Source of the DNA: Chryseobacterium sp. ON_d1
GTDB lineage: Bacteria; Bacteroidota; Bacteroidia; Flavobacteriales; Weeksellaceae
Direction of reading: 5' to 3'
Assembly: GCF_006829085.1 (NCBI RefSeq)
Contig: NZ_BJTC01000006.1
Coordinates: forward strand, 248,001-312,000
Length of the DNA stretch: 64,000 nucleotides
Numbering within the stretch: position 1 is the stretch's first letter; every line of letters begins with the position of its first letter. The translations under genes and the position numbers were made by a program. The notes beneath the pieces were generated by a model. The model ran no database searches, had not been told where the DNA came from, and worked only from the letters and a program-made list of their open reading frames with translations. Below, piece by piece: positions 1 through 64,000 of the stretch.

Positions 1-1013
1 GTTAATCCCTGTAAATTCTGCTGTATACATTCCCTATTCAATTTATCATTAATTCCCCATTTAGGAGGAAAGAAAAATGTGATATTATTATTACTGCGTT
101 TGTATTTTTGTTTAATCCTTACATTATCAATTTTTAAGTCTGGCATAACAGCTCTGAGATATTTGTCAGTTTCACAAAAACAATTCTGAATGTCAATTAA
201 TTTAGGCTCTCTTCCAAACAAATTTTTAAAATTGTTAAAACCGTATTTTTCTCTATATTTCTCACTATTGTCTAATGTATATTCTATTAAATATTCTCGT
301 GAGAAATCATTATAATTTAAAAAACATTTTTTCAACCCTCTAACGGCACCTATACCAGCTTTTACAAAAGAATTCTCATCAAAATTAATTACTTCAGAAT
401 AATTAAAGTCTATTGTGTATTGATAGCCTAAAAAATCACCAATAAAAGGACAAGATGTTAAGTATAAATATATATCTTCTAATGATTTTGAATTACTAAT
501 TTTTAAGAATAATTTATCTTTAATAAAATATTTCTCGATCATTTTTAGCCATCGGGCATGCTTTGAGATGATATTATTAAAATCTTTATGAGATCCTGTC
601 ATTAGATAAGCAGAATTAAAAATAGGTGTAGATTTTATTCTCTCAGAAAGCAAGGAAGAAATTTTTTCCGAGTCAAAATTTTTGACAGAAATTTCCCCTA
701 TTTTGGAAGTTAAAAATTCCCAAGTCTCAATTTTATTGAATACTTTAAATATAAGTATCCTCAATAAAATATCTTCTTCAGAATTATTGATATAGTTTTT
801 ATTATAAATGACATTGTTAATTAGGTATTGACTTACCCTATCACTTGCTCTATAAACATTAGTAAATTTATGTTTTAAAAACACTTTATCTTTTGTTAAA
901 AGATTTTGAGAGGAATAATACTTCTCCCAAAATATATTCATTCTTTCTTCCATAAAATAGAAGAAATACCTAAAGGCTTCCTCTCTTACAATTACATTTT
1001 TTTTAGTTAGCAT
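1..1013 (-). CDS. Putative DNA base hypermodification protein (HMUDK/aGPT-Pplase-like helical domain), 3' end cut by window edge
   Basis: An open frame runs from ATG at 1013 to the window edge, 337 codons with no stop, so the C-terminus is missing. The translation begins MLTKKNVIVREEAFRYF. It carries FTNVYRASDRVSQYLI near residues 52-67, followed by PIFNSAYLMTG, CPFIGDFLGYQ and FVKAGIGAVRG blocks. From memory, this order matches the all-helical domain of 5-hydroxymethyluracil DNA kinases and alpha-glutamyl/putrescinyl-thymine pyrophosphorylases, the families Iyer and colleagues linked to DNA base hypermodification in phages and bacterial conflict systems. The substrate cannot be inferred. A small ORF lies upstream on the same strand and a tRNA lies beyond it. 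Base composition is visibly more A+T-rich than in neighbouring housekeeping genes, which suggests transfer. The family call rests on motif recognition only. Confidence 0.7.
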   Translation of the reverse strand, partial: MLTKKNVIVREEAFRYFFYFMEERMNIFWEKYYSSQNLLTKDKVFLKHKFTNVYRASDRVSQYLINNVIYNKNYINNSEEDILLRILIFKVFNKIETWEFLTSKIGEISVKNFDSEKISSLLSERIKSTPIFNSAYLMTGSHKDFNNIISKHARWLKMIEKYFIKDKLFLKISNSKSLEDIYLYLTSCPFIGDFLGYQYTIDFNYSEVINFDENSFVKAGIGAVRGLKKCFLNYNDFSREYLIEYTLDNSEKYREKYGFNNFKNLFGREPKLIDIQNCFCETDKYLRAVMPDLKIDNVRIKQKYKRSNNNITFFFPPKWGINDKLNRECIQQNLQGL

Positions 1014-1130
1014 GTTTTTAGTTAGCTGTGATTATTTATTATTTTTTTCATAAAATTAAGACATATAATATACATTTCTTTGTAATCTATTCATTTTTAG
1101 TATTACTAATCAATATACTCTACGCTTTTA

Positions 1131-1445
1131 TTACAAAATACCTAGTTTTCTTCTACACTTCTTCAATTCATCTTCACTAAATAAAGATTGAAATTCTTCT
1201 AATAAAGCCAAATATTCTATTGACAAATCTACTCTATCAGCCAAAATTAAATCCCTTAGTTCTAACGTTTCCTTACCATTTATTAATCTCTTCGCTCCCT
1301 CAAAATAACCATACTTATCTAATAGAAGCCTCAATTGTCTGAATGAACGAATCTTTTCCATTTCAGATACATTTGTTGCTAACTGTATAGGCAAGAGGGA
1401 TAGATATATAAAATGGAGAAATGATTTCATCAATTTTATAATCAC
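1131..1445 (-). CDS. Hypothetical small protein upstream of the hypermodification-type gene
   Basis: This is a 104-residue ORF that I do not recognise. The first 25 residues are hydrophobic (MIIKLMKSFLHFIYLSLLP). The rest is a charged, probably helical segment rich in Leu, Glu, Arg and Lys, ending KKCRRKLGIL. The N-terminus could be a membrane anchor. Alternatively, translation may begin at an internal Met near residue 29 (MEKIRSFRQ), giving a soluble protein of about 76 residues. It is 117 bp upstream of the 1-1013 gene on the same strand and shares its low G+C, so the two may form a small accessory unit. No promoter element was found. Coding status is uncertain. Confidence 0.45.
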   Translation of the reverse strand: MIIKLMKSFLHFIYLSLLPIQLATNVSEMEKIRSFRQLRLLLDKYGYFEGAKRLINGKETLELRDLILADRVDLSIEYLALLEEFQSLFSEDELKKCRRKLGIL

Positions 1446-1556
1446 AAAATCATTTTAATTTTTATTTTAAAATAGAACCACATCCTTGCAAAGTCAATCC
1501 AGCAAGGCTTTTCCGAGGAGGTTTAAGCGTATATTTCAGCGTTGTGATTTTTAGAA

Positions 1557-1584
1557 ATAAAAAAGCCCCATAAATAGGGGCTTG
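1557..1584 (-). terminator. Rho-independent terminator downstream of the tRNA
   Basis: Read on the minus strand, AAGCCCC, a short A+T loop and GGGGCTT form a stem followed by a run of T. It lies about 15 nt after the tRNA 3' end and would end its transcript before the small ORF at 1445. Confidence 0.75.
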
Positions 1585-1598
1585 TCGAGTTTTTGTAG

Positions 1599-1672
1599 TG
1601 GTCCCACCTGGGCTCGAACCAGGGACCACCTGATTATGAGTCAGGTGCTCTAACCAACTGAGCTATAGGACC
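1599..1672 (-). tRNA. tRNA with CAU anticodon (tRNA-Met, or tRNA-Ile2)
   Basis: The cloverleaf is complete. The acceptor arm GGTCCTA pairs with TGGGACC and the discriminator is A. The D arm is GCTC...GAGC, and the anticodon stem CCTGA/TCAGG encloses the loop CTCATAA, with the anticodon complement at 1636-1638. The T arm CCTGG-TTCGAGC-CCAGG is standard. CCA is not encoded: the next bases are CTA, so CCA is added enzymatically. The D-loop and absence of a mismatched first pair exclude the initiator type. Elongator Met and lysidine-modified Ile2 cannot be told apart safely by eye. Confidence 0.95.
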
Positions 1673-1734
1673 TCAAAACTTGGTTAAATTTTGTGTTTGC
1701 AAAAATAGTAAAATTTCTTTCACTACAAAATTTT

Positions 1735-2133
1735 TTATTGCTTTTCTTGGCAAAGTTCTACCAGCACGCCGTTTGTAGACTTTGGATGTAAGAAGACAAC
1801 TAATTTATTATCAGCACCTTCTTTAGGTTCTTCGGAGATAAATTGAAATCCTTCTTTTTTCAGTCTTTTCACTTCATCCAGGATATTTTCTACCCCAAAT
1901 GCCAGATGATGGATCCCTTCACCCTTTTTATCAATAAATTTTGAGATCGGACTTTCAGGGTTACTGGCCTCCAACAGTTCAATTTTACTTTCTCCTGTTC
2001 CATAGAAAGAAGTGACCACCCCTTCCCTTTCCACAGTTTCTTTTTTGTAGGATTCTTTTCCCAATAATCTGGCAAAAAGTTCATCAGAAACCCCTAAAGA
2101 CTTTACAGCAATGCCAATATGTTCTAACTTCAT
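1735..2133 (-). CDS. mce: Methylmalonyl-CoA epimerase
   Basis: This 132-residue VOC/glyoxalase-fold enzyme interconverts (R)- and (S)-methylmalonyl-CoA in the cytoplasm, between propionyl-CoA carboxylation and methylmalonyl-CoA mutase. It begins MKLEHIGIAV, whose His5 is the expected first metal ligand. The GIHHLAFGV block (His75/76) and the C-terminal LVELCQ glutamate supply the remaining ligands. Length matches the family. It is monocistronic here, head-to-head with rbfA across 94 bp. A TACTTTTG element on the minus strand at 2202-2209 is a likely -7 box. The mutase itself is not in the window. Confidence 0.9.
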   Translation of the reverse strand: MKLEHIGIAVKSLGVSDELFARLLGKESYKKETVEREGVVTSFYGTGESKIELLEASNPESPISKFIDKKGEGIHHLAFGVENILDEVKRLKKEGFQFISEEPKEGADNKLVVFLHPKSTNGVLVELCQEKQ

Positions 2134-2201
2134 AAATGATTAATAAATATAATTAAATCGTAAATTTGATACTGCAGTTGAATTTCAAAGTATCAATTCA
2201 A

Positions 2202-2219
2202 ACAAAAGTACTAAATTTG
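2202..2219. promoter_or_regulatory. Divergent -7 elements for mce (minus) and rbfA (plus)
   Basis: Bases 2202-2209 read TACTTTTG on the minus strand, and 2212-2219 read TAAATTTG on the plus strand. Both fit the Bacteroidota -7 consensus TAnnTTTG and nearly abut. The plus element sits 8 nt before the rbfA ATG. No convincing TTG at -33 was seen for either. Confidence 0.5.
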
Positions 2220-2227
2220 CAGAAATT

Positions 2228-2587
2228 ATGGAAAGTAACAGACAAAGAAAAGTAGCACAGATCATTCAGGAAGACTTCGCGGAGCTTTTCCGTAAACAGG
2301 CTGCAGAAAGCAAACAGAGCATATTGGTATCTGTTTCAGATGTAAAAGTAACTGCTGACTTGGGAATTGCCAAGATTTATTTAAGTATTTTCCCACAGGA
2401 ATTCCGTACTGCTGTTATGAAGGAGATTGAAGAAAACAAACCTCAATACAGAAACTTCATTGGCCAGAAAATGGCAAAGCAGGTGCGTATTATTCCACAA
2501 CTTAACTTTTACCTGGATACCGCTCTTGATGATGTTGAAAGACTGGAAAGAGAATTACGAGGTGAAGGCGACAATCCTGTTTTATAG
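2228..2587 (+). CDS. rbfA: Ribosome-binding factor A
   Basis: This 119-residue KH-fold protein binds the immature 30S subunit and helps mature the 5' end of 16S rRNA. The N-terminus MESNRQRKVAQIIQEDFAEL and the central block DVKVTADLGIAKIYLSIF are typical. The C-terminal VRIIPQLNFYLDTALDDVER matches the conserved ending (R.P.L.F..D.s...), and length is normal. It is followed after 3 bp by a permease gene that starts with TTG, so the two are co-transcribed and probably translationally coupled. Confidence 0.93.
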   Translation: MESNRQRKVAQIIQEDFAELFRKQAAESKQSILVSVSDVKVTADLGIAKIYLSIFPQEFRTAVMKEIEENKPQYRNFIGQKMAKQVRIIPQLNFYLDTALDDVERLERELRGEGDNPVL

Positions 2588-2590
2588 GTC

Positions 2591-3796
2591 TTGAAGAATA
2601 TTGCATTTTACATAGCATCCCGATACCTTTTGGCTAAAAAAGGAAGTACTGCCGTGACGTTTATTACGTGGCTGGCCGTAGGTGCCATGACGGTTGCTGT
2701 GGCTGCAATGTTCGTCATTATTTCTGTTTTTTCAGGTCTTGAAGATCTGAATAAAGATCTTATTTCCAATCTTCACTCAGACCTTACTTTAAAAAGCACT
2801 TCCGGAAAAACAATTAAAAATATTGATAACGTCTATAAAATTCTGGCCAGCAATAAAGAGATCAGCAGTTTTTCCCGTGTTATTGAAGAAAAAGTATACA
2901 TCAGCTTCAATGGAAAAGGCGATATTGCTTATCTAAGAGGTGTTGACTCCGCTTACATTAAGGTGAATCCCATCAACAAGGAGATTTTCTACGGAACTTA
3001 TCCGAGTTTCAAATACTCTAATGAAGTATTGATGGAAAATAGCCTTGATAACAGGCTTTCAATCCCTGTGGATTCGTCTAACCATTATGCAACAGTTTTT
3101 ATGCCCAAGCCGGGAACTGGGATCATTAATAAAGAAGAGGACATTTATAATAAAAGAGATATTCTGGTAACAGGTGTTTTCCCCGGAAAAGATCAGCTGG
3201 ACAGCTATATCATCTCTCCTATCGAACTTACGGAAGAATTACTTAATCTTCCTAAAAAGTCAGCTTACCAGATTGTTATTAAATTAAAAAATCCGGAAAA
3301 CGCAGATGCCGTAAAGCAGAACCTGCTTTCTTCACTTGGAAAAAATATAGAGATCAAAACCAAAGAAGAGGAGAATGCCGCTTTCTGGAAAATGATCAAT
3401 ACTGAAAAACTTTTTATTTATCTGATTTTTGCACTGGTCATTTTCATTACCACCTTCAATCTTGCCGGAGCGATTATCATCCTTCAGCTTGACAAAAAAG
3501 AGCAGGCAAAATCGTTGATATCACTTGGCTTCCCTTTAAGCCATTTAAGGATGACCTATTTCTATACAGGAATCCTAATTGTTGTTTCCGGTGTGATTAC
3601 CGGATTGATCATGGGAACAGCACTTTGCTATTTCCAGCTTTATACCGAATTCTTCAGAGCCAATGAAGTTCTCCCTTTCCCGGTAAAGATTGTAGGAAAG
3701 AATTATCTTATTGTCGCGCTTACCGCTTCTCTGTTCGGAATAACAATTTCATGGTTCTTTTCAAAAATCAGCAAGGAATATATTACTAAAAACTAA
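2591..3796 (+). CDS. ABC transporter permease, LolC/LolE-like (FtsX/MacB fold)
   Basis: This is a 401-residue inner-membrane permease. A first membrane helix lies near residues 20-46 (FITWLAVGAMTVAVAAMFVI), followed by a periplasmic domain of about 220 residues. Three helices sit near 272-297, 318-345 and 370-392. This is the MacB_PCD plus FtsX layout of lipoprotein-releasing systems, which extract lipoproteins from the inner membrane. The start is TTG at 2591, three bases after the rbfA stop. It gives the expected MKNIAFYIASRYL opening, and no in-frame ATG lies near it. The partner ATPase (LolD) is not adjacent. Function beyond the permease class is inferred. Confidence 0.85.
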   Translation: MKNIAFYIASRYLLAKKGSTAVTFITWLAVGAMTVAVAAMFVIISVFSGLEDLNKDLISNLHSDLTLKSTSGKTIKNIDNVYKILASNKEISSFSRVIEEKVYISFNGKGDIAYLRGVDSAYIKVNPINKEIFYGTYPSFKYSNEVLMENSLDNRLSIPVDSSNHYATVFMPKPGTGIINKEEDIYNKRDILVTGVFPGKDQLDSYIISPIELTEELLNLPKKSAYQIVIKLKNPENADAVKQNLLSSLGKNIEIKTKEEENAAFWKMINTEKLFIYLIFALVIFITTFNLAGAIIILQLDKKEQAKSLISLGFPLSHLRMTYFYTGILIVVSGVITGLIMGTALCYFQLYTEFFRANEVLPFPVKIVGKNYLIVALTASLFGITISWFFSKISKEYITKN

Positions 3797-3850
3797 TGTT
3801 TTAAGTTTATATATTACATTAAATTAATACACTTCGTTATCATTTTTTTG

Positions 3851-3858
3851 TACCTTTA
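3851..3858 (+). promoter_or_regulatory. Weak -7-like element before the endonuclease gene
   Basis: TACCTTTA differs from TAnnTTTG at its last base. It lies 18 nt before the ATG at 3876. No -33 TTG is seen at the right distance. Confidence 0.35.
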
Positions 3859-3875
3859 CGCCCCAATTTTAAAAA

Positions 3876-5666
3876 ATGAAACGAATTTTATCTTTTTTTC
3901 TATTAAGCGTAACATTGATAAGCGCTTTAGCACAGGCTCCGGCAGGATATTACAACCAGGCAGCAGGATTATCAGGAGCAGCTCTTAAGACAGCTCTTAA
4001 AAACATCATCAGCAATGGACATGTAGATCATGGATATAATGGACTATGGACAGGCTATGCTACGACTGACCGTGACTATTTTTATGAAAATGACGGAACT
4101 ATTCTGGATATCTATTCTGAAAACCCAAGTGGACCTGATCAATACAGCTACACTTATGGAACGAACCAGTGCGGAACCTATTCTACTGAAGGGCAGTGCT
4201 ACAACAGAGAGCACGTTGTTCCTCAGAGTTTATTCAGCAGTGCTTCTCCAATGGTCGCTGATATCCACTTTATACGCCCTACAGACGGGAAAGTAAACGG
4301 GATGAGATCCAACTATCCTTATGGAATCGTAGGAAATGCCTCTTTTGTTTCTAAAAACGGATCAAAATTAGGAACATCCATCTCTGCAGGATACTCAGGA
4401 ACTGTATTTGAGCCAATTGATGCTTTTAAAGGAGATATCGCCAGAATGATCCTTTATTTTGTTACAAGATATGAAGATAAACTTGTCAATTTCACATCCG
4501 GTGGAATGCTTGCCAACAGCACATTTCCAGGTCTTCAGCCATGGGCATTGAATCAATACCTGGCATGGCACGCAATGGACCCGGTATCTCCGGAAGAGAT
4601 TGCAAGAAACAATGCTTCTTACGCTTACCAGGGTAACAGAAACCCATTCATTGATCACCCTGAATATGTTGCTCAGATCTGGGGAACTCCTGTTGTTGAT
4701 ACTCAGGCTCCTACAGCTCCTACAAACGTTATTGCCAACAACCCTACTTCAAACTCTATCGCAGTAAGCTGGACGGCAGCTACAGACAACGTAGGAGTAG
4801 CTTCTTATCAGGTGTATGCCAACGGTAACCTGGCAGCTACTGTTTCTGGAACCACGACAAGCACTACAGTAAATTCTTTATCTCCACTTACCCAATATAC
4901 ATTCTATGTAATTGCTAAAGATGCAGCCGGGAATTCATCTCCACAAAGTACAACCGCTACAGAAACCACTCTTGACGGATCTACAGGTGGTGGAAGCTGT
5001 GGTACTGAAGATTTCAGTACCATGCAGGATGGTTCATCTTTACCATCTTCATATGCAACAAGAACATGGACAAACAATAATATAACCTGGACAGCAACTC
5101 TGGCAAGAACTGACGAAACTATTAATGGTAAAGCTGTTTGTACCAACAAGGGAACTCTAACGAGCTCTGTTGTTTCGGGAGGTGTTCAGACTTTAACATT
5201 AACAACCCAGAGAAAATACAATGGAAACAACGGTAACCTGAACGTTCTGATAAATAATGTTACTGTAGGAACCATCCCATACAGCAGTACTGTAACAACC
5301 ACTACTATCAATGTAAATGTAGGAGGTGATGTAACCATTCAGATTGTCAATCCAAATAATGGTGACAGAGTTGCTATGGATGACCTTAGCTGGACATGTT
5401 TTGGGACGCTGGCAACTGCTGAAACACCAAAAAGTAAATCAGAATTCACAATTTACCCTAATCCGGTAAGAAACAATGAATTATCTGTAAAAGGAGAAAA
5501 CTTAAGCAAAATTTCAAAAGCTGAGATCTATGATCTTTCAGGTAAATTAATTGAAACAATTACCAATCCTTTCAGATACTCAAACAAGATTAACCTTAAA
5601 GGAATGGTAAAAGGAACTTACATTCTGAAAACAGATAATTTCTCTACTAAATTTATCGTAGATTAA
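3876..5666 (+). CDS. Secreted endonuclease I with Fn3 domain and T9SS type A sorting domain
   Basis: This is a 596-residue extracellular nuclease. A Sec signal peptide (MKRILSFFLLSVTLISALAQ) ends near residue 20. The endonuclease I (His-Me finger) domain spans about 30-265, with the catalytic block NREHVVPQS at 110-118 and DIHFIRPTDGKVNGMRSNYP after it. A fibronectin type III domain follows near 275-365, then a beta-rich region of about 140 residues. The last 70 residues (FTIYPNPVRNNELSV...GTYILKTDN) are a type IX secretion sorting domain. The protein is therefore expected to cross the outer membrane by T9SS and be released or surface-attached. A role in degrading extracellular DNA is inferred. 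It is monocistronic, with a terminator after it. Confidence 0.92.
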   Translation: MKRILSFFLLSVTLISALAQAPAGYYNQAAGLSGAALKTALKNIISNGHVDHGYNGLWTGYATTDRDYFYENDGTILDIYSENPSGPDQYSYTYGTNQCGTYSTEGQCYNREHVVPQSLFSSASPMVADIHFIRPTDGKVNGMRSNYPYGIVGNASFVSKNGSKLGTSISAGYSGTVFEPIDAFKGDIARMILYFVTRYEDKLVNFTSGGMLANSTFPGLQPWALNQYLAWHAMDPVSPEEIARNNASYAYQGNRNPFIDHPEYVAQIWGTPVVDTQAPTAPTNVIANNPTSNSIAVSWTAATDNVGVASYQVYANGNLAATVSGTTTSTTVNSLSPLTQYTFYVIAKDAAGNSSPQSTTATETTLDGSTGGGSCGTEDFSTMQDGSSLPSSYATRTWTNNNITWTATLARTDETINGKAVCTNKGTLTSSVVSGGVQTLTLTTQRKYNGNNGNLNVLINNVTVGTIPYSSTVTTTTINVNVGGDVTIQIVNPNNGDRVAMDDLSWTCFGTLATAETPKSKSEFTIYPNPVRNNELSVKGENLSKISKAEIYDLSGKLIETITNPFRYSNKINLKGMVKGTYILKTDNFSTKFIVD

Positions 5667-5691
5667 TTATTAAAAAATATTTAAAACCAAA

Positions 5692-5718
5692 GGCCGGATT
5701 TGTCCGGTCTTTTTTTTA
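5692..5718 (+). terminator. Rho-independent terminator after the endonuclease gene
   Basis: GGCCGGA-TTTG-TCCGGTC forms a 7-bp stem with one G-U pair, followed by eight T. Its T-run merges into a TATTTTTG box at 5717-5724 in front of aroE. Confidence 0.85.
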
Positions 5719-5728
5719 TTTTTGATAT

Positions 5729-6466
5729 ATGGATTCCAATAAAAAATTAGGATTGATAGGACGAAATATTTCCTATTCCTTTTCTAAAAAATTCTTCGAA
5801 AATAAGTTCCAGAAGCTCATGCTGAAGAACTTCTCCTATGATATTTTTGATCTGAAAGAAATCAATGAAGTGGAAAATCTTTTTAGCTCTCCTGAGCTGC
5901 TAGGATTCAATGTCACCATTCCTTATAAAGAAAAAATAATTAATTATCTTGATGAATTAAGTGACGAAGCAGAGAAGATAGGTGCAGTCAACTGCGTTCT
6001 TATTCAGGATGGTAAAAAAACAGGGTATAATACGGATGCTTTCGGCTTTGAAAAAACGCTTCTTTTACATCAAAAGCCTACGCAGGATAAAGCACTCATC
6101 TTAGGAAACGGAGGGGCAGCAAAAGCTGTGAAATATGTTTTGGATAAACACAATATCCCTTCTGTAACCATTTCCAGAAGCACGGAGATCAATTTTGACA
6201 ATCTTGGACAGGAAACCGTTGCAGAACACAAAATCATCATCCAGTGTACTCCGGTAGGTACATATCCGAATATTAAAGACTGCCTGAATTTCCCTTTTGA
6301 CGGGCTTTCTTCAGATCATCTGGTTATTGATCTGATTTATAACCCCAATTATACCCAGTTCATCATCAATGCTTCTGAAAAAGGGGCCAAGACAGTAAAC
6401 GGATATTATATGCTTGAGCAGCAAGCAGAAAAAGCCTGGGAAATTTGGAATTTTCAAAAAAAATAA
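5729..6466 (+). CDS. aroE: Shikimate dehydrogenase (NADP+)
   Basis: This 245-residue enzyme reduces 3-dehydroshikimate to shikimate in aromatic amino acid synthesis. Shikimate-binding serines are in LGLIGRNISYSFSKKFF (residues 7-23). The catalytic Lys is in FNVTIPYKEK, the catalytic Asp in NTDAFGF, and the dinucleotide loop is GNGGAAKAV. It is about 25 residues shorter than the E. coli enzyme, which is common in Bacteroidota. A TATTTTTG element ends only 4 nt before the ATG, so the mRNA may be nearly leaderless. No other shikimate gene is nearby. Confidence 0.93.
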   Translation: MDSNKKLGLIGRNISYSFSKKFFENKFQKLMLKNFSYDIFDLKEINEVENLFSSPELLGFNVTIPYKEKIINYLDELSDEAEKIGAVNCVLIQDGKKTGYNTDAFGFEKTLLLHQKPTQDKALILGNGGAAKAVKYVLDKHNIPSVTISRSTEINFDNLGQETVAEHKIIIQCTPVGTYPNIKDCLNFPFDGLSSDHLVIDLIYNPNYTQFIINASEKGAKTVNGYYMLEQQAEKAWEIWNFQKK

Positions 6467-6540
6467 CATAAATTAGTGCTTTAATTGGCCTTAAAGCTAT
6501 ATTTAAAGGATATTAACGCCACTCACATAAAAGATTTGCT

Positions 6541-8343
6541 ATGATTACAGAAAACAATCTTTCTGAAAACGAAGAAAAGAAAAATCCTAACGAAGTATCT
6601 CAGGACCCATCAGAAAACACCGTTTCTCATGATGCAAACCCGCATGAAGATGATGCAGAACACCTGGAAGAACATGAAGAGGAAGAGATCTCCCTTGCCG
6701 ATGCTTTAAAGGAAATGGAAAAAATCATCAACACTCCCAACGCAGGAGAAAACTTCAAGAGATTCAACCAGCTGAAGGAAAAAGCAAGTCATTATATCCA
6801 TGATGAAGTGGAAGACAAAAAGCATGAATATGTAGAAGCAGGAAACGCTCCTGAAAACTTCAGCTATGAACACCCTTCTCAGACTAAATATTCTGCGCTG
6901 GTTAATATTTTCAAGGAAAAACACGATGATTTTCAGAAAGGGCAGGAAGAAGAACAGAAAAAAAATCTTGAGCATCGTCAAAACATTATTGAAAGACTTA
7001 AAAATTTATATACCAGCTCTGAACCGGGAATCAATCTTTTCAAATCCATCCGTGAGATTAAGGAAGACTGGTCAAAAGCCGGACAGGTTGCCAAGTCTGA
7101 ATTCAAAATTCTTAACAATAATTACTTCCACCACCTGAATCAGTTTTATCAGATGCTGGATCTGAATAAAGAATTTCTGGAGCAGGAATACAGTCATAAC
7201 CTGGAAAAAAGAGAGCATATCATTGCCCGGGCTAAAGAACTGGAAAACGAACCGGTAATCCAGAAAGCATTAAATGAACTTCAGTATCTTCACAAACTGT
7301 GGAAAGAAGAAGCTGAACCTGTTGCTGAAGAATTCCGCGAAAAAACATGGGAAGAGTTCAAAGAAATCTCCAATAAAATTCACGAAAGAAAATCTGAACT
7401 TTCTGCTTCTATTGAAAAGGAACAGAATGAAAACCTTGAAAAGAAAAATCAGATCATCGCTGAAATCAAGAAGCTTTCTGAGCCTTCAGAAACACCCAAC
7501 CACAGCTATTGGCAGAATGCCATCAAAAGAGTTGAAGATCTGCGTTCCGATTTCTTAAAAACGGGAAGCGTACCAAGAAAACTTTCCAATCAAAACTGGA
7601 ACGACTTCAAAACTACACTTAGGGGGTTTAATACCACTAAAAATAATTATTACAAATCTTTAAAAGGTTCTCAGCAGGCCAATCTTGAAGAAAAGTTAAA
7701 ACTGATCCAGACAGCAAAGGACAATATGAACAATGAAGAATGGGATATCGCCGTTCCATTATTCAAAAAACTTCAGGAAGACTGGAAGAAAATCGGCCAC
7801 GTTCCAAAGAGCATGACCAATAAAATCTGGGACGAGTTCCGTGATGCATGTAATGCATTCTTCAACAATTACAGAGAGAAAAGCAATACTTCTACAGACA
7901 ACTGGAAGGAGAACTATAAGAACAAAAAAGCGCTTCTTGACGAACTGAAAGAAGTTTCCAATGACGAAGGAAGCATTGAAAGAATCGAACAGATCAAAAC
8001 ATCATGGAACAATATCGGAAAGGTTCCGAGAGATAAGATCTCAATCAACTCGGAATTCAATAAAACATTAAGAGAGAAGCTTAAAATAAATAAGATCAAC
8101 GAACTTGAACTGAAAGAGGAAGGTTTATCCGAAAATCAGCTTACCGACAAAGCCAGAAAGATCAAAAACCAGATCTCTGATCTTGAAGCTGAAATCGTAA
8201 AACTGGAAAACAACCTTTCATTCTTCAACAAGCCGTCAAGAGAAAATCCTCTGTTAAAAGATACTTATAATACGATTGATGAGAAAAAAGCTCATCTTGA
8301 AACATTAAAACAAAATCTCCATAATATCATCAGCGGAGAATAA
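6541..8343 (+). CDS. DUF349 domain-containing coiled-coil protein
   Basis: This is a 600-residue, highly charged cytoplasmic protein with no signal peptide or membrane segment. Residues 1-60 are acidic (Glu/Asp/Asn-rich). Several copies of a module of about 70 residues follow, each with a W.....G..P/A pattern (for example EDWKKIGHVPKSMTNKIWDEF and TSWNNIGKVPRD), typical of DUF349. The C-terminal 90 residues (ISDLEAEIVKLENNLSFF) look coiled-coil. The family is common in Bacteroidota and its biochemical role is unknown to me. It stands alone between aroE and ribD. Confidence 0.85.
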   Translation: MITENNLSENEEKKNPNEVSQDPSENTVSHDANPHEDDAEHLEEHEEEEISLADALKEMEKIINTPNAGENFKRFNQLKEKASHYIHDEVEDKKHEYVEAGNAPENFSYEHPSQTKYSALVNIFKEKHDDFQKGQEEEQKKNLEHRQNIIERLKNLYTSSEPGINLFKSIREIKEDWSKAGQVAKSEFKILNNNYFHHLNQFYQMLDLNKEFLEQEYSHNLEKREHIIARAKELENEPVIQKALNELQYLHKLWKEEAEPVAEEFREKTWEEFKEISNKIHERKSELSASIEKEQNENLEKKNQIIAEIKKLSEPSETPNHSYWQNAIKRVEDLRSDFLKTGSVPRKLSNQNWNDFKTTLRGFNTTKNNYYKSLKGSQQANLEEKLKLIQTAKDNMNNEEWDIAVPLFKKLQEDWKKIGHVPKSMTNKIWDEFRDACNAFFNNYREKSNTSTDNWKENYKNKKALLDELKEVSNDEGSIERIEQIKTSWNNIGKVPRDKISINSEFNKTLREKLKINKINELELKEEGLSENQLTDKARKIKNQISDLEAEIVKLENNLSFFNKPSRENPLLKDTYNTIDEKKAHLETLKQNLHNIISGE

Positions 8344-8406
8344 TACACAACAGAATACATAAAGGCGGAGCAAAGCAATTTGTCTTCGCTTTTTCTTTTT
8401 ATCAAT

Positions 8407-9432
8407 ATGAACAACGACGAACTTTATATCAGAAGATGCATTGAGCTGGCTCAAAAAGCTCTCGGCAATACGTACCCTAATCCACTTGTAGGAAGTGTCA
8501 TTGTACACAATGGACAAATCATTGGTGAAGGATACCATCATAAAGCCGGTGAAAATCATGCTGAAATCAATGCCATTAACTCAGTTAAAAATAAAGATCT
8601 TATCCCTGAATCTACAATCTATGTCTCACTGGAGCCATGTGCTCATTATGGAAAAACCCCACCCTGCGCTTTAAAAATTAAAGAACTGGGATTTAAGAAA
8701 GTTGTAATCGGAGCGATGGATTCCCATGATAAAGTAAACGGCAAAGGAAAAAAAATCATTCAGGATGCAGGTATTGAAGCCGTTTCAGGAATTCTTGAAA
8801 AAGAATGTGTTGAACTCAATAAAAGATTCTTTACATACCACGAAAAGAAAAGGCCTTATATTATTCTAAAATGGGCAGAATCCGGTGATGGATTTCTGGA
8901 TAAAGATTTTAAACCGACTCCTGTTTCCAATACGCTGGTCAATCAATTCGTTCATCAGTTGAGAGCTGACGAACATGCTATTTTAGTAGGAACACAAACT
9001 GCTTTACATGACAATCCGAGCCTTACTGTAAGAAATGCGGAAGGAACAAACCCTGTCAGAATACTGATTGATTTTGATTTAAAAGTTCCTGCCAGTTTCA
9101 GCATTTATAATGATGAAGCAAAAACATTGGTTTTAAATTCTGTAAAAGAAGGTATTGAAAAACATATCCAGTTTGTTAAGATCAATAAGGATGATTTCCT
9201 GTCAGAATTAATGAAAGCACTGTACAAAGAACAGATACAGTCTGTCATTATTGAAGGTGGCCGTTTTACGCTGCAGCAGTTTATTGATGCTGAGCTTTGG
9301 GATGAAGCCATCGTGATTAAAAATGAAAACCTGAAACTGGAAAACGGAACAAAAGCCCCCGAATTCAATTATACCCCTGCAAGAATTGAAAATTTCAGAG
9401 ATAATACGATCTCATTTTTCAAACAAAAATAA
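8407..9432 (+). CDS. ribD: Bifunctional riboflavin biosynthesis deaminase/reductase
   Basis: This 341-residue enzyme deaminates the pyrimidinone from GTP cyclohydrolase II and then reduces its ribosyl group. The N-terminal cytidine-deaminase-fold domain has NHAEINAI (His/Glu zinc and catalytic residues) and EPCAHYGKTPPC (two zinc cysteines). The C-terminal reductase domain begins near residue 145 (RPYIILKWAES) and includes IIEGGRFTLQQFID. I chose ATG at 8407 (MNNDELYIRRCIELAQ), which matches the usual family start. The frame is open back to a TTG at 8380, but that adds an unlikely MSSLFLFIN leader. Other riboflavin genes are not in the window. Confidence 0.93.
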   Translation: MNNDELYIRRCIELAQKALGNTYPNPLVGSVIVHNGQIIGEGYHHKAGENHAEINAINSVKNKDLIPESTIYVSLEPCAHYGKTPPCALKIKELGFKKVVIGAMDSHDKVNGKGKKIIQDAGIEAVSGILEKECVELNKRFFTYHEKKRPYIILKWAESGDGFLDKDFKPTPVSNTLVNQFVHQLRADEHAILVGTQTALHDNPSLTVRNAEGTNPVRILIDFDLKVPASFSIYNDEAKTLVLNSVKEGIEKHIQFVKINKDDFLSELMKALYKEQIQSVIIEGGRFTLQQFIDAELWDEAIVIKNENLKLENGTKAPEFNYTPARIENFRDNTISFFKQK

Positions 9433-9496
9433 AAGAAAAGCCTTCTAAACTGACGGCTTATTTTATGATCATGATGCAGAATACTAAAGCATTTAA

Positions 9497-9504
9497 TATT
9501 TTTG
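9497..9504 (+). promoter_or_regulatory. -7 element supporting the YigZ start
   Basis: TATTTTTG fits TAnnTTTG and lies 23 nt before the ATG at 9528. It falls inside the upstream extension of the open frame (from 9465), which argues that translation starts at 9528. Confidence 0.5.
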
Positions 9505-9527
9505 CATACATAAAGTCGGAATATACA

Positions 9528-10133
9528 ATGACGTTTGAGTATAAAACCATAGAAAAGCCCATAGAAAATACTCTTTTAAAAGAAAAAGGAAGTAAGTTTA
9601 TCGGATTTGCCTACCCTGTAAACAATGAGAAAGAGCTAAAAGCTGCACTTGAAAAGATCAGGGAAGAACATCCGAAAGCTACCCACCACTGCTATGCCTT
9701 CAGAATGGGATTAAATGGTGAAAATTATCGTGCCAACGATGATGGCGAACCTTCCGGAAGTGCAGGCTTACCTATTTACAATCAGTTATTGGCTAATGAA
9801 ATCACCAATGTACTTGTCATTGTAGTCAGATATTACGGAGGAACAAAACTGGGCGTTTCAGGACTGGTAAAAACCTATAAAGAATCTGCCAAGATCACAT
9901 TGGAGGAAGCCAGTATCATTACCAGAGAACTGGAGACAGAAGTTGAAATTCAGTTTAATTTCAATCAGCAGAATATTATTTTCACTTTACTTTCAAAATT
10001 TGACGCCAAAGTTTTGAATTTCGATGCGAATGAAAACTGCATCCTTACAGCATCACTGAAACTGGCCCAAAAAGAAAGCATCTCAGAAAAGCTTTCCGAG
10101 ATGCAATATGTTTCATTTGAATTTAATGATTAA
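9528..10133 (+). CDS. YigZ/IMPACT family protein (UPF0029)
   Basis: The protein has 201 residues. The N-terminal UPF0029/IMPACT domain includes KGSKFIGFAYPVNNE, ATHHCYAFRMG and the signature DDGEPSGSAGLPI, then VVRYYGGTKLGVSGLVKTY. The C-terminal 65 residues form the ferredoxin-like DUF1949 domain. Relatives regulate translation or Gcn2-type kinases in eukaryotes; the bacterial role is unclear. I chose ATG at 9528 (MTFEYKTIEKP) over 9465, because a -7 box lies between them and homologues start here. Its stop overlaps the stop of the opposite-strand peptidase gene by 4 bp. Confidence 0.88.
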   Translation: MTFEYKTIEKPIENTLLKEKGSKFIGFAYPVNNEKELKAALEKIREEHPKATHHCYAFRMGLNGENYRANDDGEPSGSAGLPIYNQLLANEITNVLVIVVRYYGGTKLGVSGLVKTYKESAKITLEEASIITRELETEVEIQFNFNQQNIIFTLLSKFDAKVLNFDANENCILTASLKLAQKESISEKLSEMQYVSFEFND

Positions 10134-10840
10134 TCCCTTCTTCCACCAAGGAGCAAAGATGCCCAGTAAAGAAGTTGCGCCAGAGAACCTAAAGCCGCGA
10201 CCACATAAGTTCTTGCAGCCCATTTCAAACTGTCCTGTACTCCAACAAATTCTTCTGCAGTTACAGTTCCTGTATCTTTAAGCCATTTCATAGCCCTGTT
10301 ACTTGCATCATATTCCACCGGAAGTGTTACGAAAGCAAAAAGTGTTGTCACAGCAAACATTGCGACTCCAATTGCCAGCACAGTAGTGTTTCCATTTGGA
10401 TTCTCAATCGTTCTTGATGCCGCCATTACTGCGATACCCGCGATAAGAACAAATTGCATCAGATTAGAACTTATATTAACAATAGGAACCAGTTTTGAAC
10501 GTAAATTTAACATAGAGTACCCTACAGCATGCTGTACTGCATGTCCGCACTCATGAGCAGCTACTGCCGCAGCGGCTGCATTTCTCTGCATATAAACCCC
10601 TTCCGAGAGGTTAACTGTTTTATCTGCCGGATTATAGTGGTCCGTCAACTGCCCGGGTACAGATATTACCTGAACATCATTTATCCCGTTATCTCTCAAC
10701 ATCTTTTCCGCTACTTCTTTCCCCGAAAGACCATTTCGAAGGTGTACATTGGAATAATATTCAAATTTCGATTTCAACCTGGAGGAAACCCACCAGCTCA
10801 CCAGCATTGAAATACCAATAATGATATAATAACCCACCAT
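10130..10840 (-). CDS. Membrane zinc metallopeptidase, YugP family
   Basis: This is a 236-residue protein with an N-terminal membrane helix (residues 3-19). The zinc-binding motif HECGH at 96-100 is followed by AVQHAVGYSML. Two further helices lie near 125-145 and 155-175, and a C-terminal hydrophobic segment lies near 210-232. The FVTLPVEYDASNRAMKWL block is diagnostic of the family (PF04298), and length is normal. The substrate is unknown. It is convergent with the YigZ gene: the two stops share TTAA at 10130-10133, with no terminator between them. Confidence 0.92.
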   Translation of the reverse strand: MVGYYIIIGISMLVSWWVSSRLKSKFEYYSNVHLRNGLSGKEVAEKMLRDNGINDVQVISVPGQLTDHYNPADKTVNLSEGVYMQRNAAAAAVAAHECGHAVQHAVGYSMLNLRSKLVPIVNISSNLMQFVLIAGIAVMAASRTIENPNGNTTVLAIGVAMFAVTTLFAFVTLPVEYDASNRAMKWLKDTGTVTAEEFVGVQDSLKWAARTYVVAALGSLAQLLYWASLLLGGRRD

Positions 10841-10914
10841 TTTATATAGATTTTGTGTTTAATTTTTATCCATAATCAAATAAAAACTGTGCCAAAGTAT
10901 AAGATTTTATTATT

Positions 10915-10922
10915 TATATTTG
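10915..10922 (+). promoter_or_regulatory. -7 element for the acetyltransferase-like gene
   Basis: TATATTTG fits TAnnTTTG and lies 23 nt before the ATG at 10946. No clear TTG at -33. Confidence 0.5.
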
Positions 10923-10945
10923 TCTTCTAATTCTTCTCAAAAAAC

Positions 10946-12073
10946 ATGTCTACAGTTTCAATTATTGAAGTAAAAACAGCGGATCAGCTCAAGCAATTCG
11001 TAAGATTCCCAATGGATTTGTATAAAAACAATCCTTACTATGTTCCATCCTTTATCAATGATGAAATCAACATTTGGAATGCTGATGAAAATCCTGCACT
11101 TCAATATTCGGAAGCAAAGCAATACCTTGCCTATAAAAATAACAAGATCGCAGGAAGAATTGCCGTGCTTATTAACCACAAAGAAGAGAAAGAGTTAGGC
11201 ATTAAAAAAGTACGCTTTGGATGGATCGATTTTATTGATGATACTGAAATTTCAAAAGCATTGATTCAAAAAGCAATTGATTACGCAAAGGAGAAAAGCA
11301 TTGACAAAATCGAGGGGCCAATGGGATTCACCAATCTTGATAAAGCTGGAATGCTCGTAAAAGGCTTCGACCAGCTGGCCACAATGATCGGAATTTACAA
11401 TCATGAATACTATCCGAAACACCTTGAGAATCTAGGATTGATCAAGGAAAAAGAATGGGTGGAATTCGAAATTATCTTCCCGGAATCATTGCCTGATAAA
11501 ATCCACAAATTCAATCAGCTTATCTCTGAAAAGTATAAGCTGAAAGTATTAAGATTTAAAACAAAGGAAGAAATCCTCCAGTATGTGGATGCCATGTTTG
11601 ATCTTCTGGACGAAACCTACAAACACCTTTCCACCTATACTCCTATTTCGGACGAACAGCGCAAAACCTACAAGGAAAAGTATTTCAAACTGATTGATAA
11701 AGACTTTATTGTTTGCATCGTTGATGAGCACAACAATCTGATCTCTTTCGCAATAACGATGCCCTCTTACTCCAAAGCACTGCAGAAATCCGGAGGCAAA
11801 CTGCTTCCTTTCGGATGGTGGCATTTCTTACAAGCAGGAAGAAAAAATGACAGGGCCAATTTCTATCTGATCGGAATTCACCCCGATTATCAGCGAAGAG
11901 GAGTAACTTCTATTATCTTCAAGGAAATTTTTGATGTCTTCAAGAAAAAAGGGGTAAAATTTCTCGAAACCAATCCTGAACTGGAAGAAAACAAAAGCAT
12001 CCAGCTGTTATGGCAGGATTATAATCCGGTAAACCATAAAAGGAGAAGGACTTATTCAATGGAAGTGTACTAA
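10946..12073 (+). CDS. GNAT-fold N-acetyltransferase-like protein
   Basis: The protein has 375 residues, with no signal peptide. The C-terminal third contains FYLIGIHPDYQRRGVTSIIF (about residues 306-325). Its Q-R-R-G-V turn is the acetyl-CoA pyrophosphate loop of GNAT enzymes. The N-terminal region (FPMDLYKNNPYYVPSFINDE) and GPMGFTNLDKAGMLV are conserved in a Bacteroidota family of about 375 residues. The acceptor substrate is unknown. It ends RRTYSMEVY. It is monocistronic, with a small membrane-protein ORF 55 bp downstream. Confidence 0.75.
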   Translation: MSTVSIIEVKTADQLKQFVRFPMDLYKNNPYYVPSFINDEINIWNADENPALQYSEAKQYLAYKNNKIAGRIAVLINHKEEKELGIKKVRFGWIDFIDDTEISKALIQKAIDYAKEKSIDKIEGPMGFTNLDKAGMLVKGFDQLATMIGIYNHEYYPKHLENLGLIKEKEWVEFEIIFPESLPDKIHKFNQLISEKYKLKVLRFKTKEEILQYVDAMFDLLDETYKHLSTYTPISDEQRKTYKEKYFKLIDKDFIVCIVDEHNNLISFAITMPSYSKALQKSGGKLLPFGWWHFLQAGRKNDRANFYLIGIHPDYQRRGVTSIIFKEIFDVFKKKGVKFLETNPELEENKSIQLLWQDYNPVNHKRRRTYSMEVY

Positions 12074-12128
12074 GATCTACCGTTTCTTCCCAACCCTCCG
12101 ACACTCAACCTTACAAACCAAAAACCTC

Positions 12129-12305
12129 ATGAAACCACAGCTCATCATCTTTGCTATTTTAATTGCCGGGTTTATCAGTTATAATTTCTTTTTTCAATCA
12201 CCGGACGACAAAACCAATACAGTGATCAATATCCTTTTTGCCAGCATCCTTTTTGGATATATATCGTTCATGGCGTATTCTCTCCTTAAAAAAATGAAGA
12301 AATAA
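12129..12305 (+). CDS. Small two-helix membrane protein upstream of nuoA
   Basis: This 58-residue ORF starts MKPQLIIFAILIAGFISYNF. A hydrophobic helix (residues 4-22), a short polar turn (QSPDDKTNT), a second helix (about 31-52) and a basic end (KKMKK) are visible. The hairpin with a positive C-terminus is what a genuine small inner-membrane protein looks like, and the frame is clean. I do not recognise it. It lies between the acetyltransferase-like gene and the nuo operon, 121 bp before nuoA and upstream of the putative nuo promoter. It is more likely to belong to the preceding transcript. Confidence 0.6.
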   Translation: MKPQLIIFAILIAGFISYNFFFQSPDDKTNTVINILFASILFGYISFMAYSLLKKMKK

Positions 12306-12395
12306 CTGTTATTTTTATTGATTCTAAATTATCGGTTTTCCCTATTTTCATCCGACTTTTAAGCTGATAAATTTCATGCTTTCTTGTTTATTCGC

Positions 12396-12403
12396 TAAAT
12401 TTG
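12396..12403 (+). promoter_or_regulatory. Candidate -7 element of the nuo operon
   Basis: TAAATTTG lies 23 nt before the nuoA ATG at 12427. A TTG at 12384-12386 is too close (9 bp) to be a normal -33 element, so only the -7 box is supported. Confidence 0.5.
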
Positions 12404-12426
12404 CAAATTGAGATAATAATGCAAAA

Positions 12427-12798
12427 ATGAATTTACCTGAAAGTTATATTCCAATCCTTATCCAGGCTGGTGTAGCAGTAGGATTTGTAGCGGTTTCTTT
12501 GCTTGGTGCACATTTCTTGGGGCCACAGCAGAAAAAAGGAAACTCTGTAAAAAACCAAAGCTGGGAATGTGGAGTTCCTGTAGAAGGAAATGCCAGAACG
12601 CCGTTTTCTATCAAGTACTTCCTGACTGCGGTATTGTTCGTACTATTCGATATTGAAATCGTATTCTTTTATCCTTACGCGGTAAATTTCAGAGAATTCG
12701 GCATGGAAGGATTCCTTGCTGTACTTACGTTCGTCGCGATCTTTTTCGTTGCGTTTTTCTATGTCTGGAAACGAGGCGCACTGGATTGGGATAAATAG
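12427..12798 (+). CDS. nuoA: NADH-quinone oxidoreductase subunit A
   Basis: This 123-residue membrane subunit of complex I has three helices (about 8-28, 60-85, 92-115). The conserved first-loop block SWECGVPVEGNARTPFSIKY precedes FDIEIVFFYPYAV, whose acidic residues are invariant in the family. It opens the operon nuoABCDEFGHIJKLMN. A 103-bp A+T-rich self-complementary spacer separates it from nuoB. Confidence 0.96.
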   Translation: MNLPESYIPILIQAGVAVGFVAVSLLGAHFLGPQQKKGNSVKNQSWECGVPVEGNARTPFSIKYFLTAVLFVLFDIEIVFFYPYAVNFREFGMEGFLAVLTFVAIFFVAFFYVWKRGALDWDK

Positions 12799-12901
12799 AG
12801 CAATTATAAATTTTAAATTAAAAATTTTAGATGGTGATTTTAAATTAAACCAATCGTATTAATTTAAAATCTAAAATTTAAAATCTAAAATCATCTACAA
12901 G
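12799..12901 (+). repeat. Self-complementary A+T-rich spacer between nuoA and nuoB
   Basis: The spacer repeats the words ATTTTAAATT, AAATCTAAAATTT and ATCTAAAATC. GATTTTAAATTAA in its left half is the reverse complement of TTAATTTAAAATC in its right half, so the RNA can fold into a long hairpin. There is no ORF and no promoter box. Confidence 0.65.
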
Positions 12902-13462
12902 ATGTCAGATAAAAAACCAGTAATAAGAACAGATGCACCTGCTCCCGAAGGCTATGAAGGAGAAGGGTTTTTCGCAACAAAACTGAGCAGTGTAATCGGG
13001 ATGGCAAGAAAGTTTTCACTTTGGCCGTTACCATTTGCAACCTCTTGTTGCGGTATCGAGTTTATGGCTACCCTGAACCCCACTTATGATGCTTCAAGAT
13101 TTGGTATGGAAAGAAACTCTTTTTCGCCAAGACAGGCAGATATGCTGATGGTTTGCGGAACTATATCAAAGAAATTGGGACCTGTCCTGAAAGAAGTGTA
13201 CACTCAGATGGCTGAGCCAAAGTGGGTGGTAGCAGTGGGAGCATGTGCTTCCAGCGGCGGTATTTTTGATACCTATTCTGTGCTTCAGGGAATTGATAAA
13301 ATTATTCCGGTAGACGTTTACGTTCCCGGATGTCCTCCAAGACCCGAACAGATCATTGAAGGAGTAATGCAGGTACAGGCTTTGGCTGAAAGCGAAAGCA
13401 TCAGAAGAAGAGATATGCCTGAGTATCAGAAATTATTAGATTCTTACAACATAAGCAACTAA
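12902..13462 (+). CDS. nuoB: NADH-quinone oxidoreductase subunit B
   Basis: This 186-residue peripheral-arm subunit carries cluster N2, the last iron-sulfur centre before quinone. The ligands are the tandem cysteines in FATSCCGIEFMA (49-50), the Cys in VAVGACASSGGIF (near 113) and the Cys in VPGCPPRPE (near 143). GMERNSFSPRQADMLMVCGT is typical. The start MSDKKPVIRTDAP follows the A/B spacer directly, and nuoC begins 6 bp after the stop. Confidence 0.97.
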   Translation: MSDKKPVIRTDAPAPEGYEGEGFFATKLSSVIGMARKFSLWPLPFATSCCGIEFMATLNPTYDASRFGMERNSFSPRQADMLMVCGTISKKLGPVLKEVYTQMAEPKWVVAVGACASSGGIFDTYSVLQGIDKIIPVDVYVPGCPPRPEQIIEGVMQVQALAESESIRRRDMPEYQKLLDSYNISN

Positions 13463-13468
13463 ACGGAA

Positions 13469-13963
13469 ATGACAAACGAATTTGTATTAGAGGCAATCAC
13501 AAGAGAATTTCCGGAATCTGTCATTTCAAGTTCAGAGCCTTATGGGATGCTGACCATTGAAGTGAAGAAAGAAGATATAAAAAAAATCATTCACTACCTT
13601 AAAGATTCATCTCTGGAAATTAATTTCCTTACGGATGTCTGTGGAATTCACTATCCTGAATTTCCGGAAAAGGAAATAGGAGTTGTCTATCATTTGCATA
13701 ATATGATGACCAATTTCAGATTACGTCTGAAAATCTTCATGTCCAGAGAAAACATAGAGGTAGATTCTCTTACAGATCTGTATGCAGGAGCGAACTGGAT
13801 GGAAAGAGAAACGTATGATTTCTATGGGATCAAATTCAAAGGGCACCCGGACCTGAGACCTATTCTGAATATGGAAGATCTTGGATACCACCCAATGTTG
13901 AAGGAATATCGCCTTGAAGACGGGACAAGAACCGACAAGAACGATAGTATGTTCGGAAGATAA
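13469..13963 (+). CDS. nuoC: NADH-quinone oxidoreductase subunit C
   Basis: This 164-residue 30-kDa-type subunit shows the signature ERETYDFYGIKFKGHPDLRPIL near its C-terminus (about 117-138). It is a separate gene from nuoD, unlike the fused nuoCD of enterobacteria. It contributes to the quinone-side interface with NuoB and NuoD. It follows nuoB by 6 bp and is separated from nuoD by a 77-bp self-complementary spacer. Confidence 0.95.
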   Translation: MTNEFVLEAITREFPESVISSSEPYGMLTIEVKKEDIKKIIHYLKDSSLEINFLTDVCGIHYPEFPEKEIGVVYHLHNMMTNFRLRLKIFMSRENIEVDSLTDLYAGANWMERETYDFYGIKFKGHPDLRPILNMEDLGYHPMLKEYRLEDGTRTDKNDSMFGR

Positions 13964-14040
13964 AAATAAAATATAAATGATAAATGATAATAGATAAATG
14001 ATTATCGATTATCAACTATTAATTATCAATTATAATACTT
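13964..14040 (+). repeat. Self-complementary spacer between nuoC and nuoD
   Basis: Direct words ATAAATGATAA and ATGATAATAGATAAATG are followed by ATTATCGATTATCAACTATT and AATTATCAATTATAAT, which are near reverse complements (TGATAAT/ATTATCA cores). An imperfect hairpin centred near 14005 is expected. No coding frame. Confidence 0.6.
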
Positions 14041-15264
14041 ATGAAAGATAACTCATTATCTAATATACTAAACCAGTACGAAAGTAAGGAACAGATTGAC
14101 GGGCAGTTATATACCCTCAATTTAGGACCTACCCACCCTGCCACTCACGGAATTTTCCAGAATATCTTAACGATGGACGGAGAAAGAATCCTTCACGCTG
14201 AGCAAACAGTAGGGTATATCCACAGAGCATTTGAGAAAATTTCCGAAAGAAGAAACTATTCTCAGATCACTACCCTTACGGATCGTATGAATTACTGTTC
14301 TGCACCCATCAATAATCTGGGTTGGCACATGACAGTAGAAAAGCTGATTGGTGTAGAAGTTCCAAAACGTGTAGACTATATGCGTGTTATCCTGATGGAA
14401 CTTGCCAGAATCGGTGACCACCTGATCTGTAACGGAGTAACCGGAATGGATTCAGGAGCTATTACAGGTCTTACTTACATGTTCATCGAAAGAGAACGTA
14501 TTTACGATATGTATGAGCAGATCTGTGGGGCCAGAATGACAACCAATATGGGAAGAATCGGAGGATTTGAAAGAGATTTCACCCCTAAGTTTCACGAGCT
14601 GATCAAGGATTTCTTAAAAACATTCCCACCAAGATTCAAAGAATTCTGTACCTTATTAGAAAGAAACAGAATTTTCATGGACAGAACCATCGGTACGGGA
14701 GCGATCTCTGCTGAAAGAGCATTAAGCTACGGTTTCACAGGTCCAAACTTACGTGCAGCAGGTGTAGATTATGATGTAAGAGTTGCACAGCCTTATTCTT
14801 CATACCAGGATTTCGACTTTATTATTCCTGTAGGAACCTCAGGAGATACTTACGACCGTTTCATGGTTCGTCAACAGGAAATCTGGGAATCAATCAAAAT
14901 TATCAAACAAGCATACGAAAACCTTCCGGAAGGACCATTCCATGCGGATGTTCCTGATTTCTATCTTCCTGAAAAGGCAGATGTCTATCAGAAAATGGAA
15001 GCATTGATCTACCATTTCAAGATCGTAATGGGAGAAACTGATGTACCGAAAGGAGAAGTTTACCATGCTGTAGAAGGTGGAAACGGAGAATTAGGTTTCT
15101 ATCTTGTGAGTGACGGAGGAAGAAGCCCTTACAGACTTCACTTCAGAAGACCATGCTTCATCTATTATCAGGCATATCCTGAAATGATTACAGGTTCTGT
15201 GATTTCAGATGCCATTGTAACGATGTGTAGTATGAATATTATTGCAGGCGAACTAGACGCATAA
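14041..15264 (+). CDS. nuoD: NADH-quinone oxidoreductase subunit D
   Basis: This 407-residue 49-kDa-type subunit forms the quinone pocket with NuoB. Visible blocks are LGPTHPATHG (29-38), the GYIHRAFEKISE segment, MTTNMGRIGGFERDF, and the ending MNIIAGELDA. Length and order match stand-alone NuoD. It lies between two self-complementary spacers. Confidence 0.97.
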   Translation: MKDNSLSNILNQYESKEQIDGQLYTLNLGPTHPATHGIFQNILTMDGERILHAEQTVGYIHRAFEKISERRNYSQITTLTDRMNYCSAPINNLGWHMTVEKLIGVEVPKRVDYMRVILMELARIGDHLICNGVTGMDSGAITGLTYMFIERERIYDMYEQICGARMTTNMGRIGGFERDFTPKFHELIKDFLKTFPPRFKEFCTLLERNRIFMDRTIGTGAISAERALSYGFTGPNLRAAGVDYDVRVAQPYSSYQDFDFIIPVGTSGDTYDRFMVRQQEIWESIKIIKQAYENLPEGPFHADVPDFYLPEKADVYQKMEALIYHFKIVMGETDVPKGEVYHAVEGGNGELGFYLVSDGGRSPYRLHFRRPCFIYYQAYPEMITGSVISDAIVTMCSMNIIAGELDA

Positions 15265-15267
15265 CAA

Positions 15268-15359
15268 TTGTAAAAAGTACAATGTAGCATGTACAATGTA
15301 CTTGAAAATATAAATTAGTTAATAAATACTTTGTACTTTGTACAATGTACATTTTACAA
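15268..15359 (+). repeat. Spacer with terminal inverted repeat TTGTAAAA/TTTTACAA between nuoD and nuoE
   Basis: The left arm starts TTGTAAAA at 15268 and the right arm ends TTTTACAA at 15359. Inside the arms the word GTACAATGTA recurs on both sides (15278-15287, 15291-15300, and near 15340-15350). This looks like a palindromic MITE-like or REP-like unit of about 92 bp. It has no ORF and no clear target duplication. Confidence 0.6.
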
Positions 15360-15368
15360 CAAAATAAA

Positions 15369-15878
15369 ATGAGCGAAACAATAGCTTTTAAACCGGAAAG
15401 TTTAGCACAGGTACACAAAATTATCGCAAGATATCCTGAGGGAAGACAGAAATCTGCTCTTCTTCCTGTACTTCACCTGGCACAGAAAGAATTCGGAGGA
15501 TGGTTAGATGTTCCTGTAATGGATTATGTTGCCGGACTATTAAGTATTAAGCCGATCGAAGTATATGAAGTGGCTACTTTCTATACGATGTTCAATATGA
15601 AGCCGGTGGGTAAATATGTTTTGGAAGTTTGCAGAACAGGGCCTTGTATGGTTTGTGGAAGCGAAAAAATCCTGGATCATATCAGAACCAAACTGAACAT
15701 TAAAGACGGAGAAACCACTGAAGACGGTATGTTCACATTGAAACCTGCTGAATGTCTTGGAGCATGTGGATACGCACCGATGATGCAGTTGGGGAAATTC
15801 TTTCATGAAAATTTAACGATAGAAAAAGTAGATGAAATCCTTGATCTTTGCAGACAGGGACAAGTTGCTTTAGACTAA
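15369..15878 (+). CDS. nuoE: NADH-quinone oxidoreductase subunit E
   Basis: This 169-residue 24-kDa subunit carries the [2Fe-2S] cluster N1a. The four cysteines lie in CRTGPCMVCG (first and second ligands) and ECLGACGYAP (third and fourth). I chose ATG at 15369 (MSETIAFKPESL). The frame opens at 15345, but those eight codons lie in the palindromic spacer and encode nothing family-like. It contacts NuoF and NuoG in the dehydrogenase module. Confidence 0.95.
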   Translation: MSETIAFKPESLAQVHKIIARYPEGRQKSALLPVLHLAQKEFGGWLDVPVMDYVAGLLSIKPIEVYEVATFYTMFNMKPVGKYVLEVCRTGPCMVCGSEKILDHIRTKLNIKDGETTEDGMFTLKPAECLGACGYAPMMQLGKFFHENLTIEKVDEILDLCRQGQVALD

Positions 15879-15980
15879 TAGAAATTTTAAATTCTAAGTT
15901 TTAGATTTTAAATTATTCACTTAACGTTTAATCATAATTAATGCAAGAAGCCAAAAGCCAATTGCAATAAGCAAATAACA
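15879..15980 (+). repeat. Word-repeat spacer between nuoE and nuoF
   Basis: The first half repeats ATTTTAAAT/TTTTAGATTTTAAAT words resembling the nuoA/B spacer. The second half repeats AGCCAA, GCAATAAGCAA and GCAAGAAGC words with TTGC/GCAA complements. There is no ORF. The weak hairpin is less clear than in the other spacers. Confidence 0.45.
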
Positions 15981-17339
15981 ATGAGTAAAAAACTTTTACT
16001 TAAAGACGCACATATAGAAGGTATCCGCTACTTTGAAACTTACCGTAAGCAGGGAGGTTATACAGCAGCTGAAAAAGCCTTGAAAATGACTCCTGATGAA
16101 ATTCTTGAAGAAGTAAAAGCTTCAGGACTGAGAGGTCGTGGTGGAGCCGGATTCCCAACAGGGATGAAATGGAGCTTTCTGGCAAAGCCGGAAGGTGTTC
16201 CAAGACACCTTGTCGTGAATGCAGATGAGTCTGAGCCTGGAACATTCAAAGACAGATATCTGATGGAGTTCCTTCCTCATTTATTGATCGAAGGAATGCT
16301 AATATCTTCCTACTGTTTAGGTTCCAATACTTCTTATATCTACATCCGTGGAGAATATTCATGGATTCCGGATATCCTTGAAGAAGCTATTGAAGAAGCC
16401 AAAGCAGCAGGATTTTTAGGTAAAAATATTTTAGGAACCGGTTTCGATCTTGAAATCTATGTACAGAGAGGTGGTGGAGCGTACATCTGCGGTGAGGAAA
16501 CTGCATTGCTTGAATCCCTTGAAGGAAAAAGAGGTAACCCAAGATTAAAACCACCATTCCCGGCTGTAAAAGGTCTTTGGGAGAGACCAACGGTGGTAAA
16601 CAACGTTGAATCTATTGCAGCAGTGGTTCCAATCATTGATATTACCGGTGCTGAATATGCTAAAATAGGGGTTGGAAGATCTACAGGTACGAAACTGATT
16701 TCTGCTTGTGGAAATATCAATAAACCTGGTGTATATGAGATCGATATGACCATCACTGTAGAGGAATTTATCTATTCTGATGAATATTGTGGCGGTATTA
16801 AAGACGGTAAAAAATTAAAGGCTTGTATTCCTGGAGGAAGTTCTGTTCCGATTGTTCCTGCAAACTTATTGCTGAGAACGGTGAACGGAGAGCCAAGATA
16901 TATGAACTATGAGTCATTGGCAGATGGTGGGTTCGCTACCGGAACGATGATGGGTTCAGGAGGTTTCATCGTTTTGGATGAAGACCAGTGTATTGTAGAG
17001 CACACCATGACGTTGGCGAGATTCTATAATCACGAAAGTTGCGGACAATGTACTCCTTGCCGTGAAGGAACGGGATGGATGTACAAGATTTTAAAGAAAA
17101 TCGAGAAAGGAGAAGGAAAAATGGAAGATATCGATCTGCTTTGGGATATCCAGAGAAAGATCGAAGGAAATACGATTTGCCCGTTGGGTGATGCAGCAGC
17201 CTGGCCGGTTGCAGCAGCGATCCGTCACTTCAGAGATGAATTTGAGTGGCACGTGAAAAACCCTGAATTGTCTCAGACACAAAATTATGGATTGGCACAT
17301 TATGCTGACCCTATCCCGGCTGTAGAAAAGAACGCATAG
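15981..17339 (+). CDS. nuoF: NADH-quinone oxidoreductase subunit F
   Basis: This 452-residue 51-kDa subunit oxidises NADH through FMN and passes electrons to cluster N3. The FMN-binding loop is RGRGGAGFPTGMKW (about 48-61). ADESEPGTFKDR follows, and the NADH/FMN region is GAYICGEETALLESLEGKRG. The N3 ligands are in SCGQCTPCREGT plus a later Cys in NTICPLGDAAAWP. Only 5 bp separate its stop from a non-nuo gene encoding an outer membrane protein. Confidence 0.97.
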   Translation: MSKKLLLKDAHIEGIRYFETYRKQGGYTAAEKALKMTPDEILEEVKASGLRGRGGAGFPTGMKWSFLAKPEGVPRHLVVNADESEPGTFKDRYLMEFLPHLLIEGMLISSYCLGSNTSYIYIRGEYSWIPDILEEAIEEAKAAGFLGKNILGTGFDLEIYVQRGGGAYICGEETALLESLEGKRGNPRLKPPFPAVKGLWERPTVVNNVESIAAVVPIIDITGAEYAKIGVGRSTGTKLISACGNINKPGVYEIDMTITVEEFIYSDEYCGGIKDGKKLKACIPGGSSVPIVPANLLLRTVNGEPRYMNYESLADGGFATGTMMGSGGFIVLDEDQCIVEHTMTLARFYNHESCGQCTPCREGTGWMYKILKKIEKGEGKMEDIDLLWDIQRKIEGNTICPLGDAAAWPVAAAIRHFRDEFEWHVKNPELSQTQNYGLAHYADPIPAVEKNA

Positions 17340-17344
17340 TTGAA

Positions 17345-18220
17345 ATGAAAAAATTGTTGGTTGTCGGCTTAATGATGTCGAGTTTTGTTTTCGGACAAAA
17401 TAAAGAGAAGGATTCTTTAATAGATAGAAGTTCAGATAAAGGAGCATTGGTTTCAAGAAAGAAGCCGGAACCTTTAAGCAAAAAAGGTCAGATGTTCGTT
17501 TTCTTTGGATGGAACAGAGCAGCATTCAGTAATTCTGATATCCGTTTCACAGGAAATGGTTATGATTTTCAGCTGAATAATGTATCTGCACAGGACAGAC
17601 CTACCAAATTTGGAATTGTTTATATCAATCCGGGATGGTTTACAGTAGTGCAGTACAATTTCAGAGCGGGATATTTTATTAAAGATAACTGGGCTTTGGT
17701 TTTGGGAATAGACCACATGAAATATGTGATGGATCAGAACCAGACTGTAAATTTCAAAGGCCATATTTCAGATCCTGAATATGCAGGAATGGTACAGAAC
17801 GGACAGGTAAACCTGGCAGACGAGAAGTTCCTTACTTTTGAACATACAGATGGACTTAATTATGAAAACTTAGGTCTTGAAAGATATCAGAATCTTATCA
17901 ACAAGAAAAATGTTGATCTTGTCTGGTCTTATGGAGCCGGAATCGGATTCATGTTCCCGAAAAGTAATGTAAAGCTTTTTGGAAATGAAAGGAGTGACCG
18001 TTTTCATGTAGCAGGTATGGGAACTGACATAAGAACCAGTCTTAACCTTGTACTTTGGGACCATGTGATGGTAAGATTAGAAGGAAAAGCGGGTTATATC
18101 AACATGTGGGACATTAAGACTACATTGAATAATAAGCCGGACAAAGCCCAGCAGGATTTTGTTTTCGGACAGGTCCTTGCAGGAATCGGATATACATTTA
18201 ATACTAAGAAATATAAATAA
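17345..18220 (+). CDS. Predicted outer membrane beta-barrel protein inserted in the nuo operon
   Basis: This 291-residue protein begins with a signal peptide (MKKLLVVGLMMSSFVFGQ, cleavage near residue 18) and then a charged stretch. It continues with alternating aromatic/polar strands such as GQMFVFFGWNRAAF, YNFRAGYFIKDNWALVLGID, GAGIGFMFPKSNVKLF and VLAGIGYTFNTKKYK. The glycine/aromatic pattern and terminal strand suggest a small outer-membrane barrel. I do not recognise a named family, and it has no complex I motif. It starts 5 bp after nuoF and lies 41 bp before nuoG, so it must share their transcript. A link to respiration is inference from position only. Confidence 0.7.
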   Translation: MKKLLVVGLMMSSFVFGQNKEKDSLIDRSSDKGALVSRKKPEPLSKKGQMFVFFGWNRAAFSNSDIRFTGNGYDFQLNNVSAQDRPTKFGIVYINPGWFTVVQYNFRAGYFIKDNWALVLGIDHMKYVMDQNQTVNFKGHISDPEYAGMVQNGQVNLADEKFLTFEHTDGLNYENLGLERYQNLINKKNVDLVWSYGAGIGFMFPKSNVKLFGNERSDRFHVAGMGTDIRTSLNLVLWDHVMVRLEGKAGYINMWDIKTTLNNKPDKAQQDFVFGQVLAGIGYTFNTKKYK

Positions 18221-18261
18221 CAAAGCCTATTGCTTAATGCATAAAGCTTAAAGCATACAAT
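18221..18261 (+). repeat. Short word-repeat spacer before nuoG
   Basis: GCTTAATGCATAAAGC and GCTTAAAGC repeat within 41 bp, and GCTTTA/TAAAGC complements allow a small hairpin. Nothing else is seen. Confidence 0.4.
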
Positions 18262-19260
18262 ATGAGCGAAGAAGTTAAAAAATTCAAAATAACTATAGAC
18301 GGACAGACTACTGAAGTTTTGCCAGGTACTTCTATCCTTGAAGCGGCAAGACAAATCGGTGGAAAATCTGTACCTCCTGCTATGTGTTACTACAGCAAAT
18401 TAGAAACCAGTGGAGGGAGATGCAGAACTTGTCTGGTAGAAGTTTCTAAAGGGTCTGAAGCAGATCCGCGTCCTATGCCGAAATTGGTAGCAAGCTGCAG
18501 AACTAATGTAATGGATGGGATGGAAGTAAAAAATCTTACTTCTGAGAAAGCTCAGGAAGGAAGAAAAGCGGTTACCGAGTTCCTGTTGGTAAACCATCCG
18601 CTGGACTGCCCTATCTGTGACCAGGCCGGAGAATGTCATCTTCAGGATTTAGGTTATGAGCATGGTGTGGAAAATACAAGAACAGAATTCGAAAGAAATA
18701 CTTACGAAGCCGATGACCTTGGACCACACATCAAATTGAACATGAACCGTTGTATTCTTTGTGCGAGATGTGTATTGGCCGCCAACCAATTGACAGGTGA
18801 AAGAGAACACGGTATTCTTTTCAGAGGCGATCACGCTGAGATTTCAACGTACTTAAATAAAGCTTTAGACAATGACTTCATCGGAAACGTTATCGATGTT
18901 TGCCCGGTTGGAGCATTAACGGACAGAACAGCCCGTTTTGCCAGCAGAGTATGGTTTACAAAACCAATGAACGCTTCTTGCAAATGTGATAAGTGTTCCG
19001 GAAAAGCTGTAGTATGGTTTAAAGGAGATGAAATTGTAAGAGTTACTGCAAGAAAAGACCAGTGGGGTGAAGTGGAAGAATTCATCTGCGATACATGCCG
19101 TTTCGAAAGAAAGTCATTATCAGACTGGAACATCGAAGGTCCTAGACATATCGACAGACACTCTGTAATTTCATTGAACCACTACGAAAAGCCAAAAGAT
19201 GAGCTAAGAGTTTTAGACAATCCGATGGCTAAAGAAATCAGTGAAAAAGACGAAAAATAA
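18262..19260 (+). CDS. nuoG: NADH-quinone oxidoreductase subunit G, short form
   Basis: At 332 residues this is far shorter than the 680-900 of canonical NuoG. The N-terminal [2Fe-2S] domain (CYYSKLETSGGRCRTC) is present. So are the His-Cys motif region (LDCPICDQAGECHLQD) and the first 4Fe-4S set (CILCARCV...CPVGAL). A CxxC pair region (ASCKCDKCSGK...CDTCRF) comes next, and the protein ends soon after. The molybdopterin-like domain is absent. The frame is intact, and the following 88 bp is a word-repeat spacer, not a decayed gene. The short form is therefore genuine, as I recall for other flavobacteria. Confidence 0.92.
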   Translation: MSEEVKKFKITIDGQTTEVLPGTSILEAARQIGGKSVPPAMCYYSKLETSGGRCRTCLVEVSKGSEADPRPMPKLVASCRTNVMDGMEVKNLTSEKAQEGRKAVTEFLLVNHPLDCPICDQAGECHLQDLGYEHGVENTRTEFERNTYEADDLGPHIKLNMNRCILCARCVLAANQLTGEREHGILFRGDHAEISTYLNKALDNDFIGNVIDVCPVGALTDRTARFASRVWFTKPMNASCKCDKCSGKAVVWFKGDEIVRVTARKDQWGEVEEFICDTCRFERKSLSDWNIEGPRHIDRHSVISLNHYEKPKDELRVLDNPMAKEISEKDEK

Positions 19261-19348
19261 TTAATAAGACATCAGATTCAGATACCAGACTTCAGACAGC
19301 AAATTAAATCTGACATCTAGCATCTGACATCTTAATATCTAAATAAAA
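19261..19348 (+). repeat. Self-complementary CAGA/TCTG spacer between nuoG and nuoH
   Basis: The left part repeats GACATCAGA, TTCAGATACCAGAC and TTCAGAC. The right part repeats the complementary words ATCTGACATCT and CATCTGACATCTTAATATCT. The halves can pair in the mRNA. No ORF. Confidence 0.6.
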
Positions 19349-20413
19349 ATGGATTTACTTACATTTAAACTTATACTTGTACTAGCACTTTTCCTGCTGT
19401 CGCTGACGATTGCCGCCTATTCTACCTGGGCAGAAAGAAAAGTTGCCTCTATCATGCAGGATAGAATCGGTCCCAACAGAGCCGGACCTTTCGGATTGCT
19501 GCAGCCTCTTGCTGATGGTGGAAAGTTTTTCTTCAAAGAAGATTTTACACCGGCCAATGCAGAAAAATTCCTTTTCGTATTGGGACCTGCGTTGGTTATG
19601 TTTATTTCATTGATTACAGGAGCTGTTATTCCGTGGGGTAAAAGTTTAAATATTGCAGGTACGTCTTTTGATCTTCAGGTAGCCAACATTGATGTTGGTG
19701 TACTTTTTATCATCGGAATGGCTTCAATTGGTGTTTACGGAATCATGATCGGAGGTTGGGCTTCGAACAACAAATATTCATTATTAGGTGCTATCCGTGC
19801 TTCTTCTCAGATGATTTCTTACGAATTGGCAATGGGGTTAGCGCTTCTTTCTATCATCATGATGACAGGAAGTTTAGATTTAAAAGAAATTACTGAAAGC
19901 CAGACTACCGGAAAATTATGGGGTGTTATTCCTTGGGTTTCCGGGTTGAACTGGAATATTTTCTACCAGCCGGTTGCCTTCCTTGTTTTCTTTGTAGCTG
20001 CTTTAGCAGAAACCAACAGACATCCGTTCGATTTACCTGAGTGTGAATCTGAATTGGTAACAGGATACTCTACAGAATACTCTTCTATGAAGTTAGGTTT
20101 ATATATGTTCGGAGAATATGTGAACATGTTTATTTCCAATGCTTTTATGGTGGTTCTTTTCTTCGGAGGATACAACTATCCTGGTATTGAATGGGTAACG
20201 CAGAACTGGGGAGAAAATGCAGCAGGAATCTTGAGTATTGTTGCATTCCTTACGAAAACAGTAATCGGAATTCTGATCTTCATGTGGATCAGATGGACAC
20301 TTCCAAGATTCAGATATGACCAGTTAATGCACTTGGGATGGAAAACATTAATTCCGATGGCATTGGTAAACCTGTTAATTACAGGAGCTGTAATTTTAGC
20401 GTTTGCAAACTAA
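19349..20413 (+). CDS. nuoH: NADH-quinone oxidoreductase subunit H
   Basis: This 354-residue, roughly eight-helix subunit links the peripheral arm to the membrane arm and lines the quinone channel. Signature blocks are AERKVASIMQDRIGPNRAGP (about 28-47), LQPLADGGKFFFKED, and the acidic loop NRHPFDLPECESELVTGY with YSSMKLG after it. Length matches the family. Word-repeat spacers flank it on both sides. Confidence 0.97.
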   Translation: MDLLTFKLILVLALFLLSLTIAAYSTWAERKVASIMQDRIGPNRAGPFGLLQPLADGGKFFFKEDFTPANAEKFLFVLGPALVMFISLITGAVIPWGKSLNIAGTSFDLQVANIDVGVLFIIGMASIGVYGIMIGGWASNNKYSLLGAIRASSQMISYELAMGLALLSIIMMTGSLDLKEITESQTTGKLWGVIPWVSGLNWNIFYQPVAFLVFFVAALAETNRHPFDLPECESELVTGYSTEYSSMKLGLYMFGEYVNMFISNAFMVVLFFGGYNYPGIEWVTQNWGENAAGILSIVAFLTKTVIGILIFMWIRWTLPRFRYDQLMHLGWKTLIPMALVNLLITGAVILAFAN

Positions 20414-20524
20414 ATTATCTAAACCTAACGGATTTTAAAAACCTGTTTATTGAATATTAAAAATTAAGATAACAGACAAGATTAGTCTAAAATCTGGTGT
20501 CTAACATCTAATATCTATAATTAA
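20414..20524 (+). repeat. Spacer nuoH/nuoI containing a degenerate AACCTAACAGG palindrome
   Basis: Bases 20422-20451 are an imperfect copy of the perfect palindrome found at 40033-40063 (AACCTAAC...AACCTGTT). The remainder repeats AGATAACAGAC, AAAATCTGGTGTCTAAC and ATCTAATATCTA, again partly self-complementary. No ORF. Confidence 0.6.
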
Positions 20525-21082
20525 ATGAAACTTACAAACAGATCAAAAGTTGTTTCCAATAAAGAAATGACCCTTGCTGAAAAAATCTACTTACCTGCGA
20601 TCTTTACAGGAATGGGGATTACATTTAAGCATGCTGTAAGAACCGTGATAAAGGGTGCTCCCGCAGTATATTCATATCCGGAAGTACAGAAGCCGAGAAC
20701 AACCATCTGGAGAGGGCAGCACGTCTTGAAAAGAGACGAGGAAGGCAGAGAAAGATGTACAGCTTGCGGACTTTGTGCGGTAGCTTGTCCTGCAGAAGCC
20801 ATTACAATGACTGCTGCTGAAAGAACTAAAGAGGAAAAACATCTTTACAGAGAAGAAAAGTATGCTTCAGTATATGAAATCAATATGCTGAGATGTATTT
20901 TCTGTGGTATGTGTGAAGAGGCTTGTCCTAAATCTGCCATCTATCTTACCGACAGATTGGTAGATGTGGAAACCAACAGAGGCTCTTTCATTTACGGAAA
21001 AGATAAATTAGTTGAAAAAATAAATGAAAGGATTGATATCACGACAAGACAATCCGAGAAACAAAAAAATGCGGTAAAATAA
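20525..21082 (+). CDS. nuoI: NADH-quinone oxidoreductase subunit I
   Basis: This 185-residue subunit carries clusters N6a and N6b. Two ferredoxin motifs are visible: CTACGLCAVACP (about residues 79-90) and CIFCGMCEEACPKSA (about 123-137). They sit in the TYKY-type order between NuoH and NuoJ. Its stop overlaps the nuoJ start in TAATG, the first tight junction of the operon's compact distal half. Confidence 0.96.
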   Translation: MKLTNRSKVVSNKEMTLAEKIYLPAIFTGMGITFKHAVRTVIKGAPAVYSYPEVQKPRTTIWRGQHVLKRDEEGRERCTACGLCAVACPAEAITMTAAERTKEEKHLYREEKYASVYEINMLRCIFCGMCEEACPKSAIYLTDRLVDVETNRGSFIYGKDKLVEKINERIDITTRQSEKQKNAVK

Positions 21083-21579
21083 TGGATCAGTTTTTATTTT
21101 TCTTGGTAGCGTTTTTAGCAGTGGCAAGTGCGGTTTATTTTGTGTTTGCAAAAAATCCTTTATATGCTATTTTGTCATTAATTGTTACAATGTTTTCAAT
21201 TGCCGGAATGTACATTCTTTTAAATGCACAGTTCCTTGCAATTATCCAGATTATAGTGTACGCAGGTGCCATCATGGTACTTTTCCTTTACATCTTAATG
21301 ATGCTTAACCTTAATAAGCAAGACGAAAGTAAGAAGAACAATACTTTAAAATTTGTTGGAGTTTTTACTGCTGGGATTCTTTTGGTGGGAGTATTAGGTG
21401 TTTTCAGAGGAATAAGAGAGAACCACATCGTTGTTGAAAATGTAGACAGAGGGGTTGGTCTTACGAAAAATCTGGGTAAACTTTTGTTTAATGAATATGT
21501 TTTACCGTTTGAGCTTGCTTCCATTCTAATTCTGGCAGGTATTGTAGGCGCGGTATTAATCGGTAAAAAAGATTTATAA
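21082..21579 (+). CDS. nuoJ: NADH-quinone oxidoreductase subunit J
   Basis: This 165-residue membrane subunit has five predicted helices. The block YILLNAQFLAIIQIIVYAGAIMVLFLYILMML is split across the third helix (its pi-bulge region is typical), and the end is LAGIVGAVLIGKKDL. It starts inside the nuoI stop (TAATG) and precedes nuoK by 4 bp, so translation is coupled. Confidence 0.95.
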   Translation: MDQFLFFLVAFLAVASAVYFVFAKNPLYAILSLIVTMFSIAGMYILLNAQFLAIIQIIVYAGAIMVLFLYILMMLNLNKQDESKKNNTLKFVGVFTAGILLVGVLGVFRGIRENHIVVENVDRGVGLTKNLGKLLFNEYVLPFELASILILAGIVGAVLIGKKDL

Positions 21580-21583
21580 AATT

Positions 21584-21913
21584 ATGGGAGAAGTAAATAC
21601 ATTTATACAAAGCATCCCTTTGGACTACTTCATCATTCTTTCATCAGTATTGTTCTGTCTGGGAGTAATGGGAGTATTGCTTAGGAAAAATGCTATTGTG
21701 ATTCTGGGCTGTGTAGAGCTTATGCTGAATTCTGTAAACCTTTTATTGGCAGCCTTTTCAGCATACAAAGGCAACGGCGACGGACAACTTTTAGTTTTCT
21801 TCATTATGGTGGTAGCTGCTGCTGAAGTAGCGGTAGGTCTGGCAATTATTGCTATGCTGTATAGAAACACCCGTTCTGTAGATGTGAGTATATTTAATAA
21901 ATTAAGAGGATAA
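21584..21913 (+). CDS. nuoK: NADH-quinone oxidoreductase subunit K
   Basis: This 109-residue, three-helix subunit has the family's two buried glutamates, in LGCVELMLNSVNLLL and AAAEVAVGLAIIAMLYR. It sits 4 bp after nuoJ and 2 bp before nuoL. It contributes to the proton path of the membrane arm. Confidence 0.96.
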   Translation: MGEVNTFIQSIPLDYFIILSSVLFCLGVMGVLLRKNAIVILGCVELMLNSVNLLLAAFSAYKGNGDGQLLVFFIMVVAAAEVAVGLAIIAMLYRNTRSVDVSIFNKLRG

Positions 21914-21915
21914 GA

Positions 21916-23829
21916 ATGGAGAATCTAGTATATGCAATAGTACTTTTACCACTTTTAGGGTTTCTTATTAACGGGCTGTTCGGAAAAAATCTTCCAAAAA
22001 TATTAGTTGGATCTTTAGCTACCGCAGTAGTTTTCGGGTCTTTCTGTATTGCGGTAAGTCTTTTCATGAATTTCAATTCTGAAAGCCAGCCTGTCATTGT
22101 AAAAGCTTTTGAATGGTTTAGAGTAAACGGAGTTCAAATTAATTTTGGATTCCAGATTGATCAGCTTTCTTTAATGATGGTAATGATCATTACGGGTATC
22201 GGTTCACTGATCCACTTATACTCTATCGGATATATGAGTCATGATAAAGGATTCTACAAGTTTTTTACTTACCTGAATCTTTTCATCTTCTCCATGTTAC
22301 TTTTGGTAATGGGAAGCAACTACCTTATCTTATTCATCGGATGGGAAGGTGTAGGTCTTTGTTCTTACCTGCTGATCGGATTCTGGTATACTAACGAAGA
22401 ATACGGGAAAGCAGCAAGAAAAGCTTTCATCATGAACAGAATTGGTGACCTTGCGTTATTGATCGGTATCTTCATGATCGCTTCTCAGACCAATGCTGTA
22501 GATTATCTTTCTGTAGCAGAAAACGCTTCAAAATTTGAATTAGACGGAACAGTGATCATCTTTATCACAGCGAGTTTATTCATCGGTGCTACCGGTAAAT
22601 CTGCTCAGGTTCCATTATATACATGGTTACCGGATGCGATGGCCGGGCCTACTCCTGTATCAGCATTGATCCACGCGGCAACGATGGTAACGGCAGGTAT
22701 TTATCTGGTAGTAAGATCCAACTTCTTATTTACTTTGGCACCAACTGTTCAGGGAGGTATTTTATTCATCGGATTCTTAACGGCTGCATTGGCAGGGTTC
22801 TATGCACTTCGTCAGAACGACATCAAAAAAGTATTGGCATATTCTACTGTTTCACAGCTTGGATTTATGTTCATAGCTCTAGGTCTTGGAGCGTATACAA
22901 CAGCAATGTTCCATGTAATGACACACGCATTCTTTAAGGCTTTATTATTCTTAGGTGCAGGTTCTGTAATCCACGCGATGAGCAACGAGCAGGATATGCG
23001 TTTTATGGGAGGTCTTAAAAAATATATTCCTCTTACACACGCTACATTCCTTATCGGGACATTAGCCATCTCAGGTTTCCCTTTATTATCAGGGATGATC
23101 TCTAAAGACGAAATTTTAGTGGCCGCTTTCGCTAAAAACCCAATTTACTGGGTCATCTTATTTGTTTTAGCGGCAATCACTGCAACCTATATGTTCAGAC
23201 TGTACTATCTTACATTCCACGGAGAATTCAGAGGTACTGAAGAACAAAAACACCACTTACATGAAAGCCCGTCTAATATGACATTACCATTGATCGTATT
23301 GGCTGTTCTTTCTGTAATCGGAGGTTTTATCAACCTGCCACACTTCATCGGCCATGGTCACTATGCCAAACTGATGGAATGGTTAAAGCCTGTTCTTACA
23401 GAACAAAGCTTCAGCCAGATGGAAGCGACTCTTTCAGGAGTACCTTTCAATACTGAAATGATCTTATTAGCAGCTACAGTGATTATGTTCTTCTCTGTGT
23501 GGTTCATTGTTAGAAACACTTATGTAAAGAAGAAAAAAATGGCAGTTGCAGAAGAGAGCTACACCGGATGGGAAAAGCTTTCTGCTAAAAAATTATACGT
23601 TGACGAACTTTACAACGCATTGATTGTAAAAACTGTTGAAGGATTAGGACGCGGAGGGAAAATGTTTGATAAGGGTATCTTAGACCGTTTTGTAAACTTT
23701 GTAGGTGATGGTGCTGAAGACAGCGGAAAAGCTATGAAGCGTGTACAGAACGGAAATGTAGAGACGTATATTCTTATCATGTCTTTAGCTGTGGGAATTA
23801 TATTAATTGTTAACTTTTTATTACAATAA
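21916..23829 (+). CDS. nuoL: NADH-quinone oxidoreductase subunit L
   Basis: This 637-residue antiporter-like subunit sits at the far end of the membrane arm. Conserved blocks include FIGWEGVGLCSYLLIGFW (about 142-159), SAQVPLYTWLPDAMAGPTPVSALIHAATMV and the lysine/histidine helices around LAYSTVSQLGFMF. The long amphipathic lateral helix is expected in the C-terminal third. A hydrophilic insertion near 520-600 (VKKKKMAVAEESYTGWEKL) precedes the final helix. Confidence 0.96.
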   Translation: MENLVYAIVLLPLLGFLINGLFGKNLPKILVGSLATAVVFGSFCIAVSLFMNFNSESQPVIVKAFEWFRVNGVQINFGFQIDQLSLMMVMIITGIGSLIHLYSIGYMSHDKGFYKFFTYLNLFIFSMLLLVMGSNYLILFIGWEGVGLCSYLLIGFWYTNEEYGKAARKAFIMNRIGDLALLIGIFMIASQTNAVDYLSVAENASKFELDGTVIIFITASLFIGATGKSAQVPLYTWLPDAMAGPTPVSALIHAATMVTAGIYLVVRSNFLFTLAPTVQGGILFIGFLTAALAGFYALRQNDIKKVLAYSTVSQLGFMFIALGLGAYTTAMFHVMTHAFFKALLFLGAGSVIHAMSNEQDMRFMGGLKKYIPLTHATFLIGTLAISGFPLLSGMISKDEILVAAFAKNPIYWVILFVLAAITATYMFRLYYLTFHGEFRGTEEQKHHLHESPSNMTLPLIVLAVLSVIGGFINLPHFIGHGHYAKLMEWLKPVLTEQSFSQMEATLSGVPFNTEMILLAATVIMFFSVWFIVRNTYVKKKKMAVAEESYTGWEKLSAKKLYVDELYNALIVKTVEGLGRGGKMFDKGILDRFVNFVGDGAEDSGKAMKRVQNGNVETYILIMSLAVGIILIVNFLLQ

Positions 23830-23831
23830 TA

Positions 23832-25325
23832 ATGTCTTGTTTATTATTAACATTATTACTTTTACCTCTAGTAGGTTCGGGATTAGTTTTTGCCTGGAAG
23901 AATAGTTCCAGCAAATATTTGGCGCTTGGAATTGCATTGGTACAAATGCTTCTTACGTTCTATGTACTTTCGGATTTTGATTTTAATCCGACAGTAGACA
24001 GCGTATTGCAGCATGAGATCAATTATCCGTGGTCACAATTTATGAAGAGCTCTCTTCACTTCGGTATCGATGGGATGAGCATGCTTCTTTTATTATTGAC
24101 CAATATTCTGGCTCCCATCATTATTTTATCTTCTTTCAACGAAAATGTAAACTACAGAAATACATTCTACGGATTGATTCTGTTGATGCAGTTCGGACTT
24201 GTAGGAGTCTTCACTTCTTTAGACGGATTGTTATTCTACATTTTCTGGGAAGTAACTTTGATTCCAATTTGGTTCATTGCCGGACTTTGGGGACAGGAGA
24301 ATAAAAGGTTCGAATTCACTACGAAATTCTTCGTATATACATTCGTTGGATCATTATTTATGTTAGCAGGATTGATCTATGTGTACAACCACTCTGCATC
24401 ATTTGCTTTAACAGATTTATATAACGCCCAGCTTAACGAAACACAACAGACTGTGGTATTCTGGTTTATCTTCTTTGCTTTTGCAGTGAAATTACCGGTA
24501 TTCCCTTTCCACACATGGCAGCCTGATACCTATACTTACTCTCCTACTCAGGGATCGATGTTATTATCAGGGATCATGCTGAAGATGGCAGTATATGGTG
24601 TAATGCGTTATTTACTTCCAATCACGCCGCTTCCGATTGCCGGAATTTCAGGACAGATTGTGATCATCCTTGCTATTGTAGGTATTGTTCATGGTGCTTT
24701 GATCGCCATTATCCAGACGGATATGAAGAGAATCATTGCTTATTCATCTTTCTCTCACGTAGGATTGATGGTAGCTGGTATCTTTGCTTCTGCGGTAGTG
24801 ACTCTCAGAGGAACATTCAACGTAGAAGGCGCGGAAGGAGCATTGGTCCAGACTTTTGCTCACGGGATCAACGTAGTGGGATTATTCTATTGTTGTGATA
24901 TTTTATACAAGAGATTTAAATCAAGAGACATCAGACAAATGGGTGGTTTAGCTAAAGTGGCGCCTAAGTTTGCTGTATTGTTCCTGATCATTATATTAGG
25001 TTCAATGGGAGTTCCATTAACTAATGGATTCATCGGGGAATTTATTTTGTTGAAATCGGTTTATGATTTTAACGGAACAGCAGCAGTAATTGCTGGTCTT
25101 ACAGTAATTCTTTGTGCTGTATATTTATTGAGATTCTACGGAAAAGCAATGTTTGGAGAAGGTGATGAAGCCGTTTTAAGTACAGCAAAAGATTTATCTG
25201 GTGTAGAATTTTCTGTATTGGCAAGTTTAGCGGTTTTTGTGATTTTACTAGGTATTTTCCCACAACCGGTAATCGACATGGTGAGTAGTTCGGTGAAGTT
25301 TATCTACCAATCAATGGTAAGTTAA
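23832..25325 (+). CDS. nuoM: NADH-quinone oxidoreductase subunit M
   Basis: This 497-residue antiporter-like proton-pumping subunit shows FHFGIDGMSMLLLLLTN-like and FYIFWEVTLIPIWFIAGLWG blocks. The key glutamate is in FWEVTLIP. It also has KLPVFPFHTWQPDTYTYSPT and AYSSFSHVGLMVAG. It begins 2 bp after nuoL and ends 16 bp before nuoN. Confidence 0.96.
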   Translation: MSCLLLTLLLLPLVGSGLVFAWKNSSSKYLALGIALVQMLLTFYVLSDFDFNPTVDSVLQHEINYPWSQFMKSSLHFGIDGMSMLLLLLTNILAPIIILSSFNENVNYRNTFYGLILLMQFGLVGVFTSLDGLLFYIFWEVTLIPIWFIAGLWGQENKRFEFTTKFFVYTFVGSLFMLAGLIYVYNHSASFALTDLYNAQLNETQQTVVFWFIFFAFAVKLPVFPFHTWQPDTYTYSPTQGSMLLSGIMLKMAVYGVMRYLLPITPLPIAGISGQIVIILAIVGIVHGALIAIIQTDMKRIIAYSSFSHVGLMVAGIFASAVVTLRGTFNVEGAEGALVQTFAHGINVVGLFYCCDILYKRFKSRDIRQMGGLAKVAPKFAVLFLIIILGSMGVPLTNGFIGEFILLKSVYDFNGTAAVIAGLTVILCAVYLLRFYGKAMFGEGDEAVLSTAKDLSGVEFSVLASLAVFVILLGIFPQPVIDMVSSSVKFIYQSMVS

Positions 25326-25341
25326 TTTGATATTTTAAGAA

Positions 25342-26721
25342 ATGAGTGTTTTAATTATTGTTTTCCTAACGGCAGTTATTGCGTTATTTTCAGGAGTTTT
25401 TGAACAAGGAAAATTCGCAAGATACATTGGGATTTTGGGATTAATCATCGCATTGTACGTAAGTTTTATGCCTGAATGTTCGTTCTTCGATCATTACAAG
25501 CATATGTATGAGTACAGTGGCAATACTGCATTATTCACTAAAATATCAATCGTAACAACTTTATTATTATTCTTCCTGGGAGGGTTTGCATTCAGCAACC
25601 ACAGAAGCCACCAGTCAGAATTATATGCATTAATGCTGTTTGCATTATGCGGAGGGATTATCCTTTTCGGATATCAGAACCTGGTGACGATGTTCTTAGG
25701 AATTGAGATCCTTTCTATCCCATTATATGTAATGGCTGGAGCTAACAAAACTGATCTGAGATCAAATGAAGCTTCTATCAAATATTTCCTTATGGGTGCA
25801 TTTGCAACAGGTTTCTTACTGTTCGGTATTGCATTTATCTACGGAAGCACAGGAAGTTTTGATCTGTATAAGATCCATGACTTCGGAGTGGCAAATCCAG
25901 GGAATGTAATGTTTATATTAGGAGTATTACTGATTCTTTGTGCATTGGCATTTAAAGTGGCTTTAGCCCCTTTCCACATGTGGAGCCCGGATGTATATGC
26001 AGGTTCACCTTCACTGATCACAGCTTTTATGGCGAGTGTGGTAAAGATCTCCGGATTCTTTGCTCTCTTCAGATTGATGACTCTTGGTTTCACAGGAGTA
26101 ACTCATGAATGGATCAATGTTTTAGGAGTATTCTTAATCATTACTTTACTTTTAGCAAACGTGATGGGTCTTGCTCAGACGAATGCAAAAAGAATGTTGG
26201 CTTACTCTTCTGTTTCTCACGCAGGATATATCGGATTGGTATTCTTCGGAATGACAAGCCTTTCCACTTACAATCTGGCATTTTATCTGTTTGCTTATTC
26301 TTTATCTACTGTAGGGGTTTTTATGTGCCTTATCTGGGTAGAGAAGTTAAAGAGAGAGACATCTTTCGGAGCATTCAAAGGATTGGCAAAAACTGAACCT
26401 TTATTAGCGACTGCTGCTGCGATCTCTATGCTTTCAATGGCAGGGGTTCCGCTAACAGCCGGATTTATGGGAAAATTTGCTTTATTCTCGCAGGCTATGA
26501 ACGGTGCAGCTTTCTTAGTATTGGTAGCAGTATTAGGTTCTGCCCTATCAATTGCTTATTATTTAAGGCTGATCATCGCAATGTTCTTCTTTAAAGAATC
26601 AACATTCAAATCATCAGAAAAAGTAACACTTACTTACAATATTGTTGCAGTAGCCGTAATCGTACTGATTATCATTTTGGGAATCTTCCCTGATTTCTTT
26701 GCGAATATGTTCGGATTGTAA
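25342..26721 (+). CDS. nuoN: NADH-quinone oxidoreductase subunit N
   Basis: This 459-residue antiporter-like subunit is the last gene of the operon. Blocks include MFLGIEILSIPLYVMAGA, VALAPFHMWSPDVYAGSPS and MLAYSSVSHAGYIGL, ending in IILGIFPDFFANMFGL. A strong terminator follows 25 bp after the stop, closing a 14.3-kb transcription unit. Confidence 0.96.
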   Translation: MSVLIIVFLTAVIALFSGVFEQGKFARYIGILGLIIALYVSFMPECSFFDHYKHMYEYSGNTALFTKISIVTTLLLFFLGGFAFSNHRSHQSELYALMLFALCGGIILFGYQNLVTMFLGIEILSIPLYVMAGANKTDLRSNEASIKYFLMGAFATGFLLFGIAFIYGSTGSFDLYKIHDFGVANPGNVMFILGVLLILCALAFKVALAPFHMWSPDVYAGSPSLITAFMASVVKISGFFALFRLMTLGFTGVTHEWINVLGVFLIITLLLANVMGLAQTNAKRMLAYSSVSHAGYIGLVFFGMTSLSTYNLAFYLFAYSLSTVGVFMCLIWVEKLKRETSFGAFKGLAKTEPLLATAAAISMLSMAGVPLTAGFMGKFALFSQAMNGAAFLVLVAVLGSALSIAYYLRLIIAMFFFKESTFKSSEKVTLTYNIVAVAVIVLIIILGIFPDFFANMFGL

Positions 26722-26745
26722 ACAACATTATAACGAATCAATATA

Positions 26746-26774
26746 AAACCTTCCAGTTAGCTGGAAGGTTTTAT
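26746..26774 (+). terminator. Rho-independent terminator of the nuo operon
   Basis: AAACCTTCCAG-TTAG-CTGGAAGGTTT is a perfect 11-bp stem followed by TTATTTATT. Confidence 0.9.
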
Positions 26775-27074
26775 TTATTGGTACCTATATAGAAGGTGAT
26801 TGTGTAAAAAACGATCCAATACATTAATCATTCCAATAGGTTTCAAAAAAAATTACTATGCTATGCATTGGAAAAAAAATTGACCAAAACACACAAAAAA
26901 TAAAAATTATCAATTACATATTTTTATTTAATTAAAAATTAAAATAAAATAATGATTAACATATTTCAATGAAAATATTGTATTAAAAAAAGTTAAAATA
27001 AAGAATAAAAAACAATATAATATTCAATACATTTGTCTTGGATTTACAACAAAATACAATAAAAAAAACATGAA
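26775..27074. other. 300-bp A+T-rich intergenic region before the TonB-dependent receptor gene
   Basis: The region is extremely A+T-rich, with poly-A and poly-T tracts. Apart from TACATTTG at 27028-27035, a candidate -7 box 40 nt before the ATG, I see no ORF, hairpin or recognisable operator. A long upstream region suggests a regulated promoter, but no specific site could be identified. Confidence 0.5.
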
Positions 27075-29540
27075 ATGATGAAGATCAACAACAATGCCGC
27101 TGCCGCATTTTTATTATGCTCAATAGGCATGGCACAAGCACAGGAAAAAGATTCAGTAACCGCGAAAAAGCTGGACGAAGTAGTGATGGTTGGCACCAGA
27201 ACTGCTCCCAGATCGAGTATTTCTACTCCCCTCCCCATTGATAATATAGATGCGGCTGTCATTCAATCGTCTGGCCATAGTTCTGTCGGGCAGGCATTAC
27301 AGTACAGGATTCCCTCTTTTAATTCTACCAGCGCCGCAGTGCAGGATGCAACTTCATTACTGGATCCTTTTGAAATCAGAAATATGGGATCATCCAGAAC
27401 ACTCGTCTTGATTAATGGAAAAAGAAAGAATCAGTCTTCTCTTATCTTCACTCAAAATACAATTGGAAAGGGAGAAACGGGAGCCGATTTATCCTCTATC
27501 CCTTCTATTGCCATCAAAAAAATAGAAATCCTTAGAGACGGAGCTTCCGCTCAATACGGCTCTGATGCAATTGCCGGGGTCATCAATATCATATTAAAAG
27601 ATAAAATAAGTTTTACGGAAGCCAGTGCCAATCTGGGGCTGTATTCAAAAGGGGACGGTTTTTCGCAAAATTTTAATTTGATCACCGGATCTACATTTAA
27701 GAACGGAGGCTTTCTTACATTTTCCACCAATCTTCAGAATAATGATTATGCCTACAGAAACGGAAAAGTAAATTCTTACTGGGAAGCACAAACATTTGGA
27801 GCCAGTCAAAGTGACGTAGATGCTTATTTAGCTAAATACCCTGATGCTCAAAATAAAAATGCATATCCCAAAAAGAACAGTATAAGTTTTTTGATTAATA
27901 CTTCCATACCGGTATCTGATCGCTCCAATCTATATGCAAATGCTTCATTTGCTACCAAAAAGGTAAGCAGCTTTGCCAACCACAGAACACCTTATTGGGT
28001 AAATCCTGCTAATGTCCTGAATTCATCCGACGGCTTTACCCCTACATTTATTGGAGACATTACTGATTATGGAGCCACTCTGGGATACAAAACCAAAACA
28101 GAAAGCGAATGGAATATAGACCTGAGTACAACTTTTGGGGGAAACAAAATTTTATATACTGTAGGAAATACCTTCAATGCAGCATTAGGAGCATCCAGTC
28201 CTATTAATTTTAAGCCTGGCGGTTTCAGATTTAATAATATTATCGGAAATATTGATGTTTCCAAAAGATTGTCAGAACATATTGCATTGGCATTTGGTTC
28301 TGAAGCAAGAAAAGAGGAATATGAAATCTACGCTGGAGATCCCGCTTCCTATTATCAGACAGGATCCATTTCTTTTCCTGGAGCATCACCGGAAAATTCC
28401 GGAACTTTTTCAAGATATAATATTGGGGTCTATGCAGATGCAGCCTTTGATATTTCTGAGGCCACAACATTTAATGCCACTGCACGTTTTGAAAACTACA
28501 GCGATTTTGGGAATGCGTTGATTTGGAAATTCAGTGCAAGACAAAACATCATAGGAAAAAAACTGGTCGCCAGAGGATCTGTTTCTACTGGGTTCCGTGC
28601 TCCCACCCTTCAACAGGTATATCTTTCTACCATTCAGAATGTTTTTGCTAACGGTAAAATCGTTGCAGAGGGACTGTTTAATAATGTCGGTAAAGAAGCT
28701 AAAGCTGTAGGAATCCCCAAATTAGATGCCGAAAAATCCCTCAATTTCACCTTAGGACTGGGAATTCAGCCCAATAAAAACTTTTCTGTAACCATCGACG
28801 GATATCTGATCAATGTGTATGACAGAATCTTACTAAGCTCCAGAATGAGTGATAAAACTACAATTCTAGATCCTTTAAACAATATAGGAATTACCAATGT
28901 GAACGCCGCAAGTTTTTTTATCAATGGTGTAGACACTAGAACGATAGGCCTGGACCTTGTAGCCAATTATAGAAATATAGACCTGGCAAAAGGCAAACTT
29001 GCCTTTAATCTTGCCCTGAATATGAATCATTCTAAAATAACGAAGAATTCAGACAAACTGAACGGGCTTAACCTTTCTGCTCCTTTTAACAGAACCGAGG
29101 AAGCATTAGCCACCACTTCAAGACCAGCTTTAAAAAGTGTTCTCGGTATAGATTATACCATTCAAAAGTGGAATATATCACTCAACAATACTTTATTTGG
29201 AAAGGCTACTTATGCAAACAGTGGTATGCCGGGAGCTAATCTGGCCTGGAATGATCCTGATGCCGGATCACAGTCCTACCTGAGATTCAGACCAAGAATG
29301 ACTACAGATATCACCATCAATTACAATATCAACAGTAAAAACACCATTAACTTTGGTATCCTGAATGTATTTAATGTTCTGCCTAAATGGGAACTGCGGA
29401 ACCTTCCATCAAATACAGCGTATGATGAAGTTTACAATACTGTCACCTTCAACGGAAGATATCAGCAGTCCAGTTATGATGCCCAGCATTTCAGTATTTT
29501 TGGAACACAGTTTATATTGGGATATAATATTAAATTTTAA
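27075..29540 (+). CDS. TonB-dependent outer membrane receptor
   Basis: The protein has 821 residues. A signal peptide (to about residue 23, GMAQAQ) is followed by a plug domain near 35-170 with LDEVVMVGTRTAPRS at its start and IEILRDGASAQYGSDAIAGVINIILK, the classic plug ending. A 22-strand barrel fills the rest and ends FGTQFILGYNIKF, with a terminal Phe. No carboxypeptidase-like N-terminal domain and no SusD partner is adjacent, so it is not a SusC-type pair. The substrate cannot be read from the sequence. A terminator follows. Confidence 0.93.
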   Translation: MMKINNNAAAAFLLCSIGMAQAQEKDSVTAKKLDEVVMVGTRTAPRSSISTPLPIDNIDAAVIQSSGHSSVGQALQYRIPSFNSTSAAVQDATSLLDPFEIRNMGSSRTLVLINGKRKNQSSLIFTQNTIGKGETGADLSSIPSIAIKKIEILRDGASAQYGSDAIAGVINIILKDKISFTEASANLGLYSKGDGFSQNFNLITGSTFKNGGFLTFSTNLQNNDYAYRNGKVNSYWEAQTFGASQSDVDAYLAKYPDAQNKNAYPKKNSISFLINTSIPVSDRSNLYANASFATKKVSSFANHRTPYWVNPANVLNSSDGFTPTFIGDITDYGATLGYKTKTESEWNIDLSTTFGGNKILYTVGNTFNAALGASSPINFKPGGFRFNNIIGNIDVSKRLSEHIALAFGSEARKEEYEIYAGDPASYYQTGSISFPGASPENSGTFSRYNIGVYADAAFDISEATTFNATARFENYSDFGNALIWKFSARQNIIGKKLVARGSVSTGFRAPTLQQVYLSTIQNVFANGKIVAEGLFNNVGKEAKAVGIPKLDAEKSLNFTLGLGIQPNKNFSVTIDGYLINVYDRILLSSRMSDKTTILDPLNNIGITNVNAASFFINGVDTRTIGLDLVANYRNIDLAKGKLAFNLALNMNHSKITKNSDKLNGLNLSAPFNRTEEALATTSRPALKSVLGIDYTIQKWNISLNNTLFGKATYANSGMPGANLAWNDPDAGSQSYLRFRPRMTTDITINYNINSKNTINFGILNVFNVLPKWELRNLPSNTAYDEVYNTVTFNGRYQQSSYDAQHFSIFGTQFILGYNIKF

Positions 29541-29562
29541 CGTTCATATATTTTTAAATACT

Positions 29563-29596
29563 AAAGTTGTCCTGAATAATCAGGACAACTTTTTTT
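29563..29596 (+). terminator. Rho-independent terminator after the TonB-dependent receptor
   Basis: AAAGTTGTCCTGA-ATAA-TCAGGACAACTTT is a 13-bp stem followed by T residues. Confidence 0.92.
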
Positions 29597-29756
29597 CAAA
29601 TTCTTAAAAAAAACGTTTATCTGCACTTTATAAACAGTTCAAAATAAAAATATGTATGAAAACTCTAACAAAAAAGAAGGGAATAATCATTTATACCCAT
29701 TCAAAATACATTTGGAAATAGCGTTTTTTTCATAACTTTACTTTAAATTTCAGCTC

Positions 29757-32069
29757 TTGTCTAATCTCTATAAAAAAGATTCCCCTTTTCAGGTTTATAT
29801 ATCATTCAAAAAATATTTGGATGTTCTGGAGCATATCCGGTATAATGACAGATTGGAATATAGGGTTAACTATGCAGAATCTTTAATTGAGAGTACCCGA
29901 AATTTTAAAGAGCTCAGAGAAGGCTTTCAGGATACTGCCCTTCTTGAAAAATATGAGGACCTCATCAGACTGCTCCTTGCTGATCTTTTTCCAACAGGTC
30001 TTACCCGAAATGAAATAAAAGCGGCCAGTATCCCTCTTTCTAATATTACGTTCAATTATACAGAAAGATTTAAAGATATTCTGAAAGATGCCGGAAAAGA
30101 TTTTGAAATAGAACTGAGAAATATTTCAGATAATGAATTTTATGTATTCTGCTGCTGTCTTATTCTTCAGAGTTATTTCAAAAAAGATATTAAAAGTACC
30201 ATTCCGTTTTATTATGACATTCCCAACAAGCAGGGAATCATGAAACATTATAAAATTACGGTCAACTCAGATTTTACCGAAATCACTCCTACAGAAGATG
30301 CTAAAATTCCATCGGATGATATTTTGGATATGCTGTTGGAAAATCTGGATGATTTTAAACTGTGGAAGAAATATTTTCCATCACAATCATGGATTTTGAA
30401 AGGGTTTACAATTATTTCTCTGGTAGATTGTACCTCTGAAGTTGCACTCTCCGATCTGAAATCAAGCATGATTGAGATTGACCCTGAAGATTTGAATCCC
30501 AATGAAAACCTGACTGAAATTTTCAAATCGTACTTTGATGTTCCTGAACTCAGCTTTGGCCTGATGACTTTCAACAAAAAGGAACAGAAACTTGATAAAC
30601 TTCCGATATACGAGAGCCTCCTCACCAATCATATTCTGGATTTCTGGATCAATGCCTTTGATGAAGAAACCCGTAAAAGTACTTTTAATAATCTCAATCA
30701 CAATTCAAAACCGATTGTTGTTTCTAATGTCAACAACCTGGATGAAAATATCAAAAAGCTTCCTTCGTTCAATATTTTAAAAGATAATAATGTCAACAGT
30801 TTCATGGTAATTCCTATCATGAAAGACGGAGATCTTCTTGCAATTATGGAGTTTACTTCTCCTATTGCCGGCAGTTTCAATGGTTTGAAGCTGAAAAAGC
30901 TGGAATTTTTCACCGATATGATTCTTTTCTCTCTGAACAGGTTTTATTTTGAAAAAAATTATCAGATAGAAGCTATTATTCAGCGTGAATACACCACCAT
31001 CCATGATAGTGTAGTCTGGAAATTCAGAAATGAAGCTGAAAAATATTTCACCGCATCTCTTGGAAAAAAAATATATACATTAAAACAGATTTCATTTAAG
31101 AATCTTACTCCATTGTTCGGGGTTTCGGACATCCGCTCTTCTTCAGAAAAACGGTTTAATCTGATGCTTCAGGATCTTAACCAGCAAATTGAATTACTGA
31201 ATGAAATTTTATCACTCACCAATTCGGATTCAGAGAAGTTCATGCTGGCGCTGGATATTTTTGAAAATGAACTGAACAACGAAATCAAAGCTGATACCGA
31301 GCAGCGTTTTCAAAGGTTGTTAAGGGAAGAAATCCACCCTTTTTTGCAGGGGAAACTGGAAATAAAAACATCAAGAGAAATAAAGTCGAAGATCAAAGAT
31401 TACTTTTCACAAGTATTTGCGCCTACTGATCTGTTTTATCATCACAGAAAAAACCTGGATGATTCTATTACGCTGGTCAACCGTAAGCTGGCAGATATGC
31501 TGGACGAGAGCCAGGTAAAGGCCCAGGAAATTTTCCCGCATTATTATGAAAGATTCAAGTCAGACGGCGTAGAGCATAATCTGTACATTGGTCCTAGCAT
31601 TGCTCCTGAACTTCACTATACCTCAAAAGTGGTTCATAAGCTGAGATACTGGCAGCTGAAAACCATCTGTAAAATGGAACTAGACTTCCAGTCTTTCAAA
31701 AAAGATCTTCCCATACCATTGGATATTGCTTCTCTGATCTTTGTGTATAATGAAAAAATAGACATCCGCTTCAGAATGGATGAAAAGCGCTTTGATGTAG
31801 ATGGTGCTTATAATTCCTATTATGAAATTATCAAGAAACGCCTGGATAAAGCCCATATCAAAGATTCTTCAGAACGCATCACCGCTCCCGGAAAAATCAC
31901 CATCGTCTATTTCGGAATGGAAAATCAGAAGGAATACCTTGACTATATTTCCAAACTTCAGAAGAAAGGTGTTTTACAGCATGATGTAGAATTTTTAAGG
32001 GTAGAAGATCTGCAGGGAATTACAGGATTGCTGGCAATAAGGGTTTCTTTTACACTTCCACAGGAATAA
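29757..32069 (+). CDS. Large GAF domain-containing protein, unknown function
   Basis: This 770-residue cytoplasmic protein has no signal peptide. Residues about 285-400 have the GAF pattern: SKPIVVSNVNNLDENIKKLP, then NSFMVIPIMKDGDLLAIMEFTSP, then a helix ending DMILFSLNRFY. The N-terminal 280 residues and the helical C-terminal 370 residues match no domain I can name. No HisKA, GGDEF, PAS or DNA-binding motif is visible. The start is a TTG at 29757, chosen because the following residues (MSNLYKKDSPFQVYISFKKYL) look like a natural N-terminus and no ATG is near. It may bind a small ligand through GAF. It has no operon partner. Confidence 0.75.
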   Translation: MSNLYKKDSPFQVYISFKKYLDVLEHIRYNDRLEYRVNYAESLIESTRNFKELREGFQDTALLEKYEDLIRLLLADLFPTGLTRNEIKAASIPLSNITFNYTERFKDILKDAGKDFEIELRNISDNEFYVFCCCLILQSYFKKDIKSTIPFYYDIPNKQGIMKHYKITVNSDFTEITPTEDAKIPSDDILDMLLENLDDFKLWKKYFPSQSWILKGFTIISLVDCTSEVALSDLKSSMIEIDPEDLNPNENLTEIFKSYFDVPELSFGLMTFNKKEQKLDKLPIYESLLTNHILDFWINAFDEETRKSTFNNLNHNSKPIVVSNVNNLDENIKKLPSFNILKDNNVNSFMVIPIMKDGDLLAIMEFTSPIAGSFNGLKLKKLEFFTDMILFSLNRFYFEKNYQIEAIIQREYTTIHDSVVWKFRNEAEKYFTASLGKKIYTLKQISFKNLTPLFGVSDIRSSSEKRFNLMLQDLNQQIELLNEILSLTNSDSEKFMLALDIFENELNNEIKADTEQRFQRLLREEIHPFLQGKLEIKTSREIKSKIKDYFSQVFAPTDLFYHHRKNLDDSITLVNRKLADMLDESQVKAQEIFPHYYERFKSDGVEHNLYIGPSIAPELHYTSKVVHKLRYWQLKTICKMELDFQSFKKDLPIPLDIASLIFVYNEKIDIRFRMDEKRFDVDGAYNSYYEIIKKRLDKAHIKDSSERITAPGKITIVYFGMENQKEYLDYISKLQKKGVLQHDVEFLRVEDLQGITGLLAIRVSFTLPQE

Positions 32070-32216
32070 TAAATCCGGAATATACACTCCTGATATATTT
32101 ATTTTTTATGGTCAATAAAATCCTGATCTAAACTGCTATTTTACCAGATATTTAGACGTTTTACGAGAATAGCATCTACCAGAAATATTTATTCAATTCC
32201 AGGAAATATCTCTCTG

Positions 32217-33392
32217 TTAAAGACTCAGAAAAGCCGCTCCAAAAGACAGCACAGAAATAATAATCCCTGCCATAAAGATCTTATAGGTAATGGATAGAAG
32301 CTTATATTTCCTGTCCAGGACTTTACCAAGATAATACAGATCCTTCACCATAGAATCATAGATATAATCCCTGTCTTTAATAAGGTCTTTCATAGCATTA
32401 TTATAATCATCAAATAACATTTGCTGAAAGTTTCCGAAGAACAGCAGGTTTACTTTTCTGTTCGCGATATCCTGGGCTGTAAAAGTTGTTTTCGTCACAT
32501 TCGGTTTTGTAGATAAAATAGCAAATATGATGGTTAGAACACTTGAAAGTAACAAGATGAAGCTCGGAAGAATAAGATGTGAATTCTTAGGGGCATCCAG
32601 CTTGGGAACCAATACAGAAAGACAAACTGAAATAATAATGGCATTGACTGATAAAAGAATATTGGCTTTACTGTCTGCAATATCGCTCAGTCTTGTATGG
32701 TTATTAAGTGTAACTCTGAATAAAGTGTCAACACTTCTGTCTGACTTCTCCTTTTCCTTTTTACCTTCTGCATTATCTTTTTTATTTTCTTTCTTATCCT
32801 CTTCTTTCTCCAGCTTCTTCTCAATCTTCTTAATATTTTTCTTTTTCAGAGGCTCCCAGTTTTCTTTGGCATAATCCGTATAGAAAGTATGTTTGTTCTT
32901 CAGCATATCCAGATTCCCGGCATTCCATTCTTCATTGGAAAAACACCTGAAATTTGTAAGCTCCCATTCTTTTCTCAAAGCATCAGAGATATCATTATAA
33001 TCGTGTCCCGCAAAATGGCTGAAATCAGCATCCTTTACAATTTTTTCCAGTAAATTCTGAGGCTCATAGTGTATTTTCGTAGCCAGAATCAGTTTTTCTA
33101 CATCTGTTATATAGTCTTCCGGGTAATTTTCCTGTTGCAGAAAAGCTTTCATAATCTCCACACTCCTTTCCTCATGGTTCAGGGCGCACTCTATATATCC
33201 CGTATCATGAAACCACAATGCTACGAGTACTTTCTCCTGATCCTCTTCAGAAACAGGAGTATTTTTCATGATTTCCTCTGCCTTATTCACGGTGTAGGCA
33301 GTATGGATAAAATTATGATAAAAATATACTGAAGATAACTTATCTTTGAATAAGATTTCAACATAATTTTTAGCTTTTTGTAAAATGCTCAT
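32217..33392 (-). CDS. HD-domain phosphohydrolase fused to a Pycsar-type transmembrane effector domain (PycTM)
   Basis: The protein has 391 residues. The N-terminal HD domain has His26/His30 (FYHNFIHTAY), the doublet His62-Asp63 (LWFHDTGYIE), His73 and DADFSHFAG near 121-129. It may bind metal and hydrolyse nucleotides. A Lys/Glu-rich linker spans about 183-218. The C-terminal 175 residues (RVTLNNHTRLSDIADSKANILLSVNAIII...) carry the PycTM pattern (formerly DUF5706): an ADSKA.ILL opening, helices near 244-264, 275-295 and a final helix 370-390. PycTM proteins are membrane effectors of cCMP/cUMP anti-phage signalling. No pyrimidine cyclase is present within the window. It is divergent from the phosphoesterase gene, with start codons only 26 bp apart. 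Confidence 0.85.
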   Translation of the reverse strand: MSILQKAKNYVEILFKDKLSSVYFYHNFIHTAYTVNKAEEIMKNTPVSEEDQEKVLVALWFHDTGYIECALNHEERSVEIMKAFLQQENYPEDYITDVEKLILATKIHYEPQNLLEKIVKDADFSHFAGHDYNDISDALRKEWELTNFRCFSNEEWNAGNLDMLKNKHTFYTDYAKENWEPLKKKNIKKIEKKLEKEEDKKENKKDNAEGKKEKEKSDRSVDTLFRVTLNNHTRLSDIADSKANILLSVNAIIISVCLSVLVPKLDAPKNSHLILPSFILLLSSVLTIIFAILSTKPNVTKTTFTAQDIANRKVNLLFFGNFQQMLFDDYNNAMKDLIKDRDYIYDSMVKDLYYLGKVLDRKYKLLSITYKIFMAGIIISVLSFGAAFLSL

Positions 33393-33418
33393 CCCTGAAA
33401 TTTTGTTAATGTAAATTT

Positions 33419-36400
33419 ATGAATTTATCCTTTAAAACTCATCTAAAAAATACTTCTATTGTTCTTCGAACAGTAATGTCCGCAGGAGTCCTTTATTCCT
33501 GTGCTACATATAACGTACAAAAGGGCAAAAACTTATTTGAAGTAAAAGATTCCGAAATAAAATCAGAAAATGATTTTAAACTTTTTCTGATTGGAGACGC
33601 AGGAAATGCAGATGAACCCCAGGCCCAGAAAACATTGAATTTACTGAAAAACAAGCTGGATTCTGCCGACAGCAACTCTATACTGATCTTTCTCGGTGAT
33701 AATATTTACCCTAATGGGATGCCCAAAGAAAAAGACAAAGAATATGCACTGGCAAAGCAGAAACTGGAAAACCAGCTTGCAATCACCAAAAATTTCAAAG
33801 GAAAAACACTTGTAATTCCAGGAAATCACGATTGGTATAACGGGCTGGAAGGATTAAATGAGCAGGAAAAACTGGTAAAAAATTATCTTGATGATAAAAA
33901 AGCTTTTCTTCCAAAAAACGGATGCCCCATTGATGACATCAATGTCTCTAAAGATATTAAGCTTATTGCCATTGACACAGAATGGGTAATTGCCAACTGG
34001 GATAATTATCCTGGCATTAACAAAAGCTGCAATATCAAAACCCGTGAAGATTTTTTTACAGAGTTTAAAGATCTTATCATTAAAAATCAGGGCAAAAAAA
34101 TAATTGTTGCTTTACACCACCCTGTCATCAGCAGTGGAACCCATGCAGGATTCAACTCCGCAAGGTCTCATCTTTTTCCTTTCAATGGTAATATTCCTGC
34201 TCCCGGAATTGCCAGTTTCCTCAATATATTAAGAAGTTCCTCCGGAGCCACCCCTGCAGATCTCAATAACCAGCATTATGCAGATCTGGCTAACAGGCTG
34301 AAAAGCATTGTCCAGGATAATGAAAATATTATTTTCGTGTCCGGGCATGATCATAACCTGCAATATCACGAAGATGGAAACCTGAGACAGATTATCAGTG
34401 GTGCAGGATCTAAAACAGACCCTTCCACTATTGTAGAAAGAACGGACTTCTCATACGGAGGAAGCGGTTTTGCTGTTTTAAATTTCAGAAAAGATGAAAG
34501 TACTGATGTTGAGTATTTTTCCACTAAAAATGAACAGCTCAAAAAACTGACTCATATTTCGGTAATTTCCAAACCTGATGTATTTGTCAATAATTTCCCT
34601 AATTCTTTTCCGCCAACATTCTCTTCAACGATTTACCCTGTACAGCTTACGGAAAAAAGAAAATTTTACCGATGGCTTTGGGGGGATCACTACAGAAAAT
34701 ATTACGGTATTCCTATTGAAGCTCCTACCGCCAATCTCTCAGAATTGAACGGGGGCTATATCCCATTCAGAGAAGGAGGAGGAAACCAATCCAACAGCTT
34801 ACGTCTGAAAGCTCCGGACGGACAGGAGTTTGTAATGCGGGGCGTAAAAAAAAGCGCAATTCGTTTTCTTAACAATATGGCTTTCCAGAAAAGCACTTTG
34901 GGAGAAGAGCTTGCCGATACATTCCCTGAAAAATTTCTGCTGGATTTTTATACAACCAACCATCCTTTTACTCCGTTTACCATTGGAAATATGTCTGAAA
35001 AGCTGAATATATTCCACAGTAATCCAAAACTGTATTACATCCCCAAACAGCACGCCTTAGGAAGATATAACGAAAACTATGGGGATGAAATGTATATGAT
35101 TGAAGAACGGTTTTCTTCCGATCCGAAAACCTTGGCATATCTGGACCACGCAAAGGATATCGTTTCTACAGAAGATGTATTGAAGAATCTCAACAAAAGC
35201 AGTAAATATTCTGTTGACAGAGAATCTTACATCAGAGCAAGATTATTTGATATGCTTATCGGTGACTGGGACAGACATTCTGATCAGTGGAAATGGGCAG
35301 AATATGAGGCCGGCGATAAAGTAATCTATAAACCCATCCCAAAAGACAGAGACCAGGCATTCAGCAAGTATGACGGTGCCGCCTTTAAACTTATCATGAA
35401 TGTACCGGCCATCCGGCATATGAAGACCTTTACAGAAGATATCAGCAGTGTGAAATGGCTTGCCATGGAGCCTTATCCTATGGATCTTGTTTTCTTAAAA
35501 AGCTCAGACCAGGGAGAATGGGAGGCACAGGCCAAGTACATCCAGGAACACCTGACGGATGCAGATATTGATGATGCTTTCCATAACCTTCCGAAAGAAG
35601 TTCAGGATGATACCATTGCGGAAATACAGAGAAAACTGAAAATAAGAAAAACAAAACTGCAGACTTATGCTGCTCAGTATTATGATGTGCTGCAGAAAAA
35701 AGTTCCTCTGGCCGGAACCATACATCCTGATAAATTTGTCATTACCAAGAATGGGCATTCTGTACTTGTACAGCAATATAAACTGGGAAAAGATAAAGAT
35801 AAGCACGAACTTGTCTTTGAAAAAACCTATCACGATTCAAAAACAAAAGAATTGTGGATTTACGGATTGGAGGATGATGACATCTATGAAGTTGTAGGGT
35901 CCGGAAAACCTAAAATGACAATAAGACTGATTGGCGGATACAATCACGATACCTACAATGTTGCTGATGGCAGAAAAGTAAAAATTTACGATTTTAAATC
36001 TCAGAAGAACACCTACAACTCAAGAAATGCCACCAAAAATATTACTGATGACTATGACATTAACAGTTATAATTATAAACACCCAAAATACAACTCAGTA
36101 GCCGGATATCCGAATTTGGACTATAACCCGGATGATGGGGTTATTGTCGGGGTTTTGGCCAATTATACTGTAAATAATTTCATCCGTGATCCCTTCACTC
36201 AGAGACACAGCTTAAAAGCTAACTTCTATACAGCTACAGCCGGATTCAGCCTTACCTATAAAGGTGTGTTTAAAAAAGCAATCTCAGGCTGGGATATAAA
36301 TCTGGATGCATTTTATACCACACCAAGATTTTCTCAAAACTTTTTTGGACTTTCCAATGAAAGTGATTATGACAAAGAAAATACAGAAAGAGAATACAAC

Positions 36401-37135
36401 AGAGCCAGGATTTCCAAATTCAATTTCGCTCCTTCCATCTCTCAGAAAAGCTGGATGAATCTAAGTCATCAATTTCAACTGACTTTTGAAGATAATAAGG
36501 TACAGAGAAAAGCAGACCGATTCATCAACCAGTCACCGGATGTAAGGCCAGGTGTATTTGACAGTCAGCAATTTGTAGGAGCCAATTACACGTTCGGCTA
36601 TAAAAATGCTGATAATGCAGCTTTCCCTACTCTTGGACTTGAATTTATGCTTAATGCCGACTGGAAAGCTACACTTTCTGATTTTAACAAAAATTTTGTA
36701 ACCGTAAAAGGAAGACTTGCTGTAGATCACAGAATAGACAAAAAAGGGAAATTTGTATTTGCCAACTCCAGTAATGTGATGTGGATCAATAACAATAATT
36801 TTGAATTCTATCAGGCCGCAGCTATCGGAGGTAACAATGGCATGAGAGCTTTCAGGAACGAAAGATTCTCAGGAAGATCTTATTTTACGAATAATTCTGA
36901 AATCCGATGGGACTTTGGAAGAGTAAGAAATAACATTGCTCCTGCCAATATGGGAATCCTTATCGGGTATGATATCGGGCGGGTATGGAATGACAATGAA
37001 AATTCCAGAAAATGGCATCAGTCTGCCGGTGCCGGAGTATGGCTGAGCATCGTAGAAATGATGTCTGCAAGACTGAATTATTTCTATGGATCGGATGGCG
37101 GAAGAATTTCAGCCGGAGTGGGAATGAAGTTTTAA
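33419..37135 (+). CDS. Surface lipoprotein: metallophosphoesterase + CotH/FAM20-like kinase signature + outer membrane beta-barrel
   Basis: The protein has 1238 residues. A lipoprotein-type signal ends at VLYSC (about residue 28). The calcineurin-like phosphoesterase domain (about 50-380) has LIGDAGNAD, FLGDNIYPNG, PGNHDWYNG, ALHHPVIS and VSGHDHNLQYH, so all metal ligands are present. The middle region (about 440-720) carries GDWDRHSDQWKW at 615-626 and PIPKDRDQAF near 639-648. This resembles the catalytic-loop and metal-binding pair of CotH and FAM20-type secretory kinases; I infer it from the motif only. Residues about 920-1238 form a surface-antigen (BamA/TamA-like) barrel ending RISAGVGMKF. 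The phosphoesterase would then sit at the cell surface or in the periplasm, anchored by the barrel. Confidence 0.82.
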   Translation: MNLSFKTHLKNTSIVLRTVMSAGVLYSCATYNVQKGKNLFEVKDSEIKSENDFKLFLIGDAGNADEPQAQKTLNLLKNKLDSADSNSILIFLGDNIYPNGMPKEKDKEYALAKQKLENQLAITKNFKGKTLVIPGNHDWYNGLEGLNEQEKLVKNYLDDKKAFLPKNGCPIDDINVSKDIKLIAIDTEWVIANWDNYPGINKSCNIKTREDFFTEFKDLIIKNQGKKIIVALHHPVISSGTHAGFNSARSHLFPFNGNIPAPGIASFLNILRSSSGATPADLNNQHYADLANRLKSIVQDNENIIFVSGHDHNLQYHEDGNLRQIISGAGSKTDPSTIVERTDFSYGGSGFAVLNFRKDESTDVEYFSTKNEQLKKLTHISVISKPDVFVNNFPNSFPPTFSSTIYPVQLTEKRKFYRWLWGDHYRKYYGIPIEAPTANLSELNGGYIPFREGGGNQSNSLRLKAPDGQEFVMRGVKKSAIRFLNNMAFQKSTLGEELADTFPEKFLLDFYTTNHPFTPFTIGNMSEKLNIFHSNPKLYYIPKQHALGRYNENYGDEMYMIEERFSSDPKTLAYLDHAKDIVSTEDVLKNLNKSSKYSVDRESYIRARLFDMLIGDWDRHSDQWKWAEYEAGDKVIYKPIPKDRDQAFSKYDGAAFKLIMNVPAIRHMKTFTEDISSVKWLAMEPYPMDLVFLKSSDQGEWEAQAKYIQEHLTDADIDDAFHNLPKEVQDDTIAEIQRKLKIRKTKLQTYAAQYYDVLQKKVPLAGTIHPDKFVITKNGHSVLVQQYKLGKDKDKHELVFEKTYHDSKTKELWIYGLEDDDIYEVVGSGKPKMTIRLIGGYNHDTYNVADGRKVKIYDFKSQKNTYNSRNATKNITDDYDINSYNYKHPKYNSVAGYPNLDYNPDDGVIVGVLANYTVNNFIRDPFTQRHSLKANFYTATAGFSLTYKGVFKKAISGWDINLDAFYTTPRFSQNFFGLSNESDYDKENTEREYNRARISKFNFAPSISQKSWMNLSHQFQLTFEDNKVQRKADRFINQSPDVRPGVFDSQQFVGANYTFGYKNADNAAFPTLGLEFMLNADWKATLSDFNKNFVTVKGRLAVDHRIDKKGKFVFANSSNVMWINNNNFEFYQAAAIGGNNGMRAFRNERFSGRSYFTNNSEIRWDFGRVRNNIAPANMGILIGYDIGRVWNDNENSRKWHQSAGAGVWLSIVEMMSARLNYFYGSDGGRISAGVGMKF

Positions 37136-37279
37136 TTTTTCCATGCTCCCATTTAATGAGTATTGAAAATTCAATATCCAAACAGCTTTTAAAGTATTTT
37201 AGATCAGATATAAAAAAATCCAATTTTAATAAAATTTAATATTTCAAATTTTCAACCCACATTTTTTACCGATAAAAAG

Positions 37280-37307
37280 AATATGGCTTTTAAATAAAAG
37301 CCATATT
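37280..37307 (+). terminator. Hairpin after the phosphoesterase/barrel gene
   Basis: AATATGGCTTTT-AAAT-AAAAGCCATATT forms a 12-bp stem with a weak T tail (TTC). It is a likely terminator about 145 bp after the stop. Confidence 0.6.
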
Positions 37308-37366
37308 TTCAGCTCTATAAGTCAAAACTACGCATAGTTCAATATGATTGTCAATTCTTTAAAAAA

Positions 37367-37394
37367 TTGACAATAAAAAAACATTCTATATTTG
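37367..37394 (+). promoter_or_regulatory. Complete Bacteroidota promoter (TTG-17 bp-TATATTTG)
   Basis: TTG at 37367-37369 and TATATTTG at 37387-37394 are separated by 17 bp, which fits the -33/-7 consensus of the Bacteroidota sigma factor. The start ATG is 19 nt downstream. Confidence 0.8.
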
Positions 37395-37413
37395 CCGCAA
37401 CAAAAATCAACAA

Positions 37414-38136
37414 ATGATGAAAAAGAAGCTATTGTACATAGCATTATTTGTTATGTTCATTAATTCAAATGCACAGATAGGGATTAAAACTTCAACTCCT
37501 CAGAATACTTTACATGTCAATGGCTCACTTCAGGTCGTTAAAGACCTGAATGTAGGTGGAGACGACAGAACAAAGGGAAATTCCGGAAACAAAGGGGAAT
37601 TCTTAATGTCAAACGGAGCCGGGAATACTCCTGTATGGAAAACGATTGAATCTGAAAATTTTTTAAAAGTGGTGTACGTGGGAAATAAAACAGATATCAG
37701 CCCCGCAAGCGGAAGCTATACAGGTACCCATTCTACTCCTGTCAATACTCATGAAAGTTATTCACAGACCTATGTTTTCAATGTGAGTAATAAGATTGAT
37801 ACAGCCTATTTGACTTATAATTCTACAACAGGCCTTTTCACAGTAGTAAAACCTGGATTTTATAATATTGTACCCTATGCAACCTATGATCTCAATTTAA
37901 ACCCATCAGGACAAACTGCAGGAACAGCCAATTCTTATATACAGAAAGTATCTCCGGCACTTACAACCCTTGCAGGCATATCTACAGGGCACGGAGAGCG
38001 TACAACAGGCCTAAACCATAATCTTTCATCCATTAACTTTTTCAACACAGGAGAGACCTTCAGGATACGCTGCCGTTATACCCAGGATTTCAGATTATCC
38101 AGCGGAAATATTCATATTTCTTATCTTACTCCGTAA
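37414..38136 (+). CDS. Secreted fibre-like protein of unknown function
   Basis: This 240-residue protein has a signal peptide (MMKKKLLYIALFVMFINSNAQ). Mature residues IGIKTSTPQNTLHVNGSLQV are the head motif found at the start of many Bacteroidota surface fibre or tail-fibre-like proteins. The C-terminal 150 residues are beta-rich (YFNV, GFYNIVPYATYDLNL, HISYLTP). They could form a C1q/TNF-like jelly roll, but this is a guess. No sorting domain is visible. The gene stands alone behind the best-matched promoter in the window. Confidence 0.65.
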   Translation: MMKKKLLYIALFVMFINSNAQIGIKTSTPQNTLHVNGSLQVVKDLNVGGDDRTKGNSGNKGEFLMSNGAGNTPVWKTIESENFLKVVYVGNKTDISPASGSYTGTHSTPVNTHESYSQTYVFNVSNKIDTAYLTYNSTTGLFTVVKPGFYNIVPYATYDLNLNPSGQTAGTANSYIQKVSPALTTLAGISTGHGERTTGLNHNLSSINFFNTGETFRIRCRYTQDFRLSSGNIHISYLTP

Positions 38137-38180
38137 GCAATACAAACGTCAATCACTTCAATTACATTCATATATTCAAA

Positions 38181-38208
38181 AAAATCCACAGAAAAATCTG
38201 TGGATTTT
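38181..38208. terminator. Bidirectional terminator between convergent genes
   Basis: AAAATCCACAGA-AAAA-TCTGTGGATTTT is a perfect 12-bp stem with T-rich tails on both strands. It lies between genes ending at 38136 (+) and 38230 (-). Confidence 0.85.
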
Positions 38209-38229
38209 AAATTTTTAATTTATTACCTT

Positions 38230-39102
38230 CTATAAAGAAAATGTGTATACATTTCCTCCTTCGTCCTTCCCTTTCTCATCTGCAATTATTAATGTTTTAT
38301 CATCCAGAAATACAACAGCTTCCTTCTGGGAATTATGATTTAATGGAGTTTTCTGAATCTTTGCAGAGTTGAAACTATCAGCTGTAAATCCGGTAAGAAC
38401 ATGAATATTTTTATGGGTAAGCAATACAATTTTATCTTTTGTACTGTTAATGGTAGCCGACGTAATAGCAGCATCATTATAACCACCCTGAAGCTTTAAT
38501 TTCCCCACTAATTTTGCTTCAAAATTACCTTCTTTATTAGGAACTTTGAATATCAGGAAAGTTCCGTCAAAACCTTTGCTCCTGTTCTTGGTGAACAGGT
38601 AAAAGTGCCCATCCATTTCTACAAAGGCTTCACAATCGTACAGCAGATTGGATTTTTTAGGAGGAAATTCAGTCTGCCCCTGATAATGGAATTTTGTGGT
38701 CTGAACAACTTTTGTTACTGTTTGCCTGCTGTCTTTCAAATCTGTCTTTAAAATGGCCAGATCCTGTCGGTCATTATCATTATTACCAAAATCCCCGATA
38801 TAGATATTTCCCTGAGCATCTGATATGATATCTTCCCAGTCTGTATTTTCTGCATTTTCTACCGGAATTTTTGCCTGCATATCTCCCTGATCACTCAAAC
38901 CGTATATTGCATTTTTATTTCCTCTGTCTTCAATCACCCAGATCGTTTTCTTATCTTTTGATAAAGTAATTCCGGAAACCTCCTTCAACTTTTTAGGTAA
39001 GGAGAATTGTATTTTTAGTTTATCTTCTTTAGCAGAGGAATTCTGAGCTTTTGGATTACAGCTCATCAAAAGTAAAGCAGGTAACATAAGAAAACGTAAC
39101 AT
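38230..39102 (-). CDS. Beta-propeller lipoprotein, SdiA-regulated-like
   Basis: The protein has 290 residues. A lipoprotein signal ends LLLMSC (Cys15). Repeated strand motifs such as EVSGITLSKDKKTIWVIEDRG, WEDIISDAQGNIYIGDFGNND, YDCEAFVEMDGHFYLFTKNRS and AVVFLDDKTLIIADEKG are spaced like propeller blades. This layout resembles SdiA-regulated/YjiK and esterase-like phytase families, but I cannot decide between them. Function is unknown. It is 52 bp downstream of mazG on the same strand, so the two may be co-transcribed. Confidence 0.7.
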   Translation of the reverse strand: MLRFLMLPALLLMSCNPKAQNSSAKEDKLKIQFSLPKKLKEVSGITLSKDKKTIWVIEDRGNKNAIYGLSDQGDMQAKIPVENAENTDWEDIISDAQGNIYIGDFGNNDNDRQDLAILKTDLKDSRQTVTKVVQTTKFHYQGQTEFPPKKSNLLYDCEAFVEMDGHFYLFTKNRSKGFDGTFLIFKVPNKEGNFEAKLVGKLKLQGGYNDAAITSATINSTKDKIVLLTHKNIHVLTGFTADSFNSAKIQKTPLNHNSQKEAVVFLDDKTLIIADEKGKDEGGNVYTFSL

Positions 39103-39154
39103 ATTTTTTATTTTTTAATTGAATGTAAGAAGCATTAATTGTTCCAATCGGGAA

Positions 39155-39922
39155 TTACGAAAGTTTTTTCGCCTTTTCCCATAGAACATCCATTTCTTCC
39201 AGAGACATATCTGCCAGTTTCAAATCCTGTTCCTCGGCAAGCCCTTCCATCTTTTGAAATCTTGAAATAAACTTTAGATTGGTTCTTTCCAATGCAGAAT
39301 CCGGGTTGATTCCGGAAATTCTCGCATAGTTGATGAGGGAGAAAAAAACATCACCGAGCTCCTGTTCTTTTTTATCCAAATCTGTTTCAGCGTGAAATTC
39401 CTGAATCTCTTCATCCACTTTTTTCCAGGCATCTTCTGCATCATGGAACTCAAATCCTATCCCCTTTACTTTATCCTGAATTCTGTAGGCTTTCACCAGA
39501 CTCGGCAGGCTTTTCGGAACTCCCCCTAAGATTGATTTATTTCCTTCCTTTAGCTTTAATTTCTCCCAGTTCTGTTTCACTTCCTCTTCATCTTTCACCT
39601 GGGTATCCCCGTAGATATGAGGGTGGCGGAAAATCAACTTCTCGTTCAGGGAATTGATAACATCGGCGATATCAAAACTTTCTTTTTCTGAACCGATTTT
39701 AGCATAAAAAACAAGGTGAAGCAAGACATCGCCCAGTTCTTTCTTTATCTCCTGTAAATCATTCTGCAAAATAGCATCTGAAAGCTCATAGGTCTCTTCA
39801 AGGGTAAGATGACGAAGGGATTCTAATGTCTGCTTCTGATCCCACGGACATTTTTCACGTAAATCATCCATAATATCCAGTAATCTTCCAAATGCTTCTA
39901 GTTTCTCCTGTTTTGTATTCAT
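39155..39922 (-). CDS. mazG: Nucleoside triphosphate pyrophosphohydrolase
   Basis: This 255-residue enzyme hydrolyses (d)NTPs to monophosphates. It has two MazG modules. The first, about residues 20-115, has EETYELSDAI and KKELGDVLLHLVFYAKI. The second, about 155-240, has EEIQEFHAE and EQELGDVFFSLINYARI. The EExxE/ExxD metal-binding pattern appears in both. I chose the ATG at 39922 (MNTKQEKLEAFGRLL) over 39940, because a TACATTTG -7 box at 39948-39955 leaves a normal leader. Confidence 0.93.
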   Translation of the reverse strand: MNTKQEKLEAFGRLLDIMDDLREKCPWDQKQTLESLRHLTLEETYELSDAILQNDLQEIKKELGDVLLHLVFYAKIGSEKESFDIADVINSLNEKLIFRHPHIYGDTQVKDEEEVKQNWEKLKLKEGNKSILGGVPKSLPSLVKAYRIQDKVKGIGFEFHDAEDAWKKVDEEIQEFHAETDLDKKEQELGDVFFSLINYARISGINPDSALERTNLKFISRFQKMEGLAEEQDLKLADMSLEEMDVLWEKAKKLS

Positions 39923-39947
39923 AAGTAATGGGAAATTCAATCTTATA

Positions 39948-39955
39948 CAAATGTA
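39948..39955 (-). promoter_or_regulatory. -7 element of mazG
   Basis: TACATTTG on the minus strand, 25 nt before the ATG at 39922. Confidence 0.5.
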
Positions 39956-40032
39956 AGGGTTATTCAGGCATCATTACAAACGTTGGAAGTAAAAGTTGCA
40001 GAGTGCAGAAATCCGGATAGATTTGATATGTA

Positions 40033-40063
40033 AACCTAACAGGTTTTCGAAACCTGTTAGGTT
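40033..40063. repeat. Perfect 14-bp palindrome AACCTAACAGGTTT/AAACCTGTTAGGTT
   Basis: Two perfectly complementary 14-mers are separated by TCG. A degenerate copy occurs at 20422-20451 inside the nuo operon, so this is a dispersed element, not a simple terminator. No T-run follows. Confidence 0.75.
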
Positions 40064-40108
40064 GGGACTATTAGCACCCAATGATCTGCTGTCTGGAAAA
40101 ACAAAAAA

Positions 40109-40135
40109 GCCTTGTCAGGAAATTCCCGACAAGGC
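40109..40135 (-). terminator. Terminator of the ruvX-def-DUF5606 gene cluster
   Basis: GCCTTGTC-AGG-AAATT-CCC-GACAAGGC, with the T-run on the minus strand (TTTTTTG). It lies 25 bp after the stop at 40160. Confidence 0.88.
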
Positions 40136-40159
40136 CTTGTATTTTTAATTCAAAATGAA

Positions 40160-40720
40160 TTATCCTTGTTTTCTGTGTGTGCTCTTCGGAGCAGATTTTG
40201 CTGCTGAAGTCGCTTTCACTTTTGGTGCAGCCGGCTTTTCTGCTTTAGGAGCCGCTTTCTTAGCTTCTTTTTCAATGCTTACTTCTTCCGTAGCAGGCTC
40301 ACCTTCTAAGGTTTCAGGTTCTGCTTTCACAAAACTTTCAGGAGTGATATATCCTGCTTTCTGAAGAATGTTATACCATTGAGCCAGTTTCTTGATATCA
40401 GAAGAATATACCCTTTCTGTATCATAATTAGGAAGTGATGCCAGCATAAAGTCCTTAAGCTCTGAATCTGAAGATTTATGAGAGATCGTTTCTTTATAAT
40501 CGTTGTTCTTAGCAATATTTTCAAAAACTTCGAATAAAGGAACTTCTTTTTCAAATGTAAACATGGCAATATTGTCCAGTAAACTTACCTGGCTTGAGTT
40601 TCCAATGCTTACTTTTTTCTTGTTGGTAACATCTTCAATGATGAATCCGTTTCTTAATTGAGAAACTAATTTGTAAAGTCCTGGTTTTCCAGAAATTGAA
40701 ATTATTTTTTCTAACAGCAT
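40160..40720 (-). CDS. DUF5606 domain-containing protein
   Basis: The protein has 186 residues. The N-terminal block MLLEKIISISGKPGLYKLVS, with GFIIEDVTNKKKVSI after it, is characteristic of a conserved Bacteroidota family (DUF5606). A helical region follows to about residue 130. The last 50 residues are a low-complexity Ala/Lys/Pro/Glu tail ending STHRKQG, probably disordered. I chose the ATG at 40720; the frame extends to 40753, but the family begins here. It lies 76 bp after def on the same strand. Function is unknown. Confidence 0.85.
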   Translation of the reverse strand: MLLEKIISISGKPGLYKLVSQLRNGFIIEDVTNKKKVSIGNSSQVSLLDNIAMFTFEKEVPLFEVFENIAKNNDYKETISHKSSDSELKDFMLASLPNYDTERVYSSDIKKLAQWYNILQKAGYITPESFVKAEPETLEGEPATEEVSIEKEAKKAAPKAEKPAAPKVKATSAAKSAPKSTHRKQG

Positions 40721-40795
40721 AATTTTATTTTTTGTAAATTCTGCAATCAGCACTAGCTTTTTGCTTTTTATTATTTCTTTTTATCCTTGTTTAAA

Positions 40796-41368
40796 TTATT
40801 TTGGAAATCTCATTTTGTAACCGATGCTTACATCCCCCTGAGAGATTTTTGTCAGTTTCCCCTTTACCAGTTTCTTCTTAAGAGCACTCAGGTGGTCGGT
40901 AAACAGAATCCCTTCAATATGGTCATATTCATGCTGAATTACGCGGGCTCTAATATCGGAAAAAGTTTCTGTATGTTTCACAAAATTTTCGTCATAATAT
41001 TCTATAACGATCGTACCTTTCCTTTTCACATCTTCTCTTACATCCGGAATAGAAAGACAGCCTTCATTGAACTTCCATTCTTCCCCTGATTCTTCAAGGA
41101 TCTGAGCGTTGATGAATACTTTTTTGAACTCAGCCAACTCATCTTTAATATCTTCATAATCCTCATCTTCTGCAAGAGGAGTCACATCTATTACAAACAG
41201 ACGGATATCCAAACCAATCTGAGGCGCTGCAAGACCTATGCCATTGGCGCTGTACATCGTTTCAAACATATTATCTATCAGTTCCTGTAATCCGGAATAA
41301 TCTTTATCTATGTCTTTTCCCACTTTTCTCAAAACAGGATCCCCAAAAGCTCTTATCGGTAAAATCAT
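40796..41368 (-). CDS. def: Peptide deformylase
   Basis: This 190-residue metalloenzyme removes the formyl group from nascent N-formylmethionine. The three motifs are intact: GIGLAAPQIG (about 43-52), EGCLSIPDV with the metal Cys, and QHEYDHIEG with the two His ligands and catalytic Glu. The start MILPIRAFGDPVLRKVG is typical of Bacteroidota. Its ATG overlaps the ruvX stop by 4 bp, so the two are translationally coupled. Confidence 0.97.
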   Translation of the reverse strand: MILPIRAFGDPVLRKVGKDIDKDYSGLQELIDNMFETMYSANGIGLAAPQIGLDIRLFVIDVTPLAEDEDYEDIKDELAEFKKVFINAQILEESGEEWKFNEGCLSIPDVREDVKRKGTIVIEYYDENFVKHTETFSDIRARVIQHEYDHIEGILFTDHLSALKKKLVKGKLTKISQGDVSIGYKMRFPK

Positions 41369-41781
41369 CTTAATCTTTGTTCTAAAAAATTTTGCAATAT
41401 GATGGTTGCGCTTACTTTATCTATTAATCCTTTTTCCTGTCTCTTTTTTTTGCTTTTTCCGCTTTGGGAAATAAAAAAAGAAGCCATTTTAGAGGTAAAC
41501 CTCTCATCAAAACGGTGAACCGCAATATCTGAAAATTCCTTTTTGAATGCCTCAATGAATTTTAAAATATCGGTTTCCACTTCAGAAACATTTCCTTTCA
41601 AATCTATGGGAAGCCCAATCACTACTTCATCCACCTTGTTTTCTCTGAAATATTTTTTCAAAAATTCCATTAAAGAACGGTTTTCAACAGTTTCCAGCCC
41701 GCTGGCTATAATCTGCATATCATCCGTTACAGCAATACCACAACGGGCCTTTCCGTAATCTATAGCAAGGATTTGTCCCAT
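41365..41781 (-). CDS. ruvX: Pre-16S rRNA nuclease / Holliday junction resolvase-like protein YqgF
   Basis: This 138-residue RNase H-fold protein opens ILAIDYGKARCGIAVTD, whose first Asp is catalytic. VIGLPIDLKGNVSE and HRFDERFTSKMA follow, and the end has LIDKVSATIILQNFLEQ with the final Asp. YqgF processes the 5' end of 16S rRNA in E. coli. It leads the ruvX-def pair. TAAATTTG on the minus strand at 41789-41796 is 8 nt before the ATG. Confidence 0.93.
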   Translation of the reverse strand: MGQILAIDYGKARCGIAVTDDMQIIASGLETVENRSLMEFLKKYFRENKVDEVVIGLPIDLKGNVSEVETDILKFIEAFKKEFSDIAVHRFDERFTSKMASFFISQSGKSKKKRQEKGLIDKVSATIILQNFLEQRLR

Positions 41782-41788
41782 AAGTCTG

Positions 41789-41796
41789 CAAATTTA
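41789..41796 (-). promoter_or_regulatory. -7 element of ruvX-def
   Basis: TAAATTTG on the minus strand, very close to the ATG at 41781, implying a very short leader. Confidence 0.45.
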
Positions 41797-41896
41797 GTAA
41801 AATTTACTGATTTTATTCATAACGCAGTTTTTTTATATAAATCATGTTTTATTCCATTATTTTTTTTATAATTTTAATCTTCCAAAAAACAATCAT

Positions 41897-42373
41897 ATGA
41901 AGAAACTCATCCTCGTAAGACATGCGAAAAGCGACTGGCCAGAGGAAACAGAGGACTTTGACAGGCCTTTAGCAGACAAAGGTCTGGAGGATGCTATGCA
42001 CATGTCCAGATTCCTGAAAAGCAATAATATTTCCATTGATCATTTTGTATCCAGTCCTGCAGTACGTGCACTGAATACCTGCAAAATTTTTAATCAGACC
42101 TATCAGCTGAACTGCTCCACTGATCAGAAACTTTATAATCCTTCGGAAAGAAGCTTTGAATCTGTAATTTATGACCTGGATGATAATCTGAACTCCGTCG
42201 CTCTCTTTTCTCACAATAATGGAATATCCAATTTTGCCAATTCCATTTCTGAGGATATTTTCCATTTTCCAACCTGCGGTGTAGCCGGTTTCGAGGTAGA
42301 CTGTGAGTCGTGGTCACAGTTTGATGGGGCTAAAAAGAAGCTTTTATTCTTTTATGAGCCTGGGAAAATATAA
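41897..42373 (+). CDS. sixA: SixA-type phosphohistidine phosphatase
   Basis: This 158-residue histidine phosphatase family protein starts MKKLILVRHAKSDWPEET, the RHG motif here being RHA with the catalytic His8. DRPLADKGLEDA and a second catalytic His in VALFSHNNGISNF follow. SixA removes phosphate from phosphohistidine in signalling or PTS proteins; the target here is unknown. Its last 20 bp overlap the start of the archaemetzincin gene. Confidence 0.88.
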   Translation: MKKLILVRHAKSDWPEETEDFDRPLADKGLEDAMHMSRFLKSNNISIDHFVSSPAVRALNTCKIFNQTYQLNCSTDQKLYNPSERSFESVIYDLDDNLNSVALFSHNNGISNFANSISEDIFHFPTCGVAGFEVDCESWSQFDGAKKKLLFFYEPGKI

Positions 42374-43247
42374 CTTTATTTTTTTGTTTTTTTATGCTGT
42401 AGTATTCATTCTTCTTTTTTCTTGCGAAAAACAGAAGAATTCCTATATTGAATCTATTGCACGGAATGATATGAAGCTTTCTTCTTCACCAAAACCAGGA
42501 AGCTGGCGTTATAATCATGATGAATGTTTCCAGACATTTGAAGATTTTCAGAAGTTAAGAAAAATAAAACCCGGACCTGGAAAAAATATCATTTATATTC
42601 AGCCTATAGGAACTTTTGATGAACTTCAGAAAAAGGAAATAGTACTCACAAAAGAATATTTAAAAATATATTACCAGCTGGAAACAAAAATACTGCCTGC
42701 TCTGCCCAATACTATCTTTCCTGAAAAAGTGAAAAGAATTTCAAAAGAAGGACAGGAACAGATTTTGGCAGGATATGTACTGGACAGCATCCTGATCAAA
42801 AGAAAACCCAAAGATGCTCTAGTCCTGATGGGAATTACAGAGAAAGATCTTTTTCCCAAACCGGAATGGAATTATATTTTCGGATTGGCTTCTTATGAAG
42901 ATGGTGTAGGAGTAACTTCAATGTACAGATTTGCTGACGGCCGCTTAACAGATTCTAATTTTAATGAGAGCTTTTTAAGGTTAATAAAAATCAGCTCTCA
43001 CGAAATTGGTCATATGTTCGGAATCAGCCACTGCCTGAATGCCAACTGTGTAATGAATGGAACGAATTCATTACCGGAAACGGATTATCACCTGGCCAGA
43101 GCCTGTTCGCTTTGCCAAAGAAAACTGAGTTCAAGCATCCACTATGATCATAAAAAAAGACTTCTTCAACTAAAAAATTTCTTTGAAAAGCAACATCTCA
43201 ATACAGAGCTCACTTTAGCCAACCAGGATCTGAATCTTGTCCAGTAA
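42354..43247 (+). CDS. Archaemetzincin-family zinc metalloprotease lipoprotein
   Basis: The protein has 297 residues. The zinc motif HEIGHMFGISHC is followed by NANCVMNG and, further on, CSLCQRKL. This matches the archaemetzincin signature HExxHxxGxxHCxxxxCxM...CxxC, with both zinc sites. A lipoprotein signal (FILLFSC, Cys near residue 24) puts it in the envelope. I chose ATG at 42354 (MSLGKYNFIFLFF). The longer frame starts with GTG at 42303, deep inside sixA. Archaemetzincins are aminopeptidase-like in human AMZ1/2. A bacterial lipoprotein version translationally coupled to SixA is unusual. Confidence 0.88.
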   Translation: MSLGKYNFIFLFFYAVVFILLFSCEKQKNSYIESIARNDMKLSSSPKPGSWRYNHDECFQTFEDFQKLRKIKPGPGKNIIYIQPIGTFDELQKKEIVLTKEYLKIYYQLETKILPALPNTIFPEKVKRISKEGQEQILAGYVLDSILIKRKPKDALVLMGITEKDLFPKPEWNYIFGLASYEDGVGVTSMYRFADGRLTDSNFNESFLRLIKISSHEIGHMFGISHCLNANCVMNGTNSLPETDYHLARACSLCQRKLSSSIHYDHKKRLLQLKNFFEKQHLNTELTLANQDLNLVQ

Positions 43248-43266
43248 ACCATTATTTCTTTTACCT

Positions 43267-43325
43267 ACACATTCCCCTCCACCGGAGGGATGGCAAAAAA
43301 TTTATTTTTGACGGGGTGGTTCATT
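43267..43325. repeat. CCCTCC/GGAGGG palindromic intergenic element
   Basis: CCCCTCCACCGGAGGGATGG carries a short perfect core, CTCCACCGGAG. It is followed by AAAAATTTATTTTTGACGGGGTGG, whose GGGGTGG echoes the first arm. This resembles G+C-rich intergenic palindromes I associate with flavobacteria. No ORF. Confidence 0.45.
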
Positions 43326-43396
43326 TCTGCTAAAGCCTTTTTTTTATTAGAACTCGTGTTATTTGTGAACAAATTAATACCATTGGTGTTAAAGAA

Positions 43397-43424
43397 AAAA
43401 GAACAGACTAAAGCCCGTTCTTTT
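43397..43424. terminator. Hairpin terminator between archaemetzincin and beta-lactamase-fold genes
   Basis: AAAAGAAC...GTTCTTTT gives a stem with A/T tails on both sides, so it can act in both directions. Confidence 0.6.
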
Positions 43425-43470
43425 TAATATTTTTCTAAGATTTTATCTTTTACTTTTTAGCCTTTTGTAT

Positions 43471-45015
43471 TTATTTTCTTTTTAAATCCAGGTCATCAAA
43501 ATCAAAACTGAAATCCGTCACATCAGAAACAGCCTTCAATCTTGCAGATTCTGCTTTCCCGTTTTCATCATAGTTGAAAATAATATAAGCATCCGCATCA
43601 TAACTTCTGTCATCCCATTTAATAATAAAAGAATTATTGGAGTAAGGAAGCAGTTCTCCTTTTAATCTCGGAGAGTTTTTACATGAAATTCTGTACGTAT
43701 TACCCTGCTGTGTAATTTCTACATCACCAAACCAAACATCATTGTATGTTCCTACAAACTGTTCTGCTTTTGGCTGAAGACCTTTCTCTTTCTTAAAAGA
43801 TTCTGATTTTGCAAAAGCATCTTTCTTCTGCTTATCAAATTCAGCTTCCATTTTAGACATTCTCTCGCCATATGTTTTCAGCCAGTTTCTGTCGGCTATC
43901 CCAAGGTAAGAATCTTTCACGGTATTGGTAATCGTATTGAAAGCGGCCCCGGATTGCTGGTTGGTCAGTACAACAATTCCCAGTTTCATATCCGGTATTA
44001 AAGTAAACTGTGTAACTGTTCCGATTAACCCTCCGGTATGCTGTACCTGCTTGTGTCCTTTAACATCACTCAGGAACCAGCCTAAGCCGTATCCATAGAA
44101 ACTCGTATCATAAGGATTCTTCGCTGCCACCCTATCTGGAATCTGTAAGCTCCAAAGCTGTTGGGCATTTTTATCAGAAACCAGTTTTTTTCCGTCTTTA
44201 GTCGTAAAATTATTTAAGAGACATTCTGCCCAGGTGGTCATGTCTTTAATATTACTCATAATTCCGCCGGCTGCATTGGCTGTTTCATTCCAGTCATGAG
44301 GAACGGCGATTGCTTTTCCATCTACAGGTGCATGGGCATCAATTTTATTGGCTACCGCTTTTGCTCTGTTGTAGCTTCCAAAACTTGAAGTCATTCCTAC
44401 AGGTTTCATGATTCTCTGCTCAATAAATTCTGCCCAGCTTAATCCGGAAACTCTGTGAATGACTTCTCCGGCTACAATAAACATGATATTGTTATAATCC
44501 AGTTTTGTTCTGAACGGATTCTCCGGTTTCAGATATCTCACATTACGAACAATATCATTAACGGTTAAGCTCCCTCCTTCCGGAAAAAACATCAGATCTC
44601 CCTGCCCAAGTCCTAATCCGGCTCTGTGTGTGATAAGGTCTTTGATTGTAACATTTTGTGATACGTACGGATCATACATTTGGAACTCAGGAATATATTT
44701 TGAAACTTTATCATCCCAGTTTAATTTTCCTTCATCTGCCAAAATAGCTAATGCTGTACATGTAAAACCTTTAGAATTGGAAGCAATTCCTACTAAAGTG
44801 TTATCATCCATAGGCTGCCTGGAAGTGAGTGAACGTACACCAAACCCTTTGGAATAGATCATTTTTCCATCTTTTACGATTCCTACTGACATTCCTGGTA
44901 CATCAAAGGTTTTCAGGGTGTTTTGGATCAGCTCGTCCAGCTTTTTTTCTTCAACCTGCGCATTGGCCAGTCCTACGGTCAAAAGAAAAATGAAAAAAGA
45001 AAGTTTCTGTTTCAT
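43471..45015 (-). CDS. Serine hydrolase of the class C beta-lactamase/PBP family
   Basis: The protein has 514 residues. A signal peptide (MKQKLSFFIFLLTVGLANAQ) is followed by the beta-lactamase fold. The nucleophile motif S79-N-S-K82 (GIASNSKGFT), a Tyr-x-Asn (LDYNNIMF) and an HTGG triad (VQHTGGLIG, replacing KTG) are all visible. Residues about 400-514 form a C-terminal beta domain of the DUF3471 kind (AEQFVGTYNDVWFGDV). Such proteins are usually D-Ala-D-Ala peptidases, esterases or amino-acid amidases, not drug-resistance enzymes. The substrate is unknown. Confidence 0.88.
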   Translation of the reverse strand: MKQKLSFFIFLLTVGLANAQVEEKKLDELIQNTLKTFDVPGMSVGIVKDGKMIYSKGFGVRSLTSRQPMDDNTLVGIASNSKGFTCTALAILADEGKLNWDDKVSKYIPEFQMYDPYVSQNVTIKDLITHRAGLGLGQGDLMFFPEGGSLTVNDIVRNVRYLKPENPFRTKLDYNNIMFIVAGEVIHRVSGLSWAEFIEQRIMKPVGMTSSFGSYNRAKAVANKIDAHAPVDGKAIAVPHDWNETANAAGGIMSNIKDMTTWAECLLNNFTTKDGKKLVSDKNAQQLWSLQIPDRVAAKNPYDTSFYGYGLGWFLSDVKGHKQVQHTGGLIGTVTQFTLIPDMKLGIVVLTNQQSGAAFNTITNTVKDSYLGIADRNWLKTYGERMSKMEAEFDKQKKDAFAKSESFKKEKGLQPKAEQFVGTYNDVWFGDVEITQQGNTYRISCKNSPRLKGELLPYSNNSFIIKWDDRSYDADAYIIFNYDENGKAESARLKAVSDVTDFSFDFDDLDLKRK

Positions 45016-45033
45016 TGTTTATTTTAATTTTCC

Positions 45034-45041
45034 CAAATTTA
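45034..45041 (-). promoter_or_regulatory. -7 element of the serine hydrolase gene
   Basis: TAAATTTG on the minus strand, 18 nt before the ATG at 45015. Confidence 0.5.
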
Positions 45042-45103
45042 CTAAATATTAAGCGATGCTAATTTTAGCAGTGTTAAAACTTTACGATAAATCAGTTGTC
45101 TTC

Positions 45104-45568
45104 ATGAAAAAGCCTATTTCTATCTGTATTTTCTCTCTTCTTATGACCTGCGGTATAAAAGCTCAGGACAGAACTGCCAATCCTTTACTTTTACAGACCT
45201 GGAATCTCAATAAAATGGATACTTATATTTATACTTATGAGAAACAGGATGGTTTTGAGGCCAGAAGAGAGGGGCTCAGATTTCAGAAAAATGGAAAAAT
45301 TACAGGAAATCTGATTAAATCCACATTAAAATATGATGCTCTTGAAGAGCCCGTTATTAAAAATGAAAAAGCTGACCGTTATATCGGGAGCTGGAAAAAA
45401 GCTTCAGATTCTACAGTAACCATAGTATTCCCATCCAATACGAATATGACCGGAACTTTTATTATATCAAAGCTTACTGAGAACCAGCTGAAGCTAAAAA
45501 AAGTTTTCAGTGCAGATATAGAAAAGAAAATGGATTCCATCAGAAAAACAAAAAATATCACTGAATAA
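45104..45568 (+). CDS. Small secreted protein, lipocalin-like
   Basis: This 154-residue protein has a signal peptide (MKKPISICIFSLLMTCGIKAQ). The mature part (LLLQTWNLNKMDTYIYTYEKQ, then GLRFQKNGKITG, then IGSWKKASDSTVTIVFP and LKLKKVFS) has the W...G..W..DD strand pattern of lipocalin-like DUF families in Bacteroidota. I chose the ATG at 45104; the upstream extension to 45056 would spoil the signal peptide. Function is unknown. Confidence 0.7.
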   Translation: MKKPISICIFSLLMTCGIKAQDRTANPLLLQTWNLNKMDTYIYTYEKQDGFEARREGLRFQKNGKITGNLIKSTLKYDALEEPVIKNEKADRYIGSWKKASDSTVTIVFPSNTNMTGTFIISKLTENQLKLKKVFSADIEKKMDSIRKTKNITE

Positions 45569-45597
45569 GATCCCGGCTCAGTTTATGAAAGCTTATC

Positions 45598-45605
45598 TAT
45601 ATTTG
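45598..45605 (+). promoter_or_regulatory. -7 element before the 45626 gene
   Basis: TATATTTG fits TAnnTTTG and lies 20 nt before the ATG. Confidence 0.55.
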
Positions 45606-45625
45606 CAATCTAAAAAAATAGTAAA

Positions 45626-46075
45626 ATGACATTAAACAGATTATTGGCTTTCTTCTTACTGATGATAAGCTGTAATTTATATTTTTCCCAGGACGTCACC
45701 ATCAAAGATGATAAAGTTTTACTGGATGGGAAACAGATCCTGAAAGCCGAAAAAATCAATGTGGCACAGTATTCTTTTTTCTCCATGAAAGACGATGAAG
45801 AAATTCTTCTTTACCGGTATATGGATAATGAAACCCCGCGGTACGTAAGTGATGATTATTTTATCCTGAATTTCCTGACGGAAAAAACCAAAGTAGAATC
45901 TACGGATTTAGGCAAAATCTCTAATTTTATGAATTCCAAAAAAGGAATGGAAAAGCTGGTAAAATGGCTATTGAAAGAAAGAGTAATCAATCATGACGGA
46001 GAATTAAATCCGGACCGTCTGGCTGTGTTCAAAGATAAATACCACGAAAACATTACTGAAAGAACCCTTAGATAA
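45626..46075 (+). CDS. Hypothetical secreted protein coupled to a phosphoesterase gene
   Basis: This 149-residue protein has a signal peptide (MTLNRLLAFFLLMISCNLYFSQ). The mature sequence (VTIKDDKVLLDGKQILKAEKIN, then RYVSDDYFILNFLTEKTK, then MEKLVKWLLKERVINHDGELN) is not recognised. ISC near residue 16 could be read as a lipobox, but the AQ-like end (YFSQ) fits signal peptidase I equally well. Its stop overlaps the next gene's ATG in TAATG, so expression is coupled to the YfcE-like phosphoesterase. Confidence 0.65.
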   Translation: MTLNRLLAFFLLMISCNLYFSQDVTIKDDKVLLDGKQILKAEKINVAQYSFFSMKDDEEILLYRYMDNETPRYVSDDYFILNFLTEKTKVESTDLGKISNFMNSKKGMEKLVKWLLKERVINHDGELNPDRLAVFKDKYHENITERTLR

Positions 46076-46572
46076 TGACAAAAGTTCTTCTTCTTTCCGA
46101 TTCCCATTCTTATATTGACGACCGCATTCTTGAATATGCTTCTCAGGCCGATGAAGTATGGCATTGTGGAGATTTCGGGAGTCTTGATGTGATTGAACAG
46201 CTGGAAAAGATTAAACCTCTGAAGGGAGTTTACGGAAATATTGACCATGCTAAAATACAAGCAGAATTTCCTGAAGTGAATCGTTTTTTTTGTGAAAAAC
46301 TGGAAGTTCTGATGATCCATATAGGAGGTTATCCCGGAAAGTATTCTCCACTCGCGAAAAAAGAAATTTCAGAAAAGGCTCCGAAATTATTTATTTCAGG
46401 GCATTCACATATTCTGAAAGCAATGTATGATGAGAAAAACAAGCTTCTCCATCTGAATCCCGGTGCCTGCGGAAAACAGGGCTGGCATAAAGTAAGAACA
46501 ATGATGCGTTTTGCAGTGGATGGTGAGGAAATCAAGGATCTGGAAGTTATTGAATTGGGACCAAGAGCCTGA
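46075..46572 (+). CDS. YfcE/MJ0936-family metallophosphoesterase
   Basis: This 165-residue cytoplasmic phosphodiesterase has the core ligands in LLSDSHSYIDD (Asp-x-His), WHCGDFGS (GD), GVYGNIDHA (GN.D) and ISGHSHILKAM (GHSH). It lacks the usual GNCD and has GNID instead, a common variant. Length matches the family. The substrate is unknown. It is translated from TAATG overlapping the upstream gene. Confidence 0.88.
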   Translation: MTKVLLLSDSHSYIDDRILEYASQADEVWHCGDFGSLDVIEQLEKIKPLKGVYGNIDHAKIQAEFPEVNRFFCEKLEVLMIHIGGYPGKYSPLAKKEISEKAPKLFISGHSHILKAMYDEKNKLLHLNPGACGKQGWHKVRTMMRFAVDGEEIKDLEVIELGPRA

Positions 46573-46625
46573 CGGGATGAGAGGGTTTGAGAATTTGAGA
46601 GTTTGTGTTCATCCATTTTACTTTC

Positions 46626-46633
46626 TACCTTTG
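46626..46633 (+). promoter_or_regulatory. -7 element of the Smr-domain gene
   Basis: TACCTTTG lies 33 nt before the ATG at 46667. A TTG at 46603-46605 is 20 bp upstream, slightly long for a -33 box. The box sits inside the upstream extension of the frame and supports the later start. Confidence 0.55.
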
Positions 46634-46666
46634 CAGAAATATTGGTTCAGAAAGGCCTTAAAAATT

Positions 46667-47161
46667 ATGAAGATCGGCGATAAGGTTTCGGTAGTAGATG
46701 AAGATTTAAGCGGGGTAATTACTTCCGTAAAGGGGAATATTGTTGTTTTTAAAGATGAATATGGTTTTACTCATCAATATCCGAAAGAAAAAATGGTTCC
46801 TAAAAATGCTGATCTGTATGAAAATATCAGAATAGTAAAAAAAGCAGAGCCTAAAAAAATTATTTCCAAGAAACATCAGAAAAATCATTTGGTTTTAGAT
46901 CTGCATTTTCATAATTTGGTAAAGAATCCCAATGACTATGACAGCTTTGAAAGATTGTTTATTCAAAAGGAAAAACTGATCGAAGTGATTGAATTCTGCA
47001 GAAAAAACAACCTCAAGAGGCTGGAAATTGTGCATGGTATTGGTGATGGCACTTTACAGCGTATGGTTCGTGATGTGTTGGAAAGCCAGCTCAATATTGA
47101 TTTTTATAATAAGGAAATACTTCACCATCAATCAGGTGCGGTAATGGTAGAATTTCACTAA
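46667..47161 (+). CDS. Smr-domain (MutS2-like) protein
   Basis: The protein has 164 residues. An N-terminal beta domain (MKIGDKVSVVDEDLSGVITSV) is followed by a linker. The Smr domain spans about 78-164 with LDLHFHNL (the DLH motif), EIVHGIGDGTLQRMVRD (the H-G-x-G loop) and HHQSGAVMVEF at the end. Smr domains nick or cleave nucleic acids, including at stalled ribosomes. The stand-alone form with a short N-terminal barrel is common in Bacteroidota. I chose ATG at 46667 over 46511, because the longer frame overlaps the phosphoesterase gene. Confidence 0.88.
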   Translation: MKIGDKVSVVDEDLSGVITSVKGNIVVFKDEYGFTHQYPKEKMVPKNADLYENIRIVKKAEPKKIISKKHQKNHLVLDLHFHNLVKNPNDYDSFERLFIQKEKLIEVIEFCRKNNLKRLEIVHGIGDGTLQRMVRDVLESQLNIDFYNKEILHHQSGAVMVEFH

Positions 47162-47166
47162 ATTTG
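47159..47166 (+). promoter_or_regulatory. -7 element overlapping the Smr gene's stop
   Basis: TAAATTTG includes the TAA stop of the Smr gene and lies 13 nt before the DUF3822 ATG. Confidence 0.45.
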
Positions 47167-47179
47167 CAGGAATTGAAAT

Positions 47180-47896
47180 ATGAACGTACTTAATTTACTT
47201 TTTACCAAAGACGGATTGATCTGCCAGATTGTTAAAAACAAAAACATTCTGGAGGAAAAATCTTATTTCGTTACTGAAGAGACACCAGCCAATCTTATTG
47301 AACAGAAGCTGGACGAAGTTCTTATCAAGCAGCGTTATGAAGAAATCCATGTGATTTCGGCATTCAACCATTTTACCCTGATGCCAGAAGGTTTTTCTGA
47401 ACATGATGCAGGATTTGATTTAATTGCCTTTAATGCTCCTGCTGACAGGGAAAAAGAAGAACTGATGCTCTCCATCAACAAAAAATTCAATATTCAGTTT
47501 TATTATACTTTCCCGAAAAGCTATTATAAAAAAATAAAAGAACTGGCTATACCTGCTCATTTTAACTTCTCCGGTGAAAAGTTTTTAAGCTCGATCAATA
47601 ATAAAACCACTAAAGAAATTCACATCAACCTTTATCATAATCAATGCGAATTTTTTGCAATTGATAATAAGAAAATCATTCTTTATAATAACCTGGATGT
47701 GAATTCGGAAGTGGATTTTCTTTATTTTATCATGTTTACCTTAAGCAAAATCGGTTTCGGAATCAATGAGACCAGCTTTTATGCATATGGAGAAACAACG
47801 GAAAATGAAACCTTTATTTCCGAACTTCAGAAGTTTGTTAAAAACTTAAAAATTGTTTTTGACAATATTCCCAACAAAAATTTTATACTTAATTAG
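47180..47896 (+). CDS. DUF3822 family protein
   Basis: This 238-residue cytoplasmic protein has alternating beta-alpha elements such as MNVLNLLFTKDGLICQIVKN and TKEIHINLYHNQCEFFAIDNKKIILYN. The latter resembles the second half of an actin/HSP70-like ATPase fold, which is how I remember the family. No intact phosphate loops are obvious. It sits between Smr and rsmD, an order I recall in other flavobacteria. Its job is unknown. Confidence 0.8.
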   Translation: MNVLNLLFTKDGLICQIVKNKNILEEKSYFVTEETPANLIEQKLDEVLIKQRYEEIHVISAFNHFTLMPEGFSEHDAGFDLIAFNAPADREKEELMLSINKKFNIQFYYTFPKSYYKKIKELAIPAHFNFSGEKFLSSINNKTTKEIHINLYHNQCEFFAIDNKKIILYNNLDVNSEVDFLYFIMFTLSKIGFGINETSFYAYGETTENETFISELQKFVKNLKIVFDNIPNKNFILN

Positions 47897-47975
47897 GTTG
47901 CAGGCCGCAGGAAATAGCAATTAAAACATATTCACCTGCCACCTAAAATCTATTACCCTAAACCGTAACAACAAT

Positions 47976-48548
47976 ATGTTCAGAATAATATCAGGCAAAT
48001 GGAAAGCCAAAAAAATTGCCGCTCCCAAGAACTTTGAAGTAAGGCCTACAACTGATTTTGCAAAAGAGGCTTTATTCAGCATTCTGGAAAACAAATATGA
48101 TATGCAGTCGATCTCTGTGCTCGATCTTTTTGCAGGAATTGGCTCTATCACTCTTGAATTTGCTTCCAGAGGATGCCAGAATATTACTTCTGTGGAAATG
48201 AACCCAAAGCATACAGCATTTATCAATACTACTGCTTCTGAGCTTGATATGGCACTACAGATCAATGTGCAGAGAGGTGATGTATTTGACTGGCTTAAAA
48301 AATTCAGAAATAAAAAATCATTTGAGATTGTATTCTCCGATGCTCCTTTCGAAATGGAAGAAAAAAAGTATCACGAACTGATTTCTCTGGTTTTAAACAA
48401 TAAATATCTGAAAGAAAACGGAGTCCTTATTGTAGAACACCAAAGCCGTATGAAATTTGATCACCCGAATTTAATTGACACCCGAAAATACGGAAACGTA
48501 AGCTTCAGTTTTTTTGAACCGAATAAAGAAGATAATCAGGAACTTTAA
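47976..48548 (+). CDS. rsmD: 16S rRNA (guanine966-N2)-methyltransferase, RsmD family
   Basis: The protein has 190 residues. The start MFRIISGKWKAKKIAAP, RPTTDFAKEALFSIL and the SAM-binding VLDLFAGIGSITLEFASRG are canonical for RsmD, which methylates G966 of 16S rRNA. Motif IV is SDAPFEM, where the usual form is DPPF/DPPY: one catalytic-loop proline is replaced by Ala. Its stop overlaps the opposite-strand HxlR stop by 4 bp (TTAA). Confidence 0.88.
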   Translation: MFRIISGKWKAKKIAAPKNFEVRPTTDFAKEALFSILENKYDMQSISVLDLFAGIGSITLEFASRGCQNITSVEMNPKHTAFINTTASELDMALQINVQRGDVFDWLKKFRNKKSFEIVFSDAPFEMEEKKYHELISLVLNNKYLKENGVLIVEHQSRMKFDHPNLIDTRKYGNVSFSFFEPNKEDNQEL

Positions 48549-48892
48549 TTCCTGATTATTTTTTTTGAAATGACCGGAGCTTCCTCACCCCATTTTGTAA
48601 TGGCCTCCAGAACGGGTAATAAAGTTTTTCCAAAAGAGGTTAATTCATACTCAACGACTAAAGGAGGTTTCTCTGTAAAAACTTTTCTGTCAACAATTCC
48701 ATCTTCTTCCAGCTGTTTCAGCTGTAAGCTTAACGTTCTTTCTGTAATCGTAGGAATTGACTTCCTCAGTTCGTTATATCGCTTGGCACCATCAATCAGG
48801 TGATGTAAAATTACTGCCTTCCATTTCCCACCTATAAATTTCATGGTAACACTGGTACAGCAGGGATAGGATTTATTATCTATGGTATACAT
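48545..48892 (-). CDS. HxlR-family winged-helix transcriptional regulator
   Basis: The protein has 115 residues. The HxlR pattern is clear: YPCCTSVTMKFIGGKWKAVILHHL, ELRKSIPTITERTLSLQLKQLEEDGIVDRKVF and PPLVVEYELTSFGKTLLPVL. Cysteines near the N-terminus could sense quinones or electrophiles as in YodB/HypR, but this is inferred. It is divergent from a nitroreductase gene, with an 18-bp operator-like inverted repeat between them, so the nitroreductase is its probable target. Confidence 0.93.
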   Translation of the reverse strand: MYTIDNKSYPCCTSVTMKFIGGKWKAVILHHLIDGAKRYNELRKSIPTITERTLSLQLKQLEEDGIVDRKVFTEKPPLVVEYELTSFGKTLLPVLEAITKWGEEAPVISKKIIRN

Positions 48893-48910
48893 TTTTATAC
48901 TATCATTTTT
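48893..48910. promoter_or_regulatory. Left operator half-site (probable HxlR site)
   Basis: TTTTATACTATCATTTTT is the exact reverse complement of 48957-48974. It lies directly upstream of the HxlR ATG and just downstream of that gene's TAACTTTG -7 box. Confidence 0.75.
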
Positions 48911-48921
48911 TACCGTTATTG

Positions 48922-48929
48922 CAAAGTTA
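48922..48929 (-). promoter_or_regulatory. -7 element of the HxlR gene
   Basis: TAACTTTG on the minus strand fits TAnnTTTG. The left operator starts about 12 nt downstream. Confidence 0.55.
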
Positions 48930-48941
48930 GGAAACTTAAAT

Positions 48942-48949
48942 TAATTTTG
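48942..48949 (+). promoter_or_regulatory. -7 element of the nitroreductase gene
   Basis: TAATTTTG fits TAnnTTTG. TTG at 48919-48921 lies 20 bp upstream. The right operator begins 7 nt after the box, about at the start of transcription. Confidence 0.55.
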
Positions 48950-48956
48950 TAACTAT

Positions 48957-48974
48957 AAAAATGATAGTATAAAA
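48957..48974. promoter_or_regulatory. Right operator half-site (probable HxlR site)
   Basis: AAAAATGATAGTATAAAA is the exact inverse of 48893-48910, with centres 64 bp apart. It lies immediately before the nitroreductase ATG at 48977. Confidence 0.75.
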
Positions 48975-48976
48975 TT

Positions 48977-49576
48977 ATGAACTTTTTAGACCAAATGAAA
49001 AAAAGGTATACCGTAAAAAAGTATAACCCACAAGGAAAAATCACTGAAGAGAAAGTTGCAGAACTTAAAGAAATTTTACATCTCAGTCCATCTTCTATCA
49101 ACAGTCAGCCGTGGAACTTTGTCTTTGTGAATGATCCTGAACAGAAGAAACGACTGGGAGAAAAGTCCTATTTTAATAAGGAAAAAGTGTTGCAAAGCAG
49201 CCATATTATTGTCTTTCAGGTAATCAAAGATGTAGAGAATTTTGAAAAACAAATAGAAGAAAATCTTCCGGAAGGTGCTGTTAATTATTACCACACTATG
49301 GTAAAGCCTAAGGGAGAAGAAGCTGTAAAATCATGGTTGAGGCATCAGGTGTACCTGTCATTAGGTGTACTTTTATCTGCCTGTGCAGCGATGGGAATAG
49401 ATTCTACTCCTATGGAGGGAATTGAGCCTGAAGGATATGATGCAGTTCTGAATAATGGGAAATATGAGACGTTGTTTGCTGTGGTTATCGGGGAAAGAGA
49501 TGAAACGGATGCTAATCAGCCTAAATTCAATCCAAAGAAGAGACTGAAAGCTGAAAAAGTAATTGTGGAGGCATAG
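48977..49576 (+). CDS. NAD(P)H-dependent nitroreductase family oxidoreductase
   Basis: The protein has 199 residues. The FMN-binding pattern RYTVKKYNPQGK (Arg near residue 11), LSPSSINSQPWNFVFVND and VYLSLGVLLSACAAMGIDSTPMEGIEP belongs to NfsB/DrgA-type nitroreductases. These reduce quinones, nitro compounds or similar electrophiles with NAD(P)H. It is divergently arranged with an HxlR repressor gene, so induction by electrophiles is a reasonable inference. Confidence 0.92.
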   Translation: MNFLDQMKKRYTVKKYNPQGKITEEKVAELKEILHLSPSSINSQPWNFVFVNDPEQKKRLGEKSYFNKEKVLQSSHIIVFQVIKDVENFEKQIEENLPEGAVNYYHTMVKPKGEEAVKSWLRHQVYLSLGVLLSACAAMGIDSTPMEGIEPEGYDAVLNNGKYETLFAVVIGERDETDANQPKFNPKKRLKAEKVIVEA

Positions 49577-49624
49577 TAATAACACGAATTTCACAAATTA
49601 TTTCACCAATGACACTAATAAAAA

Positions 49625-49655
49625 AGTCTGCGTCAATATGAGGCAGACTTTTTTA
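49625..49655. terminator. Bidirectional terminator between nitroreductase and murI
   Basis: AAAGTCTGC...GGCAGACTTTT, with T on the plus side and A on the other, lies between convergent genes ending at 49576 and 49657. Confidence 0.8.
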
Positions 49656-49656
49656 T

Positions 49657-50487
49657 TTATAGTACTTTCAATTCTAAATCAATTGTTTTTCCGAAGAATT
49701 TCTTAGAGATTTTTTCAAAATTCTTGGTAAGATCCGAAAGGTAGAAATGATAATTCGGTTTGGGGTTGTTATCATTTAAAAGATTGTATTTATCCAGGAT
49801 AATCTTCAGATGATTGGCAACAATATTCGGAGAATCAATTACGCGGACTCTGTTTCCGTAATACTGTTTAATTTCATCAATTAAAAGAGGATAATGGGTA
49901 CAACCCAGAATCAATGTTTCAATATTTTTTAATTTACTGTTGCTTAAATAATTATAGATGATAGCATGGGTGATCGGATGATTTTTAAATCCTTCTTCAA
50001 TGGCAGGAACCAGCAATGGGGTAGCCAGCTCATCCACTTTGATCCATTTATTATGTTTACGGATACTCTTTTTATACAGCCCGGAATTCACAGTCGCTTT
50101 AGTAGCAATAACACCAACATTATTATGGATCTCGTAAGATACTTTTTCAGCAACCGGATTGATAACGTCTATCACAGGAACTCTTCCTGCAACAGACTGC
50201 ATTACTTCATTCAATGCATTAGCCGTTGCTGTATTACATGCAATGACAATCGCCTTACAGTTCTGCTCCAGAAGAAAATTGGTGATTTTTGTAGAATATT
50301 CAATGATGGCTTCCTTGGACTTCTCTCCGTAAGGAAGGTGTTTGGTATCTCCAAAGTAGATCAGGTCTTCATGAGGCAGAAGTCTTTTGATTTCTTTGGC
50401 AACGGTAAGACCTCCTACCCCGCTGTCGAAAATTCCGATAGGCTGGCTTGGTGAAAGATGTGAATAATCTTGTTTTTTAGTTTTCAA
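49657..50487 (-). CDS. murI: Glutamate racemase
   Basis: This 276-residue enzyme makes D-glutamate for peptidoglycan. Motifs are GIFDSGVGGLTVAKEI, YFGDTKHLPYGEKS, the first catalytic Cys in ACNTATANAL and the second in LGCTHYPLL. I chose the TTG at 50487, giving LKTKKQDYSHL (read as Met). A TATTTTTG -7 box at 50506-50513 overlaps the alternative TTG at 50508, so the longer form could not be translated from this promoter. Confidence 0.95.
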   Translation of the reverse strand: MKTKKQDYSHLSPSQPIGIFDSGVGGLTVAKEIKRLLPHEDLIYFGDTKHLPYGEKSKEAIIEYSTKITNFLLEQNCKAIVIACNTATANALNEVMQSVAGRVPVIDVINPVAEKVSYEIHNNVGVIATKATVNSGLYKKSIRKHNKWIKVDELATPLLVPAIEEGFKNHPITHAIIYNYLSNSKLKNIETLILGCTHYPLLIDEIKQYYGNRVRVIDSPNIVANHLKIILDKYNLLNDNNPKPNYHFYLSDLTKNFEKISKKFFGKTIDLELKVL

Positions 50488-50505
50488 GTGAGCTGAAATT
50501 TTATA

Positions 50506-50513
50506 CAAAAATA
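50506..50513 (-). promoter_or_regulatory. -7 element of murI
   Basis: TATTTTTG on the minus strand, 18 nt before the TTG start at 50487. It fixes the start choice. Confidence 0.6.
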
Positions 50514-50546
50514 GTGAATTTATGGTATATCATATACATCAAAATA

Positions 50547-51671
50547 CTATACAATAAATAAATCTGAAGCAATTCCATCTGCCATAAACCAATGTTTTTC
50601 AGGAATTTTCAAATGTCCGTTTTCAGTGATTAAAATACCTTCTTCCAATTTCGGTTTGATCTCTGTCTGAAAATGCTCCAGCACTCTGTCTGAAAATTTA
50701 CTTTTTAAGCTGGTGAGATCTACTCCCCAAATGGTGCGTAAACCAATCATAATCATTTCATTAAACTGATCTTCCTGGGAAAGAATTTCTTCTTCTTTGG
50801 CTAACAATTTATCATTAAGCTTTTTAATATACTGCTGATTATTGGCCACATTCCAGCTTCTGATATCAAATCCGTTATAAGAATGCGCAGAAGGTCCTAT
50901 TCCCAAGTATTCACGGTATTTCCAATAAGAAGAATTGTGCCGCGAATAGAAACCGGGTTTTGCGAAATTGGAAACTTCATAATGTTCAAAGCCATGATCT
51001 TTTAAAAAGTCTGATAAATAATAGAATTCCCTGTTTTGCTCTTCTTCCTTCGGACTTTTTATCTTCCCTTTTGCAATCCAGTTTTCCAAAGCTGTTTTAG
51101 GTTCTACTGTCAGGGCATATGACGAAATATGAGGCACTTCCAAAGCAATGGCTTTATTCAGATTTTCTTTCCAGATCTCAAAATTGGAAGTAGGTGAACC
51201 ATAGATCAGATCAATACTCAGATTTTCAAAACCGAAATCCTGAGCCCGTTTGATAGAGCTTTCTGCTTCAGAAGCACTGTGAGCCCTGTTCATGAGTTTC
51301 AGGTCATCTTCAAAAAAACTCTGAGTACCAATGGACAGTCTGTTCACTGAAGTTCCTGAAAGCTGTTTCAAGAAGTTTTTATCCAGATCATCAGGATTGG
51401 CCTCCAGTGTAATTTCAATATCTTTTTCAAAGCTGAAATAGCGCAATACTTCATCGATTAAAGAACTTATTTCATCCACGGAAAGAATAGAAGGGGTTCC
51501 CCCTCCGAAATACAGGGATTTCAGCGTTCTGTCCTGCAATTCATCTTTCCTGAGTAGTATTTCAGTTTTCATGGCACGAAGCATTTCATCCTTGAAATTC
51601 AAAGATGTTGAAAAGTGAAAATTACAGTAACTGCATTTCTGCTTACAGAACGGAATGTGAATGTATATCAT
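50547..51671 (-). CDS. hemW: Radical SAM HemW family protein (heme chaperone)
   Basis: The protein has 374 residues. The radical SAM cluster CxxxCxxC is in FCKQKCSYCNF (Cys8, 12, 15), followed by YFGGGTPSIL. HemW binds heme and is not the coproporphyrinogen oxidase HemN, which it resembles. GPSAHSYNGFDIR is typical. The ATG at 51671 abuts the U-tract of the porP terminator, and a TAAATTTG box at 51700-51707 lies on the far side of that stem-loop. Confidence 0.92.
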   Translation of the reverse strand: MIYIHIPFCKQKCSYCNFHFSTSLNFKDEMLRAMKTEILLRKDELQDRTLKSLYFGGGTPSILSVDEISSLIDEVLRYFSFEKDIEITLEANPDDLDKNFLKQLSGTSVNRLSIGTQSFFEDDLKLMNRAHSASEAESSIKRAQDFGFENLSIDLIYGSPTSNFEIWKENLNKAIALEVPHISSYALTVEPKTALENWIAKGKIKSPKEEEQNREFYYLSDFLKDHGFEHYEVSNFAKPGFYSRHNSSYWKYREYLGIGPSAHSYNGFDIRSWNVANNQQYIKKLNDKLLAKEEEILSQEDQFNEMIMIGLRTIWGVDLTSLKSKFSDRVLEHFQTEIKPKLEEGILITENGHLKIPEKHWFMADGIASDLFIV

Positions 51672-51674
51672 AAA

Positions 51675-51707
51675 AAAAGCTCTGAAATTTTTCAGAGCTC
51701 AAATTTA
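51675..51707 (-). terminator. porP terminator overlapping the hemW promoter
   Basis: On the minus strand, AGCTCTGAAAAATTTCAGAGCT forms a stem followed by seven T and then the hemW ATG. TAAATTTG at 51700-51707 lies just before the stem, so transcription of hemW would begin inside the hairpin. Confidence 0.7.
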
Positions 51708-51722
51708 TTTAAATTAAATTGA

Positions 51723-52673
51723 TTAGTATCTAAATCCTCTTACATTAATAAAGTTGTCAAAGTTATACCCTAAACCAATCATGAAACTGTTTCCGCCATA
51801 GCTCTGGATATCAGATAATCCAAGGTTATAGGTAGCTCCGATCATGAATTTATTGAATCTTACTTTTACAATGGGAGAGATACTCAGGTTCTGATTGTCA
51901 AATCTGTTCTGAACTGTTCTGTAGCTTACCCCAAAAGAGAATGCGTTGATATCATTAGAGAATGTTGCCATAAGGTTCCAGTCAATCATTCTCGTAGAGT
52001 TTGTATTAAGGTTAATTAATGCTGATGGTGCCAATGTAATATTATCAGCAATATTCCAGTTATATCCTAAGTTTAAGAAGAATTTAATTGGAGAAGGCTC
52101 ATAATTGTTTACAATAGAAGCGTCATTACTTAATGCAATATCGTTTACGGAAACACCCCCGAATAACCCTCTATAAGTGGCAGCCAAACCGAAGTTTGCA
52201 TACACCATAAAGATGTTGCTTTCTTCCCCTCTTAATAATGGGTCACCCCCTTCCTCAGTGTTGATTTTTGAATAATCAAAGTTCATGTTATAGAAGTTAA
52301 CACTTGTACCGAAAGAGAACTGATCTTTTCTGTCTCCTTCACTACTCAGAGGAATAAAATATGAAGCACCCGCTGTAATACCTCCTGCAGAAATAGGGCC
52401 GTTGCTATCTCTGAATACGGAAATACCAGCACCTACTCTATCAAAGATATTCGCATTGATCCCGATTGACTGTACATTCGGAGAATTGTTGAACTTTGAA
52501 AATTGTTGTTGATAATTGGCGTTGAGCTGTACGTAATCTGTTTTTCCGTATTGAGCTGGGTTGAACAGGAACTCACCATCCAAAAGATATTGCTGATAGT
52601 ATGGTAGTGATTCTTGTGCTTTGTATGCATTTGACAAAAGAGCTAAACATACGATAGCATATAGTTTTCTCAT
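51723..52673 (-). CDS. PorP/SprF family type IX secretion-associated outer membrane protein
   Basis: This 316-residue outer membrane barrel protein has a signal peptide (MRKLYAIVCLALLSNAYKAQ). The first mature motif is LPYYQQYLLDGEFLFNPAQYG, with later GISVFRDSNGPIS and the final strand SFMIGLGYNFDNFINVRGFRY. The PorP/SprF family works with T9SS-secreted adhesins and gliding proteins. I chose ATG at 52673, because a -7 box (TATATTTG, minus strand) at 52697-52704 gives a normal leader. No partner adhesin is adjacent. Confidence 0.9.
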   Translation of the reverse strand: MRKLYAIVCLALLSNAYKAQESLPYYQQYLLDGEFLFNPAQYGKTDYVQLNANYQQQFSKFNNSPNVQSIGINANIFDRVGAGISVFRDSNGPISAGGITAGASYFIPLSSEGDRKDQFSFGTSVNFYNMNFDYSKINTEEGGDPLLRGEESNIFMVYANFGLAATYRGLFGGVSVNDIALSNDASIVNNYEPSPIKFFLNLGYNWNIADNITLAPSALINLNTNSTRMIDWNLMATFSNDINAFSFGVSYRTVQNRFDNQNLSISPIVKVRFNKFMIGATYNLGLSDIQSYGGNSFMIGLGYNFDNFINVRGFRY

Positions 52674-52696
52674 AACAAATCTTGATTTCAATTCAA

Positions 52697-52704
52697 CAAA
52701 TATA
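52697..52704 (-). promoter_or_regulatory. -7 element of the PorP/SprF gene
   Basis: TATATTTG on the minus strand, 23 nt before the ATG. Confidence 0.55.
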
Positions 52705-52724
52705 AAAAAATTCTCAATATATTT

Positions 52725-53798
52725 TTAGTTTTCCAAATAATTTCTCCATTTTTTTACAGCATCCGCCATATCTTTAGGCATTGGGCTCTCAAAATATAAT
52801 TCCTTCTTTGTAGTTGGGTGTATAAATCCGAGGGTATGTGCATGAAGGGCATGTCTGGGCAAAATCTCAAAGACATTTTTAATAAACTGCTTGTATTTTG
52901 GAAGATTTACCCCTCTTAGAGGAGTATGCCCTTCATATCTTTCATCATTAAACAAAGTATGCCCTATATGTCTGAAATGCGCTCTGATCTGGTGTGTTCT
53001 TCCCGTCTCCAGCTTACATTCCACCCAGGTCATATACTTGAATCTTTCCAGTACCTTGTAATGGGTTACTGCATGTTTTCCCTGGCTCCCATCTTCATAA
53101 ACAGACATCTGCATTCTGTTTTTAGGATGCCTTCCGATATGCCCCCTGATAGAACCTTCGTCTTCCTGAAGGTTCCCCCATACGAAAGCCCAGTACAGTC
53201 TCTTCGTAGTCCGGTTGAAAAATTGTTTTGCCAGGAAGCTCAATGCATATTCATTTTTGGCGATCACTAACAGACCCGATGTATCTTTATCAATCCTGTG
53301 AACAAGCCCTACCCTGTCAAGATCGGATTTCTCACCATTCTTTTCAAAATGAAAGGCAAGGGCATTGACCAGCGTCCCATCCCAGTTTCCGAACCCCGGA
53401 TGCACTACCATTCCAGCCTCTTTATCCACAACAACCAGATCATCATCTTCGTAAATAATATTCACAGGAATATCCTGTGGAATAATGACGTTCTCTCTCG
53501 GAGGATGTGCAAGCAGTACGGAGATCTGGTCTCCAGGCTTCACACGGTAATTCTGCTTTACCGGAATTCCGTTGACTATAACATTTCCGGCTCTGCAGGT
53601 CTGTGAAATTTTATTCCTTGAAGAATTCTGTCTGTATATTAAAAGAAACTTATCAATTCTTAACGGTTCCTGTTTGCTGTCAACAGTGATATTAAGATGT
53701 TCATACAATCCCTTATTTTCCTCATCAATATCGATGTTTTCAATACTGTTGGAATCTAATAATTCTTCATCCAAAAAATCGTCGTTATCTTCTGACAT
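52725..53798 (-). CDS. rluD: RluA-family 23S rRNA pseudouridine synthase
   Basis: The protein has 357 residues. An N-terminal S4 RNA-binding domain spans about 35-100 (LRIDKFLLIYRQNSSRNKIS, GNVIVNGIPVKQNYRVKPGD). The synthase domain has the catalytic Asp in LVHRIDKDTSGLLVIAK, and GRTHQIRAHFRHIGHTLFND is the substrate-binding block. RluD-type enzymes modify helix 69 of 23S rRNA. It lies downstream of the PASTA gene on the same strand, 73 bp away. Confidence 0.92.
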   Translation of the reverse strand: MSEDNDDFLDEELLDSNSIENIDIDEENKGLYEHLNITVDSKQEPLRIDKFLLIYRQNSSRNKISQTCRAGNVIVNGIPVKQNYRVKPGDQISVLLAHPPRENVIIPQDIPVNIIYEDDDLVVVDKEAGMVVHPGFGNWDGTLVNALAFHFEKNGEKSDLDRVGLVHRIDKDTSGLLVIAKNEYALSFLAKQFFNRTTKRLYWAFVWGNLQEDEGSIRGHIGRHPKNRMQMSVYEDGSQGKHAVTHYKVLERFKYMTWVECKLETGRTHQIRAHFRHIGHTLFNDERYEGHTPLRGVNLPKYKQFIKNVFEILPRHALHAHTLGFIHPTTKKELYFESPMPKDMADAVKKWRNYLEN

Positions 53799-53871
53799 TG
53801 TTTTATATTTTTTTACGCAAAAGGCTTCAACATTTGCAGTTGAAGCCTGTATTTTTGATATTAACCTAATT

Positions 53872-54948
53872 TTATTCTACGACAACCTTCTTAGCTTTTG
53901 GCTTTTGAGCAGGCTGTTGAGTCGTTGCAGATGCTGTTGGCTTGGCCGTATTATTTCCCGCAGCATGAGTGCCATTCCCGACGGATGTTTTAGGCTTTTC
54001 AGCCGTAGTCTGAGTTTTAGGAGTCTCTGTCTTCGGAACGTCTGGCTTTGGAGTTTCTTTTTTAGGGGCCGGAGGGGGGACTACCGGAGCTTCGTAGCTT
54101 GGCTCGCTATGTACTTCTTCATAACGTACCGGAGGAAGTGAAGTATCTACTTTCATACGGTAGATAGAATTCAGCTGCTCTACTTTAGCTCTTAATTCTG
54201 CCGGAGTTTTCTTACTCGCCCAAAGATCAATCTGCATTCCCTGATCACGAACGTCTCCTGCAGCAGGATCCTGATAATAAATAATATCAGATTCATCTCT
54301 GCCTCCATCTTCATGTTCCACCAATCCTACTTCAAACATGCTCTTTGCAATCACTACTCTGGCTTCTTTTACCGTAAGTCCCACTACATTAGGAATCGAA
54401 ATATTTCTCATAGGACCAGATCCTACAACCACGTCAATAACTGAGAATCTTGGTAAACGGGTACCGGGGTTCACAGCGTTTCCTTTATAAAGAATTCTTA
54501 AAAGAGCGTCTTTCTGGATACTCGGCTCGTAGATCGTATCTCCGATCTTAAGACCTACCTGATCCAGTCTCTGGAAAGCCAGTCCTGAATATTTGTTGAT
54601 TACATTCGGAATCGCAATTGGCGCCCATGTTCTTGGATTTACCTTAAGCGTTACGGTTCTTCCGTCTTTTACGCGGGAACCTGGCGCAGGATACACCTGC
54701 AAAACCTGAAATGGTCTGTATTTAGGGTCATAATTGGCACTGTCTACTTCATATTCCAATCCTGTATCATCTAGTATTTTAACGGCATCATGCACCGATT
54801 TATTTACAACATTGGGAACAGGGATTTCCTGCCCGTGATTAGTATGGTACTCCAACCAGCGAAATGTGAGCCACACCAGCCCAACGAAAACACCGATGGC
54901 TACTACTAAATTCAGTAAAACTTTCCAATTGAAAAGTGATTTAAGCAT
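53872..54948 (-). CDS. Membrane-anchored PASTA-domain protein
   Basis: The protein has 358 residues. A membrane anchor spans about 10-30 (LLNLVVAIGVFVGLVWLTF) and is followed by three PASTA domains (about 42-106, 112-180 and 186-246), opening with IPVPNVVN, IAIPNVIN and ISIPNVVG. The tail (about 280-358) is rich in Pro, Lys and Thr and probably disordered. PASTA domains bind peptidoglycan or beta-lactams. There is no kinase domain. I chose ATG at 54948, because a TATATTTG box lies between it and the longer start at 55017. It is divergent from ddl. Confidence 0.9.
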   Translation of the reverse strand: MLKSLFNWKVLLNLVVAIGVFVGLVWLTFRWLEYHTNHGQEIPVPNVVNKSVHDAVKILDDTGLEYEVDSANYDPKYRPFQVLQVYPAPGSRVKDGRTVTLKVNPRTWAPIAIPNVINKYSGLAFQRLDQVGLKIGDTIYEPSIQKDALLRILYKGNAVNPGTRLPRFSVIDVVVGSGPMRNISIPNVVGLTVKEARVVIAKSMFEVGLVEHEDGGRDESDIIYYQDPAAGDVRDQGMQIDLWASKKTPAELRAKVEQLNSIYRMKVDTSLPPVRYEEVHSEPSYEAPVVPPPAPKKETPKPDVPKTETPKTQTTAEKPKTSVGNGTHAAGNNTAKPTASATTQQPAQKPKAKKVVVE

Positions 54949-54974
54949 ACTTAAAAATACTTTAATTATAACCG

Positions 54975-54982
54975 CAAATATA
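54975..54982 (-). promoter_or_regulatory. -7 element of the PASTA gene
   Basis: TATATTTG on the minus strand, 26 nt before the ATG at 54948 and downstream of the alternative start at 55017. Confidence 0.55.
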
Positions 54983-55055
54983 GCTAATAATTTTAGAATG
55001 GACTTTTTATTTAACACAATTCATTTTTGATTTTAAATTTTGTCGATTTCCCATA

Positions 55056-55082
55056 TTGCATTATATAAAATGATTAAATTTG
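55056..55082 (+). promoter_or_regulatory. Promoter of ddl (TTG-16 bp-TAAATTTG)
   Basis: TTG at 55056-55058 and TAAATTTG at 55075-55082 have correct spacing for a Bacteroidota promoter. The ATG at 55105 lies 22 nt downstream. Confidence 0.75.
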
Positions 55083-55104
55083 CCTTAATTGATACTATAT
55101 GGTT

Positions 55105-56088
55105 ATGAATAAAAAAAGTGTTGCCGTAGTAATGGGAGGCTATTCTGATGAATATGTCGTTTCTTTAAAAAGCGGGCAATTGATTTATGATTCTTTAGAC
55201 AGAAATCTCTATGATGTATATAAAGTAGTAGTCCTTAAAGATGAATGGTATTTTTTAGGAGAAAATGATAAAAAATACGAGATGAACAGAGGTGATTTTT
55301 CTGTGACTTTAGACAACGGAGAAACTTTGAAATTTGATGTCTGCTTCAATATTATCCACGGAACTCCTGGTGAAAACGGAATTCTTCAGGCATACTGGGA
55401 CGCAATAGGTCAAAAGTATACAGGCTGTGGCTTCTATCAGAGCGCTCTTACTTTCAATAAAAAAGACACATTGGCAGTACTCTCAAAATATGGAATTCCT
55501 TCTGCAAAAAGTATTTATTTAAGAAAAGGTGAAGGCATCAATGTAGATGAGATCGTATCAGAATTAAAGCTTCCTTTATTTGTAAAACCTAATCAATCCG
55601 GATCTTCTCTGGGAATTTCAAAAGTAAAAGAAAAATCTGAATTGATTGCTGCTACTGAAATTGCCTTCAAAGAAGACGATGAAATTCTGATCGAAAGTTT
55701 CTTAAACGGCATGGAAGTCTCTGTAGGGGTTATTGATTTTAAAGGAGAAACCATTGTTTTAGGAATCACTGAAATTGTTCCTACCAATGAGTTTTTTGAT
55801 TATGAGGCAAAGTATGAAGGCGCTTCTGAAGAAATTACACCGGCAAGAATTGACGAAGAAACCACAAAAAGAGTGGAAGAAATCGCAAAAAGAGCCTACA
55901 ACTCATTAGGGATGAGCGGTTTTTCAAGAAGCGAATATATTCTGATGGATGGTATTCCTTATATGCTGGAAATGAACACCAACCCTGGGTTCTCTCCGGC
56001 AAGTATTCTCCCTCAGCAGGCAAGACATTATGGAATTTCCATCATGGATCTTTGTGGAAATGAAGTTGAAAAAGCACTTAATAAATAA
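55105..56088 (+). CDS. ddl: D-alanine--D-alanine ligase
   Basis: The 327-residue ATP-grasp enzyme makes the D-Ala-D-Ala dipeptide of peptidoglycan. The family blocks are VAVVMGGYSDEYVVSLKSGQ, HGTPGENGILQAYWD, FVKPNQSGSSLGISKVK and the metal-binding LEMNTNPGFSPASILPQQA. I took the second ATG (55105, MNKKSVAVV) over 55099; both are in frame. Divergent from the PASTA gene, so two cell-wall genes share this control region. Confidence 0.95.
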   Translation: MNKKSVAVVMGGYSDEYVVSLKSGQLIYDSLDRNLYDVYKVVVLKDEWYFLGENDKKYEMNRGDFSVTLDNGETLKFDVCFNIIHGTPGENGILQAYWDAIGQKYTGCGFYQSALTFNKKDTLAVLSKYGIPSAKSIYLRKGEGINVDEIVSELKLPLFVKPNQSGSSLGISKVKEKSELIAATEIAFKEDDEILIESFLNGMEVSVGVIDFKGETIVLGITEIVPTNEFFDYEAKYEGASEEITPARIDEETTKRVEEIAKRAYNSLGMSGFSRSEYILMDGIPYMLEMNTNPGFSPASILPQQARHYGISIMDLCGNEVEKALNK

Positions 56089-56092
56089 TCAA

Positions 56093-56545
56093 ATGATGAG
56101 GCTTCTTACTATTTCATTATTTGTTTCTTCTTTGGCATTTGCACAGAACTACAAAACTCTTGAATTACAACTGCCTAAAAATTCGCTTGAACCCAAAAGC
56201 GTCAAATTTAGTGGTGATGCTGTTTACCTTGATGATCAGAAGTGTTTCAATTACATTAAAAAGCATGATGTTATCATTGATAATGAAACAGTTCCCAATT
56301 ATTTTGAAATCAGTTCTCTTGACAACAAAATCTTGTTTTCAGGAATTATAAAGAAAAATGAAAGTGGAGTTTTTGAAAGTAAGATTAAGTTTCATCCCAT
56401 CGACAAAGTTTACAAAAATTCAAAAATTACAGGAAGAAATGATTTGATTCTAAATCTGTCTTCCAATCAGGTTCTAAATAACAACTGCAGCCTCAATCTT
56501 GAAAACCTAAGGCTGTTTTACGAAAAATCAAACGAAAACAACTAG
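56093..56545 (+). CDS. Hypothetical secreted protein between ddl and coaD
   Basis: This 150-residue protein has a signal peptide (MMRLLTISLFVSSLAFAQ). The rest is beta-rich (LELQLPKNSLEPKSVKF, YFEISSLDNKILFSGIIKKN, NCSLNLENLRLFYEKS) and unrecognised. It starts 4 bp after the ddl stop and ends 3 bp before coaD, so it belongs to the ddl-coaD operon. The frame is also open to 56030 inside ddl, but the signal peptide supports the later start. Confidence 0.75.
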   Translation: MMRLLTISLFVSSLAFAQNYKTLELQLPKNSLEPKSVKFSGDAVYLDDQKCFNYIKKHDVIIDNETVPNYFEISSLDNKILFSGIIKKNESGVFESKIKFHPIDKVYKNSKITGRNDLILNLSSNQVLNNNCSLNLENLRLFYEKSNENN

Positions 56546-56548
56546 AAT

Positions 56549-57013
56549 ATGAAAATTGCTGTTTTCCCGGGATCATTTGATCCTATTACCTTGGGACATT
56601 ACGACATTATAGAAAGAGCGGCCCCGCTATTTGATAAATTAATCATCGCTATCGGGCAGAACTCCCAGAAAAAATATATGTTCCCTCTTGAAAAAAGAAT
56701 GGAATTTATCCAGAACTCGGTCGCTGAATTCCCCAATGTGGAGGTAGATTATTTTGAAGGGCTTACTGTTGACTACTGCTTTGAAAAAAACGCACAGTAC
56801 ATCATCAGAGGGCTGAGAAATCCTGCCGATTTCGAGTTTGAAAAAGCGATTGCCCACACCAACAGAACTCTGGCCCACAAAAAACTGGAAACAGTATTTT
56901 TACTGACTTCCTCAGGAAAATCTTTCATCAGCAGCAGTATTGTAAGAGAGATCATTAATCATGGAGGAGAATACGAACTACTGGTTCCTGAGTCCGTGAG
57001 GGTGGAGCGATAA
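56549..57013 (+). CDS. coaD: Phosphopantetheine adenylyltransferase
   Basis: This 154-residue nucleotidyltransferase makes dephospho-CoA. It has the T/HxGH-type motif in PGSFDPITLGHYDII, RGLRNPADFEFE and the ISSS.IR motif (FISSSIVREI), all intact. The start MKIAVFPGSFDP is canonical. It is the last gene of the ddl operon before a hairpin spacer. Confidence 0.96.
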   Translation: MKIAVFPGSFDPITLGHYDIIERAAPLFDKLIIAIGQNSQKKYMFPLEKRMEFIQNSVAEFPNVEVDYFEGLTVDYCFEKNAQYIIRGLRNPADFEFEKAIAHTNRTLAHKKLETVFLLTSSGKSFISSSIVREIINHGGEYELLVPESVRVER

Positions 57014-57123
57014 AAAAATATAATTGATGAGCGATAAATGATAATTGATATAATGGCCAAGAATTTGCTTAAGCAGAAATCATTCATCAATTATGATTTA
57101 TCAACAATCATTTATAATTATAT
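57014..57123 (+). repeat. Self-complementary spacer after coaD
   Basis: GATAAATGATAATTGAT at 57033-57049 pairs with 57086-57102 at 16 of 17 positions. TATAATT at each end also pairs, and TTGCTTAAGCAG sits in the loop. It is the same type of word-repeat hairpin as in the nuo operon. Confidence 0.7.
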
Positions 57124-57756
57124 ATGCACGAACAGTTCAATTTTGCTATAGAAGTCCTGGGGACTATTGCCTTTTCCATGTCCGGAAGTTTTGCAGCAAT
57201 GCAGAAACGGCTTGATCCGTTCGGGGTACTTATTATTGCATTTGTAACTTCTGTGGGAGGAGGAACTGTAAGAGACCTGCTGTTGGATATCCCTGTATTC
57301 TGGATGCATGATCTTCTGACGTGTGCCCTGATTCTGATAACCAGTATTTTTTCAATGGTCTTCAAATCACTTGAGAAAAACTTCAAGGTAACCCTGTTTA
57401 TTTTCGACAGCTTCGGTCTCGGGTTATTTACCATTATCGGGGTTCAGAAAGGTTTAAATGCAGAAATCCACCCTATGATCTGTATTGCACTAGGAACTAT
57501 AACAGGCTGTTTTGGGGGGATAATCCGGGATATACTACTCAACAGGATTCCATTGATTTTTAGAAAGGAAATTTACGCTACGGCATGCATTGTAGGAGGT
57601 TCGGCATTTTTATTAATGACAAAATACACTGCGTTTTCCTATACTTTTGTACAGGTTTTTACTATCTTATTGATTGTTGCGATCAGAACTTTCGCTGTAA
57701 AATATCATTGGCAGATACCTAAATTTTATGGCCATGATCACAGCTCAGAAATGTAG
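57124..57756 (+). CDS. Trimeric intracellular cation channel (TRIC/UPF0126) family protein
   Basis: This 210-residue membrane protein has seven predicted helices in two related halves. Each half contains the family glycine/arginine signature: TSVGGGTVRDLLLD in the first and GCFGGIIRDILLN in the second. Prokaryotic TRIC channels conduct K+. It follows the coaD spacer and may be read from the same transcript. A terminator follows. Confidence 0.9.
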   Translation: MHEQFNFAIEVLGTIAFSMSGSFAAMQKRLDPFGVLIIAFVTSVGGGTVRDLLLDIPVFWMHDLLTCALILITSIFSMVFKSLEKNFKVTLFIFDSFGLGLFTIIGVQKGLNAEIHPMICIALGTITGCFGGIIRDILLNRIPLIFRKEIYATACIVGGSAFLLMTKYTAFSYTFVQVFTILLIVAIRTFAVKYHWQIPKFYGHDHSSEM

Positions 57757-57780
57757 AATAGAATTTTCACAGATATAAAA

Positions 57781-57803
57781 AAAGCACCTGAATCAGGTGC
57801 TTT
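57781..57803. terminator. Bidirectional terminator between convergent genes
   Basis: AAAGCACCTGA-A-TCAGGTGCTTT followed by T on the plus strand and A-rich on the other side. Confidence 0.88.
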
Positions 57804-57824
57804 TTTTGTATTTTTAGTTGATGA

Positions 57825-58394
57825 CTAGAAGAATTTCCCTCTGTTTCTCATATTAGGATTGTGCATATGCTTCTGCATGGTTGGCATTTTCAACTGCTCT
57901 TTCATCATTTTGATCTGATCGGTCATCATTCCTGCACTGTCTAATCTTTTTGCTTCTTCCAGAAGCTTCTGCCCTTCCTGCTTTCTTCCTTTGGAAATAG
58001 CTGCTGCCGCAAGATTCAAAGTTGCCATTGCTCTGTCATGTTTCATATTCAAACCATATTCCAAAGCTTTTTTCATAAAAGGCTCTACTTTCGCAGGGTG
58101 ATCCTGAGCCTGGGTCAATCCTGTTAAATAGTGAAAATATCCGTATTGAGTTTTATGAAGTTGTGTTTTATAATCTGTTATTTTTGATAACCATTCTCCC
58201 GCTTTTTCCATATTCTGCTTTCTCAGCTGCCAGAATGCCAAAAGAATATACTCATTTTTAAAGAATAGCAAGATTGGAAATGCAGCTAATAGAAATACAA
58301 CAATACCCCATCCCAGATTTCTTGTGAAAAACATCATATAAAGTCCTGCCAGGATAAGAAATGCTGCTACTGCAATTTTTATGTATTTATTCAT
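57825..58394 (-). CDS. Membrane protein with TPR-like C-terminal region
   Basis: The protein has 189 residues. Two adjacent membrane helices (about 7-24 and 29-47) lie at the start (MNKYIKIAVAAFLILAGLYM). The rest is helical with TPR-like pairs (AGEWLSKITDYKTQLHKTQ, MKKALEYGLNMKHDRAMATL, LLEEAKRL) and a Met/His-rich tail ending RNRGKFF. It may be annotated as a DUF2892-type protein elsewhere, but I am not sure of that. Function is unknown. Confidence 0.7.
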   Translation of the reverse strand: MNKYIKIAVAAFLILAGLYMMFFTRNLGWGIVVFLLAAFPILLFFKNEYILLAFWQLRKQNMEKAGEWLSKITDYKTQLHKTQYGYFHYLTGLTQAQDHPAKVEPFMKKALEYGLNMKHDRAMATLNLAAAAISKGRKQEGQKLLEEAKRLDSAGMMTDQIKMMKEQLKMPTMQKHMHNPNMRNRGKFF

Positions 58395-58412
58395 TATTAA
58401 ATTTTAGAAGTG

Positions 58413-58420
58413 CAAAGATA
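58413..58420 (-). promoter_or_regulatory. -7 element of the 57825-58394 gene
   Basis: TATCTTTG on the minus strand, 18 nt before the ATG. Confidence 0.5.
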
Positions 58421-58440
58421 ATAAATTTAGGGCTTAAAGT

Positions 58441-58543
58441 TCAAAAAGTCAATGGTGAATGGTCAATTCGCTGCGTTTGTTAATTTTTGTAGCTGTGAGA
58501 AATTCACAATTCACCTTGCAAAGCAAAAATTGACTATTGGCCC
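58441..58543. repeat. Self-complementary spacer between folA and the TPR-like gene
   Basis: Left words GTCAATGGTGAATGGTCAATT are complemented on the right by AATTCACAATTCACC (13 of 15) and AATTGACTATT. The same pattern of short words and their complements as elsewhere. No ORF. Confidence 0.6.
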
Positions 58544-59041
58544 CTAAGCTTCTTTCTTAATTTTTTCAAACGTCCGGAAACAGAAATCATAACCGTTCTT
58601 TTCGTCTTTCTCATGGCAGATTTCATTGGTCAACTTCCAGATTTTAGGATCTATTTTCGGGAAGAATGTATCGGCTTCAAGATCTGCTTTCACCAAAGTA
58701 ACTTCAAGCCTGTCCACCACCTCCATTGTCTGTTCATAGATATTTCCACCTCCGATCACGAAAACTTCTTCATCAATCTTCTTTGCAAATTTCAATGCTT
58801 CCTTGATGCTTCCTACAATAAGAATTCCTTCTTCAAACCAGTCTTTTTTTCTTGACACAACAATGTTGGTACGGTTGGGAAGAGGCTTTCCAATACTTTC
58901 GTATGTTTTTCTTCCCATAATAACCGGATGCCCTGAAGTAATTTCCTTAAAATGTTTCAAATCTTTGGGAAGATGCCAAAGCAACTGGTTTTCAAAACCA
59001 ATTTCATTTTTCTCTCCCATCGCCACCACTATTGTTGTCAT
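58544..59041 (-). CDS. folA: Dihydrofolate reductase
   Basis: This 165-residue enzyme reduces dihydrofolate to tetrahydrofolate. It begins MTTIVVAMGEKNEIGFENQLLW with the substrate-pocket Trp/Leu, then MGRKTYESIGKPLPNRTN for cofactor binding, FVIGGGNIYEQTM, and a conserved C-terminal strand pattern. No thymidylate synthase is adjacent. TAATTTTG at 59057-59064 on the minus strand is a -7 candidate. Confidence 0.95.
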   Translation of the reverse strand: MTTIVVAMGEKNEIGFENQLLWHLPKDLKHFKEITSGHPVIMGRKTYESIGKPLPNRTNIVVSRKKDWFEEGILIVGSIKEALKFAKKIDEEVFVIGGGNIYEQTMEVVDRLEVTLVKADLEADTFFPKIDPKIWKLTNEICHEKDEKNGYDFCFRTFEKIKKEA

Positions 59042-59056
59042 TCAAATAATTTTTTA

Positions 59057-59084
59057 CAAAATTAGCACATAATTTGTATATTTG
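59057..59084. promoter_or_regulatory. Divergent -7 elements for folA (minus) and the LemA gene (plus)
   Basis: TAATTTTG on the minus strand at 59057-59064 and TATATTTG on the plus strand at 59077-59084 each fit TAnnTTTG. The plus box is 30 nt before the LemA ATG. Confidence 0.5.
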
Positions 59085-59114
59085 GTTAGCACAAAAAATT
59101 TAAAAAAATAAACT

Positions 59115-59720
59115 ATGAAAAATAAAGGATGTCTGGGTGCAGGAACCATTGGTATCGCCCTCCTTATTATTGTTGCTGTTCTATTCTTCTGGGGAAAAAG
59201 CGGCTATAACAACTTTGTCAACAAAGAACAGACTGTCAATGCAAAATGGTCTAATGTAGAAACTGTATATCAGAAAAGAGCCAACCTTATTCCTAACCTG
59301 GAAAGAACTGTAAAATCGTATTCAAAATTTGAACAGGAAACTTTAACTCAAGTTGTGGAAGCCCGTTCAAAAGCCACTTCTATCAATATTGATCCTACCA
59401 ATATGACAGAAGCAGATCTGGCCAAATTCCAGGCAGCGCAGGGAGAATTATCAGGAGCATTAAGCCGATTGATGGCCGTGGTAGAATCTTATCCTAACTT
59501 AAAAGCAGACCAGCAGTATATCAATTTCCAAAGAGAATACACTGCTATCGAAAACAGCATCAGAACTGAAACTGTTTATTACAACGATGCTGCACAGGAT
59601 TACAACACGTCTATCAAGACTTTCCCGAATAATATTCTTGCAAATTTCACCAATTTTAAAGAAAAACCTTATTTCAAAGCTGACGCAGGAGCTCAGAAAG
59701 CCCCTGAAGTATTTAAATAA
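59115..59720 (+). CDS. LemA family protein
   Basis: The protein has 201 residues. One N-terminal membrane helix (about 8-25) is followed by an extended four-helix bundle with YQKRANLIPNLERTVK, a hallmark of LemA. The C-terminal end is AGAQKAPEVFK. LemA proteins are common in Bacteroidota and are often found with TPM-domain genes. The exact function is not established. It is 2 bp before a TPM gene. Confidence 0.92.
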   Translation: MKNKGCLGAGTIGIALLIIVAVLFFWGKSGYNNFVNKEQTVNAKWSNVETVYQKRANLIPNLERTVKSYSKFEQETLTQVVEARSKATSINIDPTNMTEADLAKFQAAQGELSGALSRLMAVVESYPNLKADQQYINFQREYTAIENSIRTETVYYNDAAQDYNTSIKTFPNNILANFTNFKEKPYFKADAGAQKAPEVFK

Positions 59721-59722
59721 TA

Positions 59723-60151
59723 ATGGGTAATTTCCTAACAAATCAACAGATCGCTTCCCTTGTGGAAGCGATTCAGTCTGCGGAAGATCATTCTACGGGA
59801 GAGATCAGGATACACATTGATTCCAATACGGAAAACCGTGATGCTAAAAGAGCATTTGAAGTTTTTAAAAAACTTGGTATGGATAAAACCGCTGACAGAA
59901 ATGCTGTCCTTTTTCACGTTAATTTTGAACAGAAATATCTTACTATTATAGGAGATATCGGAATTCATGAAAAGGTAAGACAGTCATACTGGGATCACCT
60001 TCACGATTATATCACTGCTGAATTTGCCAAAGGAAATTATTATAAAGCACTGAAAAGTGCCATCCTGGAAACAGGACTTGAACTCAAAAAACATTTTCCT
60101 GTAGAAGGAGAAAATCCAAACCAACTTTCAAATGAAATTACGTTCTCTTAA
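59723..60151 (+). CDS. TPM-domain protein, no signal peptide
   Basis: This 142-residue TPM (TLP18.3/Psb32/MOLO-1) domain protein has IQSAEDHSTGEIRIHIDSNTE and FEVFKKLGMDKTADRNAVL with VLFHVNFEQKYLTIIGDIG. No signal peptide is visible, so it is cytoplasmic or membrane-associated. It lies between LemA and a second, secreted TPM protein, overlapping the latter by 20 bp. Confidence 0.88.
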   Translation: MGNFLTNQQIASLVEAIQSAEDHSTGEIRIHIDSNTENRDAKRAFEVFKKLGMDKTADRNAVLFHVNFEQKYLTIIGDIGIHEKVRQSYWDHLHDYITAEFAKGNYYKALKSAILETGLELKKHFPVEGENPNQLSNEITFS

Positions 60152-60941
60152 AATAGTATTTTCATTTTTATTGCTATGCTTTTACACTTTTGTATCAGCA
60201 CAGTATACTATTCCTGAAAAACCTGCAGTTCTCTACCCGGTTTTTGATGAAGCCGGATTACTTTCCCAACAGGAAAAAGATGCGCTGAATAATAAGCTGA
60301 TCAAGTTTGCTGATTCTACCTCAACGGAAATTGAAGTGGTGATCATCCGCTCCACCAAAGGAGAAGATATTAATTTTCTGGCAACCATGTTTGGAGAGAA
60401 ATGGAAAATCGGGAAGAAAGATGTGGATAATGGCGTAGTTTTCCTGATTGCCACAGAAGACAGAACAATGTCTATTCAGCAGGGACGTGCTGTAGAGCAA
60501 TATCTTACCGCTTCAGTAGCAGGACAGATCTTAGATTATATCGTCACTCCAAATTTCAAAAAAGGCCTTTGGTATGAAGGGATCAATGGAGGAACCTCAG
60601 CCATTATGGAGGCTGTGCAGGGAAAATTCAAACCTGTGCCGACAACAGCTCCCTCCGGTAATGGGAGTGCCTTTAAAGTGCTTATCATTGCTTTTATTAT
60701 TTTCATCATTATTGCTATACTTTTTGGTAACAGAGGAGGCGGACGCGGCGGAAACAATGACGACGACGATGATGTAATTATCACCAGAAGAGGACGCAGA
60801 AATTATCCTGGCGGTTTCTTCCCATTCCCTGGAAGCTTCGGAGGAGGTGGTTTCGGAGGTGGAAGTTCTGGCGGCGGCGGATTCGGAGGCTTCGGCGGAG
60901 GCGGAAGCTTTGGAGGCGGTGGTGCATCCGGAGGCTGGTAA
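60132..60941 (+). CDS. Membrane-anchored TPM-domain protein with Gly-rich tail (YgcG-like)
   Basis: The protein has 269 residues: signal peptide to about residue 23, TPM domain about 30-165 (FDEAGLLSQQEKDALNNKL, IEVVIIRSTKGEDINFLATM), and a membrane helix at 175-195. A Gly/Phe/Ser tail follows (about 225-269), ending GGGASGGW. The tail is a low-complexity domain of the YgcG class. It probably acts in the periplasm together with LemA; this rests on operon structure. A terminator follows. Confidence 0.88.
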   Translation: MKLRSLKIVFSFLLLCFYTFVSAQYTIPEKPAVLYPVFDEAGLLSQQEKDALNNKLIKFADSTSTEIEVVIIRSTKGEDINFLATMFGEKWKIGKKDVDNGVVFLIATEDRTMSIQQGRAVEQYLTASVAGQILDYIVTPNFKKGLWYEGINGGTSAIMEAVQGKFKPVPTTAPSGNGSAFKVLIIAFIIFIIIAILFGNRGGGRGGNNDDDDDVIITRRGRRNYPGGFFPFPGSFGGGGFGGGSSGGGGFGGFGGGGSFGGGGASGGW

Positions 60942-60964
60942 CAAATACATTTTAAAAATCATAT

Positions 60965-60996
60965 AAATCAGGTCATTAACGACCTGATTTTTTTAT
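60965..60996 (+). terminator. Terminator of the LemA/TPM operon
   Basis: AAATCAGGTC-ATTAAC-GACCTGATTT is a 10-bp stem followed by T. Confidence 0.88.
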
Positions 60997-61134
60997 TTAA
61001 AACACTAAAATAATACCAATTCTTTAACTTTTCTTAATGTTAAATTGATCTTTAGATATTAAAAAATTAACAAAACCACACAAAAACCGTCTTTAATTCA
61101 ATATTTTTTCACTATATTTACTGAAAACAGGATT

Positions 61135-61656
61135 ATGAAGAAGACGCTGGTAGTATTTGCACACCCTTACCTGGAGCACTCCAATTCGAATGTAGAGCTC
61201 ATTAATTTCTACGTTCGTCACCAGCATTTTACCTTAAGAGATCTTTACGAAGAATATCCTGATTTTCATATCGCTGCCTTCAGAGAAAGGAAACGCCTTA
61301 AAAATTATGACCGGTTTATTTTTCAGTTTCCTCTGATATGGTTTGGAATGCCTCCGCTTCTCAGATTATGGATTGATGAGGTTTTCGACAGAGACTGGCT
61401 TAAGGAAGGTGAATACAATCCACTGGAAGGAAAAGAAGTTTATATTTTGGTCACTACCGGCGGAAAAGAAAGATCTTTCAGTAAAACAGGTACCTATCAA
61501 TACTCCATAGAAGAACTGATCAGCGGACTGATTGTTTCTTTAAAAGTTTTCAAAGCAGACATTAAGCATATCAAAATCGTATACGAAGCCAACAAACTAT
61601 CCAAAAAGGAAATTATTTTACATAAAAAAGAATTTACAGAACTTCTCAATCAATAA
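61135..61656 (+). CDS. NAD(P)H-dependent oxidoreductase, KefF/flavodoxin-fold
   Basis: This 173-residue flavoprotein shows VFAHPYLEHSNSN at the start, QFPLIWFGMPPLLRLWIDEVF and TTGGKERSF, the flavodoxin-like fold of the KefF/NQO family. It lies 3 bp before a KefB/KefC-type antiporter gene, which fits an ancillary quinone reductase that regulates the antiporter, as KefF does for KefC. Evidence for regulation here is positional. Confidence 0.9.
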   Translation: MKKTLVVFAHPYLEHSNSNVELINFYVRHQHFTLRDLYEEYPDFHIAAFRERKRLKNYDRFIFQFPLIWFGMPPLLRLWIDEVFDRDWLKEGEYNPLEGKEVYILVTTGGKERSFSKTGTYQYSIEELISGLIVSLKVFKADIKHIKIVYEANKLSKKEIILHKKEFTELLNQ

Positions 61657-61659
61657 CAT

Positions 61660-63549
61660 ATGGAATCCAGCTTAGCAATGAACACATTAATTTTCCTGGG
61701 GGTTGCCATTATCATGGTTCCATTGGCCAGGAAATTAGGGTTGAGCTCTGTCATCGGCTATATTTTAGGAGGAATTATCATAGGCCCATATGTACTCAGG
61801 CTTACAGGAAAAAATGTAGATGATATCATGCACGCCAGTGAATTCGGTGTCATCATGCTTTTGTTTCTTGTAGGATTAGAACTGGAACCCCGTAAATTCT
61901 GGGAAATGAGAAAAAAGATAATGGGACTGGGATTGTCACAGATGGTACTTACGATTGCATTATTATTCCTCGTGTTCATCAGTGCAGGATGGAGAATAGA
62001 CAAAGCCGTTGCCATCGCTATGTGTTTTGCACTATCTTCTACAGCAATTGTTCTGCAGACCTTACAGGAAAAAAACAATCTCAAGACCACCGCCGGAGAA
62101 GCCTCATTCTCTACCCTGCTGTTTCAAGATATCTCTGTGATCCCTATTTTAGCCATACTCCCTATTGTAGCCAATTATAAAGCCAAGCATCATGATAATG
62201 AAATCCAGATTCTGATTCAGAAACTTCCGGAATGGCTTCAGGCCGGAACCGTAATTTTTGGAGTAGCCCTGCTTATTTTATTAGGAAGATATGTTTTTGT
62301 TCCCTTCCTCCGATATGTTTCAAAATCGGGAATGACAGAGTTGTTGACCGCCTCTTCTCTATTCCTTGTTATCGGGGTTTCAGAGCTGATGGTTGTTATA
62401 GGCCTTTCACCTGCATTAGGGGCTTTCCTTGCGGGGGTAATGCTTGCCAACAGTGAATTCCGCCATGAGCTGGAAGCACAGATTGATCCGTTCAAGGGAC
62501 TTTTACTGGCTGTATTTTTTGTCAGCGTAGGTTCTACTATTAATTTTAATATTATTCAGAAAGACCCACTGTTCATATTCAGTACTGTTTTTGCTGTACT
62601 GGCTGTAAAATTTATCGTTTTATACACCATTGGAAAGTTTTTCAGAATAGATACTCCTCAAAGTCTTTTTTATGCATTTGCACTTTCTCAGGTAGGAGAA
62701 TTTGCCTTTGTACTGCTTAATTATGCATCAGATCTTTATCTGTTAGGTCCCGAGATGAATGCACAGATGATGGCCGTTACGGCAATCACCATGTGTATCA
62801 CTCCTATCCTGCTTATTATCAATGATAAATTTATTACTCCGAAATTCATTAAAGAAATTCCGGAAGAAGAGCATGATTTTAATATCCTTGGAAGTGAAGT
62901 TACCCAAAAGAAAATCATTATTGTAGGTTTTGGTCATTTCGGAAGTACCGTGGGACGTCTTTTAAAAGCTAATAAAATATCAGCAACAGTTCTGGACCGT
63001 GATTCTGACCGTGTAAAACTGCTCAGAAGCTACGGCTTTAAAGTCTATTATGGTGATGCCACCAGAATTCCTATTCTAAGGGCTGCAGGAATTGAAGAAG
63101 CTGAAATTTTGGTTTTATGCCTGGATGATCCGGATGACAATAAGTTTATTGCGGAACTGGTACGCGAACATTATCCTGATGTGAAAATTTTTGTAAGGGC
63201 TAAAAACAGGATTGATGCTTATGACTATCTGAATAACGGGATCAATCATATTTACCGTGAAACATTAGGAACAGCTGTGGATATGGCTGTGGATGTTCTT
63301 CATGAAACAGGAATGAGAAAATATGCAGCAAGACGGCTGGGACAAAGGTTTATGGCTATTGATAAAGCATCGATCAGAAAGCTGGCAAAAATGAAAGAAA
63401 ATGATGATGACATTACGCTTTTTACCACAAAAGAAATCCTCCAGCGTGAGGAGGAATTATTAGCATATGATAATCTCAATTTTGACAATAAGAACTGGGA
63501 AGGTTCCTCATCTGCTGACGAAGAAGATGAGGATGAATCCCAGGATTAG
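61660..63549 (+). CDS. Monovalent cation:proton antiporter-2 (KefB/KefC-like)
   Basis: The protein has 629 residues. About 12 membrane helices (10-380) with the GLSSVIGYILGGIIIGP and LGAFLAGVMLANSEFRHELE blocks form a CPA2 antiporter. An RCK_N domain (about 425-540) has the nucleotide-binding IIVGFGHFGSTVGRLL and ends in an acidic tail. The family exchanges K+ (or Na+) for protons, and RCK domains in Kef respond to glutathione or NAD(H). The upstream KefF-like gene supports a Kef system. The cation specificity is not visible. Confidence 0.92.
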   Translation: MESSLAMNTLIFLGVAIIMVPLARKLGLSSVIGYILGGIIIGPYVLRLTGKNVDDIMHASEFGVIMLLFLVGLELEPRKFWEMRKKIMGLGLSQMVLTIALLFLVFISAGWRIDKAVAIAMCFALSSTAIVLQTLQEKNNLKTTAGEASFSTLLFQDISVIPILAILPIVANYKAKHHDNEIQILIQKLPEWLQAGTVIFGVALLILLGRYVFVPFLRYVSKSGMTELLTASSLFLVIGVSELMVVIGLSPALGAFLAGVMLANSEFRHELEAQIDPFKGLLLAVFFVSVGSTINFNIIQKDPLFIFSTVFAVLAVKFIVLYTIGKFFRIDTPQSLFYAFALSQVGEFAFVLLNYASDLYLLGPEMNAQMMAVTAITMCITPILLIINDKFITPKFIKEIPEEEHDFNILGSEVTQKKIIIVGFGHFGSTVGRLLKANKISATVLDRDSDRVKLLRSYGFKVYYGDATRIPILRAAGIEEAEILVLCLDDPDDNKFIAELVREHYPDVKIFVRAKNRIDAYDYLNNGINHIYRETLGTAVDMAVDVLHETGMRKYAARRLGQRFMAIDKASIRKLAKMKENDDDITLFTTKEILQREEELLAYDNLNFDNKNWEGSSSADEEDEDESQD

Positions 63550-63550
63550 T

Positions 63551-64000
63551 TTATTGGATGCTTACGCTTCCACCACTACTTTCCTCTTTGCTTACATTCT
63601 TGAGCTCTCCTTTTTTCGAAATATCTACACTTCCACCAGATGAAGCTCCAGCTTTCACACTGGAAACAGCACTGATGTGAACACTTGCTCCACTGGAAGC
63701 ATCTGCTTCTACATCATCAGCAATGACTCCTTTAGCTGAAACGCTGCTGCCAGAAGAAGCACTGATATCCGCCTTTTTAGCTTTTCCGGAAAGATCAAGG
63801 GTAGATCCTGATGAAGATTCAATATCAAGATTCACAGCCCATATTTTACCATCGAAGCTACTGCTGCTGCTTACATTGATCTCCATATCATTAGCCTCCA
63901 GGTCTCCGGAGATGCTTCCCGCACTTGATGCTTCGATATCTGTCTTCTCCTGGGTAAACTTATCTTTTACAATAATTCTCGCTGCCGAATCTGCAAGGAG
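63551..64000 (-). CDS. DUF2807 (head GIN domain) adhesin-like protein, N-terminus beyond window
   Basis: The frame is open from the stop at 63551 to the window edge, 149 codons with no start required; an internal Met at 63886 is not the start. Repeats of about 20 residues rich in Ser, Ala, Gly, Asp and Val (SSSGSTLDLSGKAKKADISA, SSGASVHISAVSSVKAGA) form a right-handed beta-helix of the DUF2807 family, seen in putative auto-transporter adhesin heads. Its stop lies 1 bp after the antiporter stop on the opposite strand. Surface location is inferred. Confidence 0.85.
   Translation of the reverse strand, partial: LLADSAARIIVKDKFTQEKTDIEASSAGSISGDLEANDMEINVSSSSSFDGKIWAVNLDIESSSGSTLDLSGKAKKADISASSGSSVSAKGVIADDVEADASSGASVHISAVSSVKAGASSGGSVDISKKGELKNVSKEESSGGSVSIQ

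Follow-up and report, generated by a model that had tools for sequence, protein, structure and literature searches.

The start codons of the divergently oriented hxlR and nitroreductase genes of Chryseobacterium sp. ON_d1 lie 84 bp apart and enclose a conserved 70-bp element, in which each promoter is accompanied by a candidate operator. We conclude that the genes are probably controlled by an autoregulated, thiol-sensing HxlR repressor, which is dedicated to this locus and acts on both promoters. A sequence-only reading of the window, i.e. the whole stretch of 64,000 nucleotides that was analysed, had proposed an exact 18-bp inverted repeat as the operator pair, by which one repressor could close both promoters including its own. 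Anatomy and conservation of the region agree with such a pair, but do not support the 18-bp repeat as the operator.

Anatomy of the intergenic region

The divergent gene pair was borne out by Pfam matches of both proteins (Table 1). Against PF01638, the HxlR winged helix-turn-helix domain, the regulator scored 106.4 bits and thus exceeded the family cut-off of 20.8, while the curated NCBIfam cut-offs for RrpB (79.8 vs. 175 bits) and RrpA (72.4 vs. 185 bits) were missed. Its closest named relatives belong to Chryseobacterium, and the top matches among solved structures were YybR (HypR; 4a5m, E 2.1e-29) and HxlR (7bze/7bzd). All 60 distinct homologs share the N-terminal residue Cys11, and 40 of them have the adjoining Cys12, as does the window protein, whose residue 13 is a threonine. 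At one locus (L060; G188 C16 225089-225430), the match to the window HxlR contains one in-frame TAA and the regulator may be shortened there. The nitroreductase is matched by solved nitroreductases (best E 4.8e-24). With the NCBIfam entry NF008275, the oxygen-insensitive NAD(P)H nitroreductase, it gave an E of 1.4e-39 but 135.8 bits, which is below the cut-off of 227; judged by its sequence, the protein is a relative of this group outside the filed membership.

Table 1. Features of the hxlR/nitroreductase locus (window positions)
Feature	Position	Strand	Remark
HxlR (MarR/DUF24) family regulator, 115 aa	48545..48892	minus	Pfam PF01638, E 7e-31
Left arm of the repeat (half-site, spacer and leader)	48893..48910	plus	exact 18-bp pair in 13/51
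Candidate operator of hxlR, ACGGT-N8-ATAGT	48899..48916	minus	about +2 to +19 relative to the inferred start of hxlR
-33 element of the nitroreductase gene (inferred), TTG	48919..48921	plus	invariant in 51 distinct sequences
-7 box of hxlR, TAACTTTG	48922..48929	minus	TA and TTT kept in all 51 distinct sequences; TAnnTTTG type
Central position, ACTTA in the window	48934..48938	plus	midway between the inferred start sites
-7 box of the nitroreductase gene, TAATTTTG	48942..48949	plus	column conservation
-33 element of hxlR (inferred), TTA; TTG in many relatives	48950..48952	minus	20 bp from the -7 box
Candidate operator of the nitroreductase gene, ACTAT-N7-ATAGT	48952..48968	plus	about -2 to +15 of the inferred start site
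Right arm of the repeat	48957..48974	minus	
Nitroreductase, 199 aa	48977..49576	plus	Pfam PF00881, E 2e-17

The two arms of the repeat (TTTTATACTATCATTTTT and AAAAATGATAGTATAAAA) are exact reverse complements at 18 of 18 positions, 64 bp apart from start to start and separated by a gap of 46 bp. Within the 5.4-Mb genome, no exact copy of the 18-mer exists besides the two arms, and the next best matches have two mismatches. Chance counts in the window or in the own genome alone do not settle whether the repeat is real: with up to three mismatches the 18-mer is not enriched in the genome (104 matches vs. 115 for the reversed control), and the ten matches of a 10-mer with one mismatch in the window are not significant, as many being reached by 9 of 100 shuffles. 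The repeat was judged to be real because it is conserved. The pattern ACTATCAT-N25..55-ATGATAGT was detected in 62 of 173 genomes of the genus, each time as a 70-bp element of like kind; the reversed control yielded one match in each of four genomes, and two of the 62 genomes (G023 and G121) have one extra, unrelated match.

As an operator, the repeat did not hold up. Among the 51 distinct orthologous intergenic sequences, the exact pair recurs in 13, and 17 have its 10-bp core in both arms. The palindromes that are conserved are offset from it, so that the 18-bp repeat is best described as a local echo of two conserved palindromes. Each arm comprises one ATAGT half-site plus spacer and leader bases, while the second half-site of each operator is situated outside the arm (ACTAT, 48952-48956; ACCGT, 48912-48916). 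For this reason ATACTATCAT, which had been suggested for searching related genomes, is a poor search string.

The conserved palindromes lie beside hxlR and may be dimer sites of its product. On the nitroreductase side, ACTAT-N7-ATAGT is perfect in 47 of the 51 distinct sequences; the remaining four retain ATAGT and carry GCTAT (L096), ACAAT (L063), ACAGT (L059) or ACATT (L067) in place of ACTAT. On the hxlR side, ACTAT-N8-ACCGT (plus strand) was found in 49 sequences, and ATAGT or ACTGT replaces ACCGT in one each; if these two half-site variants are counted, the operator exists in 51 of 51. The two sites are thus unlike, the one being perfect with a spacer of 7 bp, the other having a spacer of 8 bp and, in 49 of 51 sequences, the deviant half-site ACGGT. 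One protein must therefore tolerate two geometries, a point against the single repressor proposed here.

Both -7 boxes named in the sequence-only reading are present, and the promoter layout TTG (or TTA)-N20-TAnnTTTG appears on both sides. In Flavobacterium psychrophilum, the TAnnTTTG box resides at -12 to -5 according to an excerpt of PMC9723704; by this position, transcription would start at about 48954 on the plus and 48917 on the minus strand. The -33 element of hxlR shares one base with the nitroreductase operator, and that of the nitroreductase gene lies 20 bp from its own -7 box and 2 bp from the hxlR operator. Operators that reside at the inferred start sites and touch or adjoin the opposite -33 elements present the layout of a repressor closing both promoters. 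At the central position, A and C are invariant in the 51 distinct sequences, and a full third ACTAT half-site exists there in 13 of 21 distinct elements from HxlRs of less than 75% identity.

In the own genome, a -7 box joined to the N7 operator without mismatch was found at this locus only. With up to two mismatches, the search for more targets gave 13 matches vs. 20 for the reversed control, and none is claimed.

Conservation, spacing and distribution of the element

HxlR homologs were gathered regardless of their intergenic DNA, from 35 of 148 genomes of the family (E <=1e-33) and from 49 loci of a contig search. Loci with a divergent nitroreductase gene not more than 108 bp away were taken as orthologous; these 62 loci comprise 51 distinct intergenic sequences, which are 81 to 108 bp long. 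The loci L061, L062, L064-L066, L068 and L107-L117 are outside this set and were examined separately, the spacing scan included. The 70-bp element could be aligned without gaps in all 51 distinct sequences. These are related to one another, their effective number at 85% identity being 6.3, and counts among them cannot be taken as independent. In the 17 distinct loci whose HxlR has less than 80% identity, the operator half-sites and the promoter bases are 98% and 99% identical to the window, respectively. For the remaining bases of the element the identity is 66%, and at fourfold codon sites it is 28% in hxlR and 30% in the nitroreductase gene. This contrast with codon sites of the same genes does not depend on the non-independent counts. 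The sequence-only reading had made its proposal dependent on the repeat being kept in relatives with the same gene pair; at the 62 loci the operators are present, whereas the exact repeat is often missing.

The centres of the two operators are 52.5 bp apart, about five helical turns, in 47 of 47 distinct sequences. A scan of 85 HxlR loci for the spacing accepted distances of 20 to 150 bp from site to site and pair scores of at least 17 out of 20. The pair-bearing loci contain 57 distinct 70-mers, and some loci represent the same genome twice. In 75 of the 77 loci with an HxlR of at least 55% identity, some of which face other genes, the best pair was at 52.5 bp, while no pair reached a score of 17 in the eight loci below 55% identity. 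Of the two misses, L057 was an edge effect of the scan, since the operator touches the start codon and is visible in the alignment; L109 is real. A later set came from a phylum-wide search that gave matches in 22 of 296 genomes at E <=1e-33, of which 17 loci were examined. The spacing of 52.5 bp was met in 14 of these 17. Five (L166, L172, L173, L174 and L183) had previously been found via the element itself and L176 is the DNA of L109; hence eleven loci were new, and nine of them showed this spacing. Mononucleotide shuffles generated a pair of at least 17 in 19 of 1700 cases for the 85-locus scan and in 17 of 850 for the later set, none of the latter at 52.5 bp. No pair was seen in L109 (= L176; 63% identity) and L181 (56%), and L180 (58%) has a weak pair at 50.5 bp. 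In all of these, HxlR faces a different protein, by eye NAD(P)-binding, which suggests a sister group with another operator layout.

A fixed-length pattern of the element, allowing up to two mismatches, matched 32 of 296 genomes of the order and 4 of 90 genera (reversed control, 0); by its design this search says nothing about spacing. Other proteins facing the element include, among the four scanned, Flavodoxin_2 (L141, L143), an NmrA-like protein (L137) and one protein with no Pfam match (L142); further partners exist, for instance at L108 and L152. At several loci (L066, L107, L154, L166, L174, L175, L177 and L179) the element lies by the nitroreductase gene and the hxlR start is about 155-380 bp off; L066, L107 and L154 have an additional perfect N7 site closer to hxlR. 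L166 belongs to a Persicobacter megaplasmid, on which the element is located between hxlR and the nitroreductase gene. A second Persicobacter megaplasmid (L167, 1500-1569) carries the 70-bp element upstream of an ORF, by eye a radical-SAM protein; no hxlR or nitroreductase match was found within the 3-kb stretch around it, and the ORF is perhaps a target controlled in trans.

An origin of the element from mobile DNA was considered and rejected. Of 24 records obtained in a plasmid search (E <=1), only two cover at least 80% of the query, both from Persicobacter, and a phage search gave one partial match. The latter, on the unannotated 636-kb record of an uncultured phage (LR756504.1, 622560-622604), takes in the element's right half and covers 51% of the query at 86.7% identity (E 4e-4).

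Proposed mode of action and alternative explanations

Anatomy and constraint of the element, its fixed spacing and the invariant cysteine were observed directly; from here on we infer binding of HxlR to the candidate sites, repression by this binding, the inducer and a weaker affinity for the regulator's own operator. The intergenic region would act as a 70-bp double promoter with two operators for HxlR. Dimers of the reduced protein are predicted to occupy ACTAT-N7-ATAGT over the nitroreductase start site and, probably more weakly, ACGGT-N8-ATAGT over the hxlR start site. Each operator also reaches or borders the -33 element across from it, so that one bound dimer would hinder both promoters. 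An electrophile, be it a quinone, a nitroaromatic compound, or disulfide or hypochlorite stress, would modify Cys11 and cause the dimer to release the DNA, whereupon nitroreductase and regulator would be made, the compound reduced and repression restored. With a nitroreductase as the target, quinones, nitroaromatics or disulfide stress are the likely inducers. Cys11 is the residue by which relatives sense electrophiles, as described in excerpts of PMC7835342 and PMC6798810, and the window regulator is probably redox-sensing.

The fixed distance admits a further, tentative reading, which we consider possible but rather doubtful. The 70-bp element may be a portable Bacteroidota switch, whose operators, exactly five helical turns apart and with a third half-site midway in many relatives, would align HxlR dimers along the same side of the helix, where binding is cooperative and the two promoters are shut together. 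Regulator and double operator would then form a cassette that has come to serve different redox enzymes, and the deviant half-site in the hxlR operator would be kept as it sets the order of repression. The layout itself yields a sharp prediction, namely N7 and N8 sites at 52.5 bp that half a turn of extra DNA should uncouple. Interlocked promoters alone may fix the spacing, and cooperative binding is the bolder reading of it.

The main rival to repression is activation. A stress-modified HxlR might bind the nitroreductase promoter at about -55 to -38 and recruit RNA polymerase, a mode of action reported for B. subtilis HxlR and HypR. These two proteins, the top solved-structure matches of the window regulator, include activators: HxlR responds positively to formaldehyde (excerpt of PMC7835342), and PMC6943732 mentions an activation of HypR in one passage and lists it among repressors in another. 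By its coordinates, moreover, each operator is placed upstream of the promoter on the other side, as far from it as an activator site might be. However, each also covers the inferred start site of the nearer gene, where binding should block transcription, and it is the operator over the nitroreductase start site that is perfect. We regard activation as unlikely.

It is still less to be expected that a different regulator binds the sites, for example a paralogous HxlR, of which the own genome offers a choice (18 HxlR matches in all). Single related sites, each with 9 of 10 core bases, exist upstream of the paralogs at L132 (N7) and L126 (N8), but the element goes with the HxlR clade of the window through several genera and different partner genes. 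The site at L126 (1395-1413), AACTATC-N6-GATACT, is located just upstream of another hxlR-type gene, is near the N8 type and lacks a second operator; that at L132 is a single site of the N7 type, upstream of a further gene of this family. These were the best sites among the paralogs, together with a weak pair at L133 (score 16, at 36.5 bp). A genome-wide HxlR box was rejected as an explanation, since the 17 other HxlR matches (one a fragment) have neither a perfect N7 site nor a pair of at least 17.

The same TTG/TTA-N20-TAnnTTTG layout and A-rich leaders on both sides might also mean that only promoter bases are conserved and that the inverted repeat arises incidentally from the resemblance of two A/T-rich leaders; we deem this highly improbable, as half-sites outside the boxes are about as conserved as the promoter bases while leader and spacer bases change. 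An action of the repeat in RNA, through the three-codon reading frame ATGATAGTATAA just before the start codon in both window leaders, is most improbable, and the mini reading frame was rejected, because only 16 of 51 distinct sequences retain it in both leaders, whereas the half-sites stay.

Relation to known HxlR-type systems

The genes yodB and yodC are arranged divergently, and the QsrR operator has the sequence GTATA-N5-TATAC. YodB of B. subtilis with its nitroreductase YodC and QsrR of Staphylococcus aureus are MarR/DUF24 quinone sensors, whose N-terminal cysteine is conserved in the window HxlR. Here a divergent nitroreductase gene, which shares the double operator with hxlR, may be the target of the regulator. 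The Chryseobacterium locus differs from them in phylum and promoter type and in having two operators with different spacers at a fixed distance of 52.5 bp. Control of a nitroreductase by an HxlR-family regulator with a conserved N-terminal cysteine is described for the YodB/YodC type in an excerpt of PMC6798810. By analogy, the repressor favored here would represent a kind of switch that is already known, working like YodB with YodC.

HypR (YybR) of B. subtilis, which controls the oxidoreductase HypO, provided the best solved-structure match (4a5m); unlike the repressor proposed here, it is described in a passage of PMC6943732 as becoming active when thiols are modified. HxlR of B. subtilis belongs to the same Pfam family and has its sensing Cys11 at the identical residue number, but it is a positive regulator that answers formaldehyde via Cys11 and Lys13, the window protein having Thr13 (excerpt of PMC7835342 for B. 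subtilis HxlR, including its DNA complex 7bzg).

Judged by title or beginning of the abstract, none of the papers listed deals with an HxlR operator from Bacteroidota, most subscription papers lying outside the literature covered; the same applies to those listed for HxlR together with Chryseobacterium or Flavobacterium. Of interest are the fixed spacing of two operators and, in the operator of hxlR itself, the conserved odd half-site ACGGT. The analysis provides exact coordinates of candidate operators for a Chryseobacterium HxlR regulator, and the cassette could serve as an electrophile-inducible promoter in laboratory strains of Bacteroidota.
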